This document shows positions 1-64,000 of a stretch of 64,000 nucleotides of DNA, piece by piece. Source of the stretch: an uncultured Lachnospiraceae bacterium. Lineage in GTDB: Bacteria; Bacillota; Clostridia; Lachnospirales; Lachnospiraceae. The notes below the pieces were generated by a model, which saw only the letters and a program-made list of their open reading frames with translations, made no database searches and had not been told where the DNA came from. The translations under genes were made by a program, and so were the position numbers. The DNA lies in assembly GCA_902789735.1 (NCBI GenBank), contig CADAOZ010000009.1:1-64000 (forward strand), given 5' to 3'. How positions within the stretch are numbered: the first letter of the stretch is position 1; each line of letters opens with the position of its first letter.

Positions 1-72
1 CCTGAGGCGTCTGTTCTCCTCCTTAATTTCGCTTCTCCTGATAATATCGTAGTATGAACTCTCCTGCTTCAT
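1..72 (-). CDS. 5' end of an unidentified gene, cut by the left edge
   Basis: Only the first 24 codons are inside the window. The ATG at 72-70 follows a strong AAGGAGGG ribosome site at 83-90 with good spacing. The visible peptide begins MKQESSYYDIIRRSEIKEEN and is charged and likely helical. No family can be named from this. It reads away from the lysS gene in the same direction, behind the lysS terminator, so it is probably a separate transcription unit. An AT-rich TATAAA just upstream could be its -10 but no convincing -35 was seen. Confidence 0.7.
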   Translation of the reverse strand, partial: MKQESSYYDIIRRSEIKEENRRLR

Positions 73-90
73 AACCTGAAAGCCCTCCTT

Positions 91-305
91 TTTGAATTTT
101 ATTTATACGAATATTAAGCCTTATGAGAACGCTCATGTACAGTTTGTCGATACCAAGAAGCGCCGCTATATCTCAACAACACTGTATTTTATGGGTTTTA
201 ACGAGGACGCAATGTATACGAAATCAGCACGCACTTTTCGTATGTTTAGTGATTATTGCAAATTTCAACCTTAAAATCAGCTTCCAGAATGATTGCTCCT
301 GAACG
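91..305. other. Intergenic stretch with no gene recognised
   Basis: Between the left-edge gene and the lysS terminator I see only short open frames without ribosome sites. The stretch is AT-rich near 91-125, which fits a promoter for the left-edge gene. No RNA gene or repeat was recognised. Confidence 0.5.
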
Positions 306-346
306 CAAAAGCACCGTACTGACGCGGTCTGAGCCAGTACGGTGCT
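306..346 (-). terminator. Rho-independent terminator of greA-lysS
   Basis: A perfect 12-bp inverted repeat (310-321 with 335-346, arms AGCACCGTACTG / CAGTACGGTGCT, 13-nt loop) is followed on the minus strand by TTTTGCG. It lies about 130 nt past the lysS stop codon and no other gene is in between. Confidence 0.8.
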
Positions 347-475
347 ATATGATAATTCGATTTTTGTCAAGGATTCAGATTAACTCATGAGGACTCACCC
401 GAAATCACCGATTTGTTGTACATTTGTTGTATGTTGTACAGCAAGGAGTCCGGAAACCCTTGAAAATACGGCATT

Positions 476-1966
476 TTACTCCTTGATGCTTTTCATTGTC
501 GGGAATAACAGCACATCCCTGATTGCAGCCGAATCCGTCAGCAGCATGGTAAGTCTGTCGATGCCATAGCCGATGCCTCCGGTAGGGGGCATGCCGATCT
601 CCATGGCGTGGAGGAAGTCTTCATCCGTGTGCTGGGCTTCGTCGTCACCGGCTTCCGCCAGAGCGTCCTGGGCCGCGAAACGCTCCCTCTGGTCGATGGG
701 ATCGTTGAGCTCGGAATAGGCGTTGCACATCTCCCAGCCGTTGATGTAGAGCTCGAAACGCTCGACCTTGGTGGGATCCTCCGGTTTCTTCTTGGTCAGC
801 GGGGAAATCTCAATCGGATGATCCATGATAAAGGTGGGCTGGATCATTTTGTCTTCGCAGAATTCGTCGAAGAAAAGATTGACAATGTCGCCCTTGACAT
901 GGCGGTCCTCATACTCGATGCCTTTTTCATCTGCCAGTTTTTTGGCTTCTTCCGTGGTCTCCACCTGATCGAAATCGATGCCTGTATGCTCCTTAATGGC
1001 GTCGACCATGGTCAGCTTTCTGAAGGGCCTGCCCAGATCGATCTCCGTGCCGGCATAGGTGATGGTCGTGCTGCCGCAGACTTTCTCCGCCAGATAGCGG
1101 AACATGGACTCGGTCAGCTCCATCATGCCGTAATAATCCGTATAGGCCTGATACAGCTCCATCAGAGTGAACTCCGGATTGTGTTTGGTATCGACGCCTT
1201 CATTTCGGAATACACGGCCGATCTCAAATACCCTCTCCATGCCGCCGATGATCAGTCTCTTCAGATAGAGTTCCAGGGAGATGCGGAGCTTGACATCCTC
1301 ATCCAGGGCGTTGAAATGGGTCTCAAAAGGCCGGGCGGCGGCGCCGCCGGCGTTGGAGACCAGCATGGGCGTCTCAACCTCGATAAAGTCTCTGCCTGCC
1401 AGGAAGGTACGGATTTCATGAATGATCTGAGATCTTTTGAGGAAAGTATTCTTGGATTCCTCATTCATGATCAGGTCGACATAACGCTGTCTGTAGCGCA
1501 TATCGGTATCCTGCAGTCCGTGGAATTTTTCCGGAAGGGGACTCAGAGATTTGGAAAGAAGGGTGACCTCTTTGCAGTGAATACTGATCTCACCGGTCTT
1601 GGTCGCGAAAACGAATCCCTTCACGCCGATGATGTCGCCGATATCCAGCTTTTTGAACGCGTTGTAGGCTTCTTCTCCCAGGTCATCTCTGGTGGCGTAG
1701 ATCTGGATCTTGCCGTCTCTGTCCTGGATATTGCCGAAAGATGCCTTGCCCATCTTGCGTTTGAACATCATACGTCCGGCTACGGATACATCCCTGCCCT
1801 CCAGTTCCGCGAAATGCTCTTTGATCTCAGCGGAATGATGGGTCTGGTCGTATTTGACGATCTGGAAAGGGTCTCTGCCGGCTGCCTGCAGCTCCGCGAG
1901 CTTGTCCCTTCTGACCTGCTCAAGCTGTGATACATTCTGTCCCTGATTCTTCTGCTTCTGTGCCAC
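476..1966 (-). CDS. lysS: Lysine--tRNA ligase, class II
   Basis: Charges tRNA-Lys with lysine in the cytosol. The 496-aa protein has the usual class II layout: an N-terminal OB-fold anticodon-binding domain (about residues 50-150, with [14 protein letters not shown]) and a catalytic domain carrying motif 2 ([20 protein letters not shown]) and motif 3 near the C-terminus ([16 protein letters not shown]). Length is normal for bacterial LysRS. An AGGAGA site precedes the ATG. It is the second gene of a unit with greA (68-nt gap) and ends before a strong terminator. No T-box leader is visible; the shared greA promoter seems to drive it. Confidence 0.97.
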
Positions 1967-2034
1967 TTTCTTCTCCTATCATTACATATTTACTGCTGGC
2001 CCGTATCTGTCCGCAGACAGTGTCCGGCCGGATG

Positions 2035-2511
2035 TTATCTGGAAATCTCCAGAACTTCATACTGGACCAGACCGCCCGGGGTCTCTACGCTGACGGTATC
2101 ACCGACCTGGGAGCCGATCAGTGCGCGGCCTACGGGGGATTCGTTGGAAATCTTGCCCTTCAGACTGTTGGCTTCTGTAGAGCCGACGATTTTGTAGGTC
2201 TCTTCTTCTTTGTACTCAAGGTCAAGAATCCGGACGGTACAGCCGATATTGATCTTGTCGGAACTGACCTCGTCCTCTACTACGACCTCGACATTCTTCA
2301 GGATGTTCTCGAGCTCGGTGATCCTGGCTTCGATATCACGCTGCTCATCCTTGGCCGCGTCGTATTCCGCATTTTCGGAAAGGTCGCCCTGCTCTCTGGC
2401 TTCCTTGATCTTCTGGGCGACTTCTTTTCTCTTGTAGACCTTGAGGTCATGCAGCTCATCTTCGTACAGTTTCAGTCCTTCATAAGTAAGAATATTTTTC
2501 TTTTCTTCCAT
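2035..2511 (-). CDS. greA: Transcription elongation factor GreA
   Basis: Rescues backtracked RNA polymerase by stimulating transcript cleavage. The 158-aa protein shows the N-terminal antiparallel coiled coil with the acidic tip motif (REQGDLSENAEYDAAK) and the C-terminal FKBP-like domain ending in GGLVQYEVLEI. The ATG at 2511 is preferred over a GTG at 2523 because the AAGGGAG ribosome site at 2523-2529 overlaps the GTG but sits 11 nt before the ATG. greA leads the greA-lysS unit, a common pairing in Clostridia. Confidence 0.95.
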   Translation of the reverse strand: MEEKKNILTYEGLKLYEDELHDLKVYKRKEVAQKIKEAREQGDLSENAEYDAAKDEQRDIEARITELENILKNVEVVVEDEVSSDKINIGCTVRILDLEYKEEETYKIVGSTEANSLKGKISNESPVGRALIGSQVGDTVSVETPGGLVQYEVLEISR

Positions 2512-2569
2512 GGTCTTAACCACTCCCTTGATATTTATTCATCATTTTGACGCCATCTGGCGGCACTAC

Positions 2570-2599
2570 ATTATATAAAGAAAACCCCGCCCCTGTCAA
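2570..2599 (-). promoter_or_regulatory. Near-consensus sigma-A promoter of greA-lysS
   Basis: On the minus strand TTGACA (2594-2599) and TATAAT (2570-2575) are separated by 18 bp, both hexamers matching consensus exactly. This predicts strong constitutive expression of greA and lysS. Confidence 0.85.
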
Positions 2600-2617
2600 T
2601 AAAAAGCTGTATCTGTC

Positions 2618-2680
2618 AAAAGGACCGGGCCCGCCGGCAGGACGGCTGTGTCAGCCTGCCCTGCCGGCGGAACCCGGTCC
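2618..2680 (-). terminator. Terminator of the nfeD-SPFH unit
   Basis: Long GC-rich hairpin: GGACCGGG at 2622-2629 pairs with CCCGGTCC at 2673-2680, and inner CCGCCGGCA pairs with TGCCGGCGG. On the minus strand TTTT follows directly. It isolates the SPFH gene from the greA promoter. Confidence 0.75.
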
Positions 2681-2724
2681 GTTCATGCGGTTCAGTTAAT
2701 ATTTATATCAGGCAGCGAAGCGCG

Positions 2725-3714
2725 TCATTTGACGGCTTCCGTGGTGGATACGGACTGGAAGAACTTGCCGCTGTTATCGGCCGCCTTTTCCGGTTCCGGC
2801 GTATCCGCGATACTCTTCAGGGAGGAGGCAAGGCCTGCAATCCCCTGGATATCGGAAGGGATGATGATCTTGGTCGCTCTGCCGTTGGCCGCCTGGGCGA
2901 AGGCTTCCAGACTCTTCAGGGTCAGGACGGCCTGATCGGCGCCCGCTTCGCGGATCATGCGGATGCCTTCCGCGTTGGCTTCCTGGACTTTCAGGACTGC
3001 GGCCGCCCGGCCTTCGGATTCCTTGATCATCTTCTCTTTCTGGGCTTCCGCGGCCAGAATGACAGCCTGCTTATCGGCTTCCGCCTGCAGGATCATGGAT
3101 TCCTTGCGGCCTTCCGCCACAAGGACCGCGGATTTCTTTTCACCCTCCGCCTTGAGAATGGATTCACGTCTTTCACGCTCGGCCTTCATCTGCTTCTCCA
3201 TGGCTTCCCGGATGGCAGTGGGCGGGGTGATATTCTTGAGCTCTACTCTGGTGACTTTGATACCCCAGGGATCGGTCGCCACATCCAGGGAGGCCCGCAT
3301 TCTGGTATTGATGGTCTCACGGGAGGTCAGTGTCTCATCCAGCTCCATGTCGCCGATGATGTTACGAAGGGTGGTCGCCGTCAGATTCTCAATAGCCAGG
3401 ATCGGATTCTCAACGCCGTAGGTAAAAAGCTTGGCGTCCGTAATCTGGAAGAAGACGATGGAATCGATCTGCATTGTAACATTATCCTTGGTGATGACAG
3501 GCTGGGGCGGGAAATCCACGACCTGTTCCTTCAGGTTGACCCTGCGGGAGATGCGCTCAATGAAGGGGACCTTGAAATGGAGCCCCACGCCCCAGGTCTG
3601 GCTGTAGGCGCCCAGACGCTCAATGACAAAAGCATGGGCCTGGGGAACGATCTTGATGCAGGATACTGCGATCAGAACTAAAATTACGATTAAAACCGGT
3701 AAAAAAATCATCAC
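2725..3714 (-). CDS. SPFH/stomatin-family membrane protein (QmcA/HflK-like)
   Basis: A 329-aa band-7 protein: one N-terminal membrane segment (about residues 2-20), the SPFH domain (about 25-190), then a long Ala/Glu/Lys-rich coiled coil (about 190-260) that drives oligomerisation, and a short hydrophilic tail. Such proteins form ring- or cage-like assemblies on the membrane and usually partner with NfeD proteins or FtsH. Its partner nfeD ends 2 nt upstream, so the two are surely co-transcribed and probably translationally coupled; AGGAGGT sits inside the nfeD end. Function in this cell is inferred from family only. Confidence 0.9.
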   Translation of the reverse strand: MMIFLPVLIVILVLIAVSCIKIVPQAHAFVIERLGAYSQTWGVGLHFKVPFIERISRRVNLKEQVVDFPPQPVITKDNVTMQIDSIVFFQITDAKLFTYGVENPILAIENLTATTLRNIIGDMELDETLTSRETINTRMRASLDVATDPWGIKVTRVELKNITPPTAIREAMEKQMKAERERRESILKAEGEKKSAVLVAEGRKESMILQAEADKQAVILAAEAQKEKMIKESEGRAAAVLKVQEANAEGIRMIREAGADQAVLTLKSLEAFAQAANGRATKIIIPSDIQGIAGLASSLKSIADTPEPEKAADNSGKFFQSVSTTEAVK

Positions 3715-3716
3715 TT

Positions 3717-4175
3717 TTATACCTCCTGGTCTTCATAAATTCTTCTGCCCACCATCAGCTTGACGCCTTCGATGGAACGCACCATAACAATTTCTCCGGC
3801 CTCGATGGTCTGTTCCGGCCTGACAGACCGGGCTGTCCATTCCTTGCCTTCGATCCTGGCCGCGCCGGTTCCCTGAATATTGTCGATCCTTTCAATGACG
3901 ACCGCTTCTTTGCCGATCAGACTGTCCGCGTTGGTATGAACGACTTTGGTATTCAGATACCGGACCGCAATGGGCCTGGTCAGCAGCAGCATAAGCAGGG
4001 ATACACCGGCGAACACACCGATCTGGATCCACAGGTCCAGTCCCAGCGCGGCCGTCAGCAGGGCCGCCACCCCGCCGGCGGCGAACCAGATCGTTGTCAG
4101 TCCCTGGGTCAGGGCCTCAATGAAGAGCAGTACGGCAATCGTGACTGCCCAGATCAAAACCATGTTTTCAGGCAT
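3717..4175 (-). CDS. NfeD-like membrane protein
   Basis: Short NfeD of the kind lacking the ClpP-like protease domain. The 152-aa protein has three to four hydrophobic segments in the first ~80 residues followed by the C-terminal OB-fold (about 90-150, IGKEAVVIERIDNIQGTGAA). The start at 4175 is chosen because a textbook AAGGAGGT lies 6 nt before it; a longer frame extends upstream but without a site. It pairs with the SPFH gene downstream, the classical NfeD/stomatin arrangement thought to organise membrane domains. Confidence 0.9.
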   Translation of the reverse strand: MPENMVLIWAVTIAVLLFIEALTQGLTTIWFAAGGVAALLTAALGLDLWIQIGVFAGVSLLMLLLTRPIAVRYLNTKVVHTNADSLIGKEAVVIERIDNIQGTGAARIEGKEWTARSVRPEQTIEAGEIVMVRSIEGVKLMVGRRIYEDQEV

Positions 4176-4291
4176 CTCGCACCTCCTTTTTGGCTGCCGG
4201 CTCCTGTTTCTGAATCTCATCATAGACGCATCAGCGGCAATTTGCAATCGTTGGCTCTGTTAATTCTATCCGGGCCGCGGAAATTCTTTTT

Positions 4292-5269
4292 TTACAAATA
4301 TTCTTTTTTCAGCAGGTCTTCCAGCTCCCGGAATGTGGTGACCTGGTTGACCAGATTCCTGACTCTGGCGGCGCTGGGGAAGCCGGCCAGGTACCAGGCT
4401 GTGTGTTTGCGCATCTCCCGTATGGCGATGGCCTCTCCCTTACAGTCCTTCTGCAGGGCGGCGTGGCGCAGGATCATGGCAATGACCTCACGTCTTCCGG
4501 GCCGCTCCGGCGGAATCCTGCCTTCCAGAACGGCACAGATCTCCGCGAACAGCCAGGGATTGCCTCTGGCGGCCCTGGCTGCCATGACGGCGTCACAGCC
4601 GGTCTCCCGCATCATGGCAAGGGCAGTCTGCCCGCTGACAATATCACCGTTGCCGATGACCGGGATTCTGAGCGCTTCCCTGACCCTGGCGATGATCTCC
4701 CAGTCGGCTTTGCCGCTGTACATCTGGACTCTGGTCCTGCCGTGGACAGCCACGGCGGACGCGCCGCCCTCCTGGGCTGCCAGGGCGCACTCGACCGCGT
4801 TCTGGTGAGCTTCATCGATCCCCCGGCGGATCTTGACGGTGACCGGCCTGCTTGTGCGCGCCGCGGCGGCAGCCACGATCCGCTCGATCAGACCGGGATC
4901 CTTCATCAGGGCGGAGCCCTCCTGATTATTAAAAACTTTGGGGACCGGACATCCCATATTGATATCCAGAATATCAAATGTCTCCGGTTCAATGATCTCC
5001 GCGGCCCGGGCCATGAATTCCGGTTCATGCCCGAACAGCTGCAGAGAGACCGGTGCCTCTCCGGGGAGTGTCTGATACAGGTCCCTGGTCCTGCGGTTGT
5101 TATAACAGATGGCTTTGGCGCTGATCATTTCCATGCATACCAGGCCGGCACCCTGCTCATGACAGAGTAAACGAAAAGGCAGGTCGGATACGCCTGCCAT
5201 GGGAGCCAGGATGACACGATTGGGTATGGTCACGCTGCCGATCTGAAAGGGTGTATTATAGTTGGTCAT
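4292..5269 (-). CDS. dusB: tRNA-dihydrouridine synthase, DusB type
   Basis: FMN- and NADPH-dependent reduction of uridine to dihydrouridine in tRNA. The 325-aa TIM-barrel protein has the N-terminal APMAGVSDLPFR segment, the catalytic cysteine in NMGCPVPKV (C107), the phosphate/FMN loop (GNGDI) and the RGNPWLF segment. In the last FMN-contact loop it reads AARAARGNPW where many relatives have a glycine before RA. The start codon overlaps the stop of the upstream 122-aa gene by 4 bp (ATGA), so translation is coupled. Position next to birA and greA-lysS is common in Clostridia. Confidence 0.93.
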   Translation of the reverse strand: MTNYNTPFQIGSVTIPNRVILAPMAGVSDLPFRLLCHEQGAGLVCMEMISAKAICYNNRRTRDLYQTLPGEAPVSLQLFGHEPEFMARAAEIIEPETFDILDINMGCPVPKVFNNQEGSALMKDPGLIERIVAAAAARTSRPVTVKIRRGIDEAHQNAVECALAAQEGGASAVAVHGRTRVQMYSGKADWEIIARVREALRIPVIGNGDIVSGQTALAMMRETGCDAVMAARAARGNPWLFAEICAVLEGRIPPERPGRREVIAMILRHAALQKDCKGEAIAIREMRKHTAWYLAGFPSAARVRNLVNQVTTFRELEDLLKKEYL

Positions 5270-5634
5270 TCTTCCTCATCCATATCCTGCAGAAGATCCG
5301 CGGGATTCTGATGCAGGAAAGTGACCTTGAAATAGATGGACAAAGCTTCCAGCATCTCCCGTTTGTTCTTCCTGATTTCCTTGATCATCAGGGGTCCGCC
5401 GATCTCATCATAAAGAAGATCGCCTTCCTCCCTGGTGCTCTCCAGCTCCACATCCCCGTAAGGGGTGAAGGAGATGGTAAAGATCCCGCCGATCTCTTCT
5501 GTAAAGAGGACGCAGATGATATGCAGTTCCTCCTTGATGTTCTCGGGAATCTTATCAAATTTGCTGTTAAAGTAGTACTTGCGGTCATAGGCATTGGCGC
5601 CGCACAATACGATCCTGTATTTTTTATCTGACAT
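5266..5634 (-). CDS. Small conserved protein, possibly DUF6145
   Basis: A 122-aa soluble acidic protein beginning MSDKKYRIVLCGANAYDRKY. It resembles a small family of unknown function found in Lachnospiraceae (I believe DUF6145, not verified). No catalytic motif, membrane segment or signal peptide is visible. The AGAGG site before the ATG is reasonable. It overlaps dusB by 4 bp and follows birA after 29 nt, so the three genes are one unit; a role linked to tRNA modification or biotinylation is only a guess from location. Confidence 0.8.
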   Translation of the reverse strand: MSDKKYRIVLCGANAYDRKYYFNSKFDKIPENIKEELHIICVLFTEEIGGIFTISFTPYGDVELESTREEGDLLYDEIGGPLMIKEIRKNKREMLEALSIYFKVTFLHQNPADLLQDMDEEE

Positions 5635-5663
5635 GTCTGCCTCTTTTACTGCTGTCCTTTCTC

Positions 5664-6695
5664 TCAGACGTAGCCTTCCACACCGCGGACGGATACTTCG
5701 CCAGAGCTGATGATCCGGTCAAGCCCCCCGGCCCGGGGAGTCACGATCATCTCGCCGGTATCCGTGATACCTCCGGCTGTCCCTGTAAATGGACCGGCCG
5801 GATCCAGCACCCTGACGGTCCTTCCTTTATTGACAAGGCCTTCCTCATAGGCCTCCCGGACCGGCGCAAGGCTGCGGGCCCGCAGGAAGAGACTGTAATC
5901 CTCTTCAAAATATTTCCATATCGCTGCCGTGAAAGAAGCCCTGTTTACGCTGCGGCCTGTCACCAGACGGTAGGAAGAAGCGGTTTCCCGGATCTCTTCC
6001 GGAAACTCTGTCTGGTTGATATTGAGTCCGGTGCCGATCACAATATCCCGGATCTCCCTCTCCTCCAGGCGCATCTCTGTCAGGATACCGGCCAGTTTCC
6101 GATAAGGACCTCCGTCGACGGAGGCAACAATATCGTTGGGCCATTTGATGCCGAAGCGGCAGGACCTGCCTTCCTGTACCGGCAGGTCCAGGGAAGCCCT
6201 GTAAACGGCCAGCGCCATGACCAGGGTGACCATGGGGGCCGTTTCCGGACTGATCCGCGGCCTGAGCAGGATGCTCATATATACATTGACGTCCGGGGGC
6301 GAGATCCAGGTCCTGCCCCGGCGTCCCCGGCCGCCTGTCTGCATGGAGGTCACGACCAGAGTACCTTCCGGCGCCCCCTGATCCGACAGCTGAACGACAT
6401 CCTGCTGAGTGGTCCGGGTCTCTTTCTTATACAGGACCGGCCTGCCGGCCCAGTCTGTCCGCATACAGGCTTCCAGCCGCTCCCGGTTCAGCAGATCCGC
6501 GCCGGAGACCTCCCGCAGCCGGTATCCCCTGTTGGTCACCGCCTCGATCGGATAGCCTTCCTCCCGGAGCTTTCCGACAGCCTTCCAGACAGCTGTCCTG
6601 GAAATCCCCAGACCCTGACAGAGCTGCTGGCCGGACACATATCCGTCCGCCTGCTTCAGTTTTTCCAGAATCTCTTCTTTCGTGCTCATACTCAT
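5664..6695 (-). CDS. birA: Biotin--[acetyl-CoA-carboxylase] ligase / biotin repressor BirA
   Basis: Attaches biotin to carrier proteins and, through its HTH, may repress biotin genes. From ATG 6695 the protein is 343 aa: winged helix-turn-helix at about residues 1-60 (GLGISRTAVWKAVGKLREEG), ligase domain with the biotinyl-AMP loop GGRGRRGRTWIS, KWPNDI, and a C-terminal SH3-like domain. The open frame extends 84 codons further upstream but that part is shadow sequence over the argF end. Start choice between 6695 and 6689 is uncertain: neither has a clear ribosome site, and the upstream terminator T-run ends only 8 nt before 6695. Confidence 0.92.
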   Translation of the reverse strand: MSMSTKEEILEKLKQADGYVSGQQLCQGLGISRTAVWKAVGKLREEGYPIEAVTNRGYRLREVSGADLLNRERLEACMRTDWAGRPVLYKKETRTTQQDVVQLSDQGAPEGTLVVTSMQTGGRGRRGRTWISPPDVNVYMSILLRPRISPETAPMVTLVMALAVYRASLDLPVQEGRSCRFGIKWPNDIVASVDGGPYRKLAGILTEMRLEEREIRDIVIGTGLNINQTEFPEEIRETASSYRLVTGRSVNRASFTAAIWKYFEEDYSLFLRARSLAPVREAYEEGLVNKGRTVRVLDPAGPFTGTAGGITDTGEMIVTPRAGGLDRIISSGEVSVRGVEGYV

Positions 6696-6703
6696 TCGCT
6701 CAT

Positions 6704-6740
6704 AAAAAAACCGGTCCGCGTCCGGTGCTCCGGACGCGGA
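6704..6740 (-). terminator. Terminator between argF and birA
   Basis: Perfect 11-bp stem (6715-6725 with 6730-6740, loop of 4) followed on the minus strand by GG and seven T (6710-6704). The T-run abuts the birA start region, leaving no room for a separate promoter or usual ribosome site after it. Confidence 0.88.
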
Positions 6741-6780
6741 TTCCTTCTGTCCGGGCGTCTGTACGCAGGGATTCCCGCCC

Positions 6781-7779
6781 TTACAGTCCCAGAGTCGCCG
6801 CGATGACGGCCTTGATGGTATGCATGCGGTTCTCGGCCTCCTCAAAGACCAGGGACTGGCCGCTCTCAAAGACCTCATCGGTGACTTCCAGCTCTGCCAT
6901 GCCGAACTTCTCATAGACCTGTCGGCCGATCCCGGTCCCCTGGTCATGGAAAGCGGGCAGGCAGTGCATAAAGATGGCGTCCGGATCCGCCAGCCGCATC
7001 AGGGCAGCGTTGACCTGATACTTTTTCATAAGGCCGATCCTCTCCGCCCAAGCCTCCATGGGCTCACCCATGGATACCCATACATCCGTATAGAGGATAT
7101 GGGCGCCTCTGGCGGCTTCCTCCGGATCAGTGGTCAGGGTAATGCTGCCGCCGGTCCCGGCCGCGATCTCCCGGCAGGTCTCCACCAGGGCAGGGTCCGG
7201 GAAATAGTGTTCGTCTGACGCCAGCACAATATGCATGCCGGTCTTGGCGCCGGCCACCATCAGGGAATCCGCTGTATTGTAGCGGGCGTCACCGAAATAG
7301 CTGAGCCTGAGGCCTTTGATCCTGCCGAAATGCTCACGTATGGTGAGCAGGTCCGCCAGCATCTGGGTGGGATGGAACTCATTGGTCAGTCCGTTCCATA
7401 CCGGGACCTTCGCGTATCTGGCCAGTTCTTCCACGATCTCCTGTCCGTAGCCCCTGTATTCAATACCGTCGAACATGCCGGCCAGTACCCGGGCCGTATC
7501 GGCGATACTCTCCTTTTTTCCGATCTGGGATCCCTCAGGATCCAGATAGGTCGTCCCCATGCCCAGGTCATGGCCCGCGACCTCAAAGGAACAGCGGGTC
7601 CTGGTGCTGGTCTTCTCAAAGATCAGGGCAATGTTCCTGCCCTCAAAATAACGGTGGGGGATTCCCTTTTTCTTCTTATCCTTGAGATCGGCAGCCAGAT
7701 CCAGCAAATAGAGGATCTCTTCTTCCGTGAAGTCCAGGAGCTTTAAAAAGTCTCTTCCCTTTAAATCGATTTTTGCCAT
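6781..7779 (-). CDS. argF: Ornithine carbamoyltransferase
   Basis: Condenses carbamoyl phosphate with ornithine to citrulline (arginine synthesis) or runs in reverse in the arginine deiminase pathway. From ATG 7779 it is 332 aa. Motifs: STRTR at 58-62 (carbamoyl phosphate), HPTQ at 136-139, DVWVSMGEP near 232-240 (SMG loop) and HCLP at 272-275 (ornithine). The start is set by the conserved beginning [17 protein letters not shown] and an AAAGG site; the frame continues 36 codons upstream without support. No other arginine gene is adjacent, so anabolic (argF) versus catabolic (arcB) role cannot be told from context. Confidence 0.93.
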
Positions 7780-7890
7780 GTCGCGATACCTTTCTGTGTC
7801 TGTTCTTTGATCATTGCAGCTGCAGCAGTCCGCCGCCGGATTGACAATACAGTCCTTATGATAAATCATTTCCTCTGTGGACCGCAAGTA

Positions 7891-8688
7891 CTATCTGCCC
7901 GCCTGTCTGCGCTGACGGTCCGCTTCGTACATAAGGATTCCGGCCGCCATGGCCGCGTTGAGGGATTCGATCCTGCCGTGCATGGGAATCCGGATCAGGT
8001 CTGTCGCGAGGGCCGCGGCTTCTTCGGTCAGTCCCCTGCCCTCATTGCCGATCAGGATCCCGCAGGGTCCTGTATAATCGGCCCGGTCATAATTGTCCTG
8101 CCCTGCCAGATGGGCGGCAAAAATCCGCAGGCCCCGGCCGCGCAGCTGCGTCAGAGCAGCGGAAAAGTCCTCCGTCACAAGGAATGGCATACGGAAGACG
8201 GCGCTCATGGTGGACCGGACCGTTTTGGGATTGAACAGGTCAGCCGTCCCTTTGTTCATCAGGATACCGGCAGCGCCGGCCGCCTCGGCCGTCCGGAACA
8301 TGGTGCCCAGATTACCTGGATCCTGGATATTCTCCAGCAGGAGCAGTAAAGGACACCCGGTCAGCAGGTCTTCCATGCTGTACCGGGGCATTCTGGCCAG
8401 GCAGAGGACGCCCTGGGGCGTCATGGTATCAGACATCTTCTTCATGACCTCAGGGGTGACGATCCTGCAGCCGTGTCTGGTTATCTTTTCCCGGATCCGG
8501 GGCTCTTCCCGCTCCAGCAGGTCCGCCGTCATATAGATTTCCTCCAGAAAATCGTCCGGTGTATCCAGAAAGAGGCGGATTCCCTCGATGATAAAACAGT
8601 TTTCTTTTTTTCTTGTCCGTGCCTTCTGCTGCAGCTGCAGCACACGGCGGACCCGGGGGTTGGCAAGGGAGCTTATTTCTTCGTACAT
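7891..8688 (-). CDS. TrmH/SpoU-family RNA 2'-O-methyltransferase
   Basis: SAM-dependent methylation of ribose in rRNA or tRNA. The 265-aa protein has an N-terminal L30e-like substrate-binding domain (about 1-95) and the trefoil-knotted SPOUT domain with its three motifs: NIQDPGNLGTMFRTA, IGNEGRGL and IPMHGRIESLNAAMAAGI. Such two-domain proteins are often annotated as 23S rRNA G2251/TsnR-like; the exact target is not readable. It lies downstream of pfkA behind a hairpin, 111 nt upstream of argF. Ribosome site is weak. Confidence 0.9.
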   Translation of the reverse strand: MYEEISSLANPRVRRVLQLQQKARTRKKENCFIIEGIRLFLDTPDDFLEEIYMTADLLEREEPRIREKITRHGCRIVTPEVMKKMSDTMTPQGVLCLARMPRYSMEDLLTGCPLLLLLENIQDPGNLGTMFRTAEAAGAAGILMNKGTADLFNPKTVRSTMSAVFRMPFLVTEDFSAALTQLRGRGLRIFAAHLAGQDNYDRADYTGPCGILIGNEGRGLTEEAAALATDLIRIPMHGRIESLNAAMAAGILMYEADRQRRQAGR

Positions 8689-8720
8689 GTCTGCTGTATT
8701 TCCACCTGTCTATATCCAAA

Positions 8721-8752
8721 AATACAAGGCGGGCAGGAAAGATCCTGCCCGC
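8721..8752 (-). terminator. Probable terminator of dnaE-pfkA
   Basis: Perfect 10-bp stem GCGGGCAGGA / TCCTGCCCGC (8729-8738 with 8743-8752, loop AAGA). On the minus strand TTGTATTTTTGG follows, an interrupted T tract. It lies between the pfkA stop and the methyltransferase start. Confidence 0.7.
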
Positions 8753-8829
8753 GAAAAATCATATGGCTGTCATAATACTGACCTGAACGCTCCGCCGGGA
8801 GCCGGCACGCCGCCGCGAAGCCGTCCTGC

Positions 8830-9801
8830 TTATCTCAGGTTCCAGGCGATCTGATATTCGTACTCGCTGATCTCCTTGGTCATGGCCAGCGCTTCCTCGA
8901 TATCATAATCAACGAAAGCGCCGTTCTTGAACGCTACGACCCTGTTGGACTTGCCCTGGACCAGGATATCCGCCGCGTAAGCGCCCATGATGGAAGCGTA
9001 GTAACGGTCTGTACAGGTCGGGCTGCCGCCCCGCTGCATGTAGCCCAGAATGGTCGCCCTGGTCTCAACGCCGGTAGCTGCCTCGATCCTCTTGGCCATG
9101 GATGTGGAATGTCCGATACCTTCGGCATTGACGATCATGTGATGCTTTTTACCGATCCTTCTGTTGTTGATGATATGGTCGACGATCTTCTGCTCGTCAT
9201 AATCATATTTTTCGGGGATGAGGATATCCTCAGCACCGGTGGATATACCGCACCACAGGGCGATATAGCCGGCATGCCTTCCCATGACCTCAATGATGGA
9301 GCATCTCTCATGGGAAGAAGATGTGTCCTTGACCTTGTCGATCGCGTCCATCGCTGTATTGATGGCCGTATCAAAGCCGATTGTATAATCTGTGCAGGCA
9401 ATGTCCAGATCAATCGTTCCGGGAACGCCGATGGTATTAATGCCGTGTCTGGCCAGGGCCTGCGCGCCGCGGTAGGAGCCATCGCCGCCGATGACAACAA
9501 TGCCGTCAATGCCGTGCTTGCGGCAGATTTCGGCACCCTTGGCCTGTCCTTCTTCTGTACGGAATTCGGAGCATCTGGCTGTACCCAGAATGGTTCCGCC
9601 CAGCTGGATGATACCGGCTACGTCCTGGGATTTCATATCGAAGATCTCTTCGTTCAGAAGGCCCCTGTAGCCTCTCTTGATTCCCTTGACCTTAACTTTG
9701 TTGTGCAGAGCCTCTCTTACTACTGCGCGGATGGCCGCGTTCATGCCCGGGGCATCGCCGCCGCTCGTCAGGACACCAATCGTCTTAATCTCTTTATCCA
9801 T
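8830..9801 (-). CDS. pfkA: ATP-dependent 6-phosphofructokinase
   Basis: Phosphorylates fructose-6-phosphate in glycolysis. The 323-aa length and sequence match the bacterial allosteric PfkA group: GVLTSGGDAPGMNAAIR at the N-terminus, GGDGS at 105-109 (the second glycine is the hallmark of ATP rather than PPi use), PGTIDLD around 127-133 with the catalytic Asp, MGRHAGYIAL and EGIG. TIDLD replaces the more usual TIDND. It follows dnaE closely, the arrangement seen in many Firmicutes. Confidence 0.97.
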   Translation of the reverse strand: MDKEIKTIGVLTSGGDAPGMNAAIRAVVREALHNKVKVKGIKRGYRGLLNEEIFDMKSQDVAGIIQLGGTILGTARCSEFRTEEGQAKGAEICRKHGIDGIVVIGGDGSYRGAQALARHGINTIGVPGTIDLDIACTDYTIGFDTAINTAMDAIDKVKDTSSSHERCSIIEVMGRHAGYIALWCGISTGAEDILIPEKYDYDEQKIVDHIINNRRIGKKHHMIVNAEGIGHSTSMAKRIEAATGVETRATILGYMQRGGSPTCTDRYYASIMGAYAADILVQGKSNRVVAFKNGAFVDYDIEEALAMTKEISEYEYQIAWNLR

Positions 9802-9975
9802 GGTAAGCCTCCCTGTTTCAATACATTATATGAAATGCCGGCCTTCTAAAAAACATTCCCAAGCAAGAAGGCCCGCCGCCTTGTACCAGACCGACCGGGG
9901 CTTTGGCCGGCCCGGAACAGTCAATAATATTTTACCGTAAACAGCGTCTGATTTCAATTCTCAACCGGGTAAGGT

Positions 9976-12900
9976 TTACTGCAAAATAACATTTGCGCTG
10001 CCGAAAATCCGGCCCAGCCGGTCCACCAGATCCCGGTCCGCCCGGACGCCCTGGCCCGGCGGCAGGACCCTGCGCTGGTGCACGTCTTCCAGGTATAGAA
10101 TGACCTTATCCCTGCCTCCGTTGCGGTCGATCAGTTCAAAAAGCTCTTTCGCGCCGGCCTCATAGGCAGCCCTGTCCGGGAAACGGATCCACAGTTTTCT
10201 GGGCACATCCTCGAAAGGAATGATCTTCTCACAGATCAGTTTGCCGTCTTTGTCCTCTTCGGCCTGTACCCGGCCCTGGATAAAGACCTTGCGGTCCTCC
10301 TGCAGGAGAGAGCCCTGTTCTTCATAACTTTTAGGAAATACAATGACTTCGATCGAACCTGTCATATCCTCCAGGGTCAGGAAAGCCATGACTTTGTTCT
10401 GCCTGGTATATTTGATGGTCTTTTCGGCGATCATACCGCCGATGGTGGCCCTGGAACCATCCTGGATCCTGGCCTGGCCTGTTTCTTCGTCCAGATAGAA
10501 ATCCGCCGCTTTGGCCGTAATATTGCTCTTCCACAGGGCACTGTATTCCTCCATGGGATGCCCGCTGACATAAATGCCCAGGACCTCCTTCTCAAAGGCC
10601 AGCATCATCTCCCGGGGATACTCTCCTATATCCGGCATCCTGACCTGATACTGGGCCTTATCCTCTTCATCCACGATGTCAAAAAGGGACAGCTGCCCGG
10701 CCATGTCGTTCCTGCGGGAGCTCTGCAGATCATCCATCATCCGCATGTAGACGCTCATCATCTGCCTGCGGGTGGCGCCCAGACAGTCCAGGGCACCGGC
10801 TTTGATGAAGCTCTCAATGACCCTGCGGTTGATCTCCCTTTCCTGCATGACCATTCTGGACAGGAAATCATGCAGATCGCGGAACGGTCCTCTGGCCTTT
10901 CTCTCCGCAATGATCCCGTCAATGACAGGCCGGCCAACGCCTTTGATCGCGGTCAGGCCGTAGCGGACCGCTCCGCCGGATACGGAAAAGCCGGCTTCGC
11001 CCTCATTGATATCCGGAGGCAGCAGCGGAATCTTCATGCTCCGGCATGTCAGGATATAACCGGCCACCTTGGCAGGAAAATCAATGACTGAAGTCATCAG
11101 GGCCGCCATAAATTCCGTCGGATAATAATATTTGAGCCAGGCGGTCTGGTAAGTGACCACCGCGTAACAGGCCGCGTGGGACTTGTTGAAGGCGTATTTG
11201 GCGAAATCCATCATCATGTCGTAGATATGGGAAGCTGTATACTCCGGAATCCCTCTGGAAATACAGCCGGGAACATTTTCTTCCGGATTGCCGTATACAA
11301 AGTTGCGCCGCTCCTTTTCCATGACCGACTGTTTCTTTTTGCTCATGGCCCTGCGGACCAGGTCGCTCCGTCCCAGGGTATAGCCGCCCAGGTCCCGGAC
11401 GATGGACATGACCTGCTCCTGATAGACGATACAGCCGTAGGTCGGGGCCAGGATCGGTTCCAGCTGGGGGCAGTCATAGGTAATATGGTCCGCGTGGTTC
11501 TTACCTTCAATATATTTGGGGATAAAATCCATGGGCCCCGGCCTGTACAGGGCGATTCCCGCGATGATGTCCTCCAGGCTGCCGGGCTTCAGCTCCTTCA
11601 TAAAGGACTGCATGCCCGCGCTTTCAAGCTGGAAGACGCCTTCCGTATGTCCTGTGCTCAGAGATCCCAGGACTGCCTTATCATCATAATCAATGGCTTC
11701 CATACGCAGAGGATAGCCGGCGGGATTTTCCAGGACAGGCTGTCCGGATATCCGGGGCTCTCCCGGCGGATATCCGCCGCCCGCGGCCTCTATGGAACGG
11801 TTGGCCATCCGCACCGCGTTCTGGATGACAGTCAGGGTCCGCAGGCCCAGAAAGTCCATTTTCAGAAGGCCCAGCTCCTCGATGGTGGTCATGGTGAACT
11901 GGGTGGTCACGGAACCGTCCTGGGCCCTGGACAGGGGGACCAGGTCCTCCGCCGGTTCCGAACAGATGACGACGCCGGCCGCGTGGACCGAGCTGTGGCG
12001 GGGCAGTCCCTCCAGACGTCTGGCCATGTCGATCAGTTTGTGCACCCGTTCATCCTGTTCATAGGTACTCTTCAGTTCCGGGTTCATCTGCAGGGCTTTT
12101 TCCAGGGTGATGCCCAGTTCAGCCGGAATCATTTTGGCGATGGAATCCACAAAGCCGTAGGGCAGGTCCATGACCCTTCCCACGTCCCGGATGACGCCTT
12201 TGGCCAGCATGGTGCCGAAGGTGATGATCTGCATGACACGGTCACGTCCGTATTTGCGGGTCACGTAGTCGATGACTTCCTGTCTGCGTTCAAAGCAGAA
12301 GTCCACGTCAATATCCGGCATGGAGACACGCTCCGGATTCAGGAAACGCTCGAAGAGCAGGTTGTAACGGATGGGATCGATATCCGTGATATGCAGGCAG
12401 TAGGAAACAATGGAACCTGCCGCCGACCCCCGTCCGGGCCCGACCATGATCCCGTTCTCCCTGGCGTAATTGATATAGTCCCATACGATCAGGAAGTAAT
12501 CGACATAGCCCATCTGCCGGATGGTATTCAGCTCAAAATCCAGCCGTTCCCGCAGGGTCCCGTCATCTTCCGGATAGCGCTCCGCCATGCCGTCATCGCA
12601 GAGTTTGTTCAGGTAAGTCCAGGAATCATAACCTTCCGGTACATCAAAACGGGGGAGCCGCGTCACGCCGAATTCAATCTCGACATTGCAGCGGCAGGCG
12701 ATCTTCTCTGTATTCTCCAGCGCTTCCCGGGCATAGGGGAACAAAGCCCGCATTTCCGCTTCGCTCTTTAAATAGAACTGGCCGCCCGTATAGCGCATCC
12801 GGTTCTCATCCGAGAGTTTTTTGCCGGTCTGGATACAGAGCAGGATATCATGGGGCTCCGCGTCCTCCTTATAGGTATAGTGGACATCATTGGTGGCCAC

Positions 12901-13503
12901 CAGGGGGATCCCGTATTTTTCATGCATGTTCAGCAGGGCGGCATTGACGGTCTGCTGATCCTTATAGCCATGGTCCTGCAGCTCCAGGAAGAAATTCTCT
13001 TCTCCGAAGATGTCCCGGTAACGCAGGGCCGCCTGTTCCGCCTCAGCCATATTGCCGCGGACGATGTTCCTGGCCACTTCCCCCGCCAGGCAGGCGGACG
13101 TGCAGATGAGCCCCTCATGGAATTCCCGCAGCAGGTCCAGGTCCACCCGGGGCTTGTAATAATAGCCTTCGGTAAAAGAACGGCTGACGATCTTCATCAG
13201 GTTGGAATAGCCGGTATTGTTCTCCGCCAGCAGGATCAGATGATAATATCTGTCATCTCCCGCGTTCTTTTCCCGGTCAAAACGGGAACCCGGAGCCACA
13301 TATACTTCACAGCCTAAAACGGGCCTGATCCCTTCGGATTTGCAGGCCCTGTAAAAGTCAATGACACCGTACATCACGCCATGATCCGTGATGGCTGCGC
13401 TGTCCATTCCCAGGGCTTTGACCTGGCTGACATATTCCTTTATTTTGTTGGATCCGTCCAGAAGAGAATACTCTGTATGGACATGCAGATGGGCAAAAGC
13501 CAC
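9976..13503 (-). CDS. dnaE: DNA polymerase III alpha subunit DnaE
   Basis: Replicative/primer-extending polymerase of the C family. The 1175-aa protein has the N-terminal PHP domain (HLHVHTEYSLLDGS at 5-18), the palm with GPGRGSAAGS (355-364) and the catalytic PDIDVDF (396-402), helix-hairpin-helix segments, and an OB-fold near residues 1000-1075. It lacks the proofreading exonuclease and zinc motif of PolC, so it is DnaE-type. The start is a GTG at 13503 with AAGGAGGT 6 nt upstream, followed by the conserved AFAHLHVHT. A Firmicute is expected to carry PolC elsewhere. Confidence 0.97.
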   Translation of the reverse strand: MAFAHLHVHTEYSLLDGSNKIKEYVSQVKALGMDSAAITDHGVMYGVIDFYRACKSEGIRPVLGCEVYVAPGSRFDREKNAGDDRYYHLILLAENNTGYSNLMKIVSRSFTEGYYYKPRVDLDLLREFHEGLICTSACLAGEVARNIVRGNMAEAEQAALRYRDIFGEENFFLELQDHGYKDQQTVNAALLNMHEKYGIPLVATNDVHYTYKEDAEPHDILLCIQTGKKLSDENRMRYTGGQFYLKSEAEMRALFPYAREALENTEKIACRCNVEIEFGVTRLPRFDVPEGYDSWTYLNKLCDDGMAERYPEDDGTLRERLDFELNTIRQMGYVDYFLIVWDYINYARENGIMVGPGRGSAAGSIVSYCLHITDIDPIRYNLLFERFLNPERVSMPDIDVDFCFERRQEVIDYVTRKYGRDRVMQIITFGTMLAKGVIRDVGRVMDLPYGFVDSIAKMIPAELGITLEKALQMNPELKSTYEQDERVHKLIDMARRLEGLPRHSSVHAAGVVICSEPAEDLVPLSRAQDGSVTTQFTMTTIEELGLLKMDFLGLRTLTVIQNAVRMANRSIEAAGGGYPPGEPRISGQPVLENPAGYPLRMEAIDYDDKAVLGSLSTGHTEGVFQLESAGMQSFMKELKPGSLEDIIAGIALYRPGPMDFIPKYIEGKNHADHITYDCPQLEPILAPTYGCIVYQEQVMSIVRDLGGYTLGRSDLVRRAMSKKKQSVMEKERRNFVYGNPEENVPGCISRGIPEYTASHIYDMMMDFAKYAFNKSHAACYAVVTYQTAWLKYYYPTEFMAALMTSVIDFPAKVAGYILTCRSMKIPLLPPDINEGEAGFSVSGGAVRYGLTAIKGVGRPVIDGIIAERKARGPFRDLHDFLSRMVMQEREINRRVIESFIKAGALDCLGATRRQMMSVYMRMMDDLQSSRRNDMAGQLSLFDIVDEEDKAQYQVRMPDIGEYPREMMLAFEKEVLGIYVSGHPMEEYSALWKSNITAKAADFYLDEETGQARIQDGSRATIGGMIAEKTIKYTRQNKVMAFLTLEDMTGSIEVIVFPKSYEEQGSLLQEDRKVFIQGRVQAEEDKDGKLICEKIIPFEDVPRKLWIRFPDRAAYEAGAKELFELIDRNGGRDKVILYLEDVHQRRVLPPGQGVRADRDLVDRLGRIFGSANVILQ

Positions 13504-13616
13504 AGTCTACCTCCTTCTGCAGATTCGATAATTGGCATTTGTTCCTGACATTCCGGTGAAGAGCCATGAAAACCATAACGCGCGACAGCCTCCGAAGAGC
13601 TGCCGCGGTCCGCCTT

Positions 13617-14351
13617 TCAGCCGGTCTCCCCATCTTCCCGCATATCCCGCAGGATCAGCTCGGCCAGTTCCAGATCATCCGGGGTCGTCAGCTTGATATT
13701 GGTATAGGAGGCCATGACCATCTGGGACTTGATGCCCAGCATGGTATCCGCCACCATAGCGTCATCGGTGATTGTGATCCCCTTTGCCACGACTTCGTCC
13801 AGATGGGCGATCAGCAGCTCATGGGCCCGCAGAATGTCATGGAAGCGGAAGACCTGGGGGGTCTGGACGATCCAGACCGTATTGCGGTTCGGGGTTCCGA
13901 TCATCCGGCCGGTCCCGTCGGTGATTCGCACGGTATCCTTGGAAGGGACGCCGGCGACGGCGCTGCCGGTCCGTTCCACTGTTTCATACAGACGGATCAG
14001 CGTGTCCTGATCCAGAAAGGCTCTTGCCGAATCATGGATAAACGCGTAATCACAGGGCCAGTCTACGGCCCGCAGGCCGTAATAAACGGAATGAAACCGT
14101 TCCGCCCCGCCCGCTGTCACCAGACGTACTTTCTTCTCCAGACCATGGCCGCGGATCAGGTCCCATACATAGTCCTGATCGCCGTCCGATACGGTGATAA
14201 CGATATCCGTAATGACGCCGCTGCGCGTCAGGGCACGGAGAGAATGCAGAAAAACAGGCATTCCCTGCAGTTCCAGATACTGTTTGCTGACCGATGTCTT
14301 CATACGGGTACCGCGTCCCGCTGCCAGCAGAATCGCCGTAGATCTTTTCAT
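13617..14351 (-). CDS. ispD: 2-C-methyl-D-erythritol 4-phosphate cytidylyltransferase
   Basis: Third step of the MEP isoprenoid pathway: makes CDP-ME from MEP and CTP. From ATG 14351 the protein is 244 aa with the nucleotidyltransferase start ILLAAGRGTRM, a conserved Lys in SVSKQYLEL, HDSARAFL (usually HDAARP) and the TDDA segment near the C-terminus. AAGGA lies 6 nt before this ATG; a 12-codon longer frame lacks a site. The HDSARAF variant resembles IspD-like cytidylyltransferases of cell-wall genes (TarI), so that substrate is a lesser alternative. It precedes dnaE by 113 nt. Confidence 0.82.
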   Translation of the reverse strand: MKRSTAILLAAGRGTRMKTSVSKQYLELQGMPVFLHSLRALTRSGVITDIVITVSDGDQDYVWDLIRGHGLEKKVRLVTAGGAERFHSVYYGLRAVDWPCDYAFIHDSARAFLDQDTLIRLYETVERTGSAVAGVPSKDTVRITDGTGRMIGTPNRNTVWIVQTPQVFRFHDILRAHELLIAHLDEVVAKGITITDDAMVADTMLGIKSQMVMASYTNIKLTTPDDLELAELILRDMREDGETG

Positions 14352-14429
14352 ATCTGTCCTTCCTTCCGGAATCTTCCTAGCGGGCACGTACTGCTGCGCG
14401 GACTGCCCTTCTTTCCATAAACGGATCCT

Positions 14430-15476
14430 TTATCTCTGTCCCAGGCGCAGGCCGGGTATGGCGTTCAGGTCATAGCCGCTGCGGACCCCGCGGATGTATT
14501 CATAGTAGGCCGCGCTGCCGATCATGGCCGCGTTATCCGTACACAGGATGGGCGGCGGGCAGTAGAAGGCCGTGCCCCTTTTTTCACATTCCGCGCGCAT
14601 GGCAGTCCGCAGGGCCGTATTGGCGGCCACGCCGCCTGCCAGGGCGAACTTGTCCAGGCCATACTCGTCAATCGCCCACATGGCATGGGAGACCAGCACG
14701 TCCACGACCGCCGCCTGGAAGGAAGCTGCCACATCCTCCACGCAGATCTGCTCCCCTTTCATTTTCGCTGTATTCAAGTAATTGAGTACAGCGGATTTCA
14801 TGCCGCTGAAGCTGAAATCATAGCGGGAGCCATCCACCTTGCCCCGGGGGAAGCGGATCGCCTCCGGATTGCCCAGGGCGGATACCTTGTCGATCTTGGG
14901 CCCGCCGGGGTAGCCAAGCCCGATCTCCCGGGCTACTTTGTCGAAGGCTTCTCCGGCCGCATCATCCTGGGTCCGCCCCAGGATCTCATATTCCCCGTAA
15001 TCCCTGACCAGGACCAGATGGGTGTGGCCGCCGGATACGACCAGGCACACAAAAGGCGGCTCCAGATCAGGCGCCGCGATATAGTTGGCGCTGATATGTC
15101 CTTCGATATGATGGACGCCGATCAGGGGAATCCCGGTCCCGAAGCTCAGGGCCTTGGCCGCAGACACGCCGATCAGCAAAGGGCCTACCAGGCCGGGACC
15201 ATAGGTGACCGCGATGGCATCCATTCCGCCCAGTGTCTTTCCCGCCTCCGAAAGGGCTTTGCGGATGACCTGGTTGATCCGCTCCGTATGCTTTCTGGAG
15301 GCGATTTCGGGCACGACGCCTCCGTATAAAGTATGGATATCAATCTGGGATGAGATCACGTTCGACAGCACCTGTCTGCCATTGACGACCACAGAAGCGG
15401 CGGTCTCATCACAGCTGGATTCGATCGCGAGTATTGTGACTGTTTCTTGATTGCTTTCCATTCTGTTCAATATCAT
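14430..15476 (-). CDS. tsaD: tRNA t6A37 threonylcarbamoyltransferase TsaD
   Basis: Transfers threonylcarbamoyl from TC-AMP to A37 of ANN-decoding tRNAs with TsaB and TsaE. The 348-aa ASKHA-fold protein starts [16 protein letters not shown], has the metal motif HHIEGH (His 123 and 127), SGGHTHL, and DNAAMIG near the end. Its ATG at 15476 overlaps the rnz stop by 4 bp; a second ATG at 15461 is possible but lacks a site. It closes the tsaE-tsaB-rimI-rnz-tsaD operon, so all three core t6A proteins are made from one transcript. Confidence 0.96.
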
Positions 15477-16405
15477 TCCTCTTCAAATCTGAGTTCCATG
15501 CTCATGCCGTCCCGGCCGGCCCGTGCCGCCGGAAAGATCTTCCGGACAGGCTCCATACACTCCTCCGGCTTTGTCAGGGAAGGGCTGTAATGGGTCAGCC
15601 ACAGGCGTTTTGCCCCGGCTTTGGCCGCCAGACGGCCTGCCTCGCAGAAGGTCATATGCTTATGCTCCCTGGCTTTGGCGATCTTGTCCTCTTCCCCGTA
15701 CATGCCTTCGCAGACAAAAAGATCCGCTTCCCGGGCCGCCCGGACAATGTTCTCGCAGGGCCTGGTATCCGTGCAGTAGGTCAGCTTGAGGCCTTTTCTG
15801 GCCGGGCCCAGGACCATATCCGGGGTCAGGATCCGTACGGTTTCCCCACGGCTGTCCTCTATGGTCTCTCCCCGCTGCAGGCGTCCCCACCAGGGTTTGG
15901 GAATATCCAGTTCCATCGCTCTTTGCGCGTTAAAACGGCCGGTCCTGGACAGTTCCATGGTATAGCAGTAGCAGGTGACATTATGATTGACCCGAAAGGC
16001 TTTGATAACAAAGTCTTTTTCCCCTGCCAGTTCTATGGTCTCCTCCGGCTCCCGCAGTTCCCGGAAACGGATCTCAAAGGGAAGCTCCGGGGCGATGGTC
16101 CGCAGGGCGCCGACCACTCTCTCCAGACCTTTGGGCCCGGCCATATACAGGGGCTCCGTACGCTCCGCGTTGCCCATGGTCAGCAGCATGCCGGGCAGGC
16201 CGCTGATATGGTCGGCATGGTAGTGGGTGAAGAGCATCATGTCAATGGGCTTGGGACTCCATCCCTTTTTACGCAGGGCCACCTGGGTCCCCTCTCCGCA
16301 GTCGATCATGATTCCTTTTCCGTTATAACGGACCATCAGGGCCGTCAGGTATCTGTAGGGCAGGGGCATCATGCCCCCGGTGCCCAGCAGGCAAACATCT
16401 ATCAT
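15473..16405 (-). CDS. rnz: Ribonuclease Z
   Basis: Zinc-dependent endonuclease that removes 3' trailers from tRNA precursors. The 310-aa metallo-beta-lactamase-fold protein shows [10 protein letters not shown], the metal motif [13 protein letters not shown] (H61, H63, D65, H66), CTDTRPC and HMTFCEAG segments, and the LTHYSPS motif near the C-terminus. Length fits the short bacterial form. It overlaps both neighbours by 4 bp (ATGA), placing it firmly inside the t6A operon, so tRNA 3' processing and A37 modification would be co-expressed. Confidence 0.93.
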
Positions 16406-16911
16406 CTGTCTTCCTTTTTTCTCCTTTTCCAGTAGATCAGGGCGTCCTCCCGGGGCCGGTCGTAGAAGCCGGGCCGGCGGCCTTCCGCTGTGAATCCAAA
16501 GCTTTCGTACAGGCGGATGGCGGGCAGGTTGCCTGCCCTGACCTCCAGGGTATAATCCCCGATCTCATCTTCCGATTCCTCGAACAGGCGCTCCAGCAGT
16601 CTCCTGGAAATCCCAAGACCACGCCAGCCTGGCAGAACCGCCACATTGGTGAGCTCTCCTTCTCCGGCCAGATTGTAGAGGCCGCAGGTCGCAATGATCC
16701 TGCTGCCGGCCGCCGTCAGGGACCGCGTCCCTTCCGCAGGCACCAGATCCGCCACCACTGCTTCTGCCACGTAATAGGTCGTATAGGGCTGCAGCAGGGC
16801 GGCCCGGTAAGACGCTTCCGACCAGGGCTCTGTAAAGCAGGCCCGTTCCACTGTCAGAACGCCCGGAAGATCCTCCGGCGTCATCCTGCGTATGATAAAT
16901 TTTTCTTTCAT
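16402..16911 (-). CDS. rimI: GNAT acetyltransferase RimI-like
   Basis: Predicted N-alpha-acetyltransferase of ribosomal protein bS18. The 169-aa GNAT domain has the acetyl-CoA loop GWRGLGISRRLLE (motif A) and the C-terminal LYESFGFTAEGRRPGFYDRP...EDALIYWKR pattern typical of RimI. It has a slightly longer loop between strands 2 and 4 (about 50-70) than E. coli RimI. The gene begins 6 nt after tsaB and overlaps rnz by 4 bp, the usual tsaB-rimI neighbourhood. Ribosome site is weak, suggesting coupling to tsaB. Confidence 0.9.
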   Translation of the reverse strand: MKEKFIIRRMTPEDLPGVLTVERACFTEPWSEASYRAALLQPYTTYYVAEAVVADLVPAEGTRSLTAAGSRIIATCGLYNLAGEGELTNVAVLPGWRGLGISRRLLERLFEESEDEIGDYTLEVRAGNLPAIRLYESFGFTAEGRRPGFYDRPREDALIYWKRRKKEDR

Positions 16912-16917
16912 GATCTT

Positions 16918-17655
16918 TTACTTATTCTGATCTGTATCCACCAGGGAATAGCTGCGTTTGTCGCCCCGCTCCCGCTCAGCCTGGGACTGGCGCAGGTATT
17001 CGGGACGGAAATCATCCGCACTGACAAGACAGGCTTCTCCCTGTTCCCGGTACAGGCGCATGGCCAGATCCGCCAGAGTACCCGGTTTCTGCCGGGACAG
17101 ATGGGCAGGGGCAAAGCTGTAAGGAACCCGCATTTTCTCCTCCAGGGCCTCCCGGTTGACCGGAACCCCGTCTCCCAGGAAGATCACCCGGCGCTCCAGG
17201 GCATTGATCCTGTCTGCGATTTCCGTCAGCGCTGCGGCGCGCTGGGGCAGAAGGACCCGCAGGGACTCCCGGCACTCGTAGATACCGGTATAGACCTGCT
17301 GACGTCTGGCATCCATCAGGGGACAGACCAGGCTGTCCGTTCCGTACAGGTTCCAGGCAATACAGTCTACAGTGGGAACAGGAATCACCGGCTTCTCCAG
17401 GGCCAGTCCCAGTCCCTTGGCGGTTGCTGCTCCGATCCGCAGGCCCGTAAAGGAACCGGGACCTTTGGTGACCGCAATGGCGTCAATCTCCTGCAGGTCC
17501 AGCTCCAGACGGCTGCGGATTTCTTCCATCATGGGGACCAGGGTCCGGGAATGCTTCATTTTATCCTGGATGGAATATTCCGCTCTGAGAATATCATCCT
17601 CGATCAGGGCACAGCCGGCGACCGGGCCCGATGCTTCAATGGCGAGTATTTTCAT
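16918..17655 (-). CDS. tsaB: tRNA t6A biosynthesis protein TsaB
   Basis: Non-catalytic partner of TsaD in threonylcarbamoyl transfer. The 245-aa ASKHA protein starts MKILAIEASGPVAGCALIED and carries KMKHSRTLVPMMEE and the family signature VTKGPGSFTGLRIGAATAKGL. It overlaps tsaE by 4 bp. The C-terminal tail after about residue 225 is charged and extended relative to the shortest homologues. Confidence 0.94.
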   Translation of the reverse strand: MKILAIEASGPVAGCALIEDDILRAEYSIQDKMKHSRTLVPMMEEIRSRLELDLQEIDAIAVTKGPGSFTGLRIGAATAKGLGLALEKPVIPVPTVDCIAWNLYGTDSLVCPLMDARRQQVYTGIYECRESLRVLLPQRAAALTEIADRINALERRVIFLGDGVPVNREALEEKMRVPYSFAPAHLSRQKPGTLADLAMRLYREQGEACLVSADDFRPEYLRQSQAERERGDKRSYSLVDTDQNK

Positions 17656-18074
17656 TCTATTGTAATTCTCCTGTAGTCAAGTCCTCTGGACAGGTCTTTC
17701 TCAATGGTCACAAAGCAGGTGTCCGGGGGCAGGATTTCTTCAATCCGGGAAGCCCACTCGATCAGGCTGACCCCGTCTCCATCCACGTATTCATCAAAAC
17801 CGACCTCTTCCATTTCTTCCGGCTCTTCGATCCTGTACACATCGAAATGATACAGAGGGAGCCTGCCATCCTCATAGATCTGCAGAATGGTAAAAGTGGG
17901 GCTGCTGACATATTCCGTAATGCCCAGACCCCCTGCAAAACCTTTGGTGAAAACAGTCTTGCCCGTTCCCAGATCTCCGTTCAGGGCATAGACCTGACCG
18001 GCCCGGGCCTGTCTCCCCAGGCGCCAGGCCAGCGCTCTGGTCTCTTCTTCACTGAATGATTCAAAAACCTGCAT
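17652..18074 (-). CDS. tsaE: tRNA t6A biosynthesis ATPase TsaE
   Basis: ATPase that resets the TsaB-TsaD complex. From ATG 18074 it is 140 aa with Walker A GDLGTGKT (33-40), a switch region VSSPTFTILQIYE, HFDVYRIEEPEEMEEVGFDEY and LIEWASRIEEILP. The start is chosen because AAAGGA lies 6 nt upstream; the frame runs 17 codons further without a site. First gene of the five-gene t6A operon. Confidence 0.93.
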   Translation of the reverse strand: MQVFESFSEEETRALAWRLGRQARAGQVYALNGDLGTGKTVFTKGFAGGLGITEYVSSPTFTILQIYEDGRLPLYHFDVYRIEEPEEMEEVGFDEYVDGDGVSLIEWASRIEEILPPDTCFVTIEKDLSRGLDYRRITIE

Positions 18075-18128
18075 ATCTGTCCTTTCTTCTTCCGATGTAT
18101 CTCCCTTTTCTCCTCTGCATACCATTAA

Positions 18129-18157
18129 GCCCCATACAGATCGTCTCTGTATGGGGC
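18129..18157 (-). terminator. Perfect 12-bp hairpin upstream of the t6A operon
   Basis: Arms 18129-18140 and 18146-18157 (GCCCCATACAGA / TCTGTATGGGGC) with a 5-nt loop. It sits between murA and tsaE. The minus-strand sequence after it, TTAATGGTATG, is a poor U tract, so it may be a weak terminator of murA or a leader hairpin of the t6A mRNA. Confidence 0.45.
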
Positions 18158-18224
18158 CGTAAATATCAGCTATGCAGCGTCAGTTGCCATCTTTGCCGCG
18201 GCCGCGGGATGAACCGTGTCCCTT

Positions 18225-19523
18225 TCAGCCGGCTCGGAAGATGAACCGCCGCTTATCGTCCTCCGTATCGACCTTGTCGATCAGGGCACCCAGCTTCCGG
18301 AGCTTTTCCGGGAAGTCCTCGTAGCCTCTCTCAATATAATGGATATCATAGATCTCCGAGAAGCCTTCCGCGGCCATGGCCGCGATCACAAGGGCGGCGC
18401 CGGCCCGCAGATCCGGTGAAGAAAGATTGGCCGCCGTATAACCGGAAACGCCTTCGATAATGGCGGTGTTTCCTTCCACAGTGATGTGGGCGCCCATCTT
18501 GGTCAGCTCGTCCACATATTTGAAGCGGTTCTCAAAAATGCTTTCCGTTACGATACTGGTCCCATTGGACAGGCCCAGCAGGATCGTAATCTGAGGCTGC
18601 ATATCCGTCGGGAAACCGGGATAAGGCAGTGTTTTAACATTGGTATTTCCCAGACGCCTGGTCGCGACCACTCTGACCGCGTCATCTGACTCCTCAATCT
18701 GACATCCCACTTCCAGAAGCTTGGCGGAAATGGATTCCAGATGCTTGGGAATGACGTTCCGGATTACGACATCTCCCCTTGTCGCGGCTGCCGCGAACAT
18801 AAAGGTGCCGGCCTCGATCTGGTCGGGAATTATGGAATATTCGGTGCCGTGCAGACGTTTGACGCCCCGGATCCGGATGACATCCGTTCCGGCGCCCTTG
18901 ATGCTGGCACCCATACTGTTGAGGAAGCTGGCAAGGTCTACGACATGAGGTTCCTTGGCCGCGTTCTCGATAATGGTCAGGCCGTCTGCCATGGCCGCTG
19001 CCATCATGATATTGATGGTGGCGCCGACTGATACGACGTCCATGTAAATGTGGGCCCCCGACAGGTTCTCCGCTCTGGCGTCGACCAGTCCGGGCGGCCG
19101 GAGACGGATATCGGCACCCAGGGCTTTGAAGCCCTTGATATGCTGGTCGATCGGGCGAAGTCCGATATTGCAGCCGCCGGGCAGGGCTACGGAAGCCGTC
19201 TTGTACTTGCCCAGCAGGGATCCGATCAGATAGTAGGATCCGCGGATCTTGCGCACGTACTCGTTGTCGACCGGGGCCGCGCGGTTGATCGGAGAGCCGT
19301 TGATCCTGTAGCTGTGCCTGTCGACCTTCTCGACATGGGCTCCGATACTCCGGATGGCATTCAGGAGTGTTCTGATATCACTTACATCAGGGACATTTTC
19401 GATCAGTACTGTCTCGTTGGTCATGATCGAGGCTGCGATAATGGGCAATGCCGCGTTCTTCGCGCCGGCGATCTCGACTTCTCCGGACAGAGGCGTTCCG
19501 CCTTTTACCATATAATGTTCCAT
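18225..19523 (-). CDS. murA: UDP-N-acetylglucosamine 1-carboxyvinyltransferase
   Basis: First committed step of peptidoglycan synthesis: adds enolpyruvate from PEP to UDP-GlcNAc. The 432-aa EPSP-synthase-fold protein has the N-terminal GAKNAALPI (Lys and Asn contact substrate), and the catalytic cysteine is kept (LPGGCNIG, C118), so intrinsic fosfomycin resistance by Cys-to-Asp change is not expected. DLRAGAAL lies near the C-terminus. GGAGGATAAAA precedes the ATG. Length and motifs are normal. Confidence 0.96.
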   Translation of the reverse strand: MEHYMVKGGTPLSGEVEIAGAKNAALPIIAASIMTNETVLIENVPDVSDIRTLLNAIRSIGAHVEKVDRHSYRINGSPINRAAPVDNEYVRKIRGSYYLIGSLLGKYKTASVALPGGCNIGLRPIDQHIKGFKALGADIRLRPPGLVDARAENLSGAHIYMDVVSVGATINIMMAAAMADGLTIIENAAKEPHVVDLASFLNSMGASIKGAGTDVIRIRGVKRLHGTEYSIIPDQIEAGTFMFAAAATRGDVVIRNVIPKHLESISAKLLEVGCQIEESDDAVRVVATRRLGNTNVKTLPYPGFPTDMQPQITILLGLSNGTSIVTESIFENRFKYVDELTKMGAHITVEGNTAIIEGVSGYTAANLSSPDLRAGAALVIAAMAAEGFSEIYDIHYIERGYEDFPEKLRKLGALIDKVDTEDDKRRFIFRAG

Positions 19524-19573
19524 TTTTATCCTCCAGGAAATCCGTCCCCCCGAGGTCCGGACTGTCCTGTTCC

Positions 19574-20173
19574 TTACTTTTTTATTTTCCGGTTCCGGTG
19601 TTTTTCCGTTCCCTTTTTGCGCACGGAGAAGCCGAATTTTCCCAGCTTCCTGCCCAGCGCAAAATACTCCCCGTGAGAATAGGCGATCAGTCCCGCCTTC
19701 TCCAAATCCAGCCTTCCCCTGCTGTCCAGATAGGAATCATCCACGCTGACGCCTGCCACTTCCGCGATGAAGAGATCATGCACACCCAGTCGGCGGATCT
19801 CCGTCACCCTGCATTCCAGGCTGACGGGGCTTTCCGCAATTCCGGGTGCCCGTACATGCTTCGAGGGAAGCCTGGTCAGGCGCAGATGCTGAAACTTATC
19901 GACGTCCCGTCCCGACCGGACCCCGCAGAAGTCGGCCGCGAAGGCAAGCTCCTGTGTTGTCAGATTGAGGACGAATTCACCGGTCCTTTCAATAATGTCA
20001 TGGGAATAGCGTTCCGGACGGATGGCGACTGAGACCATGACAGGGTCGCTGCAGAGCGTTCCCGCCCATGCGGCTGTCATGATATTGGCCTTTCCCTCTT
20101 CGTCCATGCAGCTGACCATGACGGCAGGTACCGGATACAGCATATTGGCCGGTCTCCAGTATTCTCTGGCCAT
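19574..20173 (-). CDS. Flavin reductase-like FMN-binding protein
   Basis: A 199-aa split-barrel protein of the flavoredoxin/flavin-reductase family (Pfam Flavin_Reduct type): MLYPVPAVMVSCMDEEGKAN, TAAWAGTLCSDPVMVSVAIR and GEFVLNLTT are the usual FMN-contact segments. It likely binds FMN and transfers electrons in the cytosol. The ATG at 20173 has GGAGG 6 nt upstream; a TTG six nt earlier overlaps that site. The C-terminus is very basic (KKGTEKHRNRKIKK), which is unusual. It follows the coiled-coil gene by 17 nt. Confidence 0.88.
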   Translation of the reverse strand: MAREYWRPANMLYPVPAVMVSCMDEEGKANIMTAAWAGTLCSDPVMVSVAIRPERYSHDIIERTGEFVLNLTTQELAFAADFCGVRSGRDVDKFQHLRLTRLPSKHVRAPGIAESPVSLECRVTEIRRLGVHDLFIAEVAGVSVDDSYLDSRGRLDLEKAGLIAYSHGEYFALGRKLGKFGFSVRKKGTEKHRNRKIKK

Positions 20174-20190
20174 ATTCAACCTCCGAAGGA

Positions 20191-20904
20191 TCAGTGGGCC
20201 AGGGTAAGCAGCATGCTGATCAGGCCGATTCCTTCTATGATCTGCAGGATCAGTACGCCGATCACAAGGCCGAAGGTGACTTTCTGCAGGAATTTCCCGG
20301 ATGTGCCTGCCTTCTGTTCCTCGAACATCCTGGTCTGGGACTCCTCCAGCGCGTGGATGGCATCTGTCAGCTCCTGTGTCTGTTTGCCCAGTTCGCTGAT
20401 CATGGATGCCTGGATATTCCTGTATACCCTGACATTCTCCCTGTGATTGAACTCATCGGACTTCTGCTGCAGGGCTTCCGCTTTGCTGCGGCTTTCCTCC
20501 ACAGAACCGATGATGGCAGTCCTGGTGTCCCCGACGGCCGAGATTACGGAATCACCGGTCCGGCTGACGGACGCGGTAATCCTCTCTTCCATGGCCTGGG
20601 AATCCCAGCTCTGCATCTGCGCAAGCTTATCCGATATCTTCCGGTTATTTTCTTCCAGCAGGGATTTGATATTATCCGTCGTACTGATATTCATGAACTG
20701 CAGCCTCTGCACCAGTTCATTGTTCTTATCGTACAGATCCTGAAGCTGGGCGATCACCTTGGCGTAATCGCTGACTTCGGTCCTGAGCCGGTCCGTCTGG
20801 GCAGCCTCGGCTGCGCCATTGGCACGGATCAGCTCATCCGGATTGGTCAGATCCACGAGCGGGATGGTATTTTCCAGATTGAATGCTGCCTGCTTCCTGT
20901 TCAT
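20191..20904 (-). CDS. Tail-anchored coiled-coil protein of unknown function
   Basis: Not recognised. From ATG 20904 (AGGGA 7 nt upstream) it is 237 aa. Residues about 35-200 are almost entirely predicted helix with heptad-like hydrophobics (YAKVIAQLQDLYDKNNELVQ, KQTQELTDAIHALEES), and a single hydrophobic segment near 208-230 (FGLVIGVLILQIIEGIGLIS) ends the protein. This is the layout of a cytosolic coiled coil anchored at its C-terminus, somewhat like methyl-accepting chemotaxis or division-linked proteins but with no MCP hairpin signature. It has its own promoter and is followed by the flavin reductase gene. Confidence 0.8.
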   Translation of the reverse strand: MNRKQAAFNLENTIPLVDLTNPDELIRANGAAEAAQTDRLRTEVSDYAKVIAQLQDLYDKNNELVQRLQFMNISTTDNIKSLLEENNRKISDKLAQMQSWDSQAMEERITASVSRTGDSVISAVGDTRTAIIGSVEESRSKAEALQQKSDEFNHRENVRVYRNIQASMISELGKQTQELTDAIHALEESQTRMFEEQKAGTSGKFLQKVTFGLVIGVLILQIIEGIGLISMLLTLAH

Positions 20905-20958
20905 TTCTGTTCCCTGAAAATCTCCATTCGGAGCCAATTATCCTTAATTACGTTCTTT

Positions 20959-20987
20959 ATCATAGCATTTCCCCTTTTCTTTTACAA
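20959..20987 (-). promoter_or_regulatory. Promoter of the coiled-coil/flavin reductase unit
   Basis: Minus-strand TTGTAA (20982-20987) and TATGAT (20959-20964) with a 17-bp spacer, about 55 nt before the chosen ATG. Confidence 0.65.
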
Positions 20988-21192
20988 TCCGAACAGCTGT
21001 GCCACGGAGGTCGCATTTCCGTAACATTTGCTTAATATTTTAGGGATTTGTCATAAAAATTCTTCAAAGAAGTTCGGATTTATTTATGAAAAATGCTGTG
21101 ACGCCGCCCCGGAATGCCGTGGCAAAATATGAACATTCTGTTTCGTTCACTTTTTGTTCGAAAAATGTGCAAGTTTACTGAAAACTCCGCCT

Positions 21193-21927
21193 TCAATCCG
21201 GAAACATGCTGCTTTCGTCCCCATAGTGGCTGTGGTTCTGCGCTCTGAACTTGGCCTTTCTCCGTTCCTGTTCCAGAAGAGCTGCCGCCTTGTCCTCCAT
21301 CTCGGACTGCTCCATGATCTCCTGGTTCAGGGACAGCATCTTGGCGTCCAGGGCGGAAATCATGGCAGAGCACTCCAGAAGTTCCGCCCGGATGTGCTCC
21401 GGTGCCTCTCCCACGAATTTATACTGGATCTTGTGCTCCAGGCTGCCCCAGAAATCCATGGCAATGGTCCGGATCTGGATTTCCACTTTGGTCTCTATGA
21501 TCTGCTCGGAAAAATAGACCGGCATCATGACCAGCATATGGTAGCTCTTATACCCGCTGGGTTTGGGCCTTTTGATATAGTCCTTGATCAGAATGACCTC
21601 CAGATCCCGCTGGCTGCTGATGATCTCAGCCAGATGATAAATATCGGATGTAAAGGAGCAGATGATCCGGATACCGGCAATATCATTACAGTAGCGCACC
21701 ATATTCTCCAGAGAGGATTCACATCCTCTCCTGCGGAGCTTTCTGGCGATGCTGTCGCCTGACTTAATTCTGGATTTAATGTGTTCTATGGGGTTGTATT
21801 TATATCTCTGCTGGAATTCCTCGCTCAGAATCTCCAGCCTTGTATTCATTTGTTTTAACGCAGCCCGGTAGATCAGCATCACCTGTTCATAAGAGTTGAT
21901 GCCGTCTTCCCTGATTTTCAGTTCCAT
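21193..21927 (-). CDS. Small alarmone synthetase (RelP/RelQ type)
   Basis: Single-domain (p)ppGpp synthetase without the HD hydrolase or regulatory ACT/TGS domains. The 244-aa protein has the RelA/SpoT synthetase core: HIKSRIKSGDSIARKLRRRG, DIAGIRIICSF, IKRPKPSGYKSYHMLV and the Mn/GTP region EIQIRTIAMDFWGSLEHKI. The last ~45 residues are a charged helix. In Firmicutes such enzymes answer cell-wall stress or starvation at the transcriptional level. An AGAGG site lies 12 nt before the ATG. Gaps on both sides (over 135 nt) suggest its own unit. Confidence 0.93.
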   Translation of the reverse strand: MELKIREDGINSYEQVMLIYRAALKQMNTRLEILSEEFQQRYKYNPIEHIKSRIKSGDSIARKLRRRGCESSLENMVRYCNDIAGIRIICSFTSDIYHLAEIISSQRDLEVILIKDYIKRPKPSGYKSYHMLVMMPVYFSEQIIETKVEIQIRTIAMDFWGSLEHKIQYKFVGEAPEHIRAELLECSAMISALDAKMLSLNQEIMEQSEMEDKAAALLEQERRKAKFRAQNHSHYGDESSMFPD

Positions 21928-22062
21928 TGTGTTTTGTTACCTCTCCCGTCAGGCCCGTCCGGCCTTTTTGCTTTTGCGGCAGATCCCGGTGGATCCCCCG
22001 CGGGCCTGCCGCCTCCGCGGCAGGATCATGGTCATATGGATATTTTATATTCCGGATATTTC

Positions 22063-23148
22063 TTATTTCCCCTTCGGAAACTCCAGACATCCCGCCAGCA
22101 GCATCCCTTCCAGCCGGATCCAGGCCGGCAGAAGATCCATGCCCGGGCAGATCCGTCCGCCCAGATAGAGGGGCAGGACCCGGTCCAGAGCGGGATCGGA
22201 GGCCGTCAGGCAGGAGGCTTCCGGAATGGACATACCTACGCAGTTATCCCCCGCGTCCCTGCGGCGGTCCTCATGGGCCGACAGGGCGATCAGATCCTTT
22301 CCCCGTCCGGCGCCGGCAGGCTCTTCCTGTCCGCTGCCGTTCTCACGGCGTACCTTTCCTGTCCATCGGGCCGCTGTTTCCAGGGGTCTGTGCAGCCCCC
22401 GCAGCAGGAATGGGATATTCTTATACTGCAGGTATGGAAGATTCCCTGCCTCCAGAGTCCTCCTGTAACGCTGCTCTTCCGCTGACGCGTACGGCTGGCC
22501 CTTTCTGCAGACGGCCCGGGGTTCCAGCATGCTGGTCCATCCGTACAGATTCCCCCGGATGCCCAGATCCAGCTGCTCCAGTGTCTGGTAATGGCGCTCA
22601 TCGAACAGGCCGATCTCACGCAGGGCTTCCATCCGGTACAGAACGGCGTGGCCTGCCGCCATGATCCTGCCTGCGCGCCGGTATTTCCCGGGCGCGCGGC
22701 CCTGTCCCCGCTGAAAGGTCTGTCCGAAAGCGTTCAGGCCTTCCCCGGCGCTCCAGACACGCCGCGGTTCCCGGCCGGACAGGACCAGAGCCTGTACCGC
22801 CATGGCCTCCGGATGGGCGCCGGCTGTCTCCAGCAGCCTCTCCAGGCAGTGCCTGCCGCATAGAATATCCTGGTCGATCAGAAATACGTATTCTGTTCTG
22901 GCCAGATGAAAACCACTGTTGGCACTGTTGCAGTAACCGGTGTTGACGGTCATGGGGAACCGCCTCACCTGCGGATAACGTTTCTGTATCATCCGGCAGC
23001 TCCGGTCTCCGGAAGCCCGGTCGACCAGCAGGACACCGGGAACGATCGTCCCTGTCAGCAGCGCCCTGACTGCCTTATAAAGGTCTCTGCCGCCCCGGCG
23101 GCAGACGATTACCGCTGTAACGCGGCTGTCCTCCCTGTTTTCATTCAT
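22063..23148 (-). CDS. Family 2 glycosyltransferase
   Basis: A 361-aa GT-A-fold enzyme: VTAVIVCRRGGRDLYKAVRA at the start, MTVNTGYCNSANSGFHLA (the GFxxAxN-like donor pocket) and DQD at about residue 91 as the metal motif, then GGxxxx-like AAGHAVLYRMEALREIG and FDERHYQTLEQLDLG with the E/D pair of rhamnosyl-type GT2 enzymes. The C-terminal ~110 residues are not recognised. Likely a cytosolic cell-surface polysaccharide or rhamnan enzyme. Its ATG overlaps the previous glycosyltransferase by 4 bp, and the two plus the next gene upstream form one operon. Confidence 0.85.
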   Translation of the reverse strand: MNENREDSRVTAVIVCRRGGRDLYKAVRALLTGTIVPGVLLVDRASGDRSCRMIQKRYPQVRRFPMTVNTGYCNSANSGFHLARTEYVFLIDQDILCGRHCLERLLETAGAHPEAMAVQALVLSGREPRRVWSAGEGLNAFGQTFQRGQGRAPGKYRRAGRIMAAGHAVLYRMEALREIGLFDERHYQTLEQLDLGIRGNLYGWTSMLEPRAVCRKGQPYASAEEQRYRRTLEAGNLPYLQYKNIPFLLRGLHRPLETAARWTGKVRRENGSGQEEPAGAGRGKDLIALSAHEDRRRDAGDNCVGMSIPEASCLTASDPALDRVLPLYLGGRICPGMDLLPAWIRLEGMLLAGCLEFPKGK

Positions 23149-24494
23149 GATCTGATGATCCCGTCCCGTATCACACTGACCATTTCAGGATCCCATACGA
23201 TCAGATAACCCAGGGACCTGACCCGGTCACAGAAATCTATGCTCTTTTCCTTCAGACCGGTCTGTCTGTTCAGAAAATGGCTCTCATAGGAATGGCCGAA
23301 AATTTCTTTATAGACAGAATACAGCTCCCGGCGGATCTTCATACAGCGCACATCGACTGCAGGGGCATCCTGCATGGTCATGGCCGCGCAGCCGGGTCCT
23401 TCTTCCAGTTCATCCAGGCCTTCAAAGAAAACATTTCCATCTTCATCCATCATGCCGCCGATGACCCTGTGCCTTCTGTCCAGGACCTTGCCGCCGACAA
23501 CGCCGACTTCTTTCCGGGCTGTAAATATATCCGGCAGATATTCCACTTTCAGGAAGCCTTCCTTCCTGCCCGGGGTGACCCGGGCCCGGATGCCCCGCTC
23601 CCGGAAATATTCCTCCAGAGCAGCCCTGCAGGCTTCTCCGGTCCGCAGGCGCAGCGCCGGCTGCCGGATGCCTCTGACATGATAAAGGATCCTGGGGACA
23701 TGATAGATTCCGGACTTGGGCGCCCGTAGAATCATATCATAATCATGGGCCCCGTCAAATCTGGGCCGCAGACGCATGGCCAGAAACAGTTCCCTGCGTA
23801 TGGTCAGAAGATGCCGGGTATAATTATTGGCGAACAGATAGTCCTTATTGAAATCCGGTTTAAAGACAGGTTCGAAAAAGCGTCTTCCGGCCATGTCGCA
23901 GTGATCCTCATCCGTATAGATGATCTCCGCGCCTGTCTCCATGACCGCGCACGCGATCTCGTAGAGAGCGTCCACTGTCAGCAGATCCCCGTATTCGAGG
24001 ATCGCCACGTAATCTCCGGCTGCTTTCCTGGCAGCAGCGTTAAGCTCGGCGGAGGGGCCTTCCGGCTGCCGCAGGCGGCAGTAGCGGATCCGGTCATCCT
24101 GATATTCGGCCAGGGTGTCCCGGGCCACATTGGTCAGGCTGCTGTCCGCCACAATCAGCTCCAGATTGCCATATGTCTGGCCCAGAACGGAAATAACCGA
24201 CTCCTCCAGCTTTTTCCGGTCCGGCTCGCAAATCGACATAAGGATGCTGAACATGGGGGCCCGGGCGGCCCGGCGCATACGAAAAGAGGAAAAGACCTCT
24301 GAAGGTTCTTCCCCTTTTTTGATCCGGTCATAGCGGGCCCGCTGGGAGAAGACCTCCGACGGGGCAGGCTCTATATACCTGTACCTGCCCGCCCTTCTGA
24401 GACTCCTCAGTCTGGCCACGCTGCCGCGGACATTTTTATATCCTGCCTGACCTGCGGTGCTCAGCAGATTTCCAATCACATTCCAGACTGCCAA
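23145..24494 (-). CDS. Family 2 glycosyltransferase, second of three
   Basis: A 449-aa protein: ~75-residue N-terminal region, then a GT-A domain (FSILMSICEPDRKKLEESVISVLGQTYGNLELIVADSS at about 83-120, shown here only by its ends FSILMSICEP and LELIVADSS), a YTDEDHCDMAGRRFFEP block, and a degenerate second half. The TDED/KPDFNKDY segment matches the double-module GT2 enzymes of rhamnose-rich polysaccharide clusters. Start is a TTG at 24494 with GGAG 7 nt upstream. It follows the 533-aa enzyme by 55 nt. Confidence 0.82.
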   Translation of the reverse strand: MAVWNVIGNLLSTAGQAGYKNVRGSVARLRSLRRAGRYRYIEPAPSEVFSQRARYDRIKKGEEPSEVFSSFRMRRAARAPMFSILMSICEPDRKKLEESVISVLGQTYGNLELIVADSSLTNVARDTLAEYQDDRIRYCRLRQPEGPSAELNAAARKAAGDYVAILEYGDLLTVDALYEIACAVMETGAEIIYTDEDHCDMAGRRFFEPVFKPDFNKDYLFANNYTRHLLTIRRELFLAMRLRPRFDGAHDYDMILRAPKSGIYHVPRILYHVRGIRQPALRLRTGEACRAALEEYFRERGIRARVTPGRKEGFLKVEYLPDIFTARKEVGVVGGKVLDRRHRVIGGMMDEDGNVFFEGLDELEEGPGCAAMTMQDAPAVDVRCMKIRRELYSVYKEIFGHSYESHFLNRQTGLKEKSIDFCDRVRSLGYLIVWDPEMVSVIRDGIIRS

Positions 24495-24549
24495 TACTTC
24501 ACTCCAATACCGGAATACGGACCGGTCCCGGGACGTGCCCGGGGCACTG

Positions 24550-26151
24550 TCAGATCGTCAGGGAACCCGCGTCCAGAATAAACCCGGCTTCTTTAATGTT
24601 CTGTGTCAGATACCTGTGATAGAAAGGATCCCGCGCGCTCAGCTCAGGGTGGACGGCCCGGAGGGTCTCCAGTTCGCTGCTGCGCTGCAGTTCTCTCTGC
24701 CTTCTTACCTCTTCTACCGGAGCGGACGCTTCGTGGTAGAAAAGATACATGTTGTTGCGTACCACATTGTAAAATCCCTGCTCATGGATCCTGTAGCAGA
24801 AATCGATATCACTATAGCAATGGGGGAAACGTGCTTCATCGAAGCCGCCTACTCTGTCGAACAGCTCTTTGCGGACCATCATGCAGGCACCCGTGACCGC
24901 CAGGACATTCCGGATTCCCTTATTGAATCCAAAATACTGGGTCTCCGCATTCCTGCGGTACTGCAGCTTGTAGACCGGCGTCCCCTGCACGCTCATGATG
25001 CCGGCATGCTGGATGATATTGGAGCTGGGATAGAGCAGCTTCATGCCGACCGCTCCGACATAGGGGAGTTTGGCCTTTTCAGACAGGTGGGACAGCCACT
25101 CATGTCTCTGCACGACCACATCATCATGCAGGAACAGGAGCAGACCGCCGTTCGCGTAGGACGCGCCCAGATTGTAAAAGGCGGACATGTTGAATTCCAT
25201 TTCCCGATATACATAAATGGCGCTGTTATTCTCATTGATCTCGTCGACCAGCGCCTGGACCTTCTGCCGGTTGGCTTTATTGCTTCCGTTATCCACAATG
25301 ATCAGTTCAAAGGGAATCCTGGTATGTTTCTCGACCGATTTGACGCACCGGCGCAGAATCTCCGGATTATCCTTGCTGGGCAGAATAATGCTGATCAGCC
25401 GGGTCGCCGCGGAATCCGCGTCATAGCGGCCGGTCAGGGACCCTTTGATCAGGTCGGAATCCCAGGCCTGGAATTTTTCTGTAGCATGGAACAGTACTTC
25501 CGGGATATGGCCGATGGGGAATCTTCCTTTCCGCCGGATTGAAAAGCCGCCTTCCGCCTGCGCCAGTTTCATACAGAGCTTGCCGTAGATCCAGGACCGC
25601 AGTGATTCGTCCGGTTCATCCCGTCTGGCCAGCTGTTCCTCAACGGAATCGGCCTTGATCGTAGACACCGATTCGATATCCTGGGCCCTGCGGGCACCCG
25701 GATTGACAACGGACAGGGCGATGGAACGGATCGCAAAGATATTACCGAAATAGAAGGTCGACAGGAAAGTATCCGGGGCCCAGTCCGATTTCAGCCAGGG
25801 ATCCACATACTCTCCCTTGGAGGTCACCCTGTCCTCATCCGCGTACAGAAGGTTAATATCCGGATTCTCCGCGAAATAATCCCGTATCATGGTCCTGGCG
25901 CAGTCGGTCAGGTAACCGTCATCATCACAGGCGATGATGATATCCGGCCGGGGCTCGCCCGACAGTATATAATTTTTCAAATGGGAATAGCGGACGACGC
26001 CGCAGCTGAGGGCACCGCTCTCCGAATGGTCTTTTTTGGCCAGCGCCGCCTCCAGCTCGATCTCATGGAGCTGGTACCAGGCATGATAGTAGCCTGTGAT
26101 CTGAGAGGATGCCTGTCTGCTGAATAAATATTCTTCTCCGTAGTTGGTCAT
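24550..26151 (-). CDS. Large two-part family 2 glycosyltransferase
   Basis: From ATG 26151 (AAGGAG 4 nt upstream) it is 533 aa. The first half looks like a reduced GT domain (IIIACDDDGYLTDCART, LLYADEDRVTSKGEYVDPW); the second half is a full GT-A domain (ISIILPSKDNPEILRRCVKS, ELIIVDNGSNKANRQ, FLHDDVVVQRHEW as metal motif, VTGACMMVRKELFDRVGGFD, HCYSDIDFC). This is the typical form of enzymes that lengthen cell-wall rhamnan or teichoic-type chains. A 42-codon upstream extension is open but unsupported. First gene of the three-gene set; no transporter or flippase lies beside it. Confidence 0.87.
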   Translation of the reverse strand: MTNYGEEYLFSRQASSQITGYYHAWYQLHEIELEAALAKKDHSESGALSCGVVRYSHLKNYILSGEPRPDIIIACDDDGYLTDCARTMIRDYFAENPDINLLYADEDRVTSKGEYVDPWLKSDWAPDTFLSTFYFGNIFAIRSIALSVVNPGARRAQDIESVSTIKADSVEEQLARRDEPDESLRSWIYGKLCMKLAQAEGGFSIRRKGRFPIGHIPEVLFHATEKFQAWDSDLIKGSLTGRYDADSAATRLISIILPSKDNPEILRRCVKSVEKHTRIPFELIIVDNGSNKANRQKVQALVDEINENNSAIYVYREMEFNMSAFYNLGASYANGGLLLFLHDDVVVQRHEWLSHLSEKAKLPYVGAVGMKLLYPSSNIIQHAGIMSVQGTPVYKLQYRRNAETQYFGFNKGIRNVLAVTGACMMVRKELFDRVGGFDEARFPHCYSDIDFCYRIHEQGFYNVVRNNMYLFYHEASAPVEEVRRQRELQRSSELETLRAVHPELSARDPFYHRYLTQNIKEAGFILDAGSLTI

Positions 26152-26264
26152 AATGCTCCTTTTCCTGTCCGGCGGTCCGGCCGCCGCGGCAGACTGATAC
26201 AAAATTATGATACCTGCGTTTCCCGTCGCAAACCATAAAAATCTCATTAAAAAAGTCTTATATA

Positions 26265-26293
26265 AGCATAACATCATTTGCCCTTTTTCACAA
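26265..26293 (-). promoter_or_regulatory. Candidate promoter of the glycosyltransferase operon
   Basis: Minus-strand TTGTGA (26288-26293), 17-bp spacer, TATGCT (26265-26270). Each hexamer matches consensus at four positions. The remaining divergent gap 26152-26514 also holds a 9-bp inverted repeat (TGAACCGGG 26319-26327 / CCCGGTTCA 26338-26346) without a T tract and the pgcA promoter; no gene is seen there. Confidence 0.45.
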
Positions 26294-26413
26294 TGCGGGC
26301 ATGCCTGTCCCCGGCAAATGAACCGGGAAGTCTGACGCCCGGTTCACTGTCTGCGGCTTTTTGGGCAATTATTCCCGAAATAACCCGGACTACAGGCGGA
26401 TTGTAGTCATTTA

Positions 26414-26442
26414 TTGACAATAAACATGGAAACCTTTAATAT
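26414..26442 (+). promoter_or_regulatory. Promoter of pgcA
   Basis: TTGACA (26414-26419), 17-bp spacer, TAATAT (26437-26442); about 70 nt before the ATG, which is preceded by AAAGCAGGTG. Confidence 0.75.
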
Positions 26443-26514
26443 TGAGTTAGGAATTTTTTCTAAATTAATGGTGCATCAATAACTGGAATTTTTAAAAGAA
26501 AGCAGGTGTAGATT

Positions 26515-28197
26515 ATGTATCAGGATGAATACAAACGCTGGCTGGAAGCTGATCTCGAGGACCCGGATCTCAAGCCGGAACTCCTTGCCATTGCCGATGA
26601 CGACGACGCGATCAAAGAGCGCTTTGCCGTTTCTCTGAAGTTCGGTACCGCGGGACTGCGCGGCACACTGGGTGCCGGCACGAACCGTATGAATATCTGG
26701 GTAGTCCGTCAGGCTACGCAGGGCGTTGCCAACTGGGTCAAGACACAGGGCGGCAACCAGACTGTTGCCATCGCTTATGACAGCCGTCTGAAGAGTGATA
26801 TCTTCGCCAAAGAGGCTGCCGGCGTTCTGGCAGGCAACGGCATTAACGTCCGCATTTACGATGCCCTCATGCCCGTTCCGGCCCTCAGCTTTGCGACCCG
26901 TTACTACAACTGTAACGCAGGTATCATGATCACCGCGTCCCACAACCCTTCCAAGTACAACGGCTTTAAGGCTTATGGCCCTGACGGCTGCCAGATGACT
27001 GACGACGCCGCAGCCATCGTTTATGACGAGATCCAGAAGACCGATATCCTGACCGGCATCACAAAGATGTCCTTCGCGGCAGGCGTCAACCAGGGAATCA
27101 TCAAATATGTCGAAGATGACTGTAAGAATGCCCTTTATGAAGCCATCGAAGCCAGACAGGTACGTCCCGGCCTCTGCAAGACCGCCGGCCTGAAGCTGGT
27201 CTACTCTCCTCTGAACGGCACAGGTCTCGTCCCTGTTACCAAGGTTCTGGGCGATATGGGCATTACGGATATCACCATCGTTCCCGAGCAGGAATATCCC
27301 AACGGCTATTTCACCACTGCTCCTTATCCCAACCCTGAAATTTATGAGGCAATGAAATACGGCGTAGAACTGGCCATCAAGACCGGCGCTGACCTGATGC
27401 TGGCCACCGATCCCGACGCGGACCGTGTCGGTATCGCCATGAGATGTCCGGACGGCAGCTATGAGCTGGTTTCCGGTAACGAAATGGGCGCCCTGCTGCT
27501 CGACTACATCTGCGCGGGCCGTATTGAAAAAGGCACCATGCCCGAGAAGCCCGTCGCTGTCATGTCGATCGTTTCCACGCCTCTGGCAGACAAGATCGCG
27601 GAGAACTACGGCGTAGAACTGCGTCATGTCCTGACAGGCTTCAAGTGGATCGGCGACCAGATCGCCCAGCTGGAAGCTGCCGGCGAAGTAGACCGTTTCA
27701 TTTTCGGTTTCGAAGAGAGCTACGGCTATCTGGCAGGCCCTTATGTTCGTGACAAGGACGCCATCATCGGCTCCATGCTGATCTGTGAAATGGCTGCCTA
27801 CTATCGCAGCATCGGTTCCTCCATCAAGCAGCGTCTGGAAGAGATTTACGCCCAGTATGGCCGTTATCTCAACAAGGTCGACAGCTTTGAGTTCCCCGGA
27901 CTGACCGGCATGGACAAGATGAACGGCATCATGAGCGGCCTCAGAGAGAACGCTCCCGCCGAGTTCGCCGGCAAGAAGGTCGTTGAGGTCGTTGACTACG
28001 CGGAACCCGAGAAGACCGGCCTGCCCAAGGCAAACGTACTGCTTTACAAGCTGGATGACGGTGCTTCCGTCATCGTCCGTCCTTCCGGAACCGAACCCAA
28101 GATCAAGACCTACTTCACGACCCTGGGCAAGGATCTGGCAGAGGCAGAAGCTGAAAAGGATGCTCTTGCGAAAGCCTGCAAACCTATCCTCAGCTGA
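26515..28197 (+). CDS. pgcA: Alpha-phosphoglucomutase / phosphosugar mutase
   Basis: Interconverts glucose-1-phosphate and glucose-6-phosphate. The 560-aa protein has all four domains of the alpha-D-phosphohexomutase family: phosphoserine loop TASHNPSKYNG (Ser142), metal loop DPDADR (299-304), sugar loop GFEESYGY (398-405) and phosphate loop RPSGTEPKIK near residue 520. Length matches Firmicute PgcA. Codon use is strongly biased to frequent codons, implying high expression. It stands alone between its promoter and a bidirectional terminator. In this window it would take up the glucose-1-phosphate made by the cellobiose phosphorylase. Confidence 0.95.
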   Translation: MYQDEYKRWLEADLEDPDLKPELLAIADDDDAIKERFAVSLKFGTAGLRGTLGAGTNRMNIWVVRQATQGVANWVKTQGGNQTVAIAYDSRLKSDIFAKEAAGVLAGNGINVRIYDALMPVPALSFATRYYNCNAGIMITASHNPSKYNGFKAYGPDGCQMTDDAAAIVYDEIQKTDILTGITKMSFAAGVNQGIIKYVEDDCKNALYEAIEARQVRPGLCKTAGLKLVYSPLNGTGLVPVTKVLGDMGITDITIVPEQEYPNGYFTTAPYPNPEIYEAMKYGVELAIKTGADLMLATDPDADRVGIAMRCPDGSYELVSGNEMGALLLDYICAGRIEKGTMPEKPVAVMSIVSTPLADKIAENYGVELRHVLTGFKWIGDQIAQLEAAGEVDRFIFGFEESYGYLAGPYVRDKDAIIGSMLICEMAAYYRSIGSSIKQRLEEIYAQYGRYLNKVDSFEFPGLTGMDKMNGIMSGLRENAPAEFAGKKVVEVVDYAEPEKTGLPKANVLLYKLDDGASVIVRPSGTEPKIKTYFTTLGKDLAEAEAEKDALAKACKPILS

Positions 28198-28230
28198 TCA
28201 TCACCGATCTTTGTTTTTCATTCTCATATA

Positions 28231-28267
28231 AAGAAAGCCGGACGTTCACACGTCCGGTTTTCTTTTC
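28231..28267. terminator. Bidirectional terminator between pgcA and the repeat-protein gene
   Basis: CCGGACGT (28238-28245) and ACGTCCGG (28250-28257), loop TCAC, with A-rich left and T-rich right flanks (TTTTCTTTTC on plus, TTTCTTTA on minus). It serves the two convergent genes. Confidence 0.82.
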
Positions 28268-28341
28268 TGTTTCTGTCTATTTTCCTGCTGATCTCCTGTG
28301 CGGCGTTTCTCTTACGCTCCGGTCCAGTCTGTGCCGGTCTC

Positions 28342-31300
28342 TCAGCTTTCTTCTGTGCCGATCCCGGCTGTCTTGAAGATGAATCTGACACTGTTGTTAT
28401 CATCTCTGACCGCGCCGGCGTAATTGTTGTAATCAACCGCCGCGTCCTTCAGGCTCCTGATCCTGTCCGTGACCTCTGTCAGGTCATCGCCGAACATGCC
28501 GACCAGTTTCTGGATGCCTTCTTCGTTGTACTCCTTCAGTCCATCCACCAGGGTCTGGACGCCGTCATCCAGCTCCGCGCTGCCGTCCGCCAGCTGACCC
28601 GCGCCGTCTGCCAGCTGACCCGCGCCGTCTGCCAGCTGACCCGCGCCGTCTGCCAGTGTATCACTGCCATCGGAGAGCTGGGCCGTACCGTCTTTCAGCT
28701 GATCCATGCCATCCGCAAAAGCGCCTGCGCCGTTCGCGACCTGAGATGCGCCGTCCGCCATCTGGGCAGCGCCCTCTGTCAGTTTGCCTACGCCGGCCGA
28801 CAGGAGAGACGCCTTACTGTCCAGCTGTCCAAGACCATCCGCAATCTGGCCGCTGCCTGTATAGAGCTGGTCAACGCCGTCCGCCAGAGACGATGTCCCT
28901 CCTGCCAGAGGGGTCATTCCCTGTTCTTCCAGCTGCTGAATGGCTGCCGCGATGGCGCTTGTGCCTGCGCTGACCTGGCCGGCACCGCTGAGCAGACCGG
29001 TCTCATTCTGTTCCGTTTCAGGATCATCGGTCGACTCAATGCCGTCAATGATCTGGCCAAGGCCTCCATAGGCCTGCTGCATCCCCTGATTGAGGGTGGG
29101 TACGCCCTGTCCTGCCGCTTCCGGAACAGCTTCCGCCATGATTTGGGTTCCCGTGTAAAGCTGTTCGGCACCAGCCGCGAGAGCAGGCAGCCCCGTCTGG
29201 GGGTCAGCCAGCTGGCTGACCGCCTGCCGCAGCTGCTGCAGTTTGTCCGCGTCCGCCAGGGCGCCGTCCAGCAGCTGTGCCTGCGACGCCAGCGTCGACA
29301 TCTGTTCCAGCAGGGAGCTCAATTCTTCCGCTGATGCCGTCATGGCTTTAACCGTGCTGTCGTCCGGCAGGGAGGATATGGCAAGCCCGGCAATATCTGC
29401 GACAGCGGTCTTCTGATTATAATCTGCCATGGCATCCTCATAGGAAGCCTGGGCGCTCTGATAACGGCTAAAAGCGTCATCATAATCCGCTTTGTCGCCG
29501 GACTGATCCGCCGGCCCATTGGCTTCGGCATAAGCCTCCATATCCTCCTGATACGCGTTGACCGCGCTGACATAATCATCCAGCGCACTCTGAACATCTC
29601 CCCTGCCGGTCAGGTCGGCACCGGTAACATTACCTTCCTCATCCTTGTTTTCACTGACGCCAAGATTGTCAATAGCGGCGTATACTGCGTCCGCGCTGGG
29701 TTTGGAAGGCTCCTCCGCGCCGCCTTTGGAAGGGGTTTCCGCCAGCTTCGCAGCCGCTGCTTCCATATCTGCTTTCGCGCTGTCCATATCGCTTTTATAT
29801 CCGTCTGCCCGGGATCCGGCGGCATCCCGTGCGGATTCCGCGGCAGACTTCAGATCCTCCAGATTCTCACGCAGTCCGTTCAGCCTGCCTGCTGTCGAGC
29901 TAAGCGATTTCGCTTTACTGCTGAGCTCTTCCGGGTCGACCTGGGTCAGCGCGGACAGAGAGGAGCGGATCTGATCCGGATCCAGGTCATCCAGCCCGGA
30001 AAGGCCCTTGTCCAGCTGCTGGACCGCCTGGCTGGCCTGCTGCAGGCCGCCGGCCACCTGGGCCATGCCGGTATTCAGGTTCTTTGTATTCTCTTCCAGA
30101 GCGGCCGTTCCTTCCGCCAGTTTTCCCATACCGTCGTACAGGGTATTCAGATTCCGGTCCACCAGTCCGATCCCGTCTGACACATTCTGCGCGCCTGCTG
30201 CCAGCTGATCCGCGCTGTCCGAGAGCTGGCCGCTTTTGATCAGGAGCTCGGCAGCTGCCGCTGCCAGCTGATCCGCGCCGTCTTTGGCCTGAGAGCTTCC
30301 GTCTCTGAGCTGTTTTGCTCCTTCATAAAGGGCGCTGACGCCTTCCGTAAGCGCAGGCACCTGGCCGTTCAGCTGAGAAGTGCCGTCGGAGATCTGCGCA
30401 GCCCCGTCCGAGACCTTATTGGCCCCTTCCGCCAGCTGGTCTGCCTTATCCTGCGCCTGACCGACAGACGAATCCAGCGTTCCGGCGCCGTCCGCAAGTT
30501 TGTCCGCGCCATCCGAAAGCTGTCCGGCACCGTCCGAAAGCTGACCGGCGCCGTCCGCAAGTTCACCGGCACCGTCTGCCAGCTGGCCGGTCCCGTCTTT
30601 GAGCTCATCTACGCCGTCGATCAGTTCCTGTGTCGCCTCATCCAGATCCGTCATGGAATCCTTAAGTTCACTTGTATCGATGTCATCCAGATCCAGATCG
30701 TTGAGCAGATCCGAGGACGCCATCGTCAGGGTCATATCCAGCTTGAAATCCGTGACATCTGCAGTGATCTCCACATAATCAGGTATATCTTCTTCAAGAT
30801 CGTCCAGTTTCTTTTTATCCTCTTCTTCCTCAAAATTCTTTTTGAGTACCGACAGATTCAGGCTTTCCTTCAGACCCGGAAAAGCCATGCCGACAACAAT
30901 ATTGTTGCTGCCTTCGGAAATCACTTTTCCATTGGTGACTTCGATATTGCTGAACCGGTCCCCGTCCAGAACAGCACCGCTGATCATGGCAAAAGGAACC
31001 GCAATGGTCTCCTCTTTTCCATTGATCATGGCCTCCGCAGTCAGGTTATTGGTATAGTCAAAGCGGATCGTGACCCTGCCGCTCTTTCCGGACAGGTCAT
31101 CCGCCGCAATCTCTTTTCCGTCCAGCTTGTAGGACAGGCTGACGCCGACCGGAAGCTTCGCGTCGGTCTTTCCCTGATAATAGATGTCAGAGCCGTCCGC
31201 CTGCCAAGTCAGGGAGCCGTCGCTGTTCTTTGTGAATTCCTCATAGCCTTCTACATTTTCAATATCTGTCAGGTTGGAAAAGTCCTCCAGAACAGAAGCG

Positions 31301-31650
31301 CCTCTCTGATTCCGCAGCCATTCACTGACGATGATCTCATTGGCGGCGCCGCTGGCATCCGCCATGACATATACGGTCTCAGCCTTACCGGACTCGCTGC
31401 TGTGTTTTTTGCCAGTCCTGCGGGTCTCCGTTGTCCGGACTGTTTCAGTGGAAGATCTTTCCACAAAAGATCTTTCCACAAAAGATCTTTCCACAAAAGA
31501 TCTTTCCACAAAAGAGCTTTCCCCAAAAGATCTTTCCTCGGCCTGTACGGTGGTCGCAAAGTTTCCGAACATGCTCATGCCCAGTGTGACCGACAGCAGT
31601 ACACCGAGAACCCTGGGAGATTTTGCGACTGCAATATTCCATCTTTTCAT
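28342..31650 (-). CDS. Large secreted heptad-repeat protein of an MMPL exporter module (YhgE/Pip-like)
   Basis: From ATG 31650 it is 1102 aa. Residues 1-37 are a signal peptide (cut after VQA). A short SFVER repeat tract follows, then a ~230-residue region with no known motif (VSLSYKLDGKEIAADDLSGK). Two long blocks (about 340-560 and 900-1060) consist of seven-residue units of the type QLADGAG/QLSDGAG, in which Leu, Asp-Gly and Gly recur; between them lies a charged helical coiled coil. These repeats occur in YhgE/Pip and X-X-X-Leu-X-X-Gly heptad proteins. No C-terminal membrane segment or sortase motif is present, so it is probably held by the MMPL protein encoded 144 nt upstream. Its role may be an extracytoplasmic adaptor for lipid or drug export; this is inference. 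Confidence 0.85.
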   Translation of the reverse strand: MKRWNIAVAKSPRVLGVLLSVTLGMSMFGNFATTVQAEERSFGESSFVERSFVERSFVERSFVERSSTETVRTTETRRTGKKHSSESGKAETVYVMADASGAANEIIVSEWLRNQRGASVLEDFSNLTDIENVEGYEEFTKNSDGSLTWQADGSDIYYQGKTDAKLPVGVSLSYKLDGKEIAADDLSGKSGRVTIRFDYTNNLTAEAMINGKEETIAVPFAMISGAVLDGDRFSNIEVTNGKVISEGSNNIVVGMAFPGLKESLNLSVLKKNFEEEEDKKKLDDLEEDIPDYVEITADVTDFKLDMTLTMASSDLLNDLDLDDIDTSELKDSMTDLDEATQELIDGVDELKDGTGQLADGAGELADGAGQLSDGAGQLSDGADKLADGAGTLDSSVGQAQDKADQLAEGANKVSDGAAQISDGTSQLNGQVPALTEGVSALYEGAKQLRDGSSQAKDGADQLAAAAAELLIKSGQLSDSADQLAAGAQNVSDGIGLVDRNLNTLYDGMGKLAEGTAALEENTKNLNTGMAQVAGGLQQASQAVQQLDKGLSGLDDLDPDQIRSSLSALTQVDPEELSSKAKSLSSTAGRLNGLRENLEDLKSAAESARDAAGSRADGYKSDMDSAKADMEAAAAKLAETPSKGGAEEPSKPSADAVYAAIDNLGVSENKDEEGNVTGADLTGRGDVQSALDDYVSAVNAYQEDMEAYAEANGPADQSGDKADYDDAFSRYQSAQASYEDAMADYNQKTAVADIAGLAISSLPDDSTVKAMTASAEELSSLLEQMSTLASQAQLLDGALADADKLQQLRQAVSQLADPQTGLPALAAGAEQLYTGTQIMAEAVPEAAGQGVPTLNQGMQQAYGGLGQIIDGIESTDDPETEQNETGLLSGAGQVSAGTSAIAAAIQQLEEQGMTPLAGGTSSLADGVDQLYTGSGQIADGLGQLDSKASLLSAGVGKLTEGAAQMADGASQVANGAGAFADGMDQLKDGTAQLSDGSDTLADGAGQLADGAGQLADGAGQLADGSAELDDGVQTLVDGLKEYNEEGIQKLVGMFGDDLTEVTDRIRSLKDAAVDYNNYAGAVRDDNNSVRFIFKTAGIGTEES
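31453..31540. repeat. 15-bp tandem repeat array coding for SFVER units
   Basis: Four perfect copies of AGATCTTTCCACAAA (31453-31512) followed by two degenerate copies (to about 31540). Being 15 bp, copy-number change keeps the frame and only lengthens or shortens the SFVER pentapeptide run just after the signal peptide. Each unit holds an AGATCT palindrome. Confidence 0.92.
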
Positions 31651-31794
31651 AATCTGTTTCCCTTTCCGGCAGCATTGCTGCCGCGACCTGTCCATAAGGA
31701 TATTGACAGGTTAGAACAATCTAACTATTAACTTACCCGTTTTTCCCGGAATGTCAACCTTAAATCTTATATGCAAAATCCTGTTTACACCGGC

Positions 31795-33873
31795 TCATTC
31801 CATATCGGCCGCCCGGCTTCCCTTTCTGGTGGAAGTAGCCATAATGACCTTATCCAGGAGCATCAGGAAGGCAGGCAGGACCAGAATGACACAGACCATG
31901 CTGATCAGAGCGCCCCGCGCCATCAAAGTACATAACGAACTGATCATATCGATGTTGGAATAAACACCCACACCGAAAGTGGCCGCAAAAAAGGAAATGG
32001 CGCTGACCATAACAGACTTGGCACTGGTGTCGACGGCCGTCTCGATCGCCTCTGTCTTTTCCCGGCCGGCCAGTCTTTCCCGTCTGTAGCGGGTCGTCAT
32101 TAATATGGCATAGTCTACGGTCGATCCCAGCTGTACCGTGCCGATTACAATCGAGGAAACGAAAGCGATCACCGTACCGGTAAAGGCCGGAATGCCCAGG
32201 TTGATGAAGATACCGAATTCAATGGTCGCGACCAGGATGAAAGGAAGCGACAGGGACCGGAATACCAGCAGGATGATCAGGAAGATCACGCCGATCGACA
32301 CTGCGGAAACAGTCTTGAAATCCCTGTCTGTAATCCGGATCAGGTCCCTGGTGCAGGGAGCTTCGCCGATCAGCATGGCCCCGGCATCATATTGCTTGGC
32401 AATGGCCTCCAGGGCATCACACTGTCGGTTGACCTCTTCACTGGCGACTGCGTATTCGGAACCGATGATCAGCAGCTGCCAGTTCTCATTTCCCAGACTC
32501 TCCTTCAAATGGGCAGGAATCATCTCGTCCGGCAGGGCACCGCCTTTGATCGTATTCAGTCCGATTACAAAATTAACGCCGTCGACCGATTCCATCTGTC
32601 CGGCCATGGCTGCTATATCCCTGGCCGGGATATCCGCGTCGATCAGGAGCATGTCCGTCGCGCCCATGTGGAAAGAAGCGTCCAGCTTCTCATTGGCAAC
32701 GACGCTGGGCAGATCCCTGGGCAGGGTGGAATCCAGATTGTAGTAAACACTGGTATGGGTGTAGCCCCAGACTGCAGGCCCCAGCAGGGCCAGGAAAAGG
32801 ACCAGCCAGATCCTGTAATGCCCGGTGATGAAACGGCCCAGTCCTTTGAAGTCCGGCAGCAGTGGTCTGTGACGGGTCTTCAGCAGGATCTTATCCATGC
32901 AGAGGATCATGGAAGGCAGGACTGTTACGCAGGCGACTACGCCAAAGCATACGCCCTTGGCCATGACAATGCCCAGATCCAGGCCCAGTGTGAAACTCAT
33001 GAAACACAGGGCGATAAATCCGGCAATGGTAGTGACCGAGCTGCCTACGATGGAACTGAATGTCTCCTCGATCGCGGCTGCCATGGCGTCGTCTTTCTCT
33101 TTCCCCGTGTCCAGCTGGGCTTCATAACTGTGCCAGAGGAAAATGGAATAGTCCATGGTGACACCCAGCTGCAGGACCGCTGCAATGGCTTTGGTCACAT
33201 AGGAAATACTGCCTAAGAAAAAATTGGACCCCAGGTTATAGATAATGGCCAGGCCGATACTGGCCAGGAAAAGATAGGGAATTATAAAAGAATCCATGGT
33301 CAGGGAGAGTACGATGGCCGCCAGTATGACCGCAATAGCTACATAGGCCGGTGTCTCCGCTTCAGACAGATCCTTGGTATCGACCAGAATCGCCGACATT
33401 CCGCTCAGGAAACATCGCTCATCCGCCACTTTCCGGATCTCCTGGACCGCCTCCAGCGTGCCGTCCGCCGAAGTCGAATCGTCGAAGAGAATGAACATCA
33501 GGGTCGCGTCCCCTTCGTTAAACGCGTCATAAACTTCCGCCGGCAGCATTTCCTTTGGAACAGACAGGGGCAGGAAGGAATCATACCAGAGCACCTTTTT
33601 GACATGGTCGATCTGTTCAATCTCTTTTTTCAGATCTGCCGCCTCCCGGTCTTCCAGCCCGTCTGCCACAAAGAGGGAAAAAGCGCCTGTGCCAAATTCA
33701 TCGATCAGGATATCCTGCCCCTTCATGGTATCGATCTCATCCGGCAGATATACCAGCAGATCATAATTGACCCTGGTATGGATGTAGCCAATGACTGCGG
33801 GGACTGCCAGTAAAACCGCCAGGACCAGAATCAGGACCCTGTTTTTTACAATTGCCTTGCTGATATTTCTCAT
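31795..33873 (-). CDS. MMPL/RND-family membrane exporter
   Basis: A 692-aa protein with two homologous halves, each one membrane segment, an extracytoplasmic domain and a block of five membrane helices: TM1 near 12-30, helices about 175-330, TM7 near 350-370, helices about 525-680. TMDYSIFLWH and STVDYAILMTTRYR are the conserved Asp-Tyr pairs of MMPL proteins that carry the proton relay. Likely exports lipids, lipopeptides or drugs by proton motive force. GGGAG sits 6 nt before the ATG. The gene is divergent from tetR, and two TetR-type operators lie in its promoter. The repeat-protein gene follows in the same direction. Confidence 0.92.
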   Translation of the reverse strand: MRNISKAIVKNRVLILVLAVLLAVPAVIGYIHTRVNYDLLVYLPDEIDTMKGQDILIDEFGTGAFSLFVADGLEDREAADLKKEIEQIDHVKKVLWYDSFLPLSVPKEMLPAEVYDAFNEGDATLMFILFDDSTSADGTLEAVQEIRKVADERCFLSGMSAILVDTKDLSEAETPAYVAIAVILAAIVLSLTMDSFIIPYLFLASIGLAIIYNLGSNFFLGSISYVTKAIAAVLQLGVTMDYSIFLWHSYEAQLDTGKEKDDAMAAAIEETFSSIVGSSVTTIAGFIALCFMSFTLGLDLGIVMAKGVCFGVVACVTVLPSMILCMDKILLKTRHRPLLPDFKGLGRFITGHYRIWLVLFLALLGPAVWGYTHTSVYYNLDSTLPRDLPSVVANEKLDASFHMGATDMLLIDADIPARDIAAMAGQMESVDGVNFVIGLNTIKGGALPDEMIPAHLKESLGNENWQLLIIGSEYAVASEEVNRQCDALEAIAKQYDAGAMLIGEAPCTRDLIRITDRDFKTVSAVSIGVIFLIILLVFRSLSLPFILVATIEFGIFINLGIPAFTGTVIAFVSSIVIGTVQLGSTVDYAILMTTRYRRERLAGREKTEAIETAVDTSAKSVMVSAISFFAATFGVGVYSNIDMISSLCTLMARGALISMVCVILVLPAFLMLLDKVIMATSTRKGSRAADME

Positions 33874-33995
33874 TTTCTACTCCCGAAAATATACCCGGCC
33901 GGACAGGTCCGGTCCGTAATGTGCTCCGCTTCTGCAGTCCGAATTCTTTTTGCATTTCTCTTGCAAAGAATCCCGTCCTGCGTTATCGTATCAAT

Positions 33996-34010
33996 ATGAC
34001 CGTTGGTCAT
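33996..34010. promoter_or_regulatory. TetR-type operator 1
   Basis: ATGACCGTTGGTCAT, a palindrome with TGACC/GGTCA arms and a 3-bp centre (33997-34009). It lies just downstream of the predicted start point of the MMPL gene, 46 bp from operator 2. Confidence 0.75.
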
Positions 34011-34027
34011 TTTTATTTTGCATGAGT

Positions 34028-34056
34028 GTTATACCACATTAATGACCATTGGTCAA
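34028..34056 (-). promoter_or_regulatory. Promoter of the MMPL exporter operon
   Basis: Minus-strand TTGACC (34051-34056), 17-bp spacer, TATAAC (34028-34033). The -35 lies inside operator 2 and the start point falls just before operator 1, so bound TetR would block RNA polymerase. Confidence 0.75.
34042..34056. promoter_or_regulatory. TetR-type operator 2
   Basis: ATGACCATTGGTCAA, same TGACC/GGTCA palindrome (34043-34055), overlapping the -35 of the MMPL promoter. The divergent tetR start is 140 bp away, so the repressor may control itself too. No clear plus-strand promoter was seen in 34000-34196. Confidence 0.75.
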
Positions 34057-34196
34057 CATTTAAACCGGCCATTTGGGATTCTTCTGCAGATTATTTTGAT
34101 TTTTTTAACAATCCTGCAAACATGATGCATAATCTCATAAGCATTTCAGGGCGGAACATACAGGATCATACCGGATCCGCGAAAAGAGGCAAAACA

Positions 34197-34820
34197 GTGA
34201 AATCGAACGGCAAAGCCGCAGCAAATAAAAAGCAAAAAAAAGACGCCCTTCTGAATACAGCTTTTGATCTGTTCACCAGACAGGGCATCCACAATACCAC
34301 TATTTCCAATATCGCCGAAAAGGCCGGGGTCGCCAAGGGGACCTTTTATTTGTATTTCAAGGATAAATACGATCTGCGCAACCGGCTGATCGCCAGAAAG
34401 GCTTCCCAGGTCTTCCTGGTGGCCGACAGAGCCCTGCAGGAAACCGACCTGCAGACACTGGAGGACAAAATCGTCTTTCTGGCTGATCATATCATCAACC
34501 AGTTCAGCCGGGATCCGGTCCTGCTTCGATTTATCTCCAAAAATCTGAGCTGGGGCATTTTCAAGTCCCAGCTCATGATCGTAGGCGAGGAAGACGATGT
34601 CAGCCTCCCTTCTATTATTGATGAAGCGTTCCGTACCTCCAAGGTACGATATAAAAATCCGGAAGTGATGATCTTTATGATCATCGAACTGCTCAGCTCC
34701 TGCTCCTACAGTCCGATCCTGTACCAGGATCCCCTTCCCATCGAGGCGCTCAAGCCTTATCTGTTCGAATCCATCCGCAGCATCATGCGGCAGCAGGAAA
34801 TCACCCCCACTGCTGAATAG
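34197..34820 (+). CDS. TetR-family transcriptional regulator
   Basis: From the GTG at 34197 it is 207 aa; AGAGG lies 7 nt upstream. An open frame runs 57 codons further up but overlaps the operator/promoter region and lacks sites. Residues about 15-60 form the TetR HTH (KDALLNTAFDLFTRQGIHNT, TISNIAEKAGVAKGTFYLYF), and the rest is the helical ligand domain. It faces away from the MMPL operon and probably represses it through the two TGACC-N3-GGTCA palindromes. Its 3' end overlaps the end of the convergent acyltransferase gene by 20 bp. Confidence 0.9.
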   Translation: MKSNGKAAANKKQKKDALLNTAFDLFTRQGIHNTTISNIAEKAGVAKGTFYLYFKDKYDLRNRLIARKASQVFLVADRALQETDLQTLEDKIVFLADHIINQFSRDPVLLRFISKNLSWGIFKSQLMIVGEEDDVSLPSIIDEAFRTSKVRYKNPEVMIFMIIELLSSCSYSPILYQDPLPIEALKPYLFESIRSIMRQQEITPTAE

Positions 34821-35613
34821 CCAGCACGATCAGATAGAGGATGGGCTGGTGGAGCAGATAGACCGCCAGAGAGTGCCGGCCCAGCCAGTCCGCAACGGGA
34901 ATTTTGATCTTAAAAATCCTGTTCCTGAACAGCCTGGCCTGCTTGAATGTTCTGCAGAGAAAATAGCCGCAGTGATACAGGAAGATCCAGGGTATGACCG
35001 AAAAGTAGTCGGTCGACCGGAAGCCTGCGGGGGGAAATCCCAGATAGGCGGAGACCCAGCCGCTGTACAGGGACGCCGGAAGCTGCAGGAGTTTAAGCGG
35101 GCCGATTCCAAGATAGCCGCTGTTGATAGACCTGGTCAGAAGAAAGAAGAGGAAACTAAGCGGCAGCATTTCCCAGGCGGGCAGCCTTTCCAGAAGGGGC
35201 TCGAATATCCCCAGCAGGATCATACAGGTCCCGATCAGTGTAAGAACACCGAAGACCACCCTTTCATCCGGTACGAATACCATGGTCACGCCGGTGATCA
35301 GGGCTCCCATGACAAAGATCAGGATGCCTCTGCGGACCGGCTTGCGGGACATGGGTATGCAGAATCCCGACAGGAGGATAAATGTCCAGCATATACTCTG
35401 CTGCCACAGGAAGGCGCCGCTGCTCCGGTACCATCTCCATGGATAATCCAGCAGATAGACCGCATCCCAGGCAGCGTGATACAGGATCATACTGATCAGG
35501 GTCAGCCCCCGGATTCCGTCGATCAGATGCAGGCGCCTGCGGCTGTTTCTTTTTTTTCTTTGATTCTTTTGATTCACTACGTTTCTGCCGCTGTCATCTC
35601 TGCGGACACCCAT
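34801..35613 (-). CDS. HGSNAT-type (DUF1624) membrane acyltransferase
   Basis: A 270-aa integral membrane protein with a basic N-terminus (RKKRNSRRR) and seven to eight hydrophobic segments from about residue 30 onward. The sequence LHLIDGIRGLTLISMILYHAAWDAVYLL is the heparan-alpha-glucosaminide N-acetyltransferase signature (shown in pieces: DGIRGL, ILYHAAWD), with the likely acetyl-accepting His in YHAAWD. In bacteria these proteins probably move acyl groups across the membrane onto glycans; the substrate is unknown. It is convergent with tetR, sharing 20 bp, and has no terminator of its own that I can see. Confidence 0.85.
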   Translation of the reverse strand: MGVRRDDSGRNVVNQKNQRKKRNSRRRLHLIDGIRGLTLISMILYHAAWDAVYLLDYPWRWYRSSGAFLWQQSICWTFILLSGFCIPMSRKPVRRGILIFVMGALITGVTMVFVPDERVVFGVLTLIGTCMILLGIFEPLLERLPAWEMLPLSFLFFLLTRSINSGYLGIGPLKLLQLPASLYSGWVSAYLGFPPAGFRSTDYFSVIPWIFLYHCGYFLCRTFKQARLFRNRIFKIKIPVADWLGRHSLAVYLLHQPILYLIVLAIQQWG

Positions 35614-35657
35614 CAGACATCTCTTCCTTTACTGTACTTTTTGTTTATTCTGTATCT

Positions 35658-35683
35658 GCAGCCGGCTCCGCCGGCTGCTTTTT
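35658..35683 (+). terminator. Plus-strand terminator upstream of the CYTH gene
   Basis: GCAGCCGGC (35658-35666) and GCCGGCTGC (35670-35678) with a 3-nt loop, then TTTTT on the plus strand only. The only plus-strand gene behind it is tetR, whose stop codon is 840 nt upstream across the antisense acyltransferase gene. Confidence 0.8.
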
Positions 35684-35836
35684 GTGATTTCATGTGAGCA
35701 TTATATCATTTTTTACAGGCGGCTCAAGTGCAGAATGAATTTCCGCTTTTATTTCCCTGTTTCCGTGCTACACTATAAGCGAGCCGGCATATCCGGCACC
35801 CTATGGAAAGGAATCCCGGTCAGTCCGGAACAGAAA

Positions 35837-36340
35837 ATGGAAATCGAAAGAAAATGGATGGTAAAGGGATGGCCTTCTCCGGAGCTTCCCCTTTTATTTG
35901 AACAGGAGATGCGTCAGGGTTATATCAGTCTGGCGCCGACAGTCAGAATCCGGGAGGAAGCCACGGTAGGCGGCAGGACCGAATATGTACTCTGTATCAA
36001 ATCTCCCGGGCTTCTGGCCCGTCAGGAGATAGAGATCAATCTGGAAAAAGAGACCTTTGACCAGCTGGAGGATCTGATCGGACTGCCTCTGATTCCCAAG
36101 ACCCGCCGCACATATCAGCTTCCTGACGGCCTGCGTCTGGAAGTCAGCCATGTCGATCAGGGCCTGCCTACAGAGTTCTGGTATGCCGAAGTAGAATATC
36201 CGACAGTGGAACAGGCCACTTCCTGGAAGCCCGCTTCTGTTGGCCTGGCGTCTTATCTGGATGATGAAGTGACCAGCCAGCCGGGCCAGTCTATGGGCGC
36301 CTACTGGCAGCAGACAAGAATAAAGGAGAGAGAGAACTGA
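35837..36340 (+). CDS. CYTH-domain protein (triphosphate tunnel metalloenzyme)
   Basis: The 167-aa protein starts with the family's ExExK motif (MEIERKW), followed by the acidic and basic strands of the tunnel: RQGYISLAPTVRIREE, EYVLCIKSPG, QEIEINLEK, PKTRRTYQL, LEVSHVDQGL and WYAEVEYPT. Members hydrolyse inorganic triphosphate, make cAMP or cleave thiamine triphosphate; inorganic triphosphatase is the most likely activity. The start is fixed by the motif, although the ribosome site is weak and an unsupported frame extends upstream. The stop codon lies in the loop of its own terminator. Confidence 0.88.
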   Translation: MEIERKWMVKGWPSPELPLLFEQEMRQGYISLAPTVRIREEATVGGRTEYVLCIKSPGLLARQEIEINLEKETFDQLEDLIGLPLIPKTRRTYQLPDGLRLEVSHVDQGLPTEFWYAEVEYPTVEQATSWKPASVGLASYLDDEVTSQPGQSMGAYWQQTRIKEREN

Positions 36341-36361
36341 CCGTTCTCCCTCTCCTTTTTT
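36325..36361 (+). terminator. Terminator overlapping the end of the CYTH gene
   Basis: 13-bp stem with one mismatch (36325-36337 with 36343-36355), loop TGACC holding the TGA stop, followed by six T. Very compact gene end. Confidence 0.82.
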
Positions 36362-36378
36362 CTGCATATTCCCGGTAT

Positions 36379-36912
36379 TCAGCGCCGCGCAAGCCGGGCG
36401 ACTGCCTCCATATCTTCAAAGGCTGCCGGAATCTTAAGGACATCCGGTCTCCTGCCGTTCTCCCGGTTCAGGATATCTCCCTTCAGTGTCAGATAGCGTT
36501 TGGACTGCTCGGCCGTCCTGATTCTTTCAACGGACAGGGGCGTATAGTGGGGCGTATTGAACGTCTTACTGTCACATTTATAGTAAATAATACTGTCTTT
36601 ATAGACTTCAATATAACTTTCTTTCAGCAGGCGGATCCTGCCCTGCTGGATAAAAAAGCTGGTAGGCCAGACAAATACACAGATACTGCCGTAAATGATT
36701 CCAAGATAAAGAAGGATTTTGGCCGGCAGCGGCAGGCCTGCCACATCCATTCCGGCGTTTATGACTGCCAGGACCAGTGCCAGCACCAGAACACCGGGAA
36801 GCGACCACCGGTTGATTCTGTCGTAGATCTCCCCGAAACCTTCGTTAAATACAGCTCTGCTGAATACCAGCCCCTTTTCCAGTTCTGCTGCTTTTTTCTT
36901 TTTTTTGGCCAT
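36379..36912 (-). CDS. Small membrane protein with a PH-like C-terminal domain
   Basis: A 177-aa protein with a lysine-rich start (MAKKKKKAAELEKG), two adjacent membrane helices (about 38-57 and 64-87) and a soluble domain of alternating strands (IRLLKESYIEVYKDSIIYYK, KRYLTLKGDILNRENGR) ending in a helix. The pattern of two helices followed by a YcxB/bPH-type domain is common in Firmicutes; no function is known. AGGAGA precedes the ATG. It follows malQ by 82 nt, perhaps in the same unit. Confidence 0.78.
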   Translation of the reverse strand: MAKKKKKAAELEKGLVFSRAVFNEGFGEIYDRINRWSLPGVLVLALVLAVINAGMDVAGLPLPAKILLYLGIIYGSICVFVWPTSFFIQQGRIRLLKESYIEVYKDSIIYYKCDSKTFNTPHYTPLSVERIRTAEQSKRYLTLKGDILNRENGRRPDVLKIPAAFEDMEAVARLARR

Positions 36913-36994
36913 ACGCCTTCTCCTGTCTCTTCTTCCCGGCCGCCTCCGGACGGCCGTTTGTCTACGTTTACATCTGCTGCGCTCTTCCTGTCTG

Positions 36995-38515
36995 TCAAAG
37001 CCGTTGGTAAAGCTCCGTCAGGCTGCGGATCCGGTCCGCCAGCTGCTCCGTCAGCTGGCCCGGGACCAGCCGCCACTGCCAGTTGCCGCCAAGGATGGAT
37101 GGGGTGTTGAGCCTGGCTTCGTCACCCAGTTCCAGATAATCCTGCATGGGAATGACGGCCAGAGAAGCCACACTCATCAGGGCAGTACGGATAAAATCTT
37201 CAGGAGTGGCTTCCCTTCCGAAAATTCCCAGATATCTGTGTATAAAAGCCCTCTCATATTTAGCAGCGCTCTTATACCAGCCAACTGTCGTCTGATTGTC
37301 ATGCGTCCCTGTATAGACCACACTGTTCTCCACATGGTTATGGGGCAGATACAGGTTGGCAGGATCGCCGGAAAAGGCAAACTGCAGGACCTTCATGCCC
37401 GGATATCCCGAATCCTCCAGCAGACGGTGGACAGAGGGCGTCAGATAGCCCAGGTCCTCTGCAATGATATCCCTGTCGCCCAGTCTTTCCTTCATGACCC
37501 GGAACAGGTCGATACCGGGCCCCGGCTTCCACTGGCCGCCAATGGCAGTCTGTGAACCGCTGGTAATCGTATAATACTCATCAAAACCTCTGAAATGGTC
37601 TATTCGGACCATATCGTAGAGGCGGAAAGCATGGCCCAGACGGTCCATCCACCAGCTGTAGCCGGTCTCTTTATGATAGTCCCACCTGTAGATGGGATTC
37701 CCCCACAGCTGCCCCGTTTCGGAAAAGGCATCCGGCGGACAGCCCGCTACCACAGTCGGATAGCCGTCTTCATCAAATTCAAAAAGCTCCGGATGACTCC
37801 AGGCATCCGCGCTGTCAAAGGCCACATAGATCGGCAGATCGCCTATAATACGAATCCCCTTCTCATTGGCGTATTTTTTCAGCTCTGTCCACTGACTGAA
37901 GAACATATACTGCTGGAACTGGATAAAACGGATATGTTCTGACAGGCGCCCTGTCCATTTGGCCACAGCCTCCGGCTCCCGCAGGCGGATGCCGCGTTCC
38001 CATTTGATGAAGGGAATGCCGCCCATCTCCTGCTTCACCGCCCAATAGAGGGCGTAATCCTGCAGCCAGTCAATATTTTCCTGGATAAAGCGGTTGAAAT
38101 CCTCTCTTTCCCGGTCATAATCAGGGCTCTTCCATCGGTCTTTAAGCTGCAGGGCAAAAGGACTGTTCCGGTAGGCTTTAGCCAGCAGCAGGTAGCGCCT
38201 GTCATACAGGTCCGCATAACTGACCCTGGCAGGATCCCCGCTGCAATCGGCAGCATCCGCCTCTTCTCTGCTGATATATTCCAGCTGGATCAGTTTCTCC
38301 GGATCGATAAAATAAGGATTGCCCGCGAAGGTTGAAAAAGACTGGTAGGGCGAGTCCCCGTAGCCGGTCTGGCCAAGCGGCAGGATCTGCCAGTAGGTCT
38401 GGCCTGCCCGGACCAGATAATCCACAAATTCATACGCCTCTCTGGAAAAACAGCCGATGCCGTATCTGGAAGGAAGACTGCTGACCGGCAGCAGGATTCC
38501 GCTCTTTCTCTCCAT
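36995..38515 (-). CDS. malQ: 4-alpha-glucanotransferase (amylomaltase)
   Basis: GH77 disproportionating enzyme that transfers alpha-1,4-glucan segments in maltodextrin or glycogen use. The 506-aa protein shows GILLPVSSLPSRYGIG, QILPLGQTGYGDSPYQSFS, IIGDLPIYVAFDSADAW, MVRIDHFRGF (nucleophile Asp in the RIDHF strand), IIAEDLG (acid/base Glu) and YTGTHDNQTTVGWY (transition-state Asp). All three catalytic carboxylates are present and length is typical. AGGGGAA precedes the ATG. No other starch gene is adjacent. Confidence 0.95.
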   Translation of the reverse strand: MERKSGILLPVSSLPSRYGIGCFSREAYEFVDYLVRAGQTYWQILPLGQTGYGDSPYQSFSTFAGNPYFIDPEKLIQLEYISREEADAADCSGDPARVSYADLYDRRYLLLAKAYRNSPFALQLKDRWKSPDYDREREDFNRFIQENIDWLQDYALYWAVKQEMGGIPFIKWERGIRLREPEAVAKWTGRLSEHIRFIQFQQYMFFSQWTELKKYANEKGIRIIGDLPIYVAFDSADAWSHPELFEFDEDGYPTVVAGCPPDAFSETGQLWGNPIYRWDYHKETGYSWWMDRLGHAFRLYDMVRIDHFRGFDEYYTITSGSQTAIGGQWKPGPGIDLFRVMKERLGDRDIIAEDLGYLTPSVHRLLEDSGYPGMKVLQFAFSGDPANLYLPHNHVENSVVYTGTHDNQTTVGWYKSAAKYERAFIHRYLGIFGREATPEDFIRTALMSVASLAVIPMQDYLELGDEARLNTPSILGGNWQWRLVPGQLTEQLADRIRSLTELYQRL

Positions 38516-38635
38516 AATATTCCCCTTTTATACATACAAAGGTCAAACGATACTGTACTGTAATCGCTCACCGGATTGTATGTCTACTGCGGGACCGTCC
38601 GGCAGTCCCCTCAGAGTTCCTGTTCTACAATGCCT

Positions 38636-39361
38636 CTACCTGATCACGCTGCAGCATTTCTGCAGCCGCTCAATCTCTTCCGGTGTCGCGCCGGTAAAAA
38701 CAATCTCGAGCAAATACGAATCACTGGCCAGAAATATCTCCCGTTCCAACAGGATCTGACCGTCTTTCCGGCAGCTGATCTCCACCGTTCTGGTTTCTTT
38801 CCCCAGAAATACAGCATTCGCCGCTGTCACTTTAATATCCTCCGCCCCTTCTGCCGTCAGTATCTCCGAGACCCGGGATATGGCAGTCTGAATGGTCAGG
38901 TCCATGGTTTCCGGACTGATCCCGGAATCCAGGCTGCCCAGAAGAACCGAAATGGACTGGAGGGATCCCTCCCCTTCCTTACGTCCATACATATCCATAA
39001 AACTGTTGGCGGTTCTGGCAGATTCCAGCCGGCTCCTGCCCTGAAGCTGCTCCGTCACATTGCTGCCATAGAGGGAGAATCCTTCCGGCGCGGCAATCTG
39101 CAGCCTGAAACAGGGATTGGTATAAATCCTGCCTTCAATCTTCCCGGCTGCTTCCTCCAGCTTTCTATAGGATTCCGGGATGTCCTCCTCTGCTTCCTGC
39201 GCAGCCGCTGCTGTCGCGGATGCTGTGTCCGCCGTACTGCCTGTCTGGGATGTCCCGCCGCCGCAGCCGGACAGGACCAGCAGGACCAGGAGAATCCACA
39301 GCAGGACCTTCTGTTTTCTCTCTGTTCTATTTTTCTCCTGTATGCAGCGCCTGATTTCCAA
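38636..39361 (-). CDS. Putative lipoprotein of unknown function
   Basis: The 241-aa protein has a type II signal: basic start, hydrophobic LWILLVLLVLSGC with the lipidated cysteine at position 33, then a Ser/Thr/Ala-rich linker. The mature part (about 70-241) is not recognised; EGFSLYGSNVTEQL and a long middle helix suggest a PsbP/Mog1-like fold but this is a guess. Start is a TTG at 39361 with AGGAG 9 nt upstream, conserved enough to accept. It is divergent from the thioesterase gene. Confidence 0.75.
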   Translation of the reverse strand: MEIRRCIQEKNRTERKQKVLLWILLVLLVLSGCGGGTSQTGSTADTASATAAAAQEAEEDIPESYRKLEEAAGKIEGRIYTNPCFRLQIAAPEGFSLYGSNVTEQLQGRSRLESARTANSFMDMYGRKEGEGSLQSISVLLGSLDSGISPETMDLTIQTAISRVSEILTAEGAEDIKVTAANAVFLGKETRTVEISCRKDGQILLEREIFLASDSYLLEIVFTGATPEEIERLQKCCSVIR

Positions 39362-39547
39362 TATAATCTTCTCCTGTCTTCACCCGGCCCGCGGCCGGAA
39401 TTTGTTCATGTTTCTGCCACGCCCGGATCCTCTTTTGTATGGATAGCACAAAAATATCCGTCATACCGTCAAGGCCCTTTTGATTATAGCAGATAATTGA
39501 ATTTCTTCCTAAAAAAAGTCACAGCAGACAGCGAAAAATGATGCTTC

Positions 39548-39576
39548 TTGAGTAATCCGCCTGTTTGTTATATGAT
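39548..39576 (+). promoter_or_regulatory. Promoter of the thioesterase gene
   Basis: TTGAGT (39548-39553), 17-bp spacer, TATGAT (39571-39576), about 48 nt before the ATG. Confidence 0.7.
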
Positions 39577-39624
39577 GCAGACAGGATTCCACCTATAGCC
39601 GATACAGGAAAAGGAGATTTATAT

Positions 39625-40014
39625 ATGCATATCGGATTGCAGGGAACTCATGATTTTATTGTTACAAAAGCCCATCTGGCAAGCAGCGTCGGAAGCGGAC
39701 AGGTTAATGTCCTGGCCACTCCGATGATGATCGCAGCCATGGAATACACGGCCGCTGCTTCTGTAGCGCCGGTCCTGGAAGCAGGCAGGACAACTGTCGG
39801 AACACAGATCAGTGTCTCCCATGTCGCCGCTACGCCGGCAGGCATGGAAGTCCGTGTGGAGACCGAACTGACAGAGATTTCCAATAACGGCAGGCTCCTG
39901 ACTTTCCGGGTCCGGGCATTTGATGAAGCCGGCCTGATCGGGGAAGGCAGCCATCAGCGGGCTGTCGTTGACAAAGCCCGTTTCGAGGCAAAAGCCGCCG
40001 CTAAAAAAAGCTGA
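39625..40014 (+). CDS. Hotdog-fold thioesterase, FlK-like
   Basis: From ATG 39625 (AAGGAG 8 nt upstream) it is 129 aa. The conserved pieces VLATPMMIAAMEYTAA, TTVGTQISVSHVAATPAG and EVRVETEL match the single-hotdog family that includes fluoroacetyl-CoA thioesterase, with Thr (ATP), Glu (AMEYTA) and His (VSHVAATP) as the expected catalytic triad. It likely cleaves a short acyl-CoA in the cytosol; fluoroacetyl-CoA itself is unlikely as substrate in a gut bacterium. Monocistronic between a promoter and a strong terminator. Confidence 0.87.
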   Translation: MHIGLQGTHDFIVTKAHLASSVGSGQVNVLATPMMIAAMEYTAAASVAPVLEAGRTTVGTQISVSHVAATPAGMEVRVETELTEISNNGRLLTFRVRAFDEAGLIGEGSHQRAVVDKARFEAKAAAKKS

Positions 40015-40025
40015 ATACAATCGCA

Positions 40026-40065
40026 AAGAAAGAACCTCCGGCGGATCTGCCGGAGGTTCTTTCTT
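40026..40065. terminator. Bidirectional terminator, thioesterase / ABC permease
   Basis: Perfect 17-bp stem (40026-40042 with 40049-40065) around a 6-nt loop, with CT-rich tails on both strands. It ends both the thioesterase transcript and the importer permease transcript. Confidence 0.85.
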
Positions 40066-40144
40066 CATTAAGGAGGTAATGAAAAATCAACTGTTATCGA
40101 TACCCGGAATCACTCCGGAATCGCCTTTTTTTGCATTGCGGGGA

Positions 40145-41008
40145 TCAGCCCTTGACGCCGCCCAGTGTTGTTCCGCCGACAATGTATTTGGACAGGAACA
40201 GGTAGACCAGGATGACCGGGAAGATGGAGAAGGCAATCGCCGCGTACACATGTCCCATATTGAACTTCAGGAAGTCCGCGGAACGCAGCTGCGCGATCAG
40301 GATCGGCAGGGTCTTCATCTTATCCTTGTGCAGGATCAGGGCCGGCGTGAAGTAGTTGTTCCAACTGCTGACGAAGGTGAAGATTGCCTGTACCGCGATC
40401 GCGGGTTTCATCAGCGGAAGGACAATGCTGTTAAAAGTACGGAATTCGCCGGAGCCGTCAATTCTGGCCGCTTCGACCAGCGACAGGGGCAGGGTGGATT
40501 CCATATACTGCTTCATGTAGAAGTAAGTGACCGGCGCCGCTACCGCGGGAACGATCAGGGGAATGAAGTTGTCTTCCAGTTTCATTCTGCCGACCAGCTG
40601 CAGGAAACCCAGTGCAGTGACCTGCTGAGGAATCATCATGACTGCCAGAATAAAGGTAGACATGAATTTCTTCATCTTAAAATCATATACATGGATCGCG
40701 TAGGCGGTCATGGTCGAGAAGTAGGTGCAGAGGGCCGCGCTGCAGCCTGCTACGAACAGGGAGTTCAGCATGCCTCTGACAAAAGGCAGTGTACCGTGAA
40801 AAACACCGTTGGACAGGTTCTCGATCAGATGGGTACTGGGAATCGGCGTGAAGCCCCTGGTCAGTTCACCCTTGGATCTGGTCGCGTTCACAAAAAGGAT
40901 ATAGAACCAGACCAGGCAGAGGATGGACATAAAAATCAGTACGATATAGGCAATGGCTCTTCTGACACCGATCGGAAGGCCTTTACTCTGTTTGTTCTCT
41001 GTATTCAT
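40145..41008 (-). CDS. ABC sugar permease, MalG type
   Basis: Inner half of a CUT1 carbohydrate importer. The 287-aa protein has six membrane helices and the ATPase-coupling EAA loop VEAARIDGSGEFRTFNSIVLP (given by its ends EAARIDGSGE and IVLPLMKPA) in the last third. The C-terminus ends in the typical GGTTLGGVKG. AAGGAGG precedes the ATG, 11 nt after the partner permease. It is the last gene of the transcript before the bidirectional terminator. Confidence 0.93.
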   Translation of the reverse strand: MNTENKQSKGLPIGVRRAIAYIVLIFMSILCLVWFYILFVNATRSKGELTRGFTPIPSTHLIENLSNGVFHGTLPFVRGMLNSLFVAGCSAALCTYFSTMTAYAIHVYDFKMKKFMSTFILAVMMIPQQVTALGFLQLVGRMKLEDNFIPLIVPAVAAPVTYFYMKQYMESTLPLSLVEAARIDGSGEFRTFNSIVLPLMKPAIAVQAIFTFVSSWNNYFTPALILHKDKMKTLPILIAQLRSADFLKFNMGHVYAAIAFSIFPVILVYLFLSKYIVGGTTLGGVKG

Positions 41009-41019
41009 AACGCCCTCCT

Positions 41020-41931
41020 TTACTTATCTGTTCTCGTATTGATCTTAAATACGATGAATGAGAAGATACCGGTTATGATGAAGAGCAGGACTGACAGGGC
41101 GCCGCCCATACCATAGTTCTTGCTCCACAGATGTTTGTTCAGGTACATGATCAGGGTCATGGACTTACGGACCGGATCGCCGGTACCGTTGGTCAGGATC
41201 TGCGGTACGTCGAACATCTGCAGACCGCCGATCAGGGATGTGATCATGACGTACAGCAGGATGGGACGCAGCAGCGGAAGGGTGATCCTGTAGAAGATCT
41301 GGGTCGCTGTCGCGCCGTCGACCTGGGCCGCTTCATACAGGGCCGGATCGATACCCATCATACCGGCCATCAGCAGGATGGTGGTATTGCCGAACCACAT
41401 AATGAAGTTCATGAAGGCGACCAGTCCGCGCACGCTCCAGACATGGGACATGAACTTGAAAGGACCGGAAATAATGCCCATGCTGATCAGGATCGAGTTG
41501 ATCGGGCCGCTGTCCGCGAACAGCGTGAAGAACAGCATGGAAAAGGCGGATGCCATGATCAGGTTAGGCAGATAAATAACGGTCTTGAAGAAACGCTGTC
41601 CCTTCAGGCGGAGGCTGGGATCCGAGAACCAGGCGCCCAGCAGCAGGGATACAATAATCTGGGGCACAAAGCCCAGGATCCACATGATCATGGTATTCCT
41701 TGTATACATAAGCAGATCACCATTGGTGAACAGCGTGGCGAAATTCTTAAAACCAACAAAGTTGGGGCCGATCTGGGTCAGACCGGAGCGGTAGTTTTCA
41801 AAAAAGCTGTTGTAGAAAGTGCTGACCATGGGAATCAGCTGAAAGACCGCGTACACTACAACGAAAGGGATCAGGAAGATATAGCCCCATTTATTGTAGC
41901 TGACGACTTTACCCCGTTTGGCGTTGTTCAT
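41020..41931 (-). CDS. ABC sugar permease, MalF type
   Basis: Second permease of the CUT1 importer, 303 aa, six helices, with the EAA loop YEAAQVDGATATQIFYRITL near residue 205. The first segment (YIFLIPFVVVYAVFQLIPMV) is typical. GAGAGGAG lies before the ATG. A 302-bp gap separates it from the binding-protein gene, containing a hairpin and a LacI-type operator, so it may also have its own promoter. Confidence 0.93.
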   Translation of the reverse strand: MNNAKRGKVVSYNKWGYIFLIPFVVVYAVFQLIPMVSTFYNSFFENYRSGLTQIGPNFVGFKNFATLFTNGDLLMYTRNTMIMWILGFVPQIIVSLLLGAWFSDPSLRLKGQRFFKTVIYLPNLIMASAFSMLFFTLFADSGPINSILISMGIISGPFKFMSHVWSVRGLVAFMNFIMWFGNTTILLMAGMMGIDPALYEAAQVDGATATQIFYRITLPLLRPILLYVMITSLIGGLQMFDVPQILTNGTGDPVRKSMTLIMYLNKHLWSKNYGMGGALSVLLFIITGIFSFIVFKINTRTDK

Positions 41932-42108
41932 AATGTACTCCTCTCCCCGGAAATAAGCCTTGCGGCAGCTTGCCCGGAAACGCAGGCATCAGACCAGACG
42001 TCTGTACAGTTGCTCCTGCTTGGCCGGACCCTGCAGCGTATCTGCGCAGGCGTCTGAGCTCTTGCATTCTGACATTTACAGCAAGCGCCAGCAAATGCTG
42101 AAAATCGC

Positions 42109-42121
42109 TTAAACGTTTACG
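42109..42121. promoter_or_regulatory. LacI-type operator upstream of the permease genes
   Basis: CTTAAACGTTTAC around the perfect palindrome TAAACGTTTA (42110-42119). The same core occurs before the lacI-like gene (44835) and before the cellobiose phosphorylase gene (45025). Confidence 0.7.
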
Positions 42122-42139
42122 TTCCCTATTTGAAGAGTG

Positions 42140-42164
42140 GCCTGCCCGGACGAACCGGGCAGGC
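42140..42164 (-). other. Hairpin between binding-protein and permease genes
   Basis: GCCTGCCCGG (42140-42149) and CCGGGCAGGC (42155-42164), loop of 5, no T-run on the minus strand. In such operons a hairpin after the binding-protein gene often protects or partly stops the transcript so that binding protein outnumbers permeases; this is inference. No gene is seen in 41932-42233. Confidence 0.55.
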
Positions 42165-42233
42165 TCCCTTTTCATGTTTTACAGGACTTTCTCAAAATCG
42201 AGACCTGTCACTGTAACTCTGTTCAGTTAAGAA

Positions 42234-43646
42234 TTAATATGTCAGTTCAGGATACTTCTCAACAACAGCTTTGCAGAATGCTTCGTAAGCAGCGTCGAAA
42301 TCCTGCTGGCCTTCGAAATAGCCCTTCATAGCCTGCTGGAATTCCTCTGTGCAGCCCTGATCATAGATGGAGATGTTGCTCATGTCGATCTTATCAGCGC
42401 CTGCGCAGAACATAGCCAGAGCGTTCTGTCCGCCCAGAACAGCGTCGCCGTAGGTCTCATCCTGAGCCATGGCTTCCATAGCGGGCTTGTTGTTAACGAA
42501 ATCATTGTCAGCTTTAACGATGTCAGTCATGATGGCCTCGTTGGTGGTCAGCTGTCTCATGATATCAGCAACCAGTGTAGGGTTATCTGTGCCTGTTGCG
42601 CCGCAGATCCATGTGCCGCCCCAGCTGAAGCCCTGAGGTCCTTCGGTTGCTGCCCAGCCGCCGGCGTTGGCGATGGAACCTTCGGTATCAGCAGCCATGC
42701 AGAAGTCGATCAGCCATGCGGGTCCAAAGTAAGCGAATACCTTTCCTTCGGGATAGAAGCCCTTGCTCCAGTCATCAGACCACAGATCGTGGGTTCCTGC
42801 ATAACCTTCATCTACCAGTTTCTTGGAATCGTCTACCCATTTCTTGATGTTGTCGTCAAGGTTGATCTTGCCGTCAACGACCCAGGGAGAGGTAACGTTG
42901 TTGGAATATACACGATAAGTATCGTTTACGGAAGAAACCGCCTGATAGCCTTTCGCCTTCAGTTCAGCAGCGGATGCTACGAAAGCGTCCCAGTCAGCGA
43001 ATTTAGCCTGGATCTCAGCGGGATCATCGGTGCCGAAGGTTTCCTTGGCGGCTTCACGGTTGTAAATCATAACGCCGGGGCAGCACTGCCATGAAACACC
43101 CTTCAGAACGCCGTTGGAATCCGTAACGACATCTTTTGTATACTGATACTGATTTGCCAGCTCATCTTCTGTCAGGCCAAGATCCGCTACAGGCATTGTG
43201 TAGTCAGTGCCGACATATTTAAGCGCGTAGTCAGCCTCTACCAGGAAGAGGTCGATCTTGTCATCAGCGGCAGCGTCAGCCTGCTTCAGCAGGGTCTCAT
43301 CCAGATTGTTCTGGTAAGCGTTGTCATCAGAAGGAGTGATGTTCCATACTACATCGACATCGCCGATCTTGCCGTGGGTGGCGTCAACTTCTTCATAGCC
43401 CGGATAGTGGTCTTTCAGACGGCTCTTGAACTCTTCGTTCCAGCAGTAGATGTTCAGGACTTTGCCTTCACCGGAAGCATCCTCTTCCGCAGGAGCCTCT
43501 TCCTCAGCGGGAGCCGCTTCGGTTGTTGCTTCTGTTTCCTCGGCGGCGGGCTCTTCTGCAGCGGGAGCTGCGCTGGAACCACAACCAGCAAGGAGACCGG
43601 CTGCGCAAGTTGCTGCTAACAGCAGACTCAGTGTTCTTCTCTTCAT
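42234..43646 (-). CDS. ABC sugar-binding lipoprotein
   Basis: Extracellular solute-binding protein (family 1) of the importer. The 470-aa precursor has a lipobox LLAGC (Cys22), then an Ala/Glu-rich, strongly acidic linker (about 26-60), then the binding fold (VLNIYCWNEEF, VVWNITPSDDNAYQNNL, WDAFVASAAELKAKGY, FAYFGPAWL). AAGGGAGG precedes the ATG. Gene order binding protein-MalF-MalG is standard and no ATPase gene is present, so a shared MsmK-type ATPase elsewhere is expected. The neighbouring phosphorylase suggests cellobiose or related beta-glucans as ligand. Confidence 0.93.
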   Translation of the reverse strand: MKRRTLSLLLAATCAAGLLAGCGSSAAPAAEEPAAEETEATTEAAPAEEEAPAEEDASGEGKVLNIYCWNEEFKSRLKDHYPGYEEVDATHGKIGDVDVVWNITPSDDNAYQNNLDETLLKQADAAADDKIDLFLVEADYALKYVGTDYTMPVADLGLTEDELANQYQYTKDVVTDSNGVLKGVSWQCCPGVMIYNREAAKETFGTDDPAEIQAKFADWDAFVASAAELKAKGYQAVSSVNDTYRVYSNNVTSPWVVDGKINLDDNIKKWVDDSKKLVDEGYAGTHDLWSDDWSKGFYPEGKVFAYFGPAWLIDFCMAADTEGSIANAGGWAATEGPQGFSWGGTWICGATGTDNPTLVADIMRQLTTNEAIMTDIVKADNDFVNNKPAMEAMAQDETYGDAVLGGQNALAMFCAGADKIDMSNISIYDQGCTEEFQQAMKGYFEGQQDFDAAYEAFCKAVVEKYPELTY

Positions 43647-43754
43647 AACTTTTCCTCCCTTAAAGAAAAAATAAAATTGAAAATGGTTGAACAGTTTAAC
43701 TAACGGCGGAAAACGGTCCGCCTCCGTCTATGCTTTCAGGCACTGTACTGACGC

Positions 43755-44774
43755 TTATGATTCGTTCAGATTCAGTACCGATTCGCCTTCAATCAGATGT
43801 CCGGGAACGGTGATGGGCCGGATAATGGTCGTCCTGGGAGATTTGATCAGTCCGATCAGGCTCTCCGCCGCGTAGCTCCCGATTTTTTCCGTATCCTGTT
43901 TCAGGGTCGTCAGGCTGGGCTCCTGGAACAGGGCCATACTGATGCCGTCGTAGCCAACGACCGAAATATCATCCGGAATCCGCAGTTTTCTGGCCCGGAT
44001 CGCGTTGATCCCGCCGAAGCTGGCAAAATCATCCGGATAGAAAATGCAGGTGGGCCGTTCCTCCAGATCCAGCAGCTCCATAGTCTTCTCATAAGCCGCC
44101 GCGGTATCCCTGTAGGCCGCAACCCGCAGATATTCCTCGGGAATCTCGACCCCCAGCTTATGGACCGTTGTAAAAAAGGAGGTCAGTCTCGCCTGTGTGA
44201 CAGAGGAATCCGCCCCGTGGATATAGGCAATTCTGCGGTGGCCCATGCTGTATACATATTCAACAAGGTCTTCCATCCCTTTGACGTTATCGGAAATGAT
44301 GCCGATTGTATTATTGAATATGTAGTCGATCGTAACGACCGGTATGTCACTGGTGATCAGCTCGACGACTTCCGGATCCTGAAAATCAATACAGGCTATG
44401 GCGATACCGTCGAATCCCCTGTATCTGGCCCGTTCCAGATAGGTCATCTGCTGGGAATGTCCTTTACTGCAGTTGATCAGGGTCAGATCGTAGTCATATT
44501 TCTCAATGCCCCTTTTAAAACTGTCCAGGACATGATTGAAATAATCATGGGTCAGGCCGCTCTGCGCTTCGTCTACAAAGAGAACGCCTATATTTCTGGA
44601 TTCATTGGTCTTGAGCATCTTGGCTGCCGAATTGGGGAAATACCCGAGTTCCTTTGCCTTCTGCCTTACCAGTTCTTTCGTTTTCGCGCTGACGTCATGC
44701 TGATCGTTGAGCGCCTTGCTTACAGTAGCCACCGATACATTGCATGCAGCAGCGATATCTTTCAGAGAAATCAT
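43755..44774 (-). CDS. LacI-family transcriptional regulator
   Basis: From ATG 44774 (GGAG 7 nt upstream) it is 339 aa. The HTH MISLKDIAAACNVSVATVSK and hinge (PNSAAKMLKTNES) are typical, followed by the periplasmic-binding-type effector domain (NIGVLFVDEAQSGLTHDYFN, DIPVVTIDYIFN, DISVVGYDGISMALFQEPSL). It lies between the importer and the cellobiose phosphorylase, divergent from the latter. An AAACGTTT operator in its own leader, in the phosphorylase promoter and before the permeases makes it the likely regulator of all three. A GTG 24 nt upstream is less likely as start. Confidence 0.93.
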   Translation of the reverse strand: MISLKDIAAACNVSVATVSKALNDQHDVSAKTKELVRQKAKELGYFPNSAAKMLKTNESRNIGVLFVDEAQSGLTHDYFNHVLDSFKRGIEKYDYDLTLINCSKGHSQQMTYLERARYRGFDGIAIACIDFQDPEVVELITSDIPVVTIDYIFNNTIGIISDNVKGMEDLVEYVYSMGHRRIAYIHGADSSVTQARLTSFFTTVHKLGVEIPEEYLRVAAYRDTAAAYEKTMELLDLEERPTCIFYPDDFASFGGINAIRARKLRIPDDISVVGYDGISMALFQEPSLTTLKQDTEKIGSYAAESLIGLIKSPRTTIIRPITVPGHLIEGESVLNLNES

Positions 44775-44834
44775 TTTTCTGCTCCAGCTTTCCTTCACTA
44801 TTAAATTGACCGGCTGTAATGCTTTACCAGCAGC

Positions 44835-44847
44835 TTAAACGTTTTTC
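44835..44847. promoter_or_regulatory. LacI-type operator in the regulator's own leader
   Basis: CTTAAACGTTTTTCG (centre AAACGTTT at 44837-44844), about 60 nt before the regulator ATG. It implies self-regulation. The rest of the 313-bp divergent region is AT-rich; a candidate -10 TATAAC for the regulator is at 44877-44882 but without a good -35. Confidence 0.65.
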
Positions 44848-44991
44848 GATTTTTTTGTTTCGAAATCGTTTTTGTAGTTATACTGTACTTCAAATTCGCC
44901 ATAATTTCAAGTACTTTTTTCGTGATTTTCGGGATTTTTTTTGAACCGCAGTCAATATCACTTTTTTTATCTAAAAATTGTTCGAAATATA

Positions 44992-45020
44992 TTGCTATTT
45001 TTTCGAATTTCTGCTTAAAT
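44992..45020 (+). promoter_or_regulatory. Candidate promoter of the cellobiose phosphorylase gene
   Basis: TTGCTA (44992-44997), 17-bp spacer, TTAAAT (45015-45020). The operator at 45025 sits over the predicted start point. TATATT at 45020 is an alternative -10. Confidence 0.5.
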
Positions 45021-45024
45021 TATA

Positions 45025-45037
45025 TTAAACGTTTTCG
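45025..45037. promoter_or_regulatory. LacI-type operator of the cellobiose phosphorylase gene
   Basis: TTAAACGTTTTCG, core AAACGTTT at 45027-45034, immediately downstream of the -10 and 51 nt before the ATG, placed for repression. Confidence 0.7.
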
Positions 45038-45087
45038 TTTATTCATCACATCAAGATCCGGCATTGTCCGGAGAGGGGAGTACGTAT

Positions 45088-47598
45088 ATGAAATTCGGTT
45101 TTTTTGACGACGCGCGCCGTGAATATGTGATCACGACACCCAGGACCCCGCTTCCCTGGATCAATTATCTGGGAAACAGGGACTTTTTCAGCCTGATCTC
45201 CAATACCTGCGGCGGTTATTCTTTTTATAAGGACGCCCGCCTGCTGCGGATCACACGTTACCGCTATAATGATCAGCCTTATGACACCAACGGCAAATAT
45301 ATCTATATTAAAGAAGGAAACAATATCTGGAATCCCGGCTGGCAGCCCACCAAGACAGAGCTGGACAGCTATGAGTGCCGCCACGGCATGGGCTACAGCT
45401 GTTTTACCGGTGCAAAGAACGGGATTGAAGCCAGCCTGCTGAACATGGTCCCCCTGAACGACGCCTGCGAGCTGATGCTGCTCAGGGTCTCCAACAAGTC
45501 CGGGGAAGCCAGAAAAGTCCAGGTATTCCCTTATGTGGAATGGTGCCTGTGGGACGCGGATGACGACCAGAAGAACTTCCAGCGGAATCTGTCCACCGGC
45601 GAGGTCGAGATCGAGACCAATCTGGGTTATGAGATCTCCGGTCTCAGGAAACCCGAAAAGACTTCCATTGAGGATTACAGCAGCCTTCCTTACGCTGCCA
45701 TCTATCATCGCACCGAGTACAGAGAACGCCGCGCCCATTACGCTGTCTTCTCGGTCAACACACCTGTCAGCGGATTCGAGACGGACCGCCGGACCTTTAT
45801 CGGCGATTACCGCAGCCCGCAGCTGCCCCAGGCCGTGGAAAACGGCGCCTGCGCCAATTCCGTAGCCAGCGGCTGGTCTCCCTGCGCTGTCTTCCAGATC
45901 GATCTGGACCTGCAGCCCGGTGAGGAAAAAGAGCTGGTATTCGTCCTTTCCTACATCGAAAATCCCGTGGAGGAAAAATGGGAATCCTATGGCGTCATCA
46001 ACAAGACCCGGGCGAGAGAAGTCATCGCCAGATACAGTACCGCGGACGCGGTACGCGCTGCTTATGATGAACTCCGTGCCTACTGGGATGACCTTTTCTC
46101 CAAGTACCATGTGACCAGTTCCCATCCCGAAATCGACCGTATGGTCAATATCTGGAACCAGTATCAGTGTATGGTCACCTTCAATATGTCCCGGTCGGCT
46201 TCCTATTATGAGTCCGGTATCGGCAGGGGCATGGGCTTCCGTGATTCCTGTCAGGATCTGCTGGGCTTTGTCCACCTGATCCCCGAAAGAGCCAGGGAGA
46301 GAATCATTGACATCGCTTCCACCCAGTTCCCGGACGGCAGCGCTTATCATCAGTACCAGCCCCTGACCAAGAAGGGCAACGCGGATATCGGCAGCGGCTT
46401 CAATGACGATCCGCTCTGGCTGATCGCCGCCACCAGTGCCTATATCCGTGAGACGGGCGACGAGACCATCCTGGACGAAATGGTCCCCTTCGACAACGAT
46501 ATGTCCATCGCGAAGCCTCTTATGGAGCATCTGCGCAGAAGCATCAATTACACGATCACCCACAAGGGCCCCCATAAACTGCCCCTGATCGGACGCGCGG
46601 ACTGGAACGACTGCCTGAACCTGAACTGCTTCTCCGAGCATTCCGGCGAATCTTTCCAGACTTCAGGTCCCAGCGAAGGGCCTGTGGCTGAATCTGTCTT
46701 CATCGCGGGCATGTTCGTCAAATACGCTCAGGAATACGCCGATCTGTGCGGGCTCAAGGGCCTGACAGACGAAGCGGCCGCGGTTCTTGCCGAGAAGAAG
46801 GCTATGGAAGAAGCCATTCTCACGGACGGCTGGGACGGCAAATGGTTCCTGCGTGCCTACGACGCCTTCAGCAACAAGGTAGGTTCCGAGGAGTGTGAAG
46901 AAGGCAAGATCTTCATCGAGCCCCAGGGCTTCTGTGTCCTGGCCGGCGTCGGCGTGGAGACCGGTGAAGCCGAAAAAGCCCTGGACAGCGTAAAGGAAAA
47001 ACTGGACACCAAATACGGCATCATGCTCAACCAGCCCACCTATACCAGATATCACGTCGAGCTGGGCGAGATTTCCTCCTATCCTCCGGGATATAAGGAG
47101 AACGGCGGTATCTTCTGCCACAACAATCCCTGGGTCTCCATCGCGGAAACTGTCATCGGACGCGGCAGCCGCGCGTTTGAGGTTTACTGGAAGACCGCTC
47201 CTTCCTGTGTTGAGGAATTCAGCGAGATCCATAAGACCGAGCCCTATGTCTACTCACAGATGGTCGCGGGCGCGGACGCTCCCCATCATGGCGAAGGCAA
47301 GAACAGCTGGCTGACCGGTACCGCAGCCTGGACCTTTACGGATATCTCCCAGTACATCCTGGGCGTCTATCCTACCCTGAAAGGCCTGTCTGTCAATCCC
47401 TGCATCCCCGGTGATTTCGGTGATTTTGACCTGGTCAGAAAGTATCGCGAAGGCACCTACAGGATCCATGTTTCCAACCCGGATCATGTTGAAAAGGGCG
47501 TTGCCTACATCACGGTAGACGGCGAAAAGATGGACGGCTGTGTCATCCCTTATATCAAGGGCAAGACCGACTATCAGGTCGAGATCGTTATGGGCTGA
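45088..47598 (+). CDS. Cellobiose phosphorylase (GH94)
   Basis: Splits cellobiose with inorganic phosphate into glucose-1-phosphate and glucose in the cytosol, saving one ATP. From ATG 45088 (GAGGGGAG 7 nt upstream) it is 836 aa. It starts [20 protein letters not shown] like clostridial cellobiose phosphorylases; [35 protein letters not shown] and FNDDPLWL (438-445, holding the catalytic acid Asp) are intact, as are [14 protein letters not shown] and [17 protein letters not shown]'-diacetylchitobiose phosphorylase is a close relative but the N-terminus and LADW-like region fit cellobiose better. It is controlled by the adjacent LacI protein and ends at a very long bidirectional terminator. 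Confidence 0.93.
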
Positions 47599-47639
47599 CC
47601 CGCGCGTGACCGGAAATGATCCGGTTCCGGAAAACAAGG

Positions 47640-47685
47640 CATACAAAAACAGGACGTTTCGTTTGAAACGTCCTGTTTTTGTATG
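47640..47685. terminator. Very long bidirectional terminator between phosphorylase and lacZ
   Basis: Perfect 21-bp arms (47640-47660 and 47665-47685) with a GTTT loop. Both arms hold an A5/T5 run next to a GC-rich core, so it works as terminator on both strands for the convergent genes. Confidence 0.92.
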
Positions 47686-47737
47686 CTGTCCGTTTTATTA
47701 TCTCTTCCTGCCGCTGCCGCGTCAGATGGCAGCCATT

Positions 47738-50700
47738 TTAAATGGCCCGTACGGTCACCTCGAAGTGAAGGGGAGCAGATACATCCAGCAGGTATTCCTC
47801 ATGGGTCCTGGCGCCCCAGCTGTCGTCACCGCCGACACCCATCTGTTTCAGGCTGCAGCGGACGATGGTATGGAAGACCGGCGGCAGCTCGCCCGGATGG
47901 GAAGCGGCTTCCAGTTCTTCGGGCGTGTAAGGGATCGCTGAAAAATCCATTCCGTCCGGAAGGCTGCTCTCAAACCTGTATCCCCGGCCCGGACGGTCGG
48001 TCACCTCGGCCCACCTGACCCCGGTCCTGTTCCCGGTCTCCTGAGGAACCAGGTAAGCCTCCATGTTCTCCGCGGCCGTACGGCTGTACACGCCCAGCTT
48101 CGCCCCACGGCTCCTGTCACAATAGTTCTCTTCCGGTCCCATCCCGTACCATTTCACCTGGTCATAGTCCGCGTTCAGCGTGAACAGGAAACCGAATTCG
48201 GGCATTTCCGACAGCCCCGGTATCGGGTCATAGTCCATGATGAAGGTAATGGCGCCGTCCGCCAGGAAGCGGTAGGTCACGATGGCCGACGCGGCGGGCG
48301 CTGTCGGCAGCAGATATTTCATGATGATCTCTGCCTGCCCCTTCTTTTCTTTGATCTGAGGCCAGAGCTCCGCGTTATGATCCGCTTCCGCTGCGTGTTC
48401 CGGCGCTGTAATGGCCGGAAGGGCGTAGAGACTGGCCAGCTTCCACTGACCGTATCTGGCTGCCATGGCATTGCCCGTGTCATTGCTGACAGGCGCCCGC
48501 CAGAAGTTCATACGGGGCATCTTTTCGATCAGTTCTCTGCCGCCGGCCCTCCAGGAAGCGAGTCCGCCCCGCAGCAGGGAGAAGAGGGCATCACTGGTCT
48601 TCCCCCGGATCCCGATGTTAAAGTCACCATGGATCAGCTCAAGCCGGGCGGGCGCCGGCAAGACGGGATACGCAGGTCCGGGACTTCCCGTGACCGTAAA
48701 GACACGCTGGTCAAAAGCAACTTCATGCCCCGCGCCGGCCCAGGCGGTATCCTGCCGCAGCCGGAAGCTGACCGTCAGGACATACTCACCGTCCGTCAGG
48801 GGCGGCAGGACCGGCATGGCAAGCTCCTGTTCGGAAAGGGGTGCCGCTGCCGTAGCCAGGCTGTATTCCGCCAGCCGGCATCCTTCTTTCTCCAGCAGGA
48901 GGACGCAGTCCAGCTCCTCCGTATTCGTGAACAGGTTCTGATTGCGGATCAGGATCCTGTCTTCCGTTATTTCGGCCCGGATATTCTGGTAATTGTATCT
49001 GACCTCCTGCATCTTGGCATAAGGGCGGCGGGTCCCGTCCACAATGCCGTTGCCGCTGAAGTCATAATCGGTGGGCCGCTCTCCGCTGTCCCCGCCATAG
49101 GCCTGGAACTCTTTGCCGTAACGGTCCTTTCTGCGAAGAGACTGATCCACAAAATCCCAGATGAAACCGCCCTGGTAACGGGGCTCCCGGTCAGCAAGAT
49201 CCGTGTATTTATGCATGCCGCCGTTGGAATTGCCCATGGCATGGGTATATTCACAGCAGATGAAAGGCTTTTCCGGATTCTCCCGCAGAAACGTTTCTAT
49301 GGAAGCGGCGGAAGGATACATCTGGCTTTCCATGTCACTGGTATCCGGATAAGACCTGTCATGGAAGATGCCTTCATAGTGGACCAGACGCTCCGGATCC
49401 AGCTGCCGGAAGCGCTGTGCCATCTCATGGATCACGCTGCCGCCGAAGGATTCATTGCCGCAGGACCAGATCAGGATGGCCGGATGGTTCTTGTCCCTCT
49501 GGTAACAGCTCTCGACCCTGTCCAGCAGCATGTCCTGCCATTCGATATGGTCACCGGGCAGGATCTCCGACCGGTCCTGGAGGCCGCTTTCATACAGGGC
49601 CCAGCTGCCATGGGCTTCCATATTGTTCTCGGCGATCATATAGATGCCGTACTCATCACAGATCCTGTACAGGGCGCTCCCGTTGGGATAATGGGAGGTC
49701 CTGACCGCGTTGATATTATTCCGCTTCATGGTGACCACATCCTGCAGGGCTTCCTCTCTGCCGATGGCCCGGCCCCTGTCGCAGGAAAACTCATGGCGGT
49801 TGACGCCCTTGAAGACGATCCGCTTCCCGTTCAGGCACATGATCCCGTTCTTCATTTCGAATCTGCGGAAGCCCACTTTCTGCAGGACCACCTCCTGCAG
49901 GCTGCCGCCCTGACTTCCGTCCTCTTTGTATACCTCCAGCCGCAGGTCATACAGGACCGGCTTTTCAGCGCTCCAGAGCAGAGGGCGGGATACCTTCCGG
50001 CCGATCCTTATGTTCTCTTCCGGGCCTTCCCCGTTCTCACCGGGTCGGAATTCACCTTCCAGGACAGAACTGCCGTCCAGGGACAGGGCATACCGGATCC
50101 TGCATCCGGCCCGTTCCCCCTGCAGCTCCAGCTCCGCGGTCAGGGTGCCGTCCGCGTTTTCATAAGATCCGTCCACCGCCTCAGGAACGGCCGTGATCTT
50201 CAGATCCCGTACATGGATCTCCGGGACCGTATATAAATAAACATCCCTGAAAATGCCGGAAAAACGGAAGAAGTCCTGATCTTCCAGCCAGCTGGACGCC
50301 GTCCACTTAAAGACCCGGACAGCCAGCTTGTTCTCACCCCTTCTGAGATAGGGCGTCAGATCGAATTCGGAAGGCGTAAAGCTGTCCTCACTGTAGCCCA
50401 CATAGCTGCCGTTCAGCCAGAGGGCAAATCCGCTCTCCACGCCCTGGAAGGAAATATAAACAGGCCTCCCCGCGAAGGCGGCCGGCAGACGGAAATATCT
50501 GACATAACTGGCCACCGGATTATAGCGTTCCGGTATCTGGTCGTGTCCGATCTCCTCGCGGCCGTCCCAGGGATACTGATAATTGACATAGGCAGGCCGG
50601 TCCCAGCCTTCCATCTGGATATGGGCCGGTACCCGGATTTCTTCCCAGTCGCTGCAGTCAAAGGAGACCTTTTCAAAGTCCCTGACTGCCCCCCGGTAAT

Positions 50701-51397
50701 TGGCGGCATAGGAAAATTTCCACAGGCCGTTGAGGGAACAGGTAAAGCCTGTATCCCCATGGTCCGAAGCGGCCGCGCTCCATTTTCCTGCCGGTGCCAG
50801 ATCCGGCCGGTAACAAAAATGGTCCGAATGGGCCGGCAGACGGTTTTCCTCAAAAATCTCCGGATTTTTGACGATGGAATAACTGAAGGCGGTATTTTTC
50901 TTCATCCTGCCGGTAAAGGCTTCAAAGTCGAACCGGCTGTCACCGAAATAACGGGCCGCGAACCGGGCCAGTTCCTCCCGGGCCGGCGTTACCGCCCGGG
51001 CGGCCAGATCGATCCCTGTCTTTCTTTCATAGTCCAGGCACTTCCTGCGGAAGCGGGACAGCGTCGTCTGCCCGAAAGGCCGGCGGTCCGTCCCTGTCGT
51101 GTGAAGGGCCGTCTGAAAGCGCATATCGAACATGGCCGCGTTTGTCAGTTCTTCATCGCTCAGTCCCATGAACCCCTTCAGCAGCAGAGCGCCGATCAGG
51201 ACATTGACGGGAACGTTGGGTTTAGAGGGGCCTTTGCGGAAGAGGACCGAAAATTCTGTTTCATCCAGTAAAGGAAAAATCTTATCTGCGAAATACCTGG
51301 CCCAGGATTTATCCAGGGCTTCCCGTTCCTTTTCGGAAAGCGGCAGCAGTGTTTCCCTCAAACCGATCTGTTCATAACTATTGCGCCGGAATGCCAT
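47738..51397 (-). CDS. Chimeric protein: IS1182-type transposase N-terminus fused to beta-galactosidase
   Basis: A 1219-aa open frame. Residues 1-164 are the N-terminal part of an IS1182-family transposase (FADKIFPLLDETEFSVLF, PVNVLIGALLLKGFMGLSDE, MFDMRFQTALHTTG), ending before its DDE domain. Residues 165 on are a complete GH2 LacZ starting MKKNTAFSYSIVKNPEIFEE, with VPAHIQMEGWDRPAYVNYQY, acid/base Glu649 (WSCGNESFGG) and nucleophile Glu716 (CCEYTHAMGNSNG), and a full C-terminal bgal small chain. The upstream ATG at 51397 has GGAGG 8 nt before it and an extended -10 promoter; the internal ATG at 50905 has no usable ribosome site. So LacZ is probably made only as the fusion. It hydrolyses lactose or beta-galactosides if folded. 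Confidence 0.88.
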   Translation of the reverse strand: MAFRRNSYEQIGLRETLLPLSEKEREALDKSWARYFADKIFPLLDETEFSVLFRKGPSKPNVPVNVLIGALLLKGFMGLSDEELTNAAMFDMRFQTALHTTGTDRRPFGQTTLSRFRRKCLDYERKTGIDLAARAVTPAREELARFAARYFGDSRFDFEAFTGRMKKNTAFSYSIVKNPEIFEENRLPAHSDHFCYRPDLAPAGKWSAAASDHGDTGFTCSLNGLWKFSYAANYRGAVRDFEKVSFDCSDWEEIRVPAHIQMEGWDRPAYVNYQYPWDGREEIGHDQIPERYNPVASYVRYFRLPAAFAGRPVYISFQGVESGFALWLNGSYVGYSEDSFTPSEFDLTPYLRRGENKLAVRVFKWTASSWLEDQDFFRFSGIFRDVYLYTVPEIHVRDLKITAVPEAVDGSYENADGTLTAELELQGERAGCRIRYALSLDGSSVLEGEFRPGENGEGPEENIRIGRKVSRPLLWSAEKPVLYDLRLEVYKEDGSQGGSLQEVVLQKVGFRRFEMKNGIMCLNGKRIVFKGVNRHEFSCDRGRAIGREEALQDVVTMKRNNINAVRTSHYPNGSALYRICDEYGIYMIAENNMEAHGSWALYESGLQDRSEILPGDHIEWQDMLLDRVESCYQRDKNHPAILIWSCGNESFGGSVIHEMAQRFRQLDPERLVHYEGIFHDRSYPDTSDMESQMYPSAASIETFLRENPEKPFICCEYTHAMGNSNGGMHKYTDLADREPRYQGGFIWDFVDQSLRRKDRYGKEFQAYGGDSGERPTDYDFSGNGIVDGTRRPYAKMQEVRYNYQNIRAEITEDRILIRNQNLFTNTEELDCVLLLEKEGCRLAEYSLATAAAPLSEQELAMPVLPPLTDGEYVLTVSFRLRQDTAWAGAGHEVAFDQRVFTVTGSPGPAYPVLPAPARLELIHGDFNIGIRGKTSDALFSLLRGGLASWRAGGRELIEKMPRMNFWRAPVSNDTGNAMAARYGQWKLASLYALPAITAPEHAAEADHNAELWPQIKEKKGQAEIIMKYLLPTAPAASAIVTYRFLADGAITFIMDYDPIPGLSEMPEFGFLFTLNADYDQVKWYGMGPEENYCDRSRGAKLGVYSRTAAENMEAYLVPQETGNRTGVRWAEVTDRPGRGYRFESSLPDGMDFSAIPYTPEELEAASHPGELPPVFHTIVRCSLKQMGVGGDDSWGARTHEEYLLDVSAPLHFEVTVRAI
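50906..51397 (-). mobile_element. Remnant of an IS1182-family transposase gene (5' part only)
   Basis: About 164 codons of transposase N-terminal domain (Pfam DUF772 type). The catalytic DDE part and the insertion-sequence ends are missing; the frame runs straight into lacZ. A full IS1182 transposase has roughly 500 residues, so two thirds are lost. Confidence 0.85.
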
Positions 51398-51457
51398 ATG
51401 CCGAACCTCCATCCTGCCTGATCCTGCAGTATTACTGTGGTATAAGTCTACTCATTC

Positions 51458-51466
51458 AGTATACCA
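51458..51466 (-). promoter_or_regulatory. Extended -10 promoter of the transposase-lacZ gene
   Basis: Minus-strand TGGTATACT (TG-n-TATACT, -10 at 51458-51463). No good -35 at 17 bp; the upstream is T-rich. A 5' leader of about 55 nt would carry the GGAGG site. The gap 51467-51686 shows no gene. Confidence 0.55.
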
Positions 51467-51686
51467 TTTCCGTCCGCTCCAAAAAAGACAGACGGGAAAA
51501 TCCCCTTTTATCAACGTTTTCAGAATGATTATTTTGTTCCGTGCAATTCGGACAGACAGAACGCAACTGCCGTGCGGACCTGAAAAACGCATAGAAACAG
51601 AAATCTCCGCCGGCCTGCGCCAACGGAGATCCCTGCCAAAGACAAAACGAATATGAGAAAATTTAAAGGGGCCAAATGAATAATGA

Positions 51687-51896
51687 TTATGCCAGAGCTT
51701 TGCCAAGTGCCTCACAATCCGCGACAGCGTCATCGTCAGGCATGCCATTGACCGCCAGGCTCTCTGCCGCGATCTCGGCACCGGCTGCTTTAGCTTCCTC
51801 TTCCCATGTGCGGAGCCATTCACCATCGCCCCAGCCATAGGAACCGAACAGAACGACCTTCTTACCGCTCAGGGCGCCCGCTGTTTGGTTAGCCAT
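51687..51896 (-). pseudogene. C-terminal half of a flavodoxin
   Basis: A 69-residue frame: GKKVVLFGSYGWGDGEWLRT and the tail PDDDAVADCEALGKALA are the last half of a short-chain clostridial flavodoxin (~140 aa). The N-terminal FMN phosphate loop (T/S-x-T-G-N-T) is absent. A strong promoter (51911-51939) lies only about 8 nt before the ATG, with no proper ribosome site, as if a deletion joined promoter and gene middle. It could not bind FMN alone. Likely a decayed gene, though a small expressed peptide cannot be excluded. Confidence 0.8.
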
Positions 51897-51910
51897 CTCT
51901 AACTGTCGTT

Positions 51911-51939
51911 ATAATACTCTATTCCGACGGTAAGGTCAA
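51911..51939 (-). promoter_or_regulatory. Strong promoter before the half flavodoxin
   Basis: Minus-strand TTGACC (51934-51939), 17-bp spacer, TATTAT (51911-51916). Predicted start point is only a few nt before the ATG at 51896. Confidence 0.7.
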
Positions 51940-51990
51940 GTACTATTTTGATAATTTTTTCTATTATTATTTTTCAGACAACGGCTGTCC

Positions 51991-53016
51991 TTATCGTTCC
52001 AGTCCGGTCAGATACGCTTCCAGCATATCCAGCTCATCCCCGTAGATGCAGTGGGGTATAGTGCCGGCATGCACTGCCCTGCGGCATTCCTGCCAGTCCA
52101 TCCAGAGGACGGATTCCACTTCTTCCGGCTGCAGGACCAGGTCCTCCTCCCGGACAGGCTCCTGATAGATATAGACGCTGCTGAGCTCCCGGTCCCGGAA
52201 GGGAAGGCCGTGGAAGACGGCCTGATACTGGCCGCGGTGCTGGCCGACACAGATCAGCTGGTCCGGCTCCGCCATGATCCCCAGCTCCTCCCGCAGTTCC
52301 CTGCATGCGGCCGGCAGGGCGTCATCCCCCGCCTCTATATGTCCGGCTGCGGAAATATCATAACAGCCGGGATTGGAATCCTTGACCTGACTCCGCTTCT
52401 GCAGCAATACATCCCTGCCCCCGTCGGGCCTGTTCCGGAAAATCCAGATATGGACCGTGCCGTGCAGGCTGCCGTCCCTGTGGGCCACGCCCCGTTCCCG
52501 GACGATTCCGCTTTTGCTGCCGTTTTCCTCCAGGATATCGAACAGCTCCATGGGGCGGCCGTTCAGGGCCGCTTCCCGCAGGATTCCCTTTCCGTCATAG
52601 ACCAGCTTCAGGGAAAAGAAGGGGGCGTCTTCATCGATCAGGCGGAAGAATATCTTATCCCCTTCCCACAGATTCAGTTTCCAGACCCGGTCTATGTCCA
52701 CCCATTCCAGGACGCCCTCATCACAGGGAGCCGGTTCGCCCGTAAACCCGTCGGCCGTGAACAGGGACATATATTCCGTAACCCCGTCCCCGGATACAAA
52801 GGTCACCAGGCCCCTGTAGCGCCAGGAGGTCAGTTCATATCCTGTCTCTTCCCGGACTTCCCGCAGCAGACATTCCTCCGGACTCTCCTCCGCCTCAAAA
52901 TGGCCTCCGACGCCGATCCACTTATCCTTATTCACATCATTTTTCTTCACGACCCTGTGAAGCATTAAATATTCATGTCCCCGCTGTATATAGCAGAGCG
53001 TGCTCATTTCCGTCAC
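51991..53016 (-). CDS. Protein with two Nudix hydrolase domains
   Basis: A 341-aa fusion. Domain 1 (about 1-155) resembles clostridial MutT/8-oxo-dGTP diphosphatases and has a complete Nudix box at G38-Y60 (GX5EX7REVREETGY). Domain 2 (about 165-335) resembles isopentenyl-diphosphate isomerase-like Nudix proteins (HRDGSLHGTVHIWIF) with a box at G225-I247 in which the first Glu is Asp (GHIEAGDDALPAACRELREE, shown here as a 20-residue stretch). Both could be active. Start is GTG 53016 (GGAGG 12 nt upstream) or ATG 53007. Usually the two domains are separate genes. Confidence 0.87.
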   Translation of the reverse strand: MTEMSTLCYIQRGHEYLMLHRVVKKNDVNKDKWIGVGGHFEAEESPEECLLREVREETGYELTSWRYRGLVTFVSGDGVTEYMSLFTADGFTGEPAPCDEGVLEWVDIDRVWKLNLWEGDKIFFRLIDEDAPFFSLKLVYDGKGILREAALNGRPMELFDILEENGSKSGIVRERGVAHRDGSLHGTVHIWIFRNRPDGGRDVLLQKRSQVKDSNPGCYDISAAGHIEAGDDALPAACRELREELGIMAEPDQLICVGQHRGQYQAVFHGLPFRDRELSSVYIYQEPVREEDLVLQPEEVESVLWMDWQECRRAVHAGTIPHCIYGDELDMLEAYLTGLER

Positions 53017-53070
53017 TTTAAATGTATGCCTCCGTATTCTGATTGCTGCCCGCGGATCCGTCTGTCCGCG

Positions 53071-53529
53071 TCAATATCCTGTCACCTTAAAGGACCGTTC
53101 CTCCGGCTGCACCGGTATCTCCGTGGTCTCCATATCCCGGATCACGATCCAGCTGCTTTTCTCGATAAAAAGCAGCATGCGGCTGATCGCCTCTTCTGTC
53201 CCCTGGGCCTCCATCTCAACGCTGCCGTCCGCGTTGTTGCGTACCCAGCCGGTCACGCCCGCGGCATTGGCCGCATGCTGGGACTGATAGCGGAAGCCGA
53301 CGCCCTGTACCCGGCCACGGAATATGATATGGCGGCGGACGGTCCCGCCGCTGCCGGATCCGATTCCCTGTCTTTTCCCATATGCCTCCACTTCTTCTGC
53401 CGGCAGATCCCGGGGACTGCGCAGAGAACGGCCGTCCCCCTCTGAGATGCCGTATTTTTCTCTGATCCTGCGGTAAAATTCCCTGCACCAGGTTATGGCC
53501 GCTTCAATGATCTTTTTCAGCCAGCGCAT
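53071..53529 (-). CDS. Acylphosphatase with N-terminal extension
   Basis: From ATG 53529 (AAGGAG 7 nt upstream) it is 152 aa. The last ~90 residues are a full acylphosphatase with catalytic Arg in GRVQGVGFRYQSQ and Asn in GWVRNNADGSVEM. The first ~60 residues form an amphipathic basic helix (WLKKIIEAAITWCREFYRRI) and a charged linker not found in the stand-alone enzyme. It hydrolyses acyl phosphates such as acetyl or carbamoyl phosphate; the helix may attach it to membrane or partner. The open frame continues upstream without support. Confidence 0.87.
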   Translation of the reverse strand: MRWLKKIIEAAITWCREFYRRIREKYGISEGDGRSLRSPRDLPAEEVEAYGKRQGIGSGSGGTVRRHIIFRGRVQGVGFRYQSQHAANAAGVTGWVRNNADGSVEMEAQGTEEAISRMLLFIEKSSWIVIRDMETTEIPVQPEERSFKVTGY

Positions 53530-53767
53530 CTGACGACTCCTTTCCCTTTCCGGCCGCCGCAAGGCGGCCTGCTCTTTCCCTGTGGAATCCCTGTGAAAGC
53601 CCGCCTTCCCGGCAGAAACAGCCGGCACGGCCGCGGCAGTTTTTATCATTATAAAGAATCCGGAAGGAAAACGCCACCTGCCGGAGCCCGGCAAAGCAGG
53701 GCCTGCCGCGCGGAGACATCCGGATGCTCCAGCAGCCTCCAACAGTCTTTCCCTTACGGACCGCTTA

Positions 53768-53776
53768 TGGTATACT
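53768..53776 (+). promoter_or_regulatory. Extended -10 promoter of yhaO-yhaN
   Basis: TGGTATACT, -10 hexamer at 53771-53776, no convincing -35. Predicted start point about 53783, right at the palindrome 53784-53799. Confidence 0.6.
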
Positions 53777-53783
53777 GAATGAA

Positions 53784-53799
53784 TCGAATATATATTCGA
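53784..53799. promoter_or_regulatory. 16-bp palindrome over the yhaO start point
   Basis: TCGAATATATATTCGA, perfectly symmetric. It resembles the Gram-positive LexA (SOS) box CGAAC-N4-GTTCG but has T and A at the fifth and tenth positions. Its place 8 nt after the -10 fits a repressor site. Confidence 0.6.
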
Positions 53800-53830
53800 A
53801 TCACCTGTGTGGGAGGATATTTTATCTGTT

Positions 53831-54970
53831 ATGCTCAAGATCATTCACTGCGCGGATCTGCATCTGGATTCCGGTATGGAGACCCGTCTTTCCCCGGACC
53901 GGGCCGCCCTGCGGCGGAGTGAGCTGCTGGCCTCTTTCCTGCGGCTGGTAGAATTTGCCGCCGCAGAAAAGGCAGCAGCCGTCCTTCTCTGCGGGGATCT
54001 TTTTGACAGGGAGCGGGTCTCCCCGTCCACAGCGGCCGCCTTCTGCGCCGCCATCCGCAGGCACCCGCAGATTCTCTTTTTCTGCCTGGAAGGCAACCAT
54101 GACAGAGGCGTCTTCAGCCTGCCCTGGTTCGAAGACCTGCCGGACAACCTGCTTCTCTTTGAAGAGGACTGGACTGTCTATACCCTGGGGAAAGGCCTGC
54201 GCATCTTCGGCGCTCTTCAGTCTTCCCGTTTTGCTTCCGGGGATTTCTGGGACCTGCTTACCCCCGATCCGGCGGACATGAATCTGGTCCTGCTGCATGG
54301 AACACTGACCACATCTGCCCATCCCGACCTTTCCCGGGATGAGATTCCCCTTTCACGGCTGCAGGACAGAAATATCGACTATCTGGCCATGGGCCATATC
54401 CACGCCCCCAAAAGCGGTGTCCTGGACAGCAGGGGGAGCTTCTGCTACCCGGGCTGTCTCGAACCCAGAGGCTTTGATGAGCCGGGCCCCCACGGCTTTG
54501 TCGTGCTGCTGATCGATCCGGACATGCACAGCCTGTCCCGCCGCTTTGTTCCCTTTGCCCGGCGCAGAGCTTTCCGGATCCGGACAGATATCAGCGGCTG
54601 CAGCAGCGTACCTGAGATCATCGATCAGATCCGCCGGAATCTGGAGAGAGAAAACTGCGGACCGGAAGATATGGCCGATGTCATCCTGACCGGCAGCCTG
54701 CAGCCGCAGCTGACCGGCGACATGGCCCCGGTCCTCTCAGCCCTGCGCCATGACTATTTCCTGCTGCGCCTGACAGACAGGTCAAAGGACGCTTTTGATG
54801 CCGGCAGATACGCGGACGACCGCTCCCTGCGGGGATATTTCGTAAGGAGCGTTCTGCGCGATTCCACCATTGAAGACAGGGACCGGCAGGCCGTCATCCG
54901 GTGCGGCCTGCTGGCCCTGCAGGGAGAAAGCACGGATTTGATTCATGAAACTGATCAGCTGTACGATTGA
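53831..54970 (+). CDS. YhaO-like DNA-repair metallophosphoesterase
   Basis: SbcD/Mre11-like nuclease subunit. From ATG 53831 it is 379 aa, with metal motifs ADLHLDS (about 8), LLCGDLFDRE (about 52), LEGNHDRG (about 87), LLHGT and AMGHIHAP. The last ~120 residues are the capping and partner-binding region. GGGAGG lies 14 nt before the ATG, further than usual. It overlaps the ATPase gene by 26 bp, so the two are made together as a complex that likely processes DNA ends. Confidence 0.88.
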   Translation: MLKIIHCADLHLDSGMETRLSPDRAALRRSELLASFLRLVEFAAAEKAAAVLLCGDLFDRERVSPSTAAAFCAAIRRHPQILFFCLEGNHDRGVFSLPWFEDLPDNLLLFEEDWTVYTLGKGLRIFGALQSSRFASGDFWDLLTPDPADMNLVLLHGTLTTSAHPDLSRDEIPLSRLQDRNIDYLAMGHIHAPKSGVLDSRGSFCYPGCLEPRGFDEPGPHGFVVLLIDPDMHSLSRRFVPFARRRAFRIRTDISGCSSVPEIIDQIRRNLERENCGPEDMADVILTGSLQPQLTGDMAPVLSALRHDYFLLRLTDRSKDAFDAGRYADDRSLRGYFVRSVLRDSTIEDRDRQAVIRCGLLALQGESTDLIHETDQLYD

Positions 54971-56555
54971 TAATTTCGGAAAACTGCATGACTGTCACTG
55001 CCGCTTTGATCCGGACCTGCATGTGACCGCCGAAGAGAATGGCTGGGGCAAGACCACCCTGGCCGCCTTTCTGCTGGCCATGTTCTACGGTCTGGACGGA
55101 GACAGCCGCCGCAAAGACAGCCTGAGGAGCCGCTACCGGCCCTGGAACGGAGGAATCTGCGGGGGCCGTCTGGTATTTGAGACCGGAGCGGGCCGTTTCC
55201 GTGTGGAAAGGACTTTCGGCGAAAGACCCAGGCAGGATACCTTCACGCTCTATGACGAACGGACAGGGCTGGAAACCGGCCGCTACTCAGCGGACCTGGG
55301 CCGGGAAATCTTCGGCATCGACCGGGAATCCTTCTGCAATACGGTCTTTACCTCCGGTTCCGCCGGAGATACCGCGCCGACGGCCGGTATCCAGGCCCGC
55401 ATACGGACCCCCTTCGCGGACACGGATGACCTGTCCGATTATGAAGCCGCCCTGCACATCCTGGACAGACAGCGGCGCAGTCTGGGTACGGGCAGGTCCG
55501 CCGGCAGGATCCGCCGTCTGGAAGAGGAATTCTCCCGGCTGTCCGGAACTGCGGCGCGGCAGGCAGACCTGGAAGAAGCGTACCGGCAGCTGCTGGACGA
55601 AATCCGGGAACGGAAACGGGCCGGCGCGGTCCTGCAGGCCCGCAGAGAAGCACTGACCGCCTCCCTGCGCGGGATGCAGACGGAAGCTCCGCCGGCTGCG
55701 GCATCTGAGGCTGTTCCCGCTTCCCCTTCGGTCTCCGGCAGGGATAATCCCGGCCGCCGCCTGCCGCCTGCCCTGACGCTCTTTTGCCTGTTCCTGCTGC
55801 TGATCTGCCTGATTCCGGTCTTTCAGGGAAACCTGCTCTTCCTGCTGCCGGCTGCCGGCGCGGCCGCGGCTGTATGTATCGCTTACAGTCTGTACCGGAG
55901 CCAGCCGGACGCCCCTTCTCCTGTCCCTTCCCGGGAGGAGCAGGTCCGGGAATCACCGGCAGAGAGCCTGCGGCAGACCACGGAAGCGCTCCGTTCCGTT
56001 TCCCTGCAGCTGGAAGATATGGCTGCCGCTTCCGCAGCCTCCTCTCTCCGGATCCAGACTCTGCAGCAGGAACTGGACCGGGCTGTCCGGGCCCGGGACC
56101 GCTGCGCGGATATACAGAAGGAACTGATAATGCTGCGCAGGCAGGAACGGATCCTGGATCTGGCCGCCAGTCATCTGCAGTCCGCCAGAGACCGTTTCCT
56201 GTCCGAGATCCGGGACCCCTTCCTCCAGGCCTTCACGCACTATTATACGGAACTGTCCGGTGAGGAGGCCCCCTGCTTTGAAACGGACGCGGATCTGCGG
56301 ATTCTGGTACGGGCAGGAGGGCAGCTGCGGACGACGGAAGTCCTCAGCAGCGGAAACCGGGACCTGGCCGGCCTGGCCCAGCGCTTTGCCATGCTGGACG
56401 CCATGTACCCTGCCGAAAAGCCCTTCCTGGTCCTGGACGATCCTTTCGCCTCCATGGATGATGACCGTCTCCGGAGCTGTCTGCAGGCCATACGGATTCT
56501 GTCCTGCCGTTTCCAGATCCTGTATTTCACCTGCCATTACAGCCGGATCCCCTGA
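54945..56555 (+). CDS. YhaN-like SMC-type ATPase with membrane segments
   Basis: SbcC/Rad50-like partner of YhaO, 536 aa. Walker A is ENGWGKTT (31-38; the usual leading Gly is Glu), Q-loop region near 150 (FTSGSAG), short coiled coils (about 175-235 and 345-410) with two hydrophobic segments between them (about 275-318), ABC signature LSSGNRDLAGLAQR and Walker B FLVLDDPFASMDD. The membrane hairpin inside the coiled coil is typical of the YhaN group and suggests the complex is held at the membrane. Shorter than B. subtilis YhaN, with a reduced coiled coil. Start overlaps yhaO by 26 bp. Confidence 0.88.
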   Translation: MKLISCTIDNFGKLHDCHCRFDPDLHVTAEENGWGKTTLAAFLLAMFYGLDGDSRRKDSLRSRYRPWNGGICGGRLVFETGAGRFRVERTFGERPRQDTFTLYDERTGLETGRYSADLGREIFGIDRESFCNTVFTSGSAGDTAPTAGIQARIRTPFADTDDLSDYEAALHILDRQRRSLGTGRSAGRIRRLEEEFSRLSGTAARQADLEEAYRQLLDEIRERKRAGAVLQARREALTASLRGMQTEAPPAAASEAVPASPSVSGRDNPGRRLPPALTLFCLFLLLICLIPVFQGNLLFLLPAAGAAAAVCIAYSLYRSQPDAPSPVPSREEQVRESPAESLRQTTEALRSVSLQLEDMAAASAASSLRIQTLQQELDRAVRARDRCADIQKELIMLRRQERILDLAASHLQSARDRFLSEIRDPFLQAFTHYYTELSGEEAPCFETDADLRILVRAGGQLRTTEVLSSGNRDLAGLAQRFAMLDAMYPAEKPFLVLDDPFASMDDDRLRSCLQAIRILSCRFQILYFTCHYSRIP

Positions 56556-56625
56556 TCTCCTCCCATCGTCTCTTGCCGTTCTTCCGGCACAGGCAGATAC
56601 ATCCCTTCCACCATCCGCAAAGACG

Positions 56626-56673
56626 AAAAAAGCCCTGACAGCATGTCTCATTACTAAGACGATGCCGTCAGGG
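56626..56673. terminator. Bidirectional terminator between yhaN and the histidine kinase
   Basis: CCCTGAC (56633-56639) pairs with GTCAGGG (56667-56673), extended by GCAT/ATGC and GTCT/AGAC. The minus strand then has six T (56631-56626); the plus strand TTCTCTTATTG. It serves both convergent genes. Confidence 0.8.
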
Positions 56674-56700
56674 TTCTCTTATTGTCATAAGGCCGCTGCC

Positions 56701-58758
56701 TTATTTATGCTCGGTATTGCCTGCCCGCAGCCTCTTGACAGTGGCGTTCAGGAGGCGGATATCCAGAGGCTTGGTGATGTGGGCGTTCATGCCCGCCGCA
56801 AAGGACTTATCCATATCCTCAGCGAATGTATTGGCTGTCATGGCCAGGATCGGGATGGTCGCCGCGTCTTCCCTGTCCAGCTTCCGGATCTGCCGGGTAG
56901 CCTCATAGCCGTCCATGATCGGCATGGAGACATCCATCAGCAGCATATCATAATAGCCCGGCTTGGAGCTGCGGAACATGGCCAGAGCCGCCAGGCCGTT
57001 GCCGGCGATCTCACATCTGGCTCCTTCCATCTCCAGCAGTTCCTTGAGGATGTCGGCATTGATCATATTGTCTTCCGCCGCCAGGAAACGCAGTCCCGCG
57101 AGGGGATTATCCTTCTCGTCCGCCGTCATGGTGCTGCCGCCTGAGAAATAGATATCTTTCGCTTCGATCGCTTTCCGCAGGGAAGATACAAAAAACGGCT
57201 TCTGCAGGACATCCAGGATGCCTGCCCGGCCGGCATGATCACGCATGCCTTCCGGATCTTCGGTCATCAGAAAAACTGCCGGCATATCCACCCAGGCCAT
57301 GGACTGGATGCTGCGGGAAACGTCCAGGCCGCTCATTCCCTGGATGTTCATATCCAGCAGGACGATATCATAGACTTTCCCGTCCATCCTGGCCTGTTCG
57401 ATCATCTGCAGGCCGCCGTATCCGCTGGTAGTGCAGACGGCTTCGACGCCGGCCCCTTCCAACAGATCCTGGATCCGGGCCGATGCCGATATATTCTCAT
57501 CAATGATCAGGATCCTGCGGACGTTCCTGACCTTCCAGAAATCATCATTGCCGTCATCGACCGTCTGCAGACGGAGAGTGACAGTCACAGAAGTTCCTTT
57601 CCCTTCTTCGCTTTCCACCTCTATGGAACCGTTCATCAGCTCGATCAGCTTTTTGGTGATGGCCATGCCCAGACCCATGCCTTCTCCCCGGGAAATGGCT
57701 TCCGGGCCCCTGGCAAACGGCTCATAAAGGGTATCCAGCGCCTTCCGGCTCATCCCGATCCCGGTGTCCTCCACATGGAATACAATGTCCTCAAATTCCT
57801 TGTCCTGGGTCTTGACGGCGCCCGCCTTGAGCGTGACCCGTCCGCCCTTACCCGTAAAGTGAACGGCATTTGACAGGATATTATACAGGATCTCGCCGAT
57901 CCTTTTTTTGTCGCCAATGTATATATCTTTCTCCAGAGGATCGAAACAGACTTCAAAGGCGATCCCCCTTGCCGCCGCTTCTGCGGCAGGCATGGCTGTG
58001 GATTCCTCTACCAGCTCCTGCAGGGAGAATTCTCCGGTCTGCAGGGTCGTATTGGCGCTGCCGGTCCGGCTCATATCCACCACATGGTTGATCAGTGTCA
58101 TCAGGGACTGGCAGGATATGCTGATATTATTGGCGTATTCCAGAATCTTCTCCGGATTATCCGCGTTCTTCCGCAGCAGGGTCACATAACCGGCAATGGA
58201 GTTCATGGGAATCCGGAAATCATGGGACAGCCCCGCCAGGAAATTGCTCTTAGCCTGATTGGAACCTTCCACCACATCCAGGATCTCCTGCACATGCTGG
58301 TTCATATAGTTCTCCGAAGTCCGGTCCTTAAAAACAACCACATAGATATCTTCGCCGCCGAAGCCGGTACGGGTGATCCCGACCGTATACCACATGCGGG
58401 CGCCGGAAGCGGCATTCTCAAACTCGCCGGTGAATTCAATGGTCTGGTCGTCCTCAATGTTTCCGATGTCCTTCTCATCCGGGAAAAAGCCCGCGGAAAC
58501 ACTCCGCCGGCAGAGGACTGTTACATCCTCCAGAACAGCTTCGGCACTGACTCCGAATACTTTCTCCACATTGGACGTGACATATATGCCCCTGTGCTCT
58601 TTTCCGGAAAATATAAGAAGAACATTGCCTGAATTCCTGACCAGAAGGTCCGCAATGTGGCTTTCGAAGCGTTCCCGGCTTTTGTACTCTTCAATTTCCC
58701 GTTTCAGCCGCTGATTCTCTTTGAATAAGGCTTTGCATTCTTTCTCTGAAAATTTCAT
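56701..58758 (-). CDS. Cytosolic hybrid histidine kinase with two receiver domains
   Basis: From ATG 58758 (AAGGAG 5 nt upstream) it is 685 aa and has no membrane segment. Layout: short coiled coil (10-30), PAS-like sensor (about 35-145), HisKA with phospho-acceptor His179 (GLSHDFRIP), HATPase (about 275-400; N box ILYNILSNAV, G boxes VEDTGIGM and GEGMGLGMAI), receiver 1 (about 430-545, VLLDMNIQGMSG) and receiver 2 (about 565-680, LLMDVSMPIMDG). Both receivers keep Asp and Lys. No DNA-binding output domain and no partner regulator gene nearby, so output is through another protein. This domain order is widespread in Lachnospiraceae. Confidence 0.93.
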   Translation of the reverse strand: MKFSEKECKALFKENQRLKREIEEYKSRERFESHIADLLVRNSGNVLLIFSGKEHRGIYVTSNVEKVFGVSAEAVLEDVTVLCRRSVSAGFFPDEKDIGNIEDDQTIEFTGEFENAASGARMWYTVGITRTGFGGEDIYVVVFKDRTSENYMNQHVQEILDVVEGSNQAKSNFLAGLSHDFRIPMNSIAGYVTLLRKNADNPEKILEYANNISISCQSLMTLINHVVDMSRTGSANTTLQTGEFSLQELVEESTAMPAAEAAARGIAFEVCFDPLEKDIYIGDKKRIGEILYNILSNAVHFTGKGGRVTLKAGAVKTQDKEFEDIVFHVEDTGIGMSRKALDTLYEPFARGPEAISRGEGMGLGMAITKKLIELMNGSIEVESEEGKGTSVTVTLRLQTVDDGNDDFWKVRNVRRILIIDENISASARIQDLLEGAGVEAVCTTSGYGGLQMIEQARMDGKVYDIVLLDMNIQGMSGLDVSRSIQSMAWVDMPAVFLMTEDPEGMRDHAGRAGILDVLQKPFFVSSLRKAIEAKDIYFSGGSTMTADEKDNPLAGLRFLAAEDNMINADILKELLEMEGARCEIAGNGLAALAMFRSSKPGYYDMLLMDVSMPIMDGYEATRQIRKLDREDAATIPILAMTANTFAEDMDKSFAAGMNAHITKPLDIRLLNATVKRLRAGNTEHK

Positions 58759-58844
58759 ATTATCTCCTTCGCCAGGCTGCCTTTCCTGCTGCAGAATGAA
58801 ACAGCTCCGGGCAAGAAAGAGGGCATATTCGCCATGCCGATTTT

Positions 58845-58874
58845 TATTATATAAAATTATAGTATATCCTGACA
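58845..58874 (-). promoter_or_regulatory. Promoter of the hybrid histidine kinase
   Basis: Minus-strand TTGTCA (58869-58874), 18-bp spacer, TATAAT (58845-58850). A second TATAAT at 58855-58860 lies too close to the -35. Leader about 80 nt. Confidence 0.7.
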
Positions 58875-58931
58875 AGATAATCAAACAACTTACATCCTCT
58901 CCTGAAAAGGCCGGAAAAGAATTGCTGTTAT

Positions 58932-60350
58932 TTATTCGCTCTTACCGCTCTCTGCGCGGATCATCCTGTAAATATCATACAGGGAGCGGCCGCTTTTGCG
59001 GGCCAGGTCCGCCGCACTTTCATATTCCGGATACACCCGGGTATTTTCCCCGCTGCCGCAGATCTTGACCTCCGCGGTCCCGGCCTCTGTGAGGACCGTG
59101 CCACGGCTCCTGTCCAGGACCGTCCTTTCCATGAGGGTCCGGCGGATCCCGATGGTCGTCGTCTCACGGAAGATGATCTCCTCCAGCTTTTCCCTGTCTT
59201 CCGGACTGCACAGGACGGTCAGCAGCCAGCCGGGCCGGTTCTTTTTCATCTGGACCGGCATATAGAATACATCTCTGGCACCTGCCTCCAGCAGTCTTTC
59301 CATGGCGTAGCCCAGCAGCTCCCCGCTGCAGTCATCAATATTGGACTCCAGCTTCAGCACCCTGTCCGCCTCTGTCCGGACCGGAGCGGGGGCGGTTTCA
59401 ATCTCCATGGCCCGCAGAATGCTGGGCCTCTCATAAGAACGTTTGCCGGCTCCCATGCCGATCCTGCGGATCATAAATCCATCCGGCAGGCTGTGGTCCG
59501 TAACAATGGCCGCCAGGATCGCGGCGCCTGTCGGAGTGACGAACTCGCCCTGTACCTGCATAATACTGAGGGGCAGGCCATAGGCGCTGATGATATTCGC
59601 CGTCGCAGGTACCGGTACCGGCAGGATGCCGTGCTGGCATCTTACCGTCCCTGTTCCTTCATACAGGGCCGGCAGAAAGACCCGCCGGATCCCCAGGCTG
59701 TCAAAGCAGACAGCGGCGGCTACGATATCCACGATGGAATCAATGGCGCCCACCTCATGGAAGTGGACATGTTCCGGATCCGTTCCGTGGGCTTTGGCTT
59801 CCGCCTCCGCCAGTATCCCGAAGATCTTTCCGGCCAGGGTCCTGGCGCCTTCTGTCATGTCACAGCGGTCCAGAATGGCACGGATGTCAGCCATATGGCG
59901 ATGGGCATGATGATGGTGATGCCCGTGCCCGTCTTCATGGGCATGCCCGTGTTCATGCGCGTCCGTATGGCCGTGTCCGTCCTCATGGATGTGCCCGTGT
60001 TCATGCGATCCGGCATGGGTATGTTCATGCGCGCCGTCTTCTTCATGGCTGTGTGTATGGCCTTCCTCATGTCCATGTCCGTGCTGATGCCCGTGCAGAT
60101 ATTCCATATCGTGGTCATGGTTTTCGTGGTCCCGGTCCAGGACCACATTGAAGTCGCAGCAGTCCAGGCCGGATTTACTGACACGGCTGATCACCGTTTC
60201 AAAGCAGGGATCGATCTCCCGGATGCTGTCTGCCGCCTTCTGCAGGGCCTGTCTGTCCGCGCCCAGATCCAGCATGGCTGCCACGAACATGTCACCGCTG
60301 ATACCGGCACTGCATTCCAGATATAAATTGTCAAAATGTTTCGTCTTCAT
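58932..60350 (-). CDS. larC: Nickel pincer cofactor cyclometallase LarC
   Basis: Inserts nickel into the pyridinium-dithiocarboxylate mononucleotide cofactor used by lactate racemase and relatives. From ATG 60350 it is 472 aa: start YLECSAGISGDMFVAAMLDL, HFHEVGAIDSIVDIV in the middle, LKLESNIDDCSGELLGYAME and MKKNRPGWLLTVLC near the C-terminus. One uninterrupted frame spans both LarC1 and LarC2 parts, so no ribosomal frameshift is needed here. Residues 75-152 are an insert with 32 His in 78 residues, a likely metal store. AGAGGGATAT precedes the ATG. Cotranscribed with larB; larA and larE are not in the window. Confidence 0.93.
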   Translation of the reverse strand: MKTKHFDNLYLECSAGISGDMFVAAMLDLGADRQALQKAADSIREIDPCFETVISRVSKSGLDCCDFNVVLDRDHENHDHDMEYLHGHQHGHGHEEGHTHSHEEDGAHEHTHAGSHEHGHIHEDGHGHTDAHEHGHAHEDGHGHHHHHAHRHMADIRAILDRCDMTEGARTLAGKIFGILAEAEAKAHGTDPEHVHFHEVGAIDSIVDIVAAAVCFDSLGIRRVFLPALYEGTGTVRCQHGILPVPVPATANIISAYGLPLSIMQVQGEFVTPTGAAILAAIVTDHSLPDGFMIRRIGMGAGKRSYERPSILRAMEIETAPAPVRTEADRVLKLESNIDDCSGELLGYAMERLLEAGARDVFYMPVQMKKNRPGWLLTVLCSPEDREKLEEIIFRETTTIGIRRTLMERTVLDRSRGTVLTEAGTAEVKICGSGENTRVYPEYESAADLARKSGRSLYDIYRMIRAESGKSE

Positions 60351-60462
60351 ATATCCCTCTCTATATTCTCTCATCCCGGGAACCCCGCTTCCCATACGTA
60401 ACTATCTGATCACCCGCACCTGTACTGAAAAATGTCCTTCTCCCCGGTCCTGCCGCCGTCTC

Positions 60463-61221
60463 TTATTCCCCCTGCCCGGGCCGGCAGGCCAGGCGGTTGA
60501 TCTGGGTCGCCATATATCCGGCTCCGTAACCGTTGTCTATATTGACCACCGCAATCCCGTTGGCACAGGAGTTGAGCATGGACAGGAGGGCTGAAAGGCC
60601 ATGGAAATTGGCTCCGTAGCCCACAGATGTCGGCACGGCAATGACCGGACTGCTTACAAGGCCTCCGACCACACTGGCCAGGGCTCCTTCCATACCGGCC
60701 ACCGCGATCACGCAGTTGGCCGCCTGGATCGTATCCAGTTCCGTCAGCAGCCTGTGCAGGCCGCTGACGCCCGCGTCATAGATCCGCTCCACCCGGGCGC
60801 CGAAATATTCCGCTGTTGCCGCCGCTTCTTCTGCTACCGGCAGGTCCGCTGTCCCGCCGCTGCAGACCGTGATCAGACCTTTCCTTTCCCTGCTCTCGGG
60901 TTCGATCCGGAGGATCCTCGATACAGGGTCATATTCTGCCTGGGGCAGGACCTCCTTCACCAGATGGAACTGACGCTCACTGGCCCGGGTCCCGAAGACC
61001 CTTCCATCCTTTTCAAACAGCTTCTGATAAATAGAGACCAGGTACGCGTCCGGCTTGCCGCTGCAGAAGACCACCTCCGGAAATCCGGACCGGATCTCAC
61101 GATGGGTGTCCAGTCTTGCAAAGCCCATGTTTTCAAACGGTTCTTTTTTAAAATAACGCTCCGCGTCACGGACTGACATTGTCCCGTTTTTTACCTGTTC
61201 CAGAACTTCTCTTGCTTCCAT
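60463..61221 (-). CDS. larB: Nickel pincer cofactor biosynthesis carboxylase LarB
   Basis: Carboxylates and adenylates nicotinic acid adenine dinucleotide to P2CMN in pincer cofactor synthesis. The 252-aa protein has an N-terminal ~95-residue region (FARLDTHREIRSGFPEVVF) and a PurE-like AIRC domain (ITVCSGGTADLPVAEEAAAT, YDAGVSGLHRLL, VAGMEGALASVVGGL, VPTSVGYG). AGAGGAAT precedes the ATG. It lies 112 nt upstream of larC and 44 nt after a TPR gene. Confidence 0.93.
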   Translation of the reverse strand: MEAREVLEQVKNGTMSVRDAERYFKKEPFENMGFARLDTHREIRSGFPEVVFCSGKPDAYLVSIYQKLFEKDGRVFGTRASERQFHLVKEVLPQAEYDPVSRILRIEPESRERKGLITVCSGGTADLPVAEEAAATAEYFGARVERIYDAGVSGLHRLLTELDTIQAANCVIAVAGMEGALASVVGGLVSSPVIAVPTSVGYGANFHGLSALLSMLNSCANGIAVVNIDNGYGAGYMATQINRLACRPGQGE

Positions 61222-61265
61222 ATTCCTCTTTTCTCCGTTCCGGACGGTCCTGCCGTCTCCCAGGA

Positions 61266-62018
61266 TCAGCCGTTCGTCTCCATGTCTGATCCGTTCCCCC
61301 CTGGAACGGATCTGTTTCGGTCTTTTTCTTCTGCTTTTTCCGCTCCCGCCAGACAGCGCAGTGTGAAGGGATGCTCCTCTCCCAGGGCGCGCCTGCTTTT
61401 CCGGTAAAGGGTCCGGTAGAGTTCAGCTGCCTGTCTGTCCTGGCCCATCTCTTCTCTGGCCCGGGCGGCCCGGGCCATGCCTGCCAGGATCCGGGGATCA
61501 TCCGGCGGCAGACGGCGCGCTCTGCGCACCAGAATATCATTCAGGTCCCGCAGGGCTTCCTCCTGCCGCCCCAGCCCCTGTCTGGCTCTTGCCATGCCGT
61601 AGCGGGCTCTGAGCTGAAAACCATTATCCGGACCGTCCAGATCACGGGTCTCTTCTTCCAGCTCCGTAAAGATCCGCAGGGCCTCTTCAAAAGCACCGGC
61701 CAGCAGGCAGGCCTCTCCGTACAGATTGGCGGCAAATACCGCCGGAATCGTTCCTGCGGCACATTCCTGTAAGACAGTATGCAGGCTGCCGCAGATCTCC
61801 ATATAATCCCTGTACATTTCCTTTCTGCGCAGGCCGTACAGAGCTGAAGCGATCTGCGCATAGTCCATCTCAAACAGGATCAGTACATCTCCCCTGCGGG
61901 AATCCGTCCCTTTATAAGACCGGACCATCTCCCTGACGCCCCTGCGCAGGAGCCCCGGAGAAGTTTTTTCTCCTGCAGCAGATATTCTTTTCAAACAGAT
62001 CCTCTTCAGAAAATCCAT
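61266..62018 (-). CDS. Tetratricopeptide-repeat protein
   Basis: A 250-aa soluble helical protein without signal peptide. Helix-turn-helix repeats of about 40 residues are visible from about 55 to 225 (AANLYGEACLLAGAFEEALR, ARYGMARARQGLGRQEEALR, AELYRTLYRKSRRALGEEHP), the last resembling kinesin-light-chain TPRs. No catalytic domain. AAGGGA precedes the ATG. It leads or joins the larB-larC unit; a scaffold role there is only an inference from position. Confidence 0.82.
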   Translation of the reverse strand: MDFLKRICLKRISAAGEKTSPGLLRRGVREMVRSYKGTDSRRGDVLILFEMDYAQIASALYGLRRKEMYRDYMEICGSLHTVLQECAAGTIPAVFAANLYGEACLLAGAFEEALRIFTELEEETRDLDGPDNGFQLRARYGMARARQGLGRQEEALRDLNDILVRRARRLPPDDPRILAGMARAARAREEMGQDRQAAELYRTLYRKSRRALGEEHPFTLRCLAGAEKAEEKDRNRSVPGGNGSDMETNG

Positions 62019-62047
62019 CTGTCCCTTCCCGCCTGTTCATAAGATGA

Positions 62048-62077
62048 GAGGCAGTGAAATAAAAATCTCACTGCCTC
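62048..62077. other. Hairpin between cysK and the TPR gene
   Basis: GAGGCAGTGA (62048-62057) and TCACTGCCTC (62068-62077) around an A/T loop. No T tract follows on the minus strand, so terminator function is doubtful and cysK transcription may continue into the TPR-larB-larC genes. Confidence 0.5.
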
Positions 62078-62106
62078 CTCGTCCATACACTTATGCCTGT
62101 CTTCTC

Positions 62107-63036
62107 TCAGTCTCCAAAGAGGATGGTGCTGAAATAACGCTCGCCTGTATCCGGCAGAACTGTAACGACCGTTTTTCCTTTGCCCAGCTCTCTGGCCAGC
62201 TTCAGGGCAACACTGACATTCGTTCCGCTGGAAATACCGCACAGGATTCCCTCCTTCGCGGCCAGCTCTTTTGTCGTGGAAATCGCCTCCGCATCTGTCA
62301 CGATACGAATCTCCGAATAGATCTCTGTGTCCAGGATCGCGGGAATCACGCCGTCACCGATACCCATCTGCAGATGGGTGCCGATGCTGCCGCCCGACAG
62401 GATCGCCGCGTGTTCAGGCTCACAGGCACAGATCCGGATATCCGGATTGGCCCCCTTCAGGATCCTGCCGATACCGGTGATCGTTCCGCCGGTGCCGATA
62501 CCTGAGCAGAAGGCGTCAATGGGTCCGTCTACCTGCCGCAGGATCTCCAGCCCTGTATTCTCCAGATGGGCCGCCACATTGTCCGCATTTTCGAACTGAT
62601 TGGGGACGAACACTTTCTCATTCTCCGCGGCCATCTGCGCCGCCAGTTCGATACATTCCTCAATACATTTGCCGATGTTGCCGGCGTCATGAACGAGCTT
62701 CACTTCGGCCCCATACTGGGATACCAGATATCTGCGTTCCACGCTGACGGAATCCGGCATGATAATGATTGTCTTATAGCCTTTGACCGCCCCTACAAGG
62801 GCCAGCCCGATGCCCTGGTTGCCGCTGGTAGGTTCCACAATAATGGAATCCTTACTAAGCTCTCCCCGTTTTTCAGCCTCTTCGATCATCTTCAGGGCTG
62901 TCCTGGTTTTGATAGAGCCGCCAATGTTCATGCCCTCATACTTGACCAGGACCCTGGCGTCCTCCGGGCCGGTCATCCTGTTGAGCTCGACCATGGGCGT
63001 ATTACCGACAGCTTCCAGAATATTCTGATATACCAT
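62107..63036 (-). CDS. cysK: Cysteine synthase (O-acetylserine sulfhydrylase)
   Basis: PLP enzyme making cysteine from O-acetylserine and sulfide. The 309-aa fold-type II protein has the PLP lysine in NIGGSIKTRTAL (more often GGSVKDR), the substrate loop EPTSGNQGIGLA (usually TSGNTG), the phosphate cup GTGGTITG and EGILCGISSGTN. The changes in the first two motifs are shared with several clostridial CysK-like proteins; O-ureidoserine or cystathionine synthase activity is a lesser possibility. AGGAAAAGAG precedes the ATG. It has its own strong promoter. Confidence 0.9.
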   Translation of the reverse strand: MVYQNILEAVGNTPMVELNRMTGPEDARVLVKYEGMNIGGSIKTRTALKMIEEAEKRGELSKDSIIVEPTSGNQGIGLALVGAVKGYKTIIIMPDSVSVERRYLVSQYGAEVKLVHDAGNIGKCIEECIELAAQMAAENEKVFVPNQFENADNVAAHLENTGLEILRQVDGPIDAFCSGIGTGGTITGIGRILKGANPDIRICACEPEHAAILSGGSIGTHLQMGIGDGVIPAILDTEIYSEIRIVTDAEAISTTKELAAKEGILCGISSGTNVSVALKLARELGKGKTVVTVLPDTGERYFSTILFGD

Positions 63037-63098
63037 CTCTTTTCCTCATTTCTGTCATATATCACTTCCGCCTATTATTTAAGACGAAAGACCATATT

Positions 63099-63127
63099 AT
63101 TATAGCCAGAATATGAGCCGCTTGCAA
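63099..63127 (-). promoter_or_regulatory. Promoter of cysK
   Basis: Minus-strand TTGCAA (63122-63127), 17-bp spacer, TATAAT (63099-63104), about 60 nt before the ATG. No S-box or T-box leader fits in this short 5' region. Confidence 0.75.
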
Positions 63128-63195
63128 TGTATATTTCTTCGCCCGTTCCTTTATTGCGCATTCCTTTCCATGGACGCCGGCCTCATACTTTTTAT

Positions 63196-64000
63196 TTATA
63201 CATTTTTGACCGCCAGACAGCGGATCGCGTTCAGGACGCACAGGACCATGACGCCGACGTCCGCGAAGATGGCCAGCCACATATTGGCGACGCCCAGAGC
63301 GCCCAGGAGCAGGCACAGAAGCTTGACGCCGATGGCAAAATAAATATTCTCCTTTACGATCCGCATGCATCTGGAAGCGATCCGGATTGCCTTGGCGATT
63401 TTGGCAGGATCATCATCCATCAGGACGACATCCGCGGCCTCTATGGCCGCATCGCTGCCCAGAGCGCCCATGGCGATCCCGATATCCGCCCGGGACAGGA
63501 CAGGTGCGTCATTAATGCCGTCGCCGACAAAGGCGACTGTTCCCTGTCCTCCGTTTTCCTGCAGGATCTGCTCGAAAAGCTGCACTTTATCTCCCGGAAG
63601 CAGGTCTGCGTGGAACTCATCGATCCCTACCTCTCCGGCGACCTGCCGGGCCGTCTTTTCCGTATCGCCGGTCAGCATGACCGTCTTCCGGACGCCCGCT
63701 TTTTTCAGTTCCCGCATGGCTTCCGCCGCATTGTCCTTGAGCTGGTCGGCAATCACGATATGGCCCGCGTACTGCCCGTCAATCGCCGTATGTATGATCG
63801 TGCCTGTGCTGTGGCACTCCGCTGCTTCCAGGCCCAGATCTCCCATCAGCTTCCCGTTGCCTGCAGCCACCATATGGCCGTCCACCACTGCGCGGATTCC
63901 TCTGCCGGCAATCTCTTCCACATCGCTGACCCTGTCCATCCGCAGCGCTTTTCCATAGGCCCGCTGCAGGCTCAGACTGATCGGGTGGGAAGAATGCCCT
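63196..64000 (-). CDS. Heavy-metal P-type ATPase, 3' part (Zn/Cd type)
   Basis: The gene enters from beyond the right edge; 267 codons are visible. Seen are the HP motif region HSSHPISLSLQRAYGKAL at the edge, the N-domain piece GRGIRAVVDGHMVAAGN, TGDTEKTA, GDGINDAPVL (hinge) and MGALGSDAAIEAADVVLM, then the last two membrane helices ending in VLNAIRCLAVKNV. The GALGSDAAIEAADV and C-terminal ADVGV segments fit the P1B-2 group (ZntA/CadA), which exports Zn, Cd or Pb. The phosphorylation Asp and metal site lie outside the window. Confidence 0.92.
   Translation of the reverse strand, partial: GHSSHPISLSLQRAYGKALRMDRVSDVEEIAGRGIRAVVDGHMVAAGNGKLMGDLGLEAAECHSTGTIIHTAIDGQYAGHIVIADQLKDNAAEAMRELKKAGVRKTVMLTGDTEKTARQVAGEVGIDEFHADLLPGDKVQLFEQILQENGGQGTVAFVGDGINDAPVLSRADIGIAMGALGSDAAIEAADVVLMDDDPAKIAKAIRIASRCMRIVKENIYFAIGVKLLCLLLGALGVANMWLAIFADVGVMVLCVLNAIRCLAVKNV

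Follow-up and report, generated by a model that had tools for sequence, protein, structure and literature searches.

The 64,000-nucleotide stretch of uncultured Lachnospiraceae DNA analysed here (the window) carries a gene in which part of a transposase runs in frame into a beta-galactosidase, raising the question of whether the added part is a relic of an insertion sequence (IS) or a domain kept for a function of its own. The reading favoured here, to which a probability of roughly one half is assigned, is a one-time fusion, a joint protein inherited since then, and a function of the N-terminal domain (N-domain) that is independent of catalysis and most plausibly nucleic-acid binding.

The gene is a single stop-free minus-strand frame of 1219 codons (Table 1). 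The original prediction of a transposase N-terminus joined to a full LacZ with both catalytic glutamates was borne out when the two parts were searched separately: residues 1-164 alone match PF05598 (DUF772) at 36.5 bits (cut-off 23.1), and residues 176-1217 match NF052611 (Bga2A/LacZ) at 1338.6 bits (cut-off 999) over profile positions 2-1005 of 1007. The NCBIfam IS1182 transposase model matches residues 43-120 at 28.3 bits, far under its cut-off of 270 because the N-terminal end alone is present, and neither Pfam nor NCBIfam reported a transposase catalytic domain (DDE) in the window protein. The homology foreseen for about 164 residues is genuine but shorter, as alignment to free transposases ends at about residue 148 and residues from about 150 to 170 form a linker. 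The LacZ half resembles other members of NF052611 (GH2) in its full domain set and its two glutamates, which presumably correspond to the E. coli acid/base E461 (E649 here) and nucleophile E537 (E716 here), and the fusion differs from them in its additional N-domain of about 150 residues and in the decay of LacZ in three relatives. The acid/base glutamate is retained in 26 of 28 fused genes (25 as GNE and that of G069 as DNE), as is the nucleophile; the exceptions are G010, where they are deleted, and G066, where a contig end cuts the gene. The closest relatives of solved structure found by phmmer are 6sd0/6s6z, ahead of the E. coli LacZ entries (1dp0, for example).

Table 1. Features of the fused locus, in window coordinates.
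Feature	Position	Strand	Remark
Fused gene: transposase N-domain, linker and LacZ, 1219 aa	47738..51397	-	Start ATG 51397
Transposase N-terminal domain (DUF772/PF05598), very probably domesticated, residues 1-155	50933..51397	-	
Inter-domain linker, about residues 150-170, contains M165	50888..50950	-	
LacZ, complete (NF052611 Bga2A, GH2)	47741..50887	-	
E649, acid/base glutamate in CGNES	49451..49453	-	Role by E. coli analogy
E716, nucleophile glutamate in CCEYTH	49250..49252	-	Role by E. coli analogy
TGGTATACT, extended -10-like	51458..51466	-	Upstream of fused gene
GGAGG, candidate ribosome site of ATG 51397	51406..51410	-	
NUDIX-domain gene	51991..53016	-	Upstream of fused gene

When the same junction was sought in related genomes, the fusion was found in 28 of the 62 genomes of the genus, with the N-domain N-terminal to LacZ in every case; three of these genes are cut by contig ends. 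PF05598 was detected in all 28 fused rows, and the other N-domains are 38-99% identical to that of the window. In the search of the genus, PF05598 alone missed G015, which was recovered with the N-domain as query. An assembly chimera, or an IS fragment overlapping lacZ by chance, might be suspected in a draft of 37 contigs such as the window's genome, but its probability is negligible, as the same architecture recurs in 28 species, one of them represented by a genome of 4 contigs that is 99% complete, and conservation on this scale excludes chance overlap. Outside the genus no fusion was found in samples of 392 order, 397 family and 398 phylum genomes, in which no frame carrying the domain is longer than 582 aa; these searches scored at most nine first-look candidates per genome, so that a fusion there could escape detection.

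Against 14 free transposases the fused N-domains form one clade (support 100/99, and 100% of 200 bootstrap trees). The LacZ tree, built without the cut gene of G066 and without G021, G028 (two pieces), G035 and G064 (short or split), recovers the same species groups and contains two label changes, interpreted as a single gain and a single loss; a nested clade (G006, G076 and G079) has a full LacZ without the N-domain. These trees are most simply explained by a single origin followed by vertical descent without the element, and there may instead have been two gains from one IS lineage. Capture from an IS was originally predicted; as a recent event it is rejected, because the fusion is common to 28 species, its N-domains form one clade and repeats of the related G029 element are absent upstream: within 800 bp on the upstream side of the 28 genes, the best matches to the two repeats of this one element did not exceed what 50 shuffles each produced. 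IS copies in the window's own genome (G000) were also rejected as the donor, the N-domain giving a single match there.

The signals upstream of the gene bear on the possibility that the IS fragment is a passive leader, a source of promoter and start site that has been kept only because LacZ would otherwise not be started. The predicted GGAGG and extended -10-like stretch were both located upstream, although the latter is absent from the sigma-70 scan output. TATACT occurs in the leaders of G034, G020, G019, G084 and G085 and of the free G029 elements, and the stretch resembling TGGTATACT that clade-A leaders share with the free G029 leader suggests that clade A may retain an inherited IS promoter; the leaders of the other clades differ from this type. 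The initiating methionine is invariant in all 28 fused genes, with a second in-frame ATG at 51412 in the window. The ATG at 50905, proposed as the native LacZ start, has an aligned counterpart at M165 in five of the 28 genes (the window's included), and seven have no ATG, GTG or TTG in the junction interval, which makes initiation of LacZ at this point unlikely as a rule and implies that the 5' part could not simply be dropped. Both this and the shared promoter-like stretch would suit a passive leader. Such a leader would be expected to drift, however, whereas the N-domain has a pairwise omega of 0.015-0.16 in 12 of 13 comparisons, its linker is less constrained in most pairs and it stays intact after LacZ has decayed, so that this explanation is highly improbable.

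Purifying selection on the N-domain is evident from these Nei-Gojobori comparisons, in which omega ranges from 0.015 (window versus G034) to 0.30 over 13 partly non-independent pairs. It is lower than that of LacZ in 11 pairs, contrary to the suggestion that the extra part is just tolerated, and not lower in two, which counts against the favoured reading; linker omega exceeds N-domain omega in seven of the ten computable pairs. It is almost certain that this is a domesticated transposase domain under selection.

Three species in which LacZ has decayed separate the fate of the two halves. In G010 the barrel core, including both catalytic motifs, is deleted in frame, in G071 the N-domain and linker are followed by a remnant of GH2 domain 2 alone, and in G014 the N-domain and linker remain with LacZ entirely gone. 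N-domain omega in these species is nevertheless 0.045-0.084, and the domains of G010 and G071 share 90% identity, against 37% for their GH2 domain 2 (86-99% and 54-89%, respectively, in the six pairs among four intact relatives). Persistence of the domain through decay of its partner in three species indicates that it probably has a function of its own. Several features of these genes and of the N-domain-free clade are counted against the favoured reading, namely that LacZ loss in the three species may be recent, that their mean dN to intact genes is somewhat higher (0.092-0.105, against 0.010-0.082 among intact genes), that His replaces the otherwise invariant R117 in G071, and that G006, G076 and G079 lack the N-domain while keeping LacZ.

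The same genes weigh on the proposal that the N-domain is an oligomerisation or solubility module, setting the multimer or stabilising the enzyme without contacting nucleic acid. E. coli LacZ tolerates N-terminal fusions well, the N-domain precedes LacZ in all 28 fused genes, and M, Y, F, L, V or A occupies nine of its 20 invariant positions, all of which would suit such a module. It is, however, hard to reconcile with constraint on the N-domain where the barrel core, most of LacZ or all of it is gone, or with the full LacZ of the N-domain-free clade, and is considered unlikely.

Nucleic-acid binding as part of a multimer is the presumed role of the N-domain in IS1182/IS5-type transposases, and it is a plausible candidate, just short of an even chance, for the function under selection here. 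The fusions and free transposases have 34 positions in common (at least 75%), including R93, R115, R117 and R119. Counted against the favoured reading are three basic residues common in free transposases and variable in the fusions (R48, R59 and K74), a charge that in most fused members, as in the free transposases, is close to neutral or weakly acidic, the failure of a Foldseek search of the PDB with an N-domain model built from four rows (mean pLDDT 73.6) to reach E 0.001 (best 1.2), and the lack of an operator-like motif common to clade leaders on inspection by eye of four clade alignments of upstream regions. Of the 28 fused loci, 14 (that of the window among them) have a relative of the NUDIX gene in the upstream flank retrieved, as does G014, and six fused genes lie 14-51 bp behind a NUDIX gene, which counts against simple autoregulation and is likewise held against the favoured reading.

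Among solved structures, the N-domain gave one weak profile match, to a component of a synthase with no relation to it (E 0.0095). It also gave seven matches in a plasmid collection (six annotated as transposase and one unannotated) and one unannotated match in a phage collection. A Q-L-x-L-F beta-clamp motif, almost always C-terminal, is described for other transposases, IS1182 not being among those named (PMC4549789). Some of the free transposases examined have QLSLF- or QMSLF-like starts, and the fusions retain Q10 and a Leu or Phe at motif position 4, mostly not at position 5.

Truncated transposases such as Tn5 Inh and IS1 InsA act as transposition inhibitors, and the fused N-domain could similarly bind IS1182-type ends or trap transposase, protecting the host. 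The 34 common positions and the persistence of related IS in some fused genomes (G029 and G027) are consistent with such a brake, for which the N-domain alone, as in G014, could be enough. However, other DUF772 matches are not fewer where the fusion is present (24 in 28 fused genomes versus 18 in 34 others, a hand count without statistics), the three transposase-typical basic residues vary, and LacZ would be an arbitrary partner; a brake is therefore improbable.

Under the favoured reading of one fusion and a binding function, the N-domain of an IS1182/IS5-type transposase would have been joined to the 5' end of lacZ in an ancestral member of the genus, a single event being the simplest assumption, and the fused protein inherited vertically ever since. 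The N-domain would bring its ancestral role of binding nucleic acid within a multimer, and the LacZ half would provide a stable oligomer and, if intact, galactoside hydrolysis or sensing, so that the fusion might work as an enzyme anchored to DNA, or 'trigger enzyme'. From sequence comparison we infer that the N-domain function is independent of beta-galactosidase catalysis and most likely nucleic-acid binding, and the decayed forms would be relatives retaining the binding half. A further step, in which a transposase DNA-binding domain made LacZ a bifunctional DNA-binding enzyme and one branch (G010, G071 and G014) shed the enzyme stepwise with the binding domain still selected, would be a natural, transposon-driven transition from enzyme to regulator observed at intermediate stages, and is doubtful.

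The fusion involves a textbook enzyme and is conserved in 28 species. Both parents have free relatives with which it can be compared, and there are also a clade free of the N-domain and three genes in which the enzyme decayed first, making selection on each half directly testable. Compared with IS1182/IS5-type DDE transposases, the fusion is homologous from residue 1 to about 148, and differs in having neither the catalytic domain nor upstream G029 repeats, in its single copy in the window's genome and in its separate N-domain clade. Trigger enzymes, of which PutA is one, and enzyme-to-regulator fusions resemble it in a putative DNA-binding origin of the N-domain, a linker and an enzyme body able to lose catalysis; in the present case LacZ forms the body, and the domain derives from a transposase and is a putative DNA binder. 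In the LacI-LacZ chimera of E. coli a DNA-binding protein sits on the N-terminal end of LacZ and both parts work, which parallels the putative DNA-binding part here, but the repressor is not of transposase origin and the chimera is a laboratory product. To our knowledge, host reuse of transposase domains through metabolic-enzyme fusions is little documented in bacteria, and TnpA-REP is not known to be fused to a metabolic enzyme. A full-text search of one library of open-licence papers returned none naming both beta-galactosidase and DUF772. BzdR provides an enzyme-to-regulator fusion for comparison (PMC3602430). The domesticated transposase TnpA-REP (PMC8266576) and the host-transposase fusion SETMAR/Metnase (PMC9062482, PMC4036204) resemble the window fusion in that transposase parts were recruited by the host, and SETMAR differs in being a primate protein that retains an altered catalytic domain.

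The original prediction of a transposase N-terminus joined in frame to a beta-galactosidase (LacZ) was borne out in both its coordinates and its description, the frame being open throughout, with DUF772 followed by the GH2/LacZ domain set found by Pfam and both LacZ catalytic motifs present. An in-frame ATG also lies at 51412, giving a fused frame of 1224 codons. The joint protein scores 1338.6 bits against the NCBIfam LacZ type Bga2A (cut-off 999), and is a LacZ member by this score and not a transposase by the defining features of that family. The transposase N-terminal domain (N-domain) gave one match when searched against the window's own genome (2.51 Mb, 37 contigs), which also encodes a second, distant LacZ-like gene (G000:C28:9222-12089, plus strand; 35% identity, 1028-aa frame). 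A GH94-type gene in the window (45064-47598, plus strand) is convergent with the fused gene.

Position of the fused gene and of its transposase-derived domain
Feature	Position	Strand	Detail
Fused DUF772-LacZ frame	51397-47738	minus	open over 1219 codons
DUF772 (PF05598)	residues 60-121 of fused protein		Pfam

The fusion is not confined to the window and is no local accident. A DUF772-LacZ gene, sought in related genomes, was found in 28 of 62 genomes of the genus when a PF05598 search was combined with the first N-domain search, three of the fused genes being cut by contig ends (G066, G075 and G009). Among 61 genomes, 37 of them of the window's genus including its own, the N-domain query matched 22, with 19 matches in frames longer than 1000 aa, all 19 of which contain LacZ. 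A profile search matched 32 of the 62 genus genomes; 30 genomes, namely those with the fusion together with G014 and G071, reached at least 212 bits, against 190 bits for the best free transposase. Outside the genus, no N-domain match lay in a frame longer than 582 aa, in overlapping samples of 392 order, 397 family and 398 phylum genomes with up to nine candidates scored per genome. Carriers of the fusion include G069, a 99% complete assembly of 4 contigs, and the nearest relative's N-domain, 99% identical to that of the window, belongs to the record uncultured Lachnospiraceae bacterium RUG578.

The 28 fused N-domains and that of G014 formed one clade against 14 free transposase N-domains (support 100/99, 100% of 200 bootstrap trees); support in a smaller, earlier tree of 19 fused and 5 free N-domains was 88/94 (86% of bootstrap trees). 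The tree of LacZ halves, which covers 27 fusions plus 12 relatives lacking the N-domain (9 from the genus, 3 from the order), requires two switches between fused and unfused, the simplest reading being a single gain and a single loss. Both trees contain the same species groups: A (G000, G034, G020, G019, G084 and G085), B (G012 and G016), C and D. Nested among the fused genes is a clade of LacZ without the N-domain (G006, G076 and G079; loci L063, L106 and L110), in which no trace of the domain was found by profile in the G076 and G079 loci or by genome search in G006, and which likely represents secondary loss. The trees point to an apparent single origin of the fusion, two gains of the N-domain from one insertion sequence (IS) lineage being strictly conceivable. 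Clade-D fusions L045, L051, L056, L059 and L083 span 1422-1542 aa and carry long, variable insertions both within LacZ and in the linker, and G075 holds both fused and unfused LacZ of the same type (L109 and L080).

The start methionine and 19 other columns are invariant in all 28 fused N-domains. Omega (dN/dS, Nei-Gojobori) over the first 150 codons was 0.015-0.30 across 13 pairs and lower than that of LacZ in 11, the exceptions being G029/G077 (0.160 against 0.158 in LacZ) and G069/G075 (0.296 against 0.221); linker omega exceeded N-domain omega in 7 of 10 computable pairs, dS being saturated in the remaining 3. The supposed native LacZ start at M165 (50905) proved not to be conserved, with an aligned ATG in 5 of the 28 fused genes. 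Seven of the 28 have no ATG, GTG or TTG in the junction interval, so that a LacZ-only product could not start there, at least in those seven, and only G083 among the 28 has a ribosome-site match of at least 5 bases ahead of a junction start.

Three genomes keep the N-domain where LacZ has decayed. The fused frame of G010 (1359 aa) has lost the TIM-barrel core and with it both catalytic motifs, Pfam reporting the N-domain, other LacZ domains and a barrel reduced to positions 4-77 of 302. G071 has a 326-aa frame of N-domain, linker and a GH2 domain-2 remnant only, which is unreported by Pfam and matches G010 over 119 residues (37% identity, E 4e-21); its genome also contains a separate unfused lacZ. 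G014 encodes the N-domain and linker alone (184 aa), behind a NUDIX gene, and a LacZ search of this genome (87% complete) gave no match. The three N-domains contain no stop and one invariant-column change (R117 to H, in G071), and their pairwise omega, computed with four intact relatives as well as among the three, was 0.045-0.084. Identity between G010 and G071 is 90% in the N-domain and 37% in domain 2, compared with 86-99% and 54-89% in the six pairs among the four intact relatives. We interpret this pattern as N-domain selection that would be independent of catalysis, in three genomes of one clade, which are few. The alternative is that LacZ was lost recently. Mean N-domain dN from decayed to intact genes is 0.092-0.105, slightly higher than the 0.010-0.082 among intact genes.

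Fused N-domains and free transposases both keep 34 positions, including R93, P107, S109, R115, F116, R117 and R119 in or around predicted helices 92-99 and 110-127; R48, R59 and K74 are variable in the fused N-domains. The AlphaFold2 model of the N-domain is all-helical (mean pLDDT 73.6) and a PDB fold search with it gave no match at E 0.001 or better, so that DNA binding is predicted from the parent transposase family. Residues 1-17 fall below a pLDDT of 50 despite containing Y8 and Q10, both invariant in the 28 fused N-domains, which makes a short linear motif at the start of the domain possible. An N-terminal Q-x-x-L/F stretch in some free transposases (G443, G029) resembles a sliding-clamp motif; across residues 8-14 of the fused protein (window numbering) the fusions retain Tyr8 and Gln10, and the last hydrophobic position of this stretch is mostly lost. 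NUDIX relatives occur in the fetched upstream flank of 14 of the 28 fused loci, and six fused genes begin 14-51 bp behind a NUDIX gene. Autoregulation at the adjacent promoter appears unlikely, since upstream context varies from clade to clade and no motif common to the clades was seen there by eye; the domain may instead have a target elsewhere or a part in multimer formation.

Repeats of the G029 element, a related IS with a free transposase, were sought upstream of the 28 fused genes, and the matches were within the range of shuffles. A TGGTATACT-like stretch is common to clade-A leaders and the leader of free G029 elements, which speaks against complete separation from the IS; the stretch could represent a promoter kept by descent or a widespread version of the -10 element. 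The G029 IS copies L065 and L066 are 90% identical over 1910 bp, with an end repeat like GATGTTGGGGTCAAAA and a subterminal inverted repeat of 22-28 bases containing CCTTGAAAACTGAATATAGA.

The function of the fusion is made testable by its conservation, by what looks like a single origin and by the series of decayed forms. Its parents, transposase and LacZ, are both known families, and DUF772-LacZ resembles in kind both host-transposase fusions and enzyme-regulator fusions.
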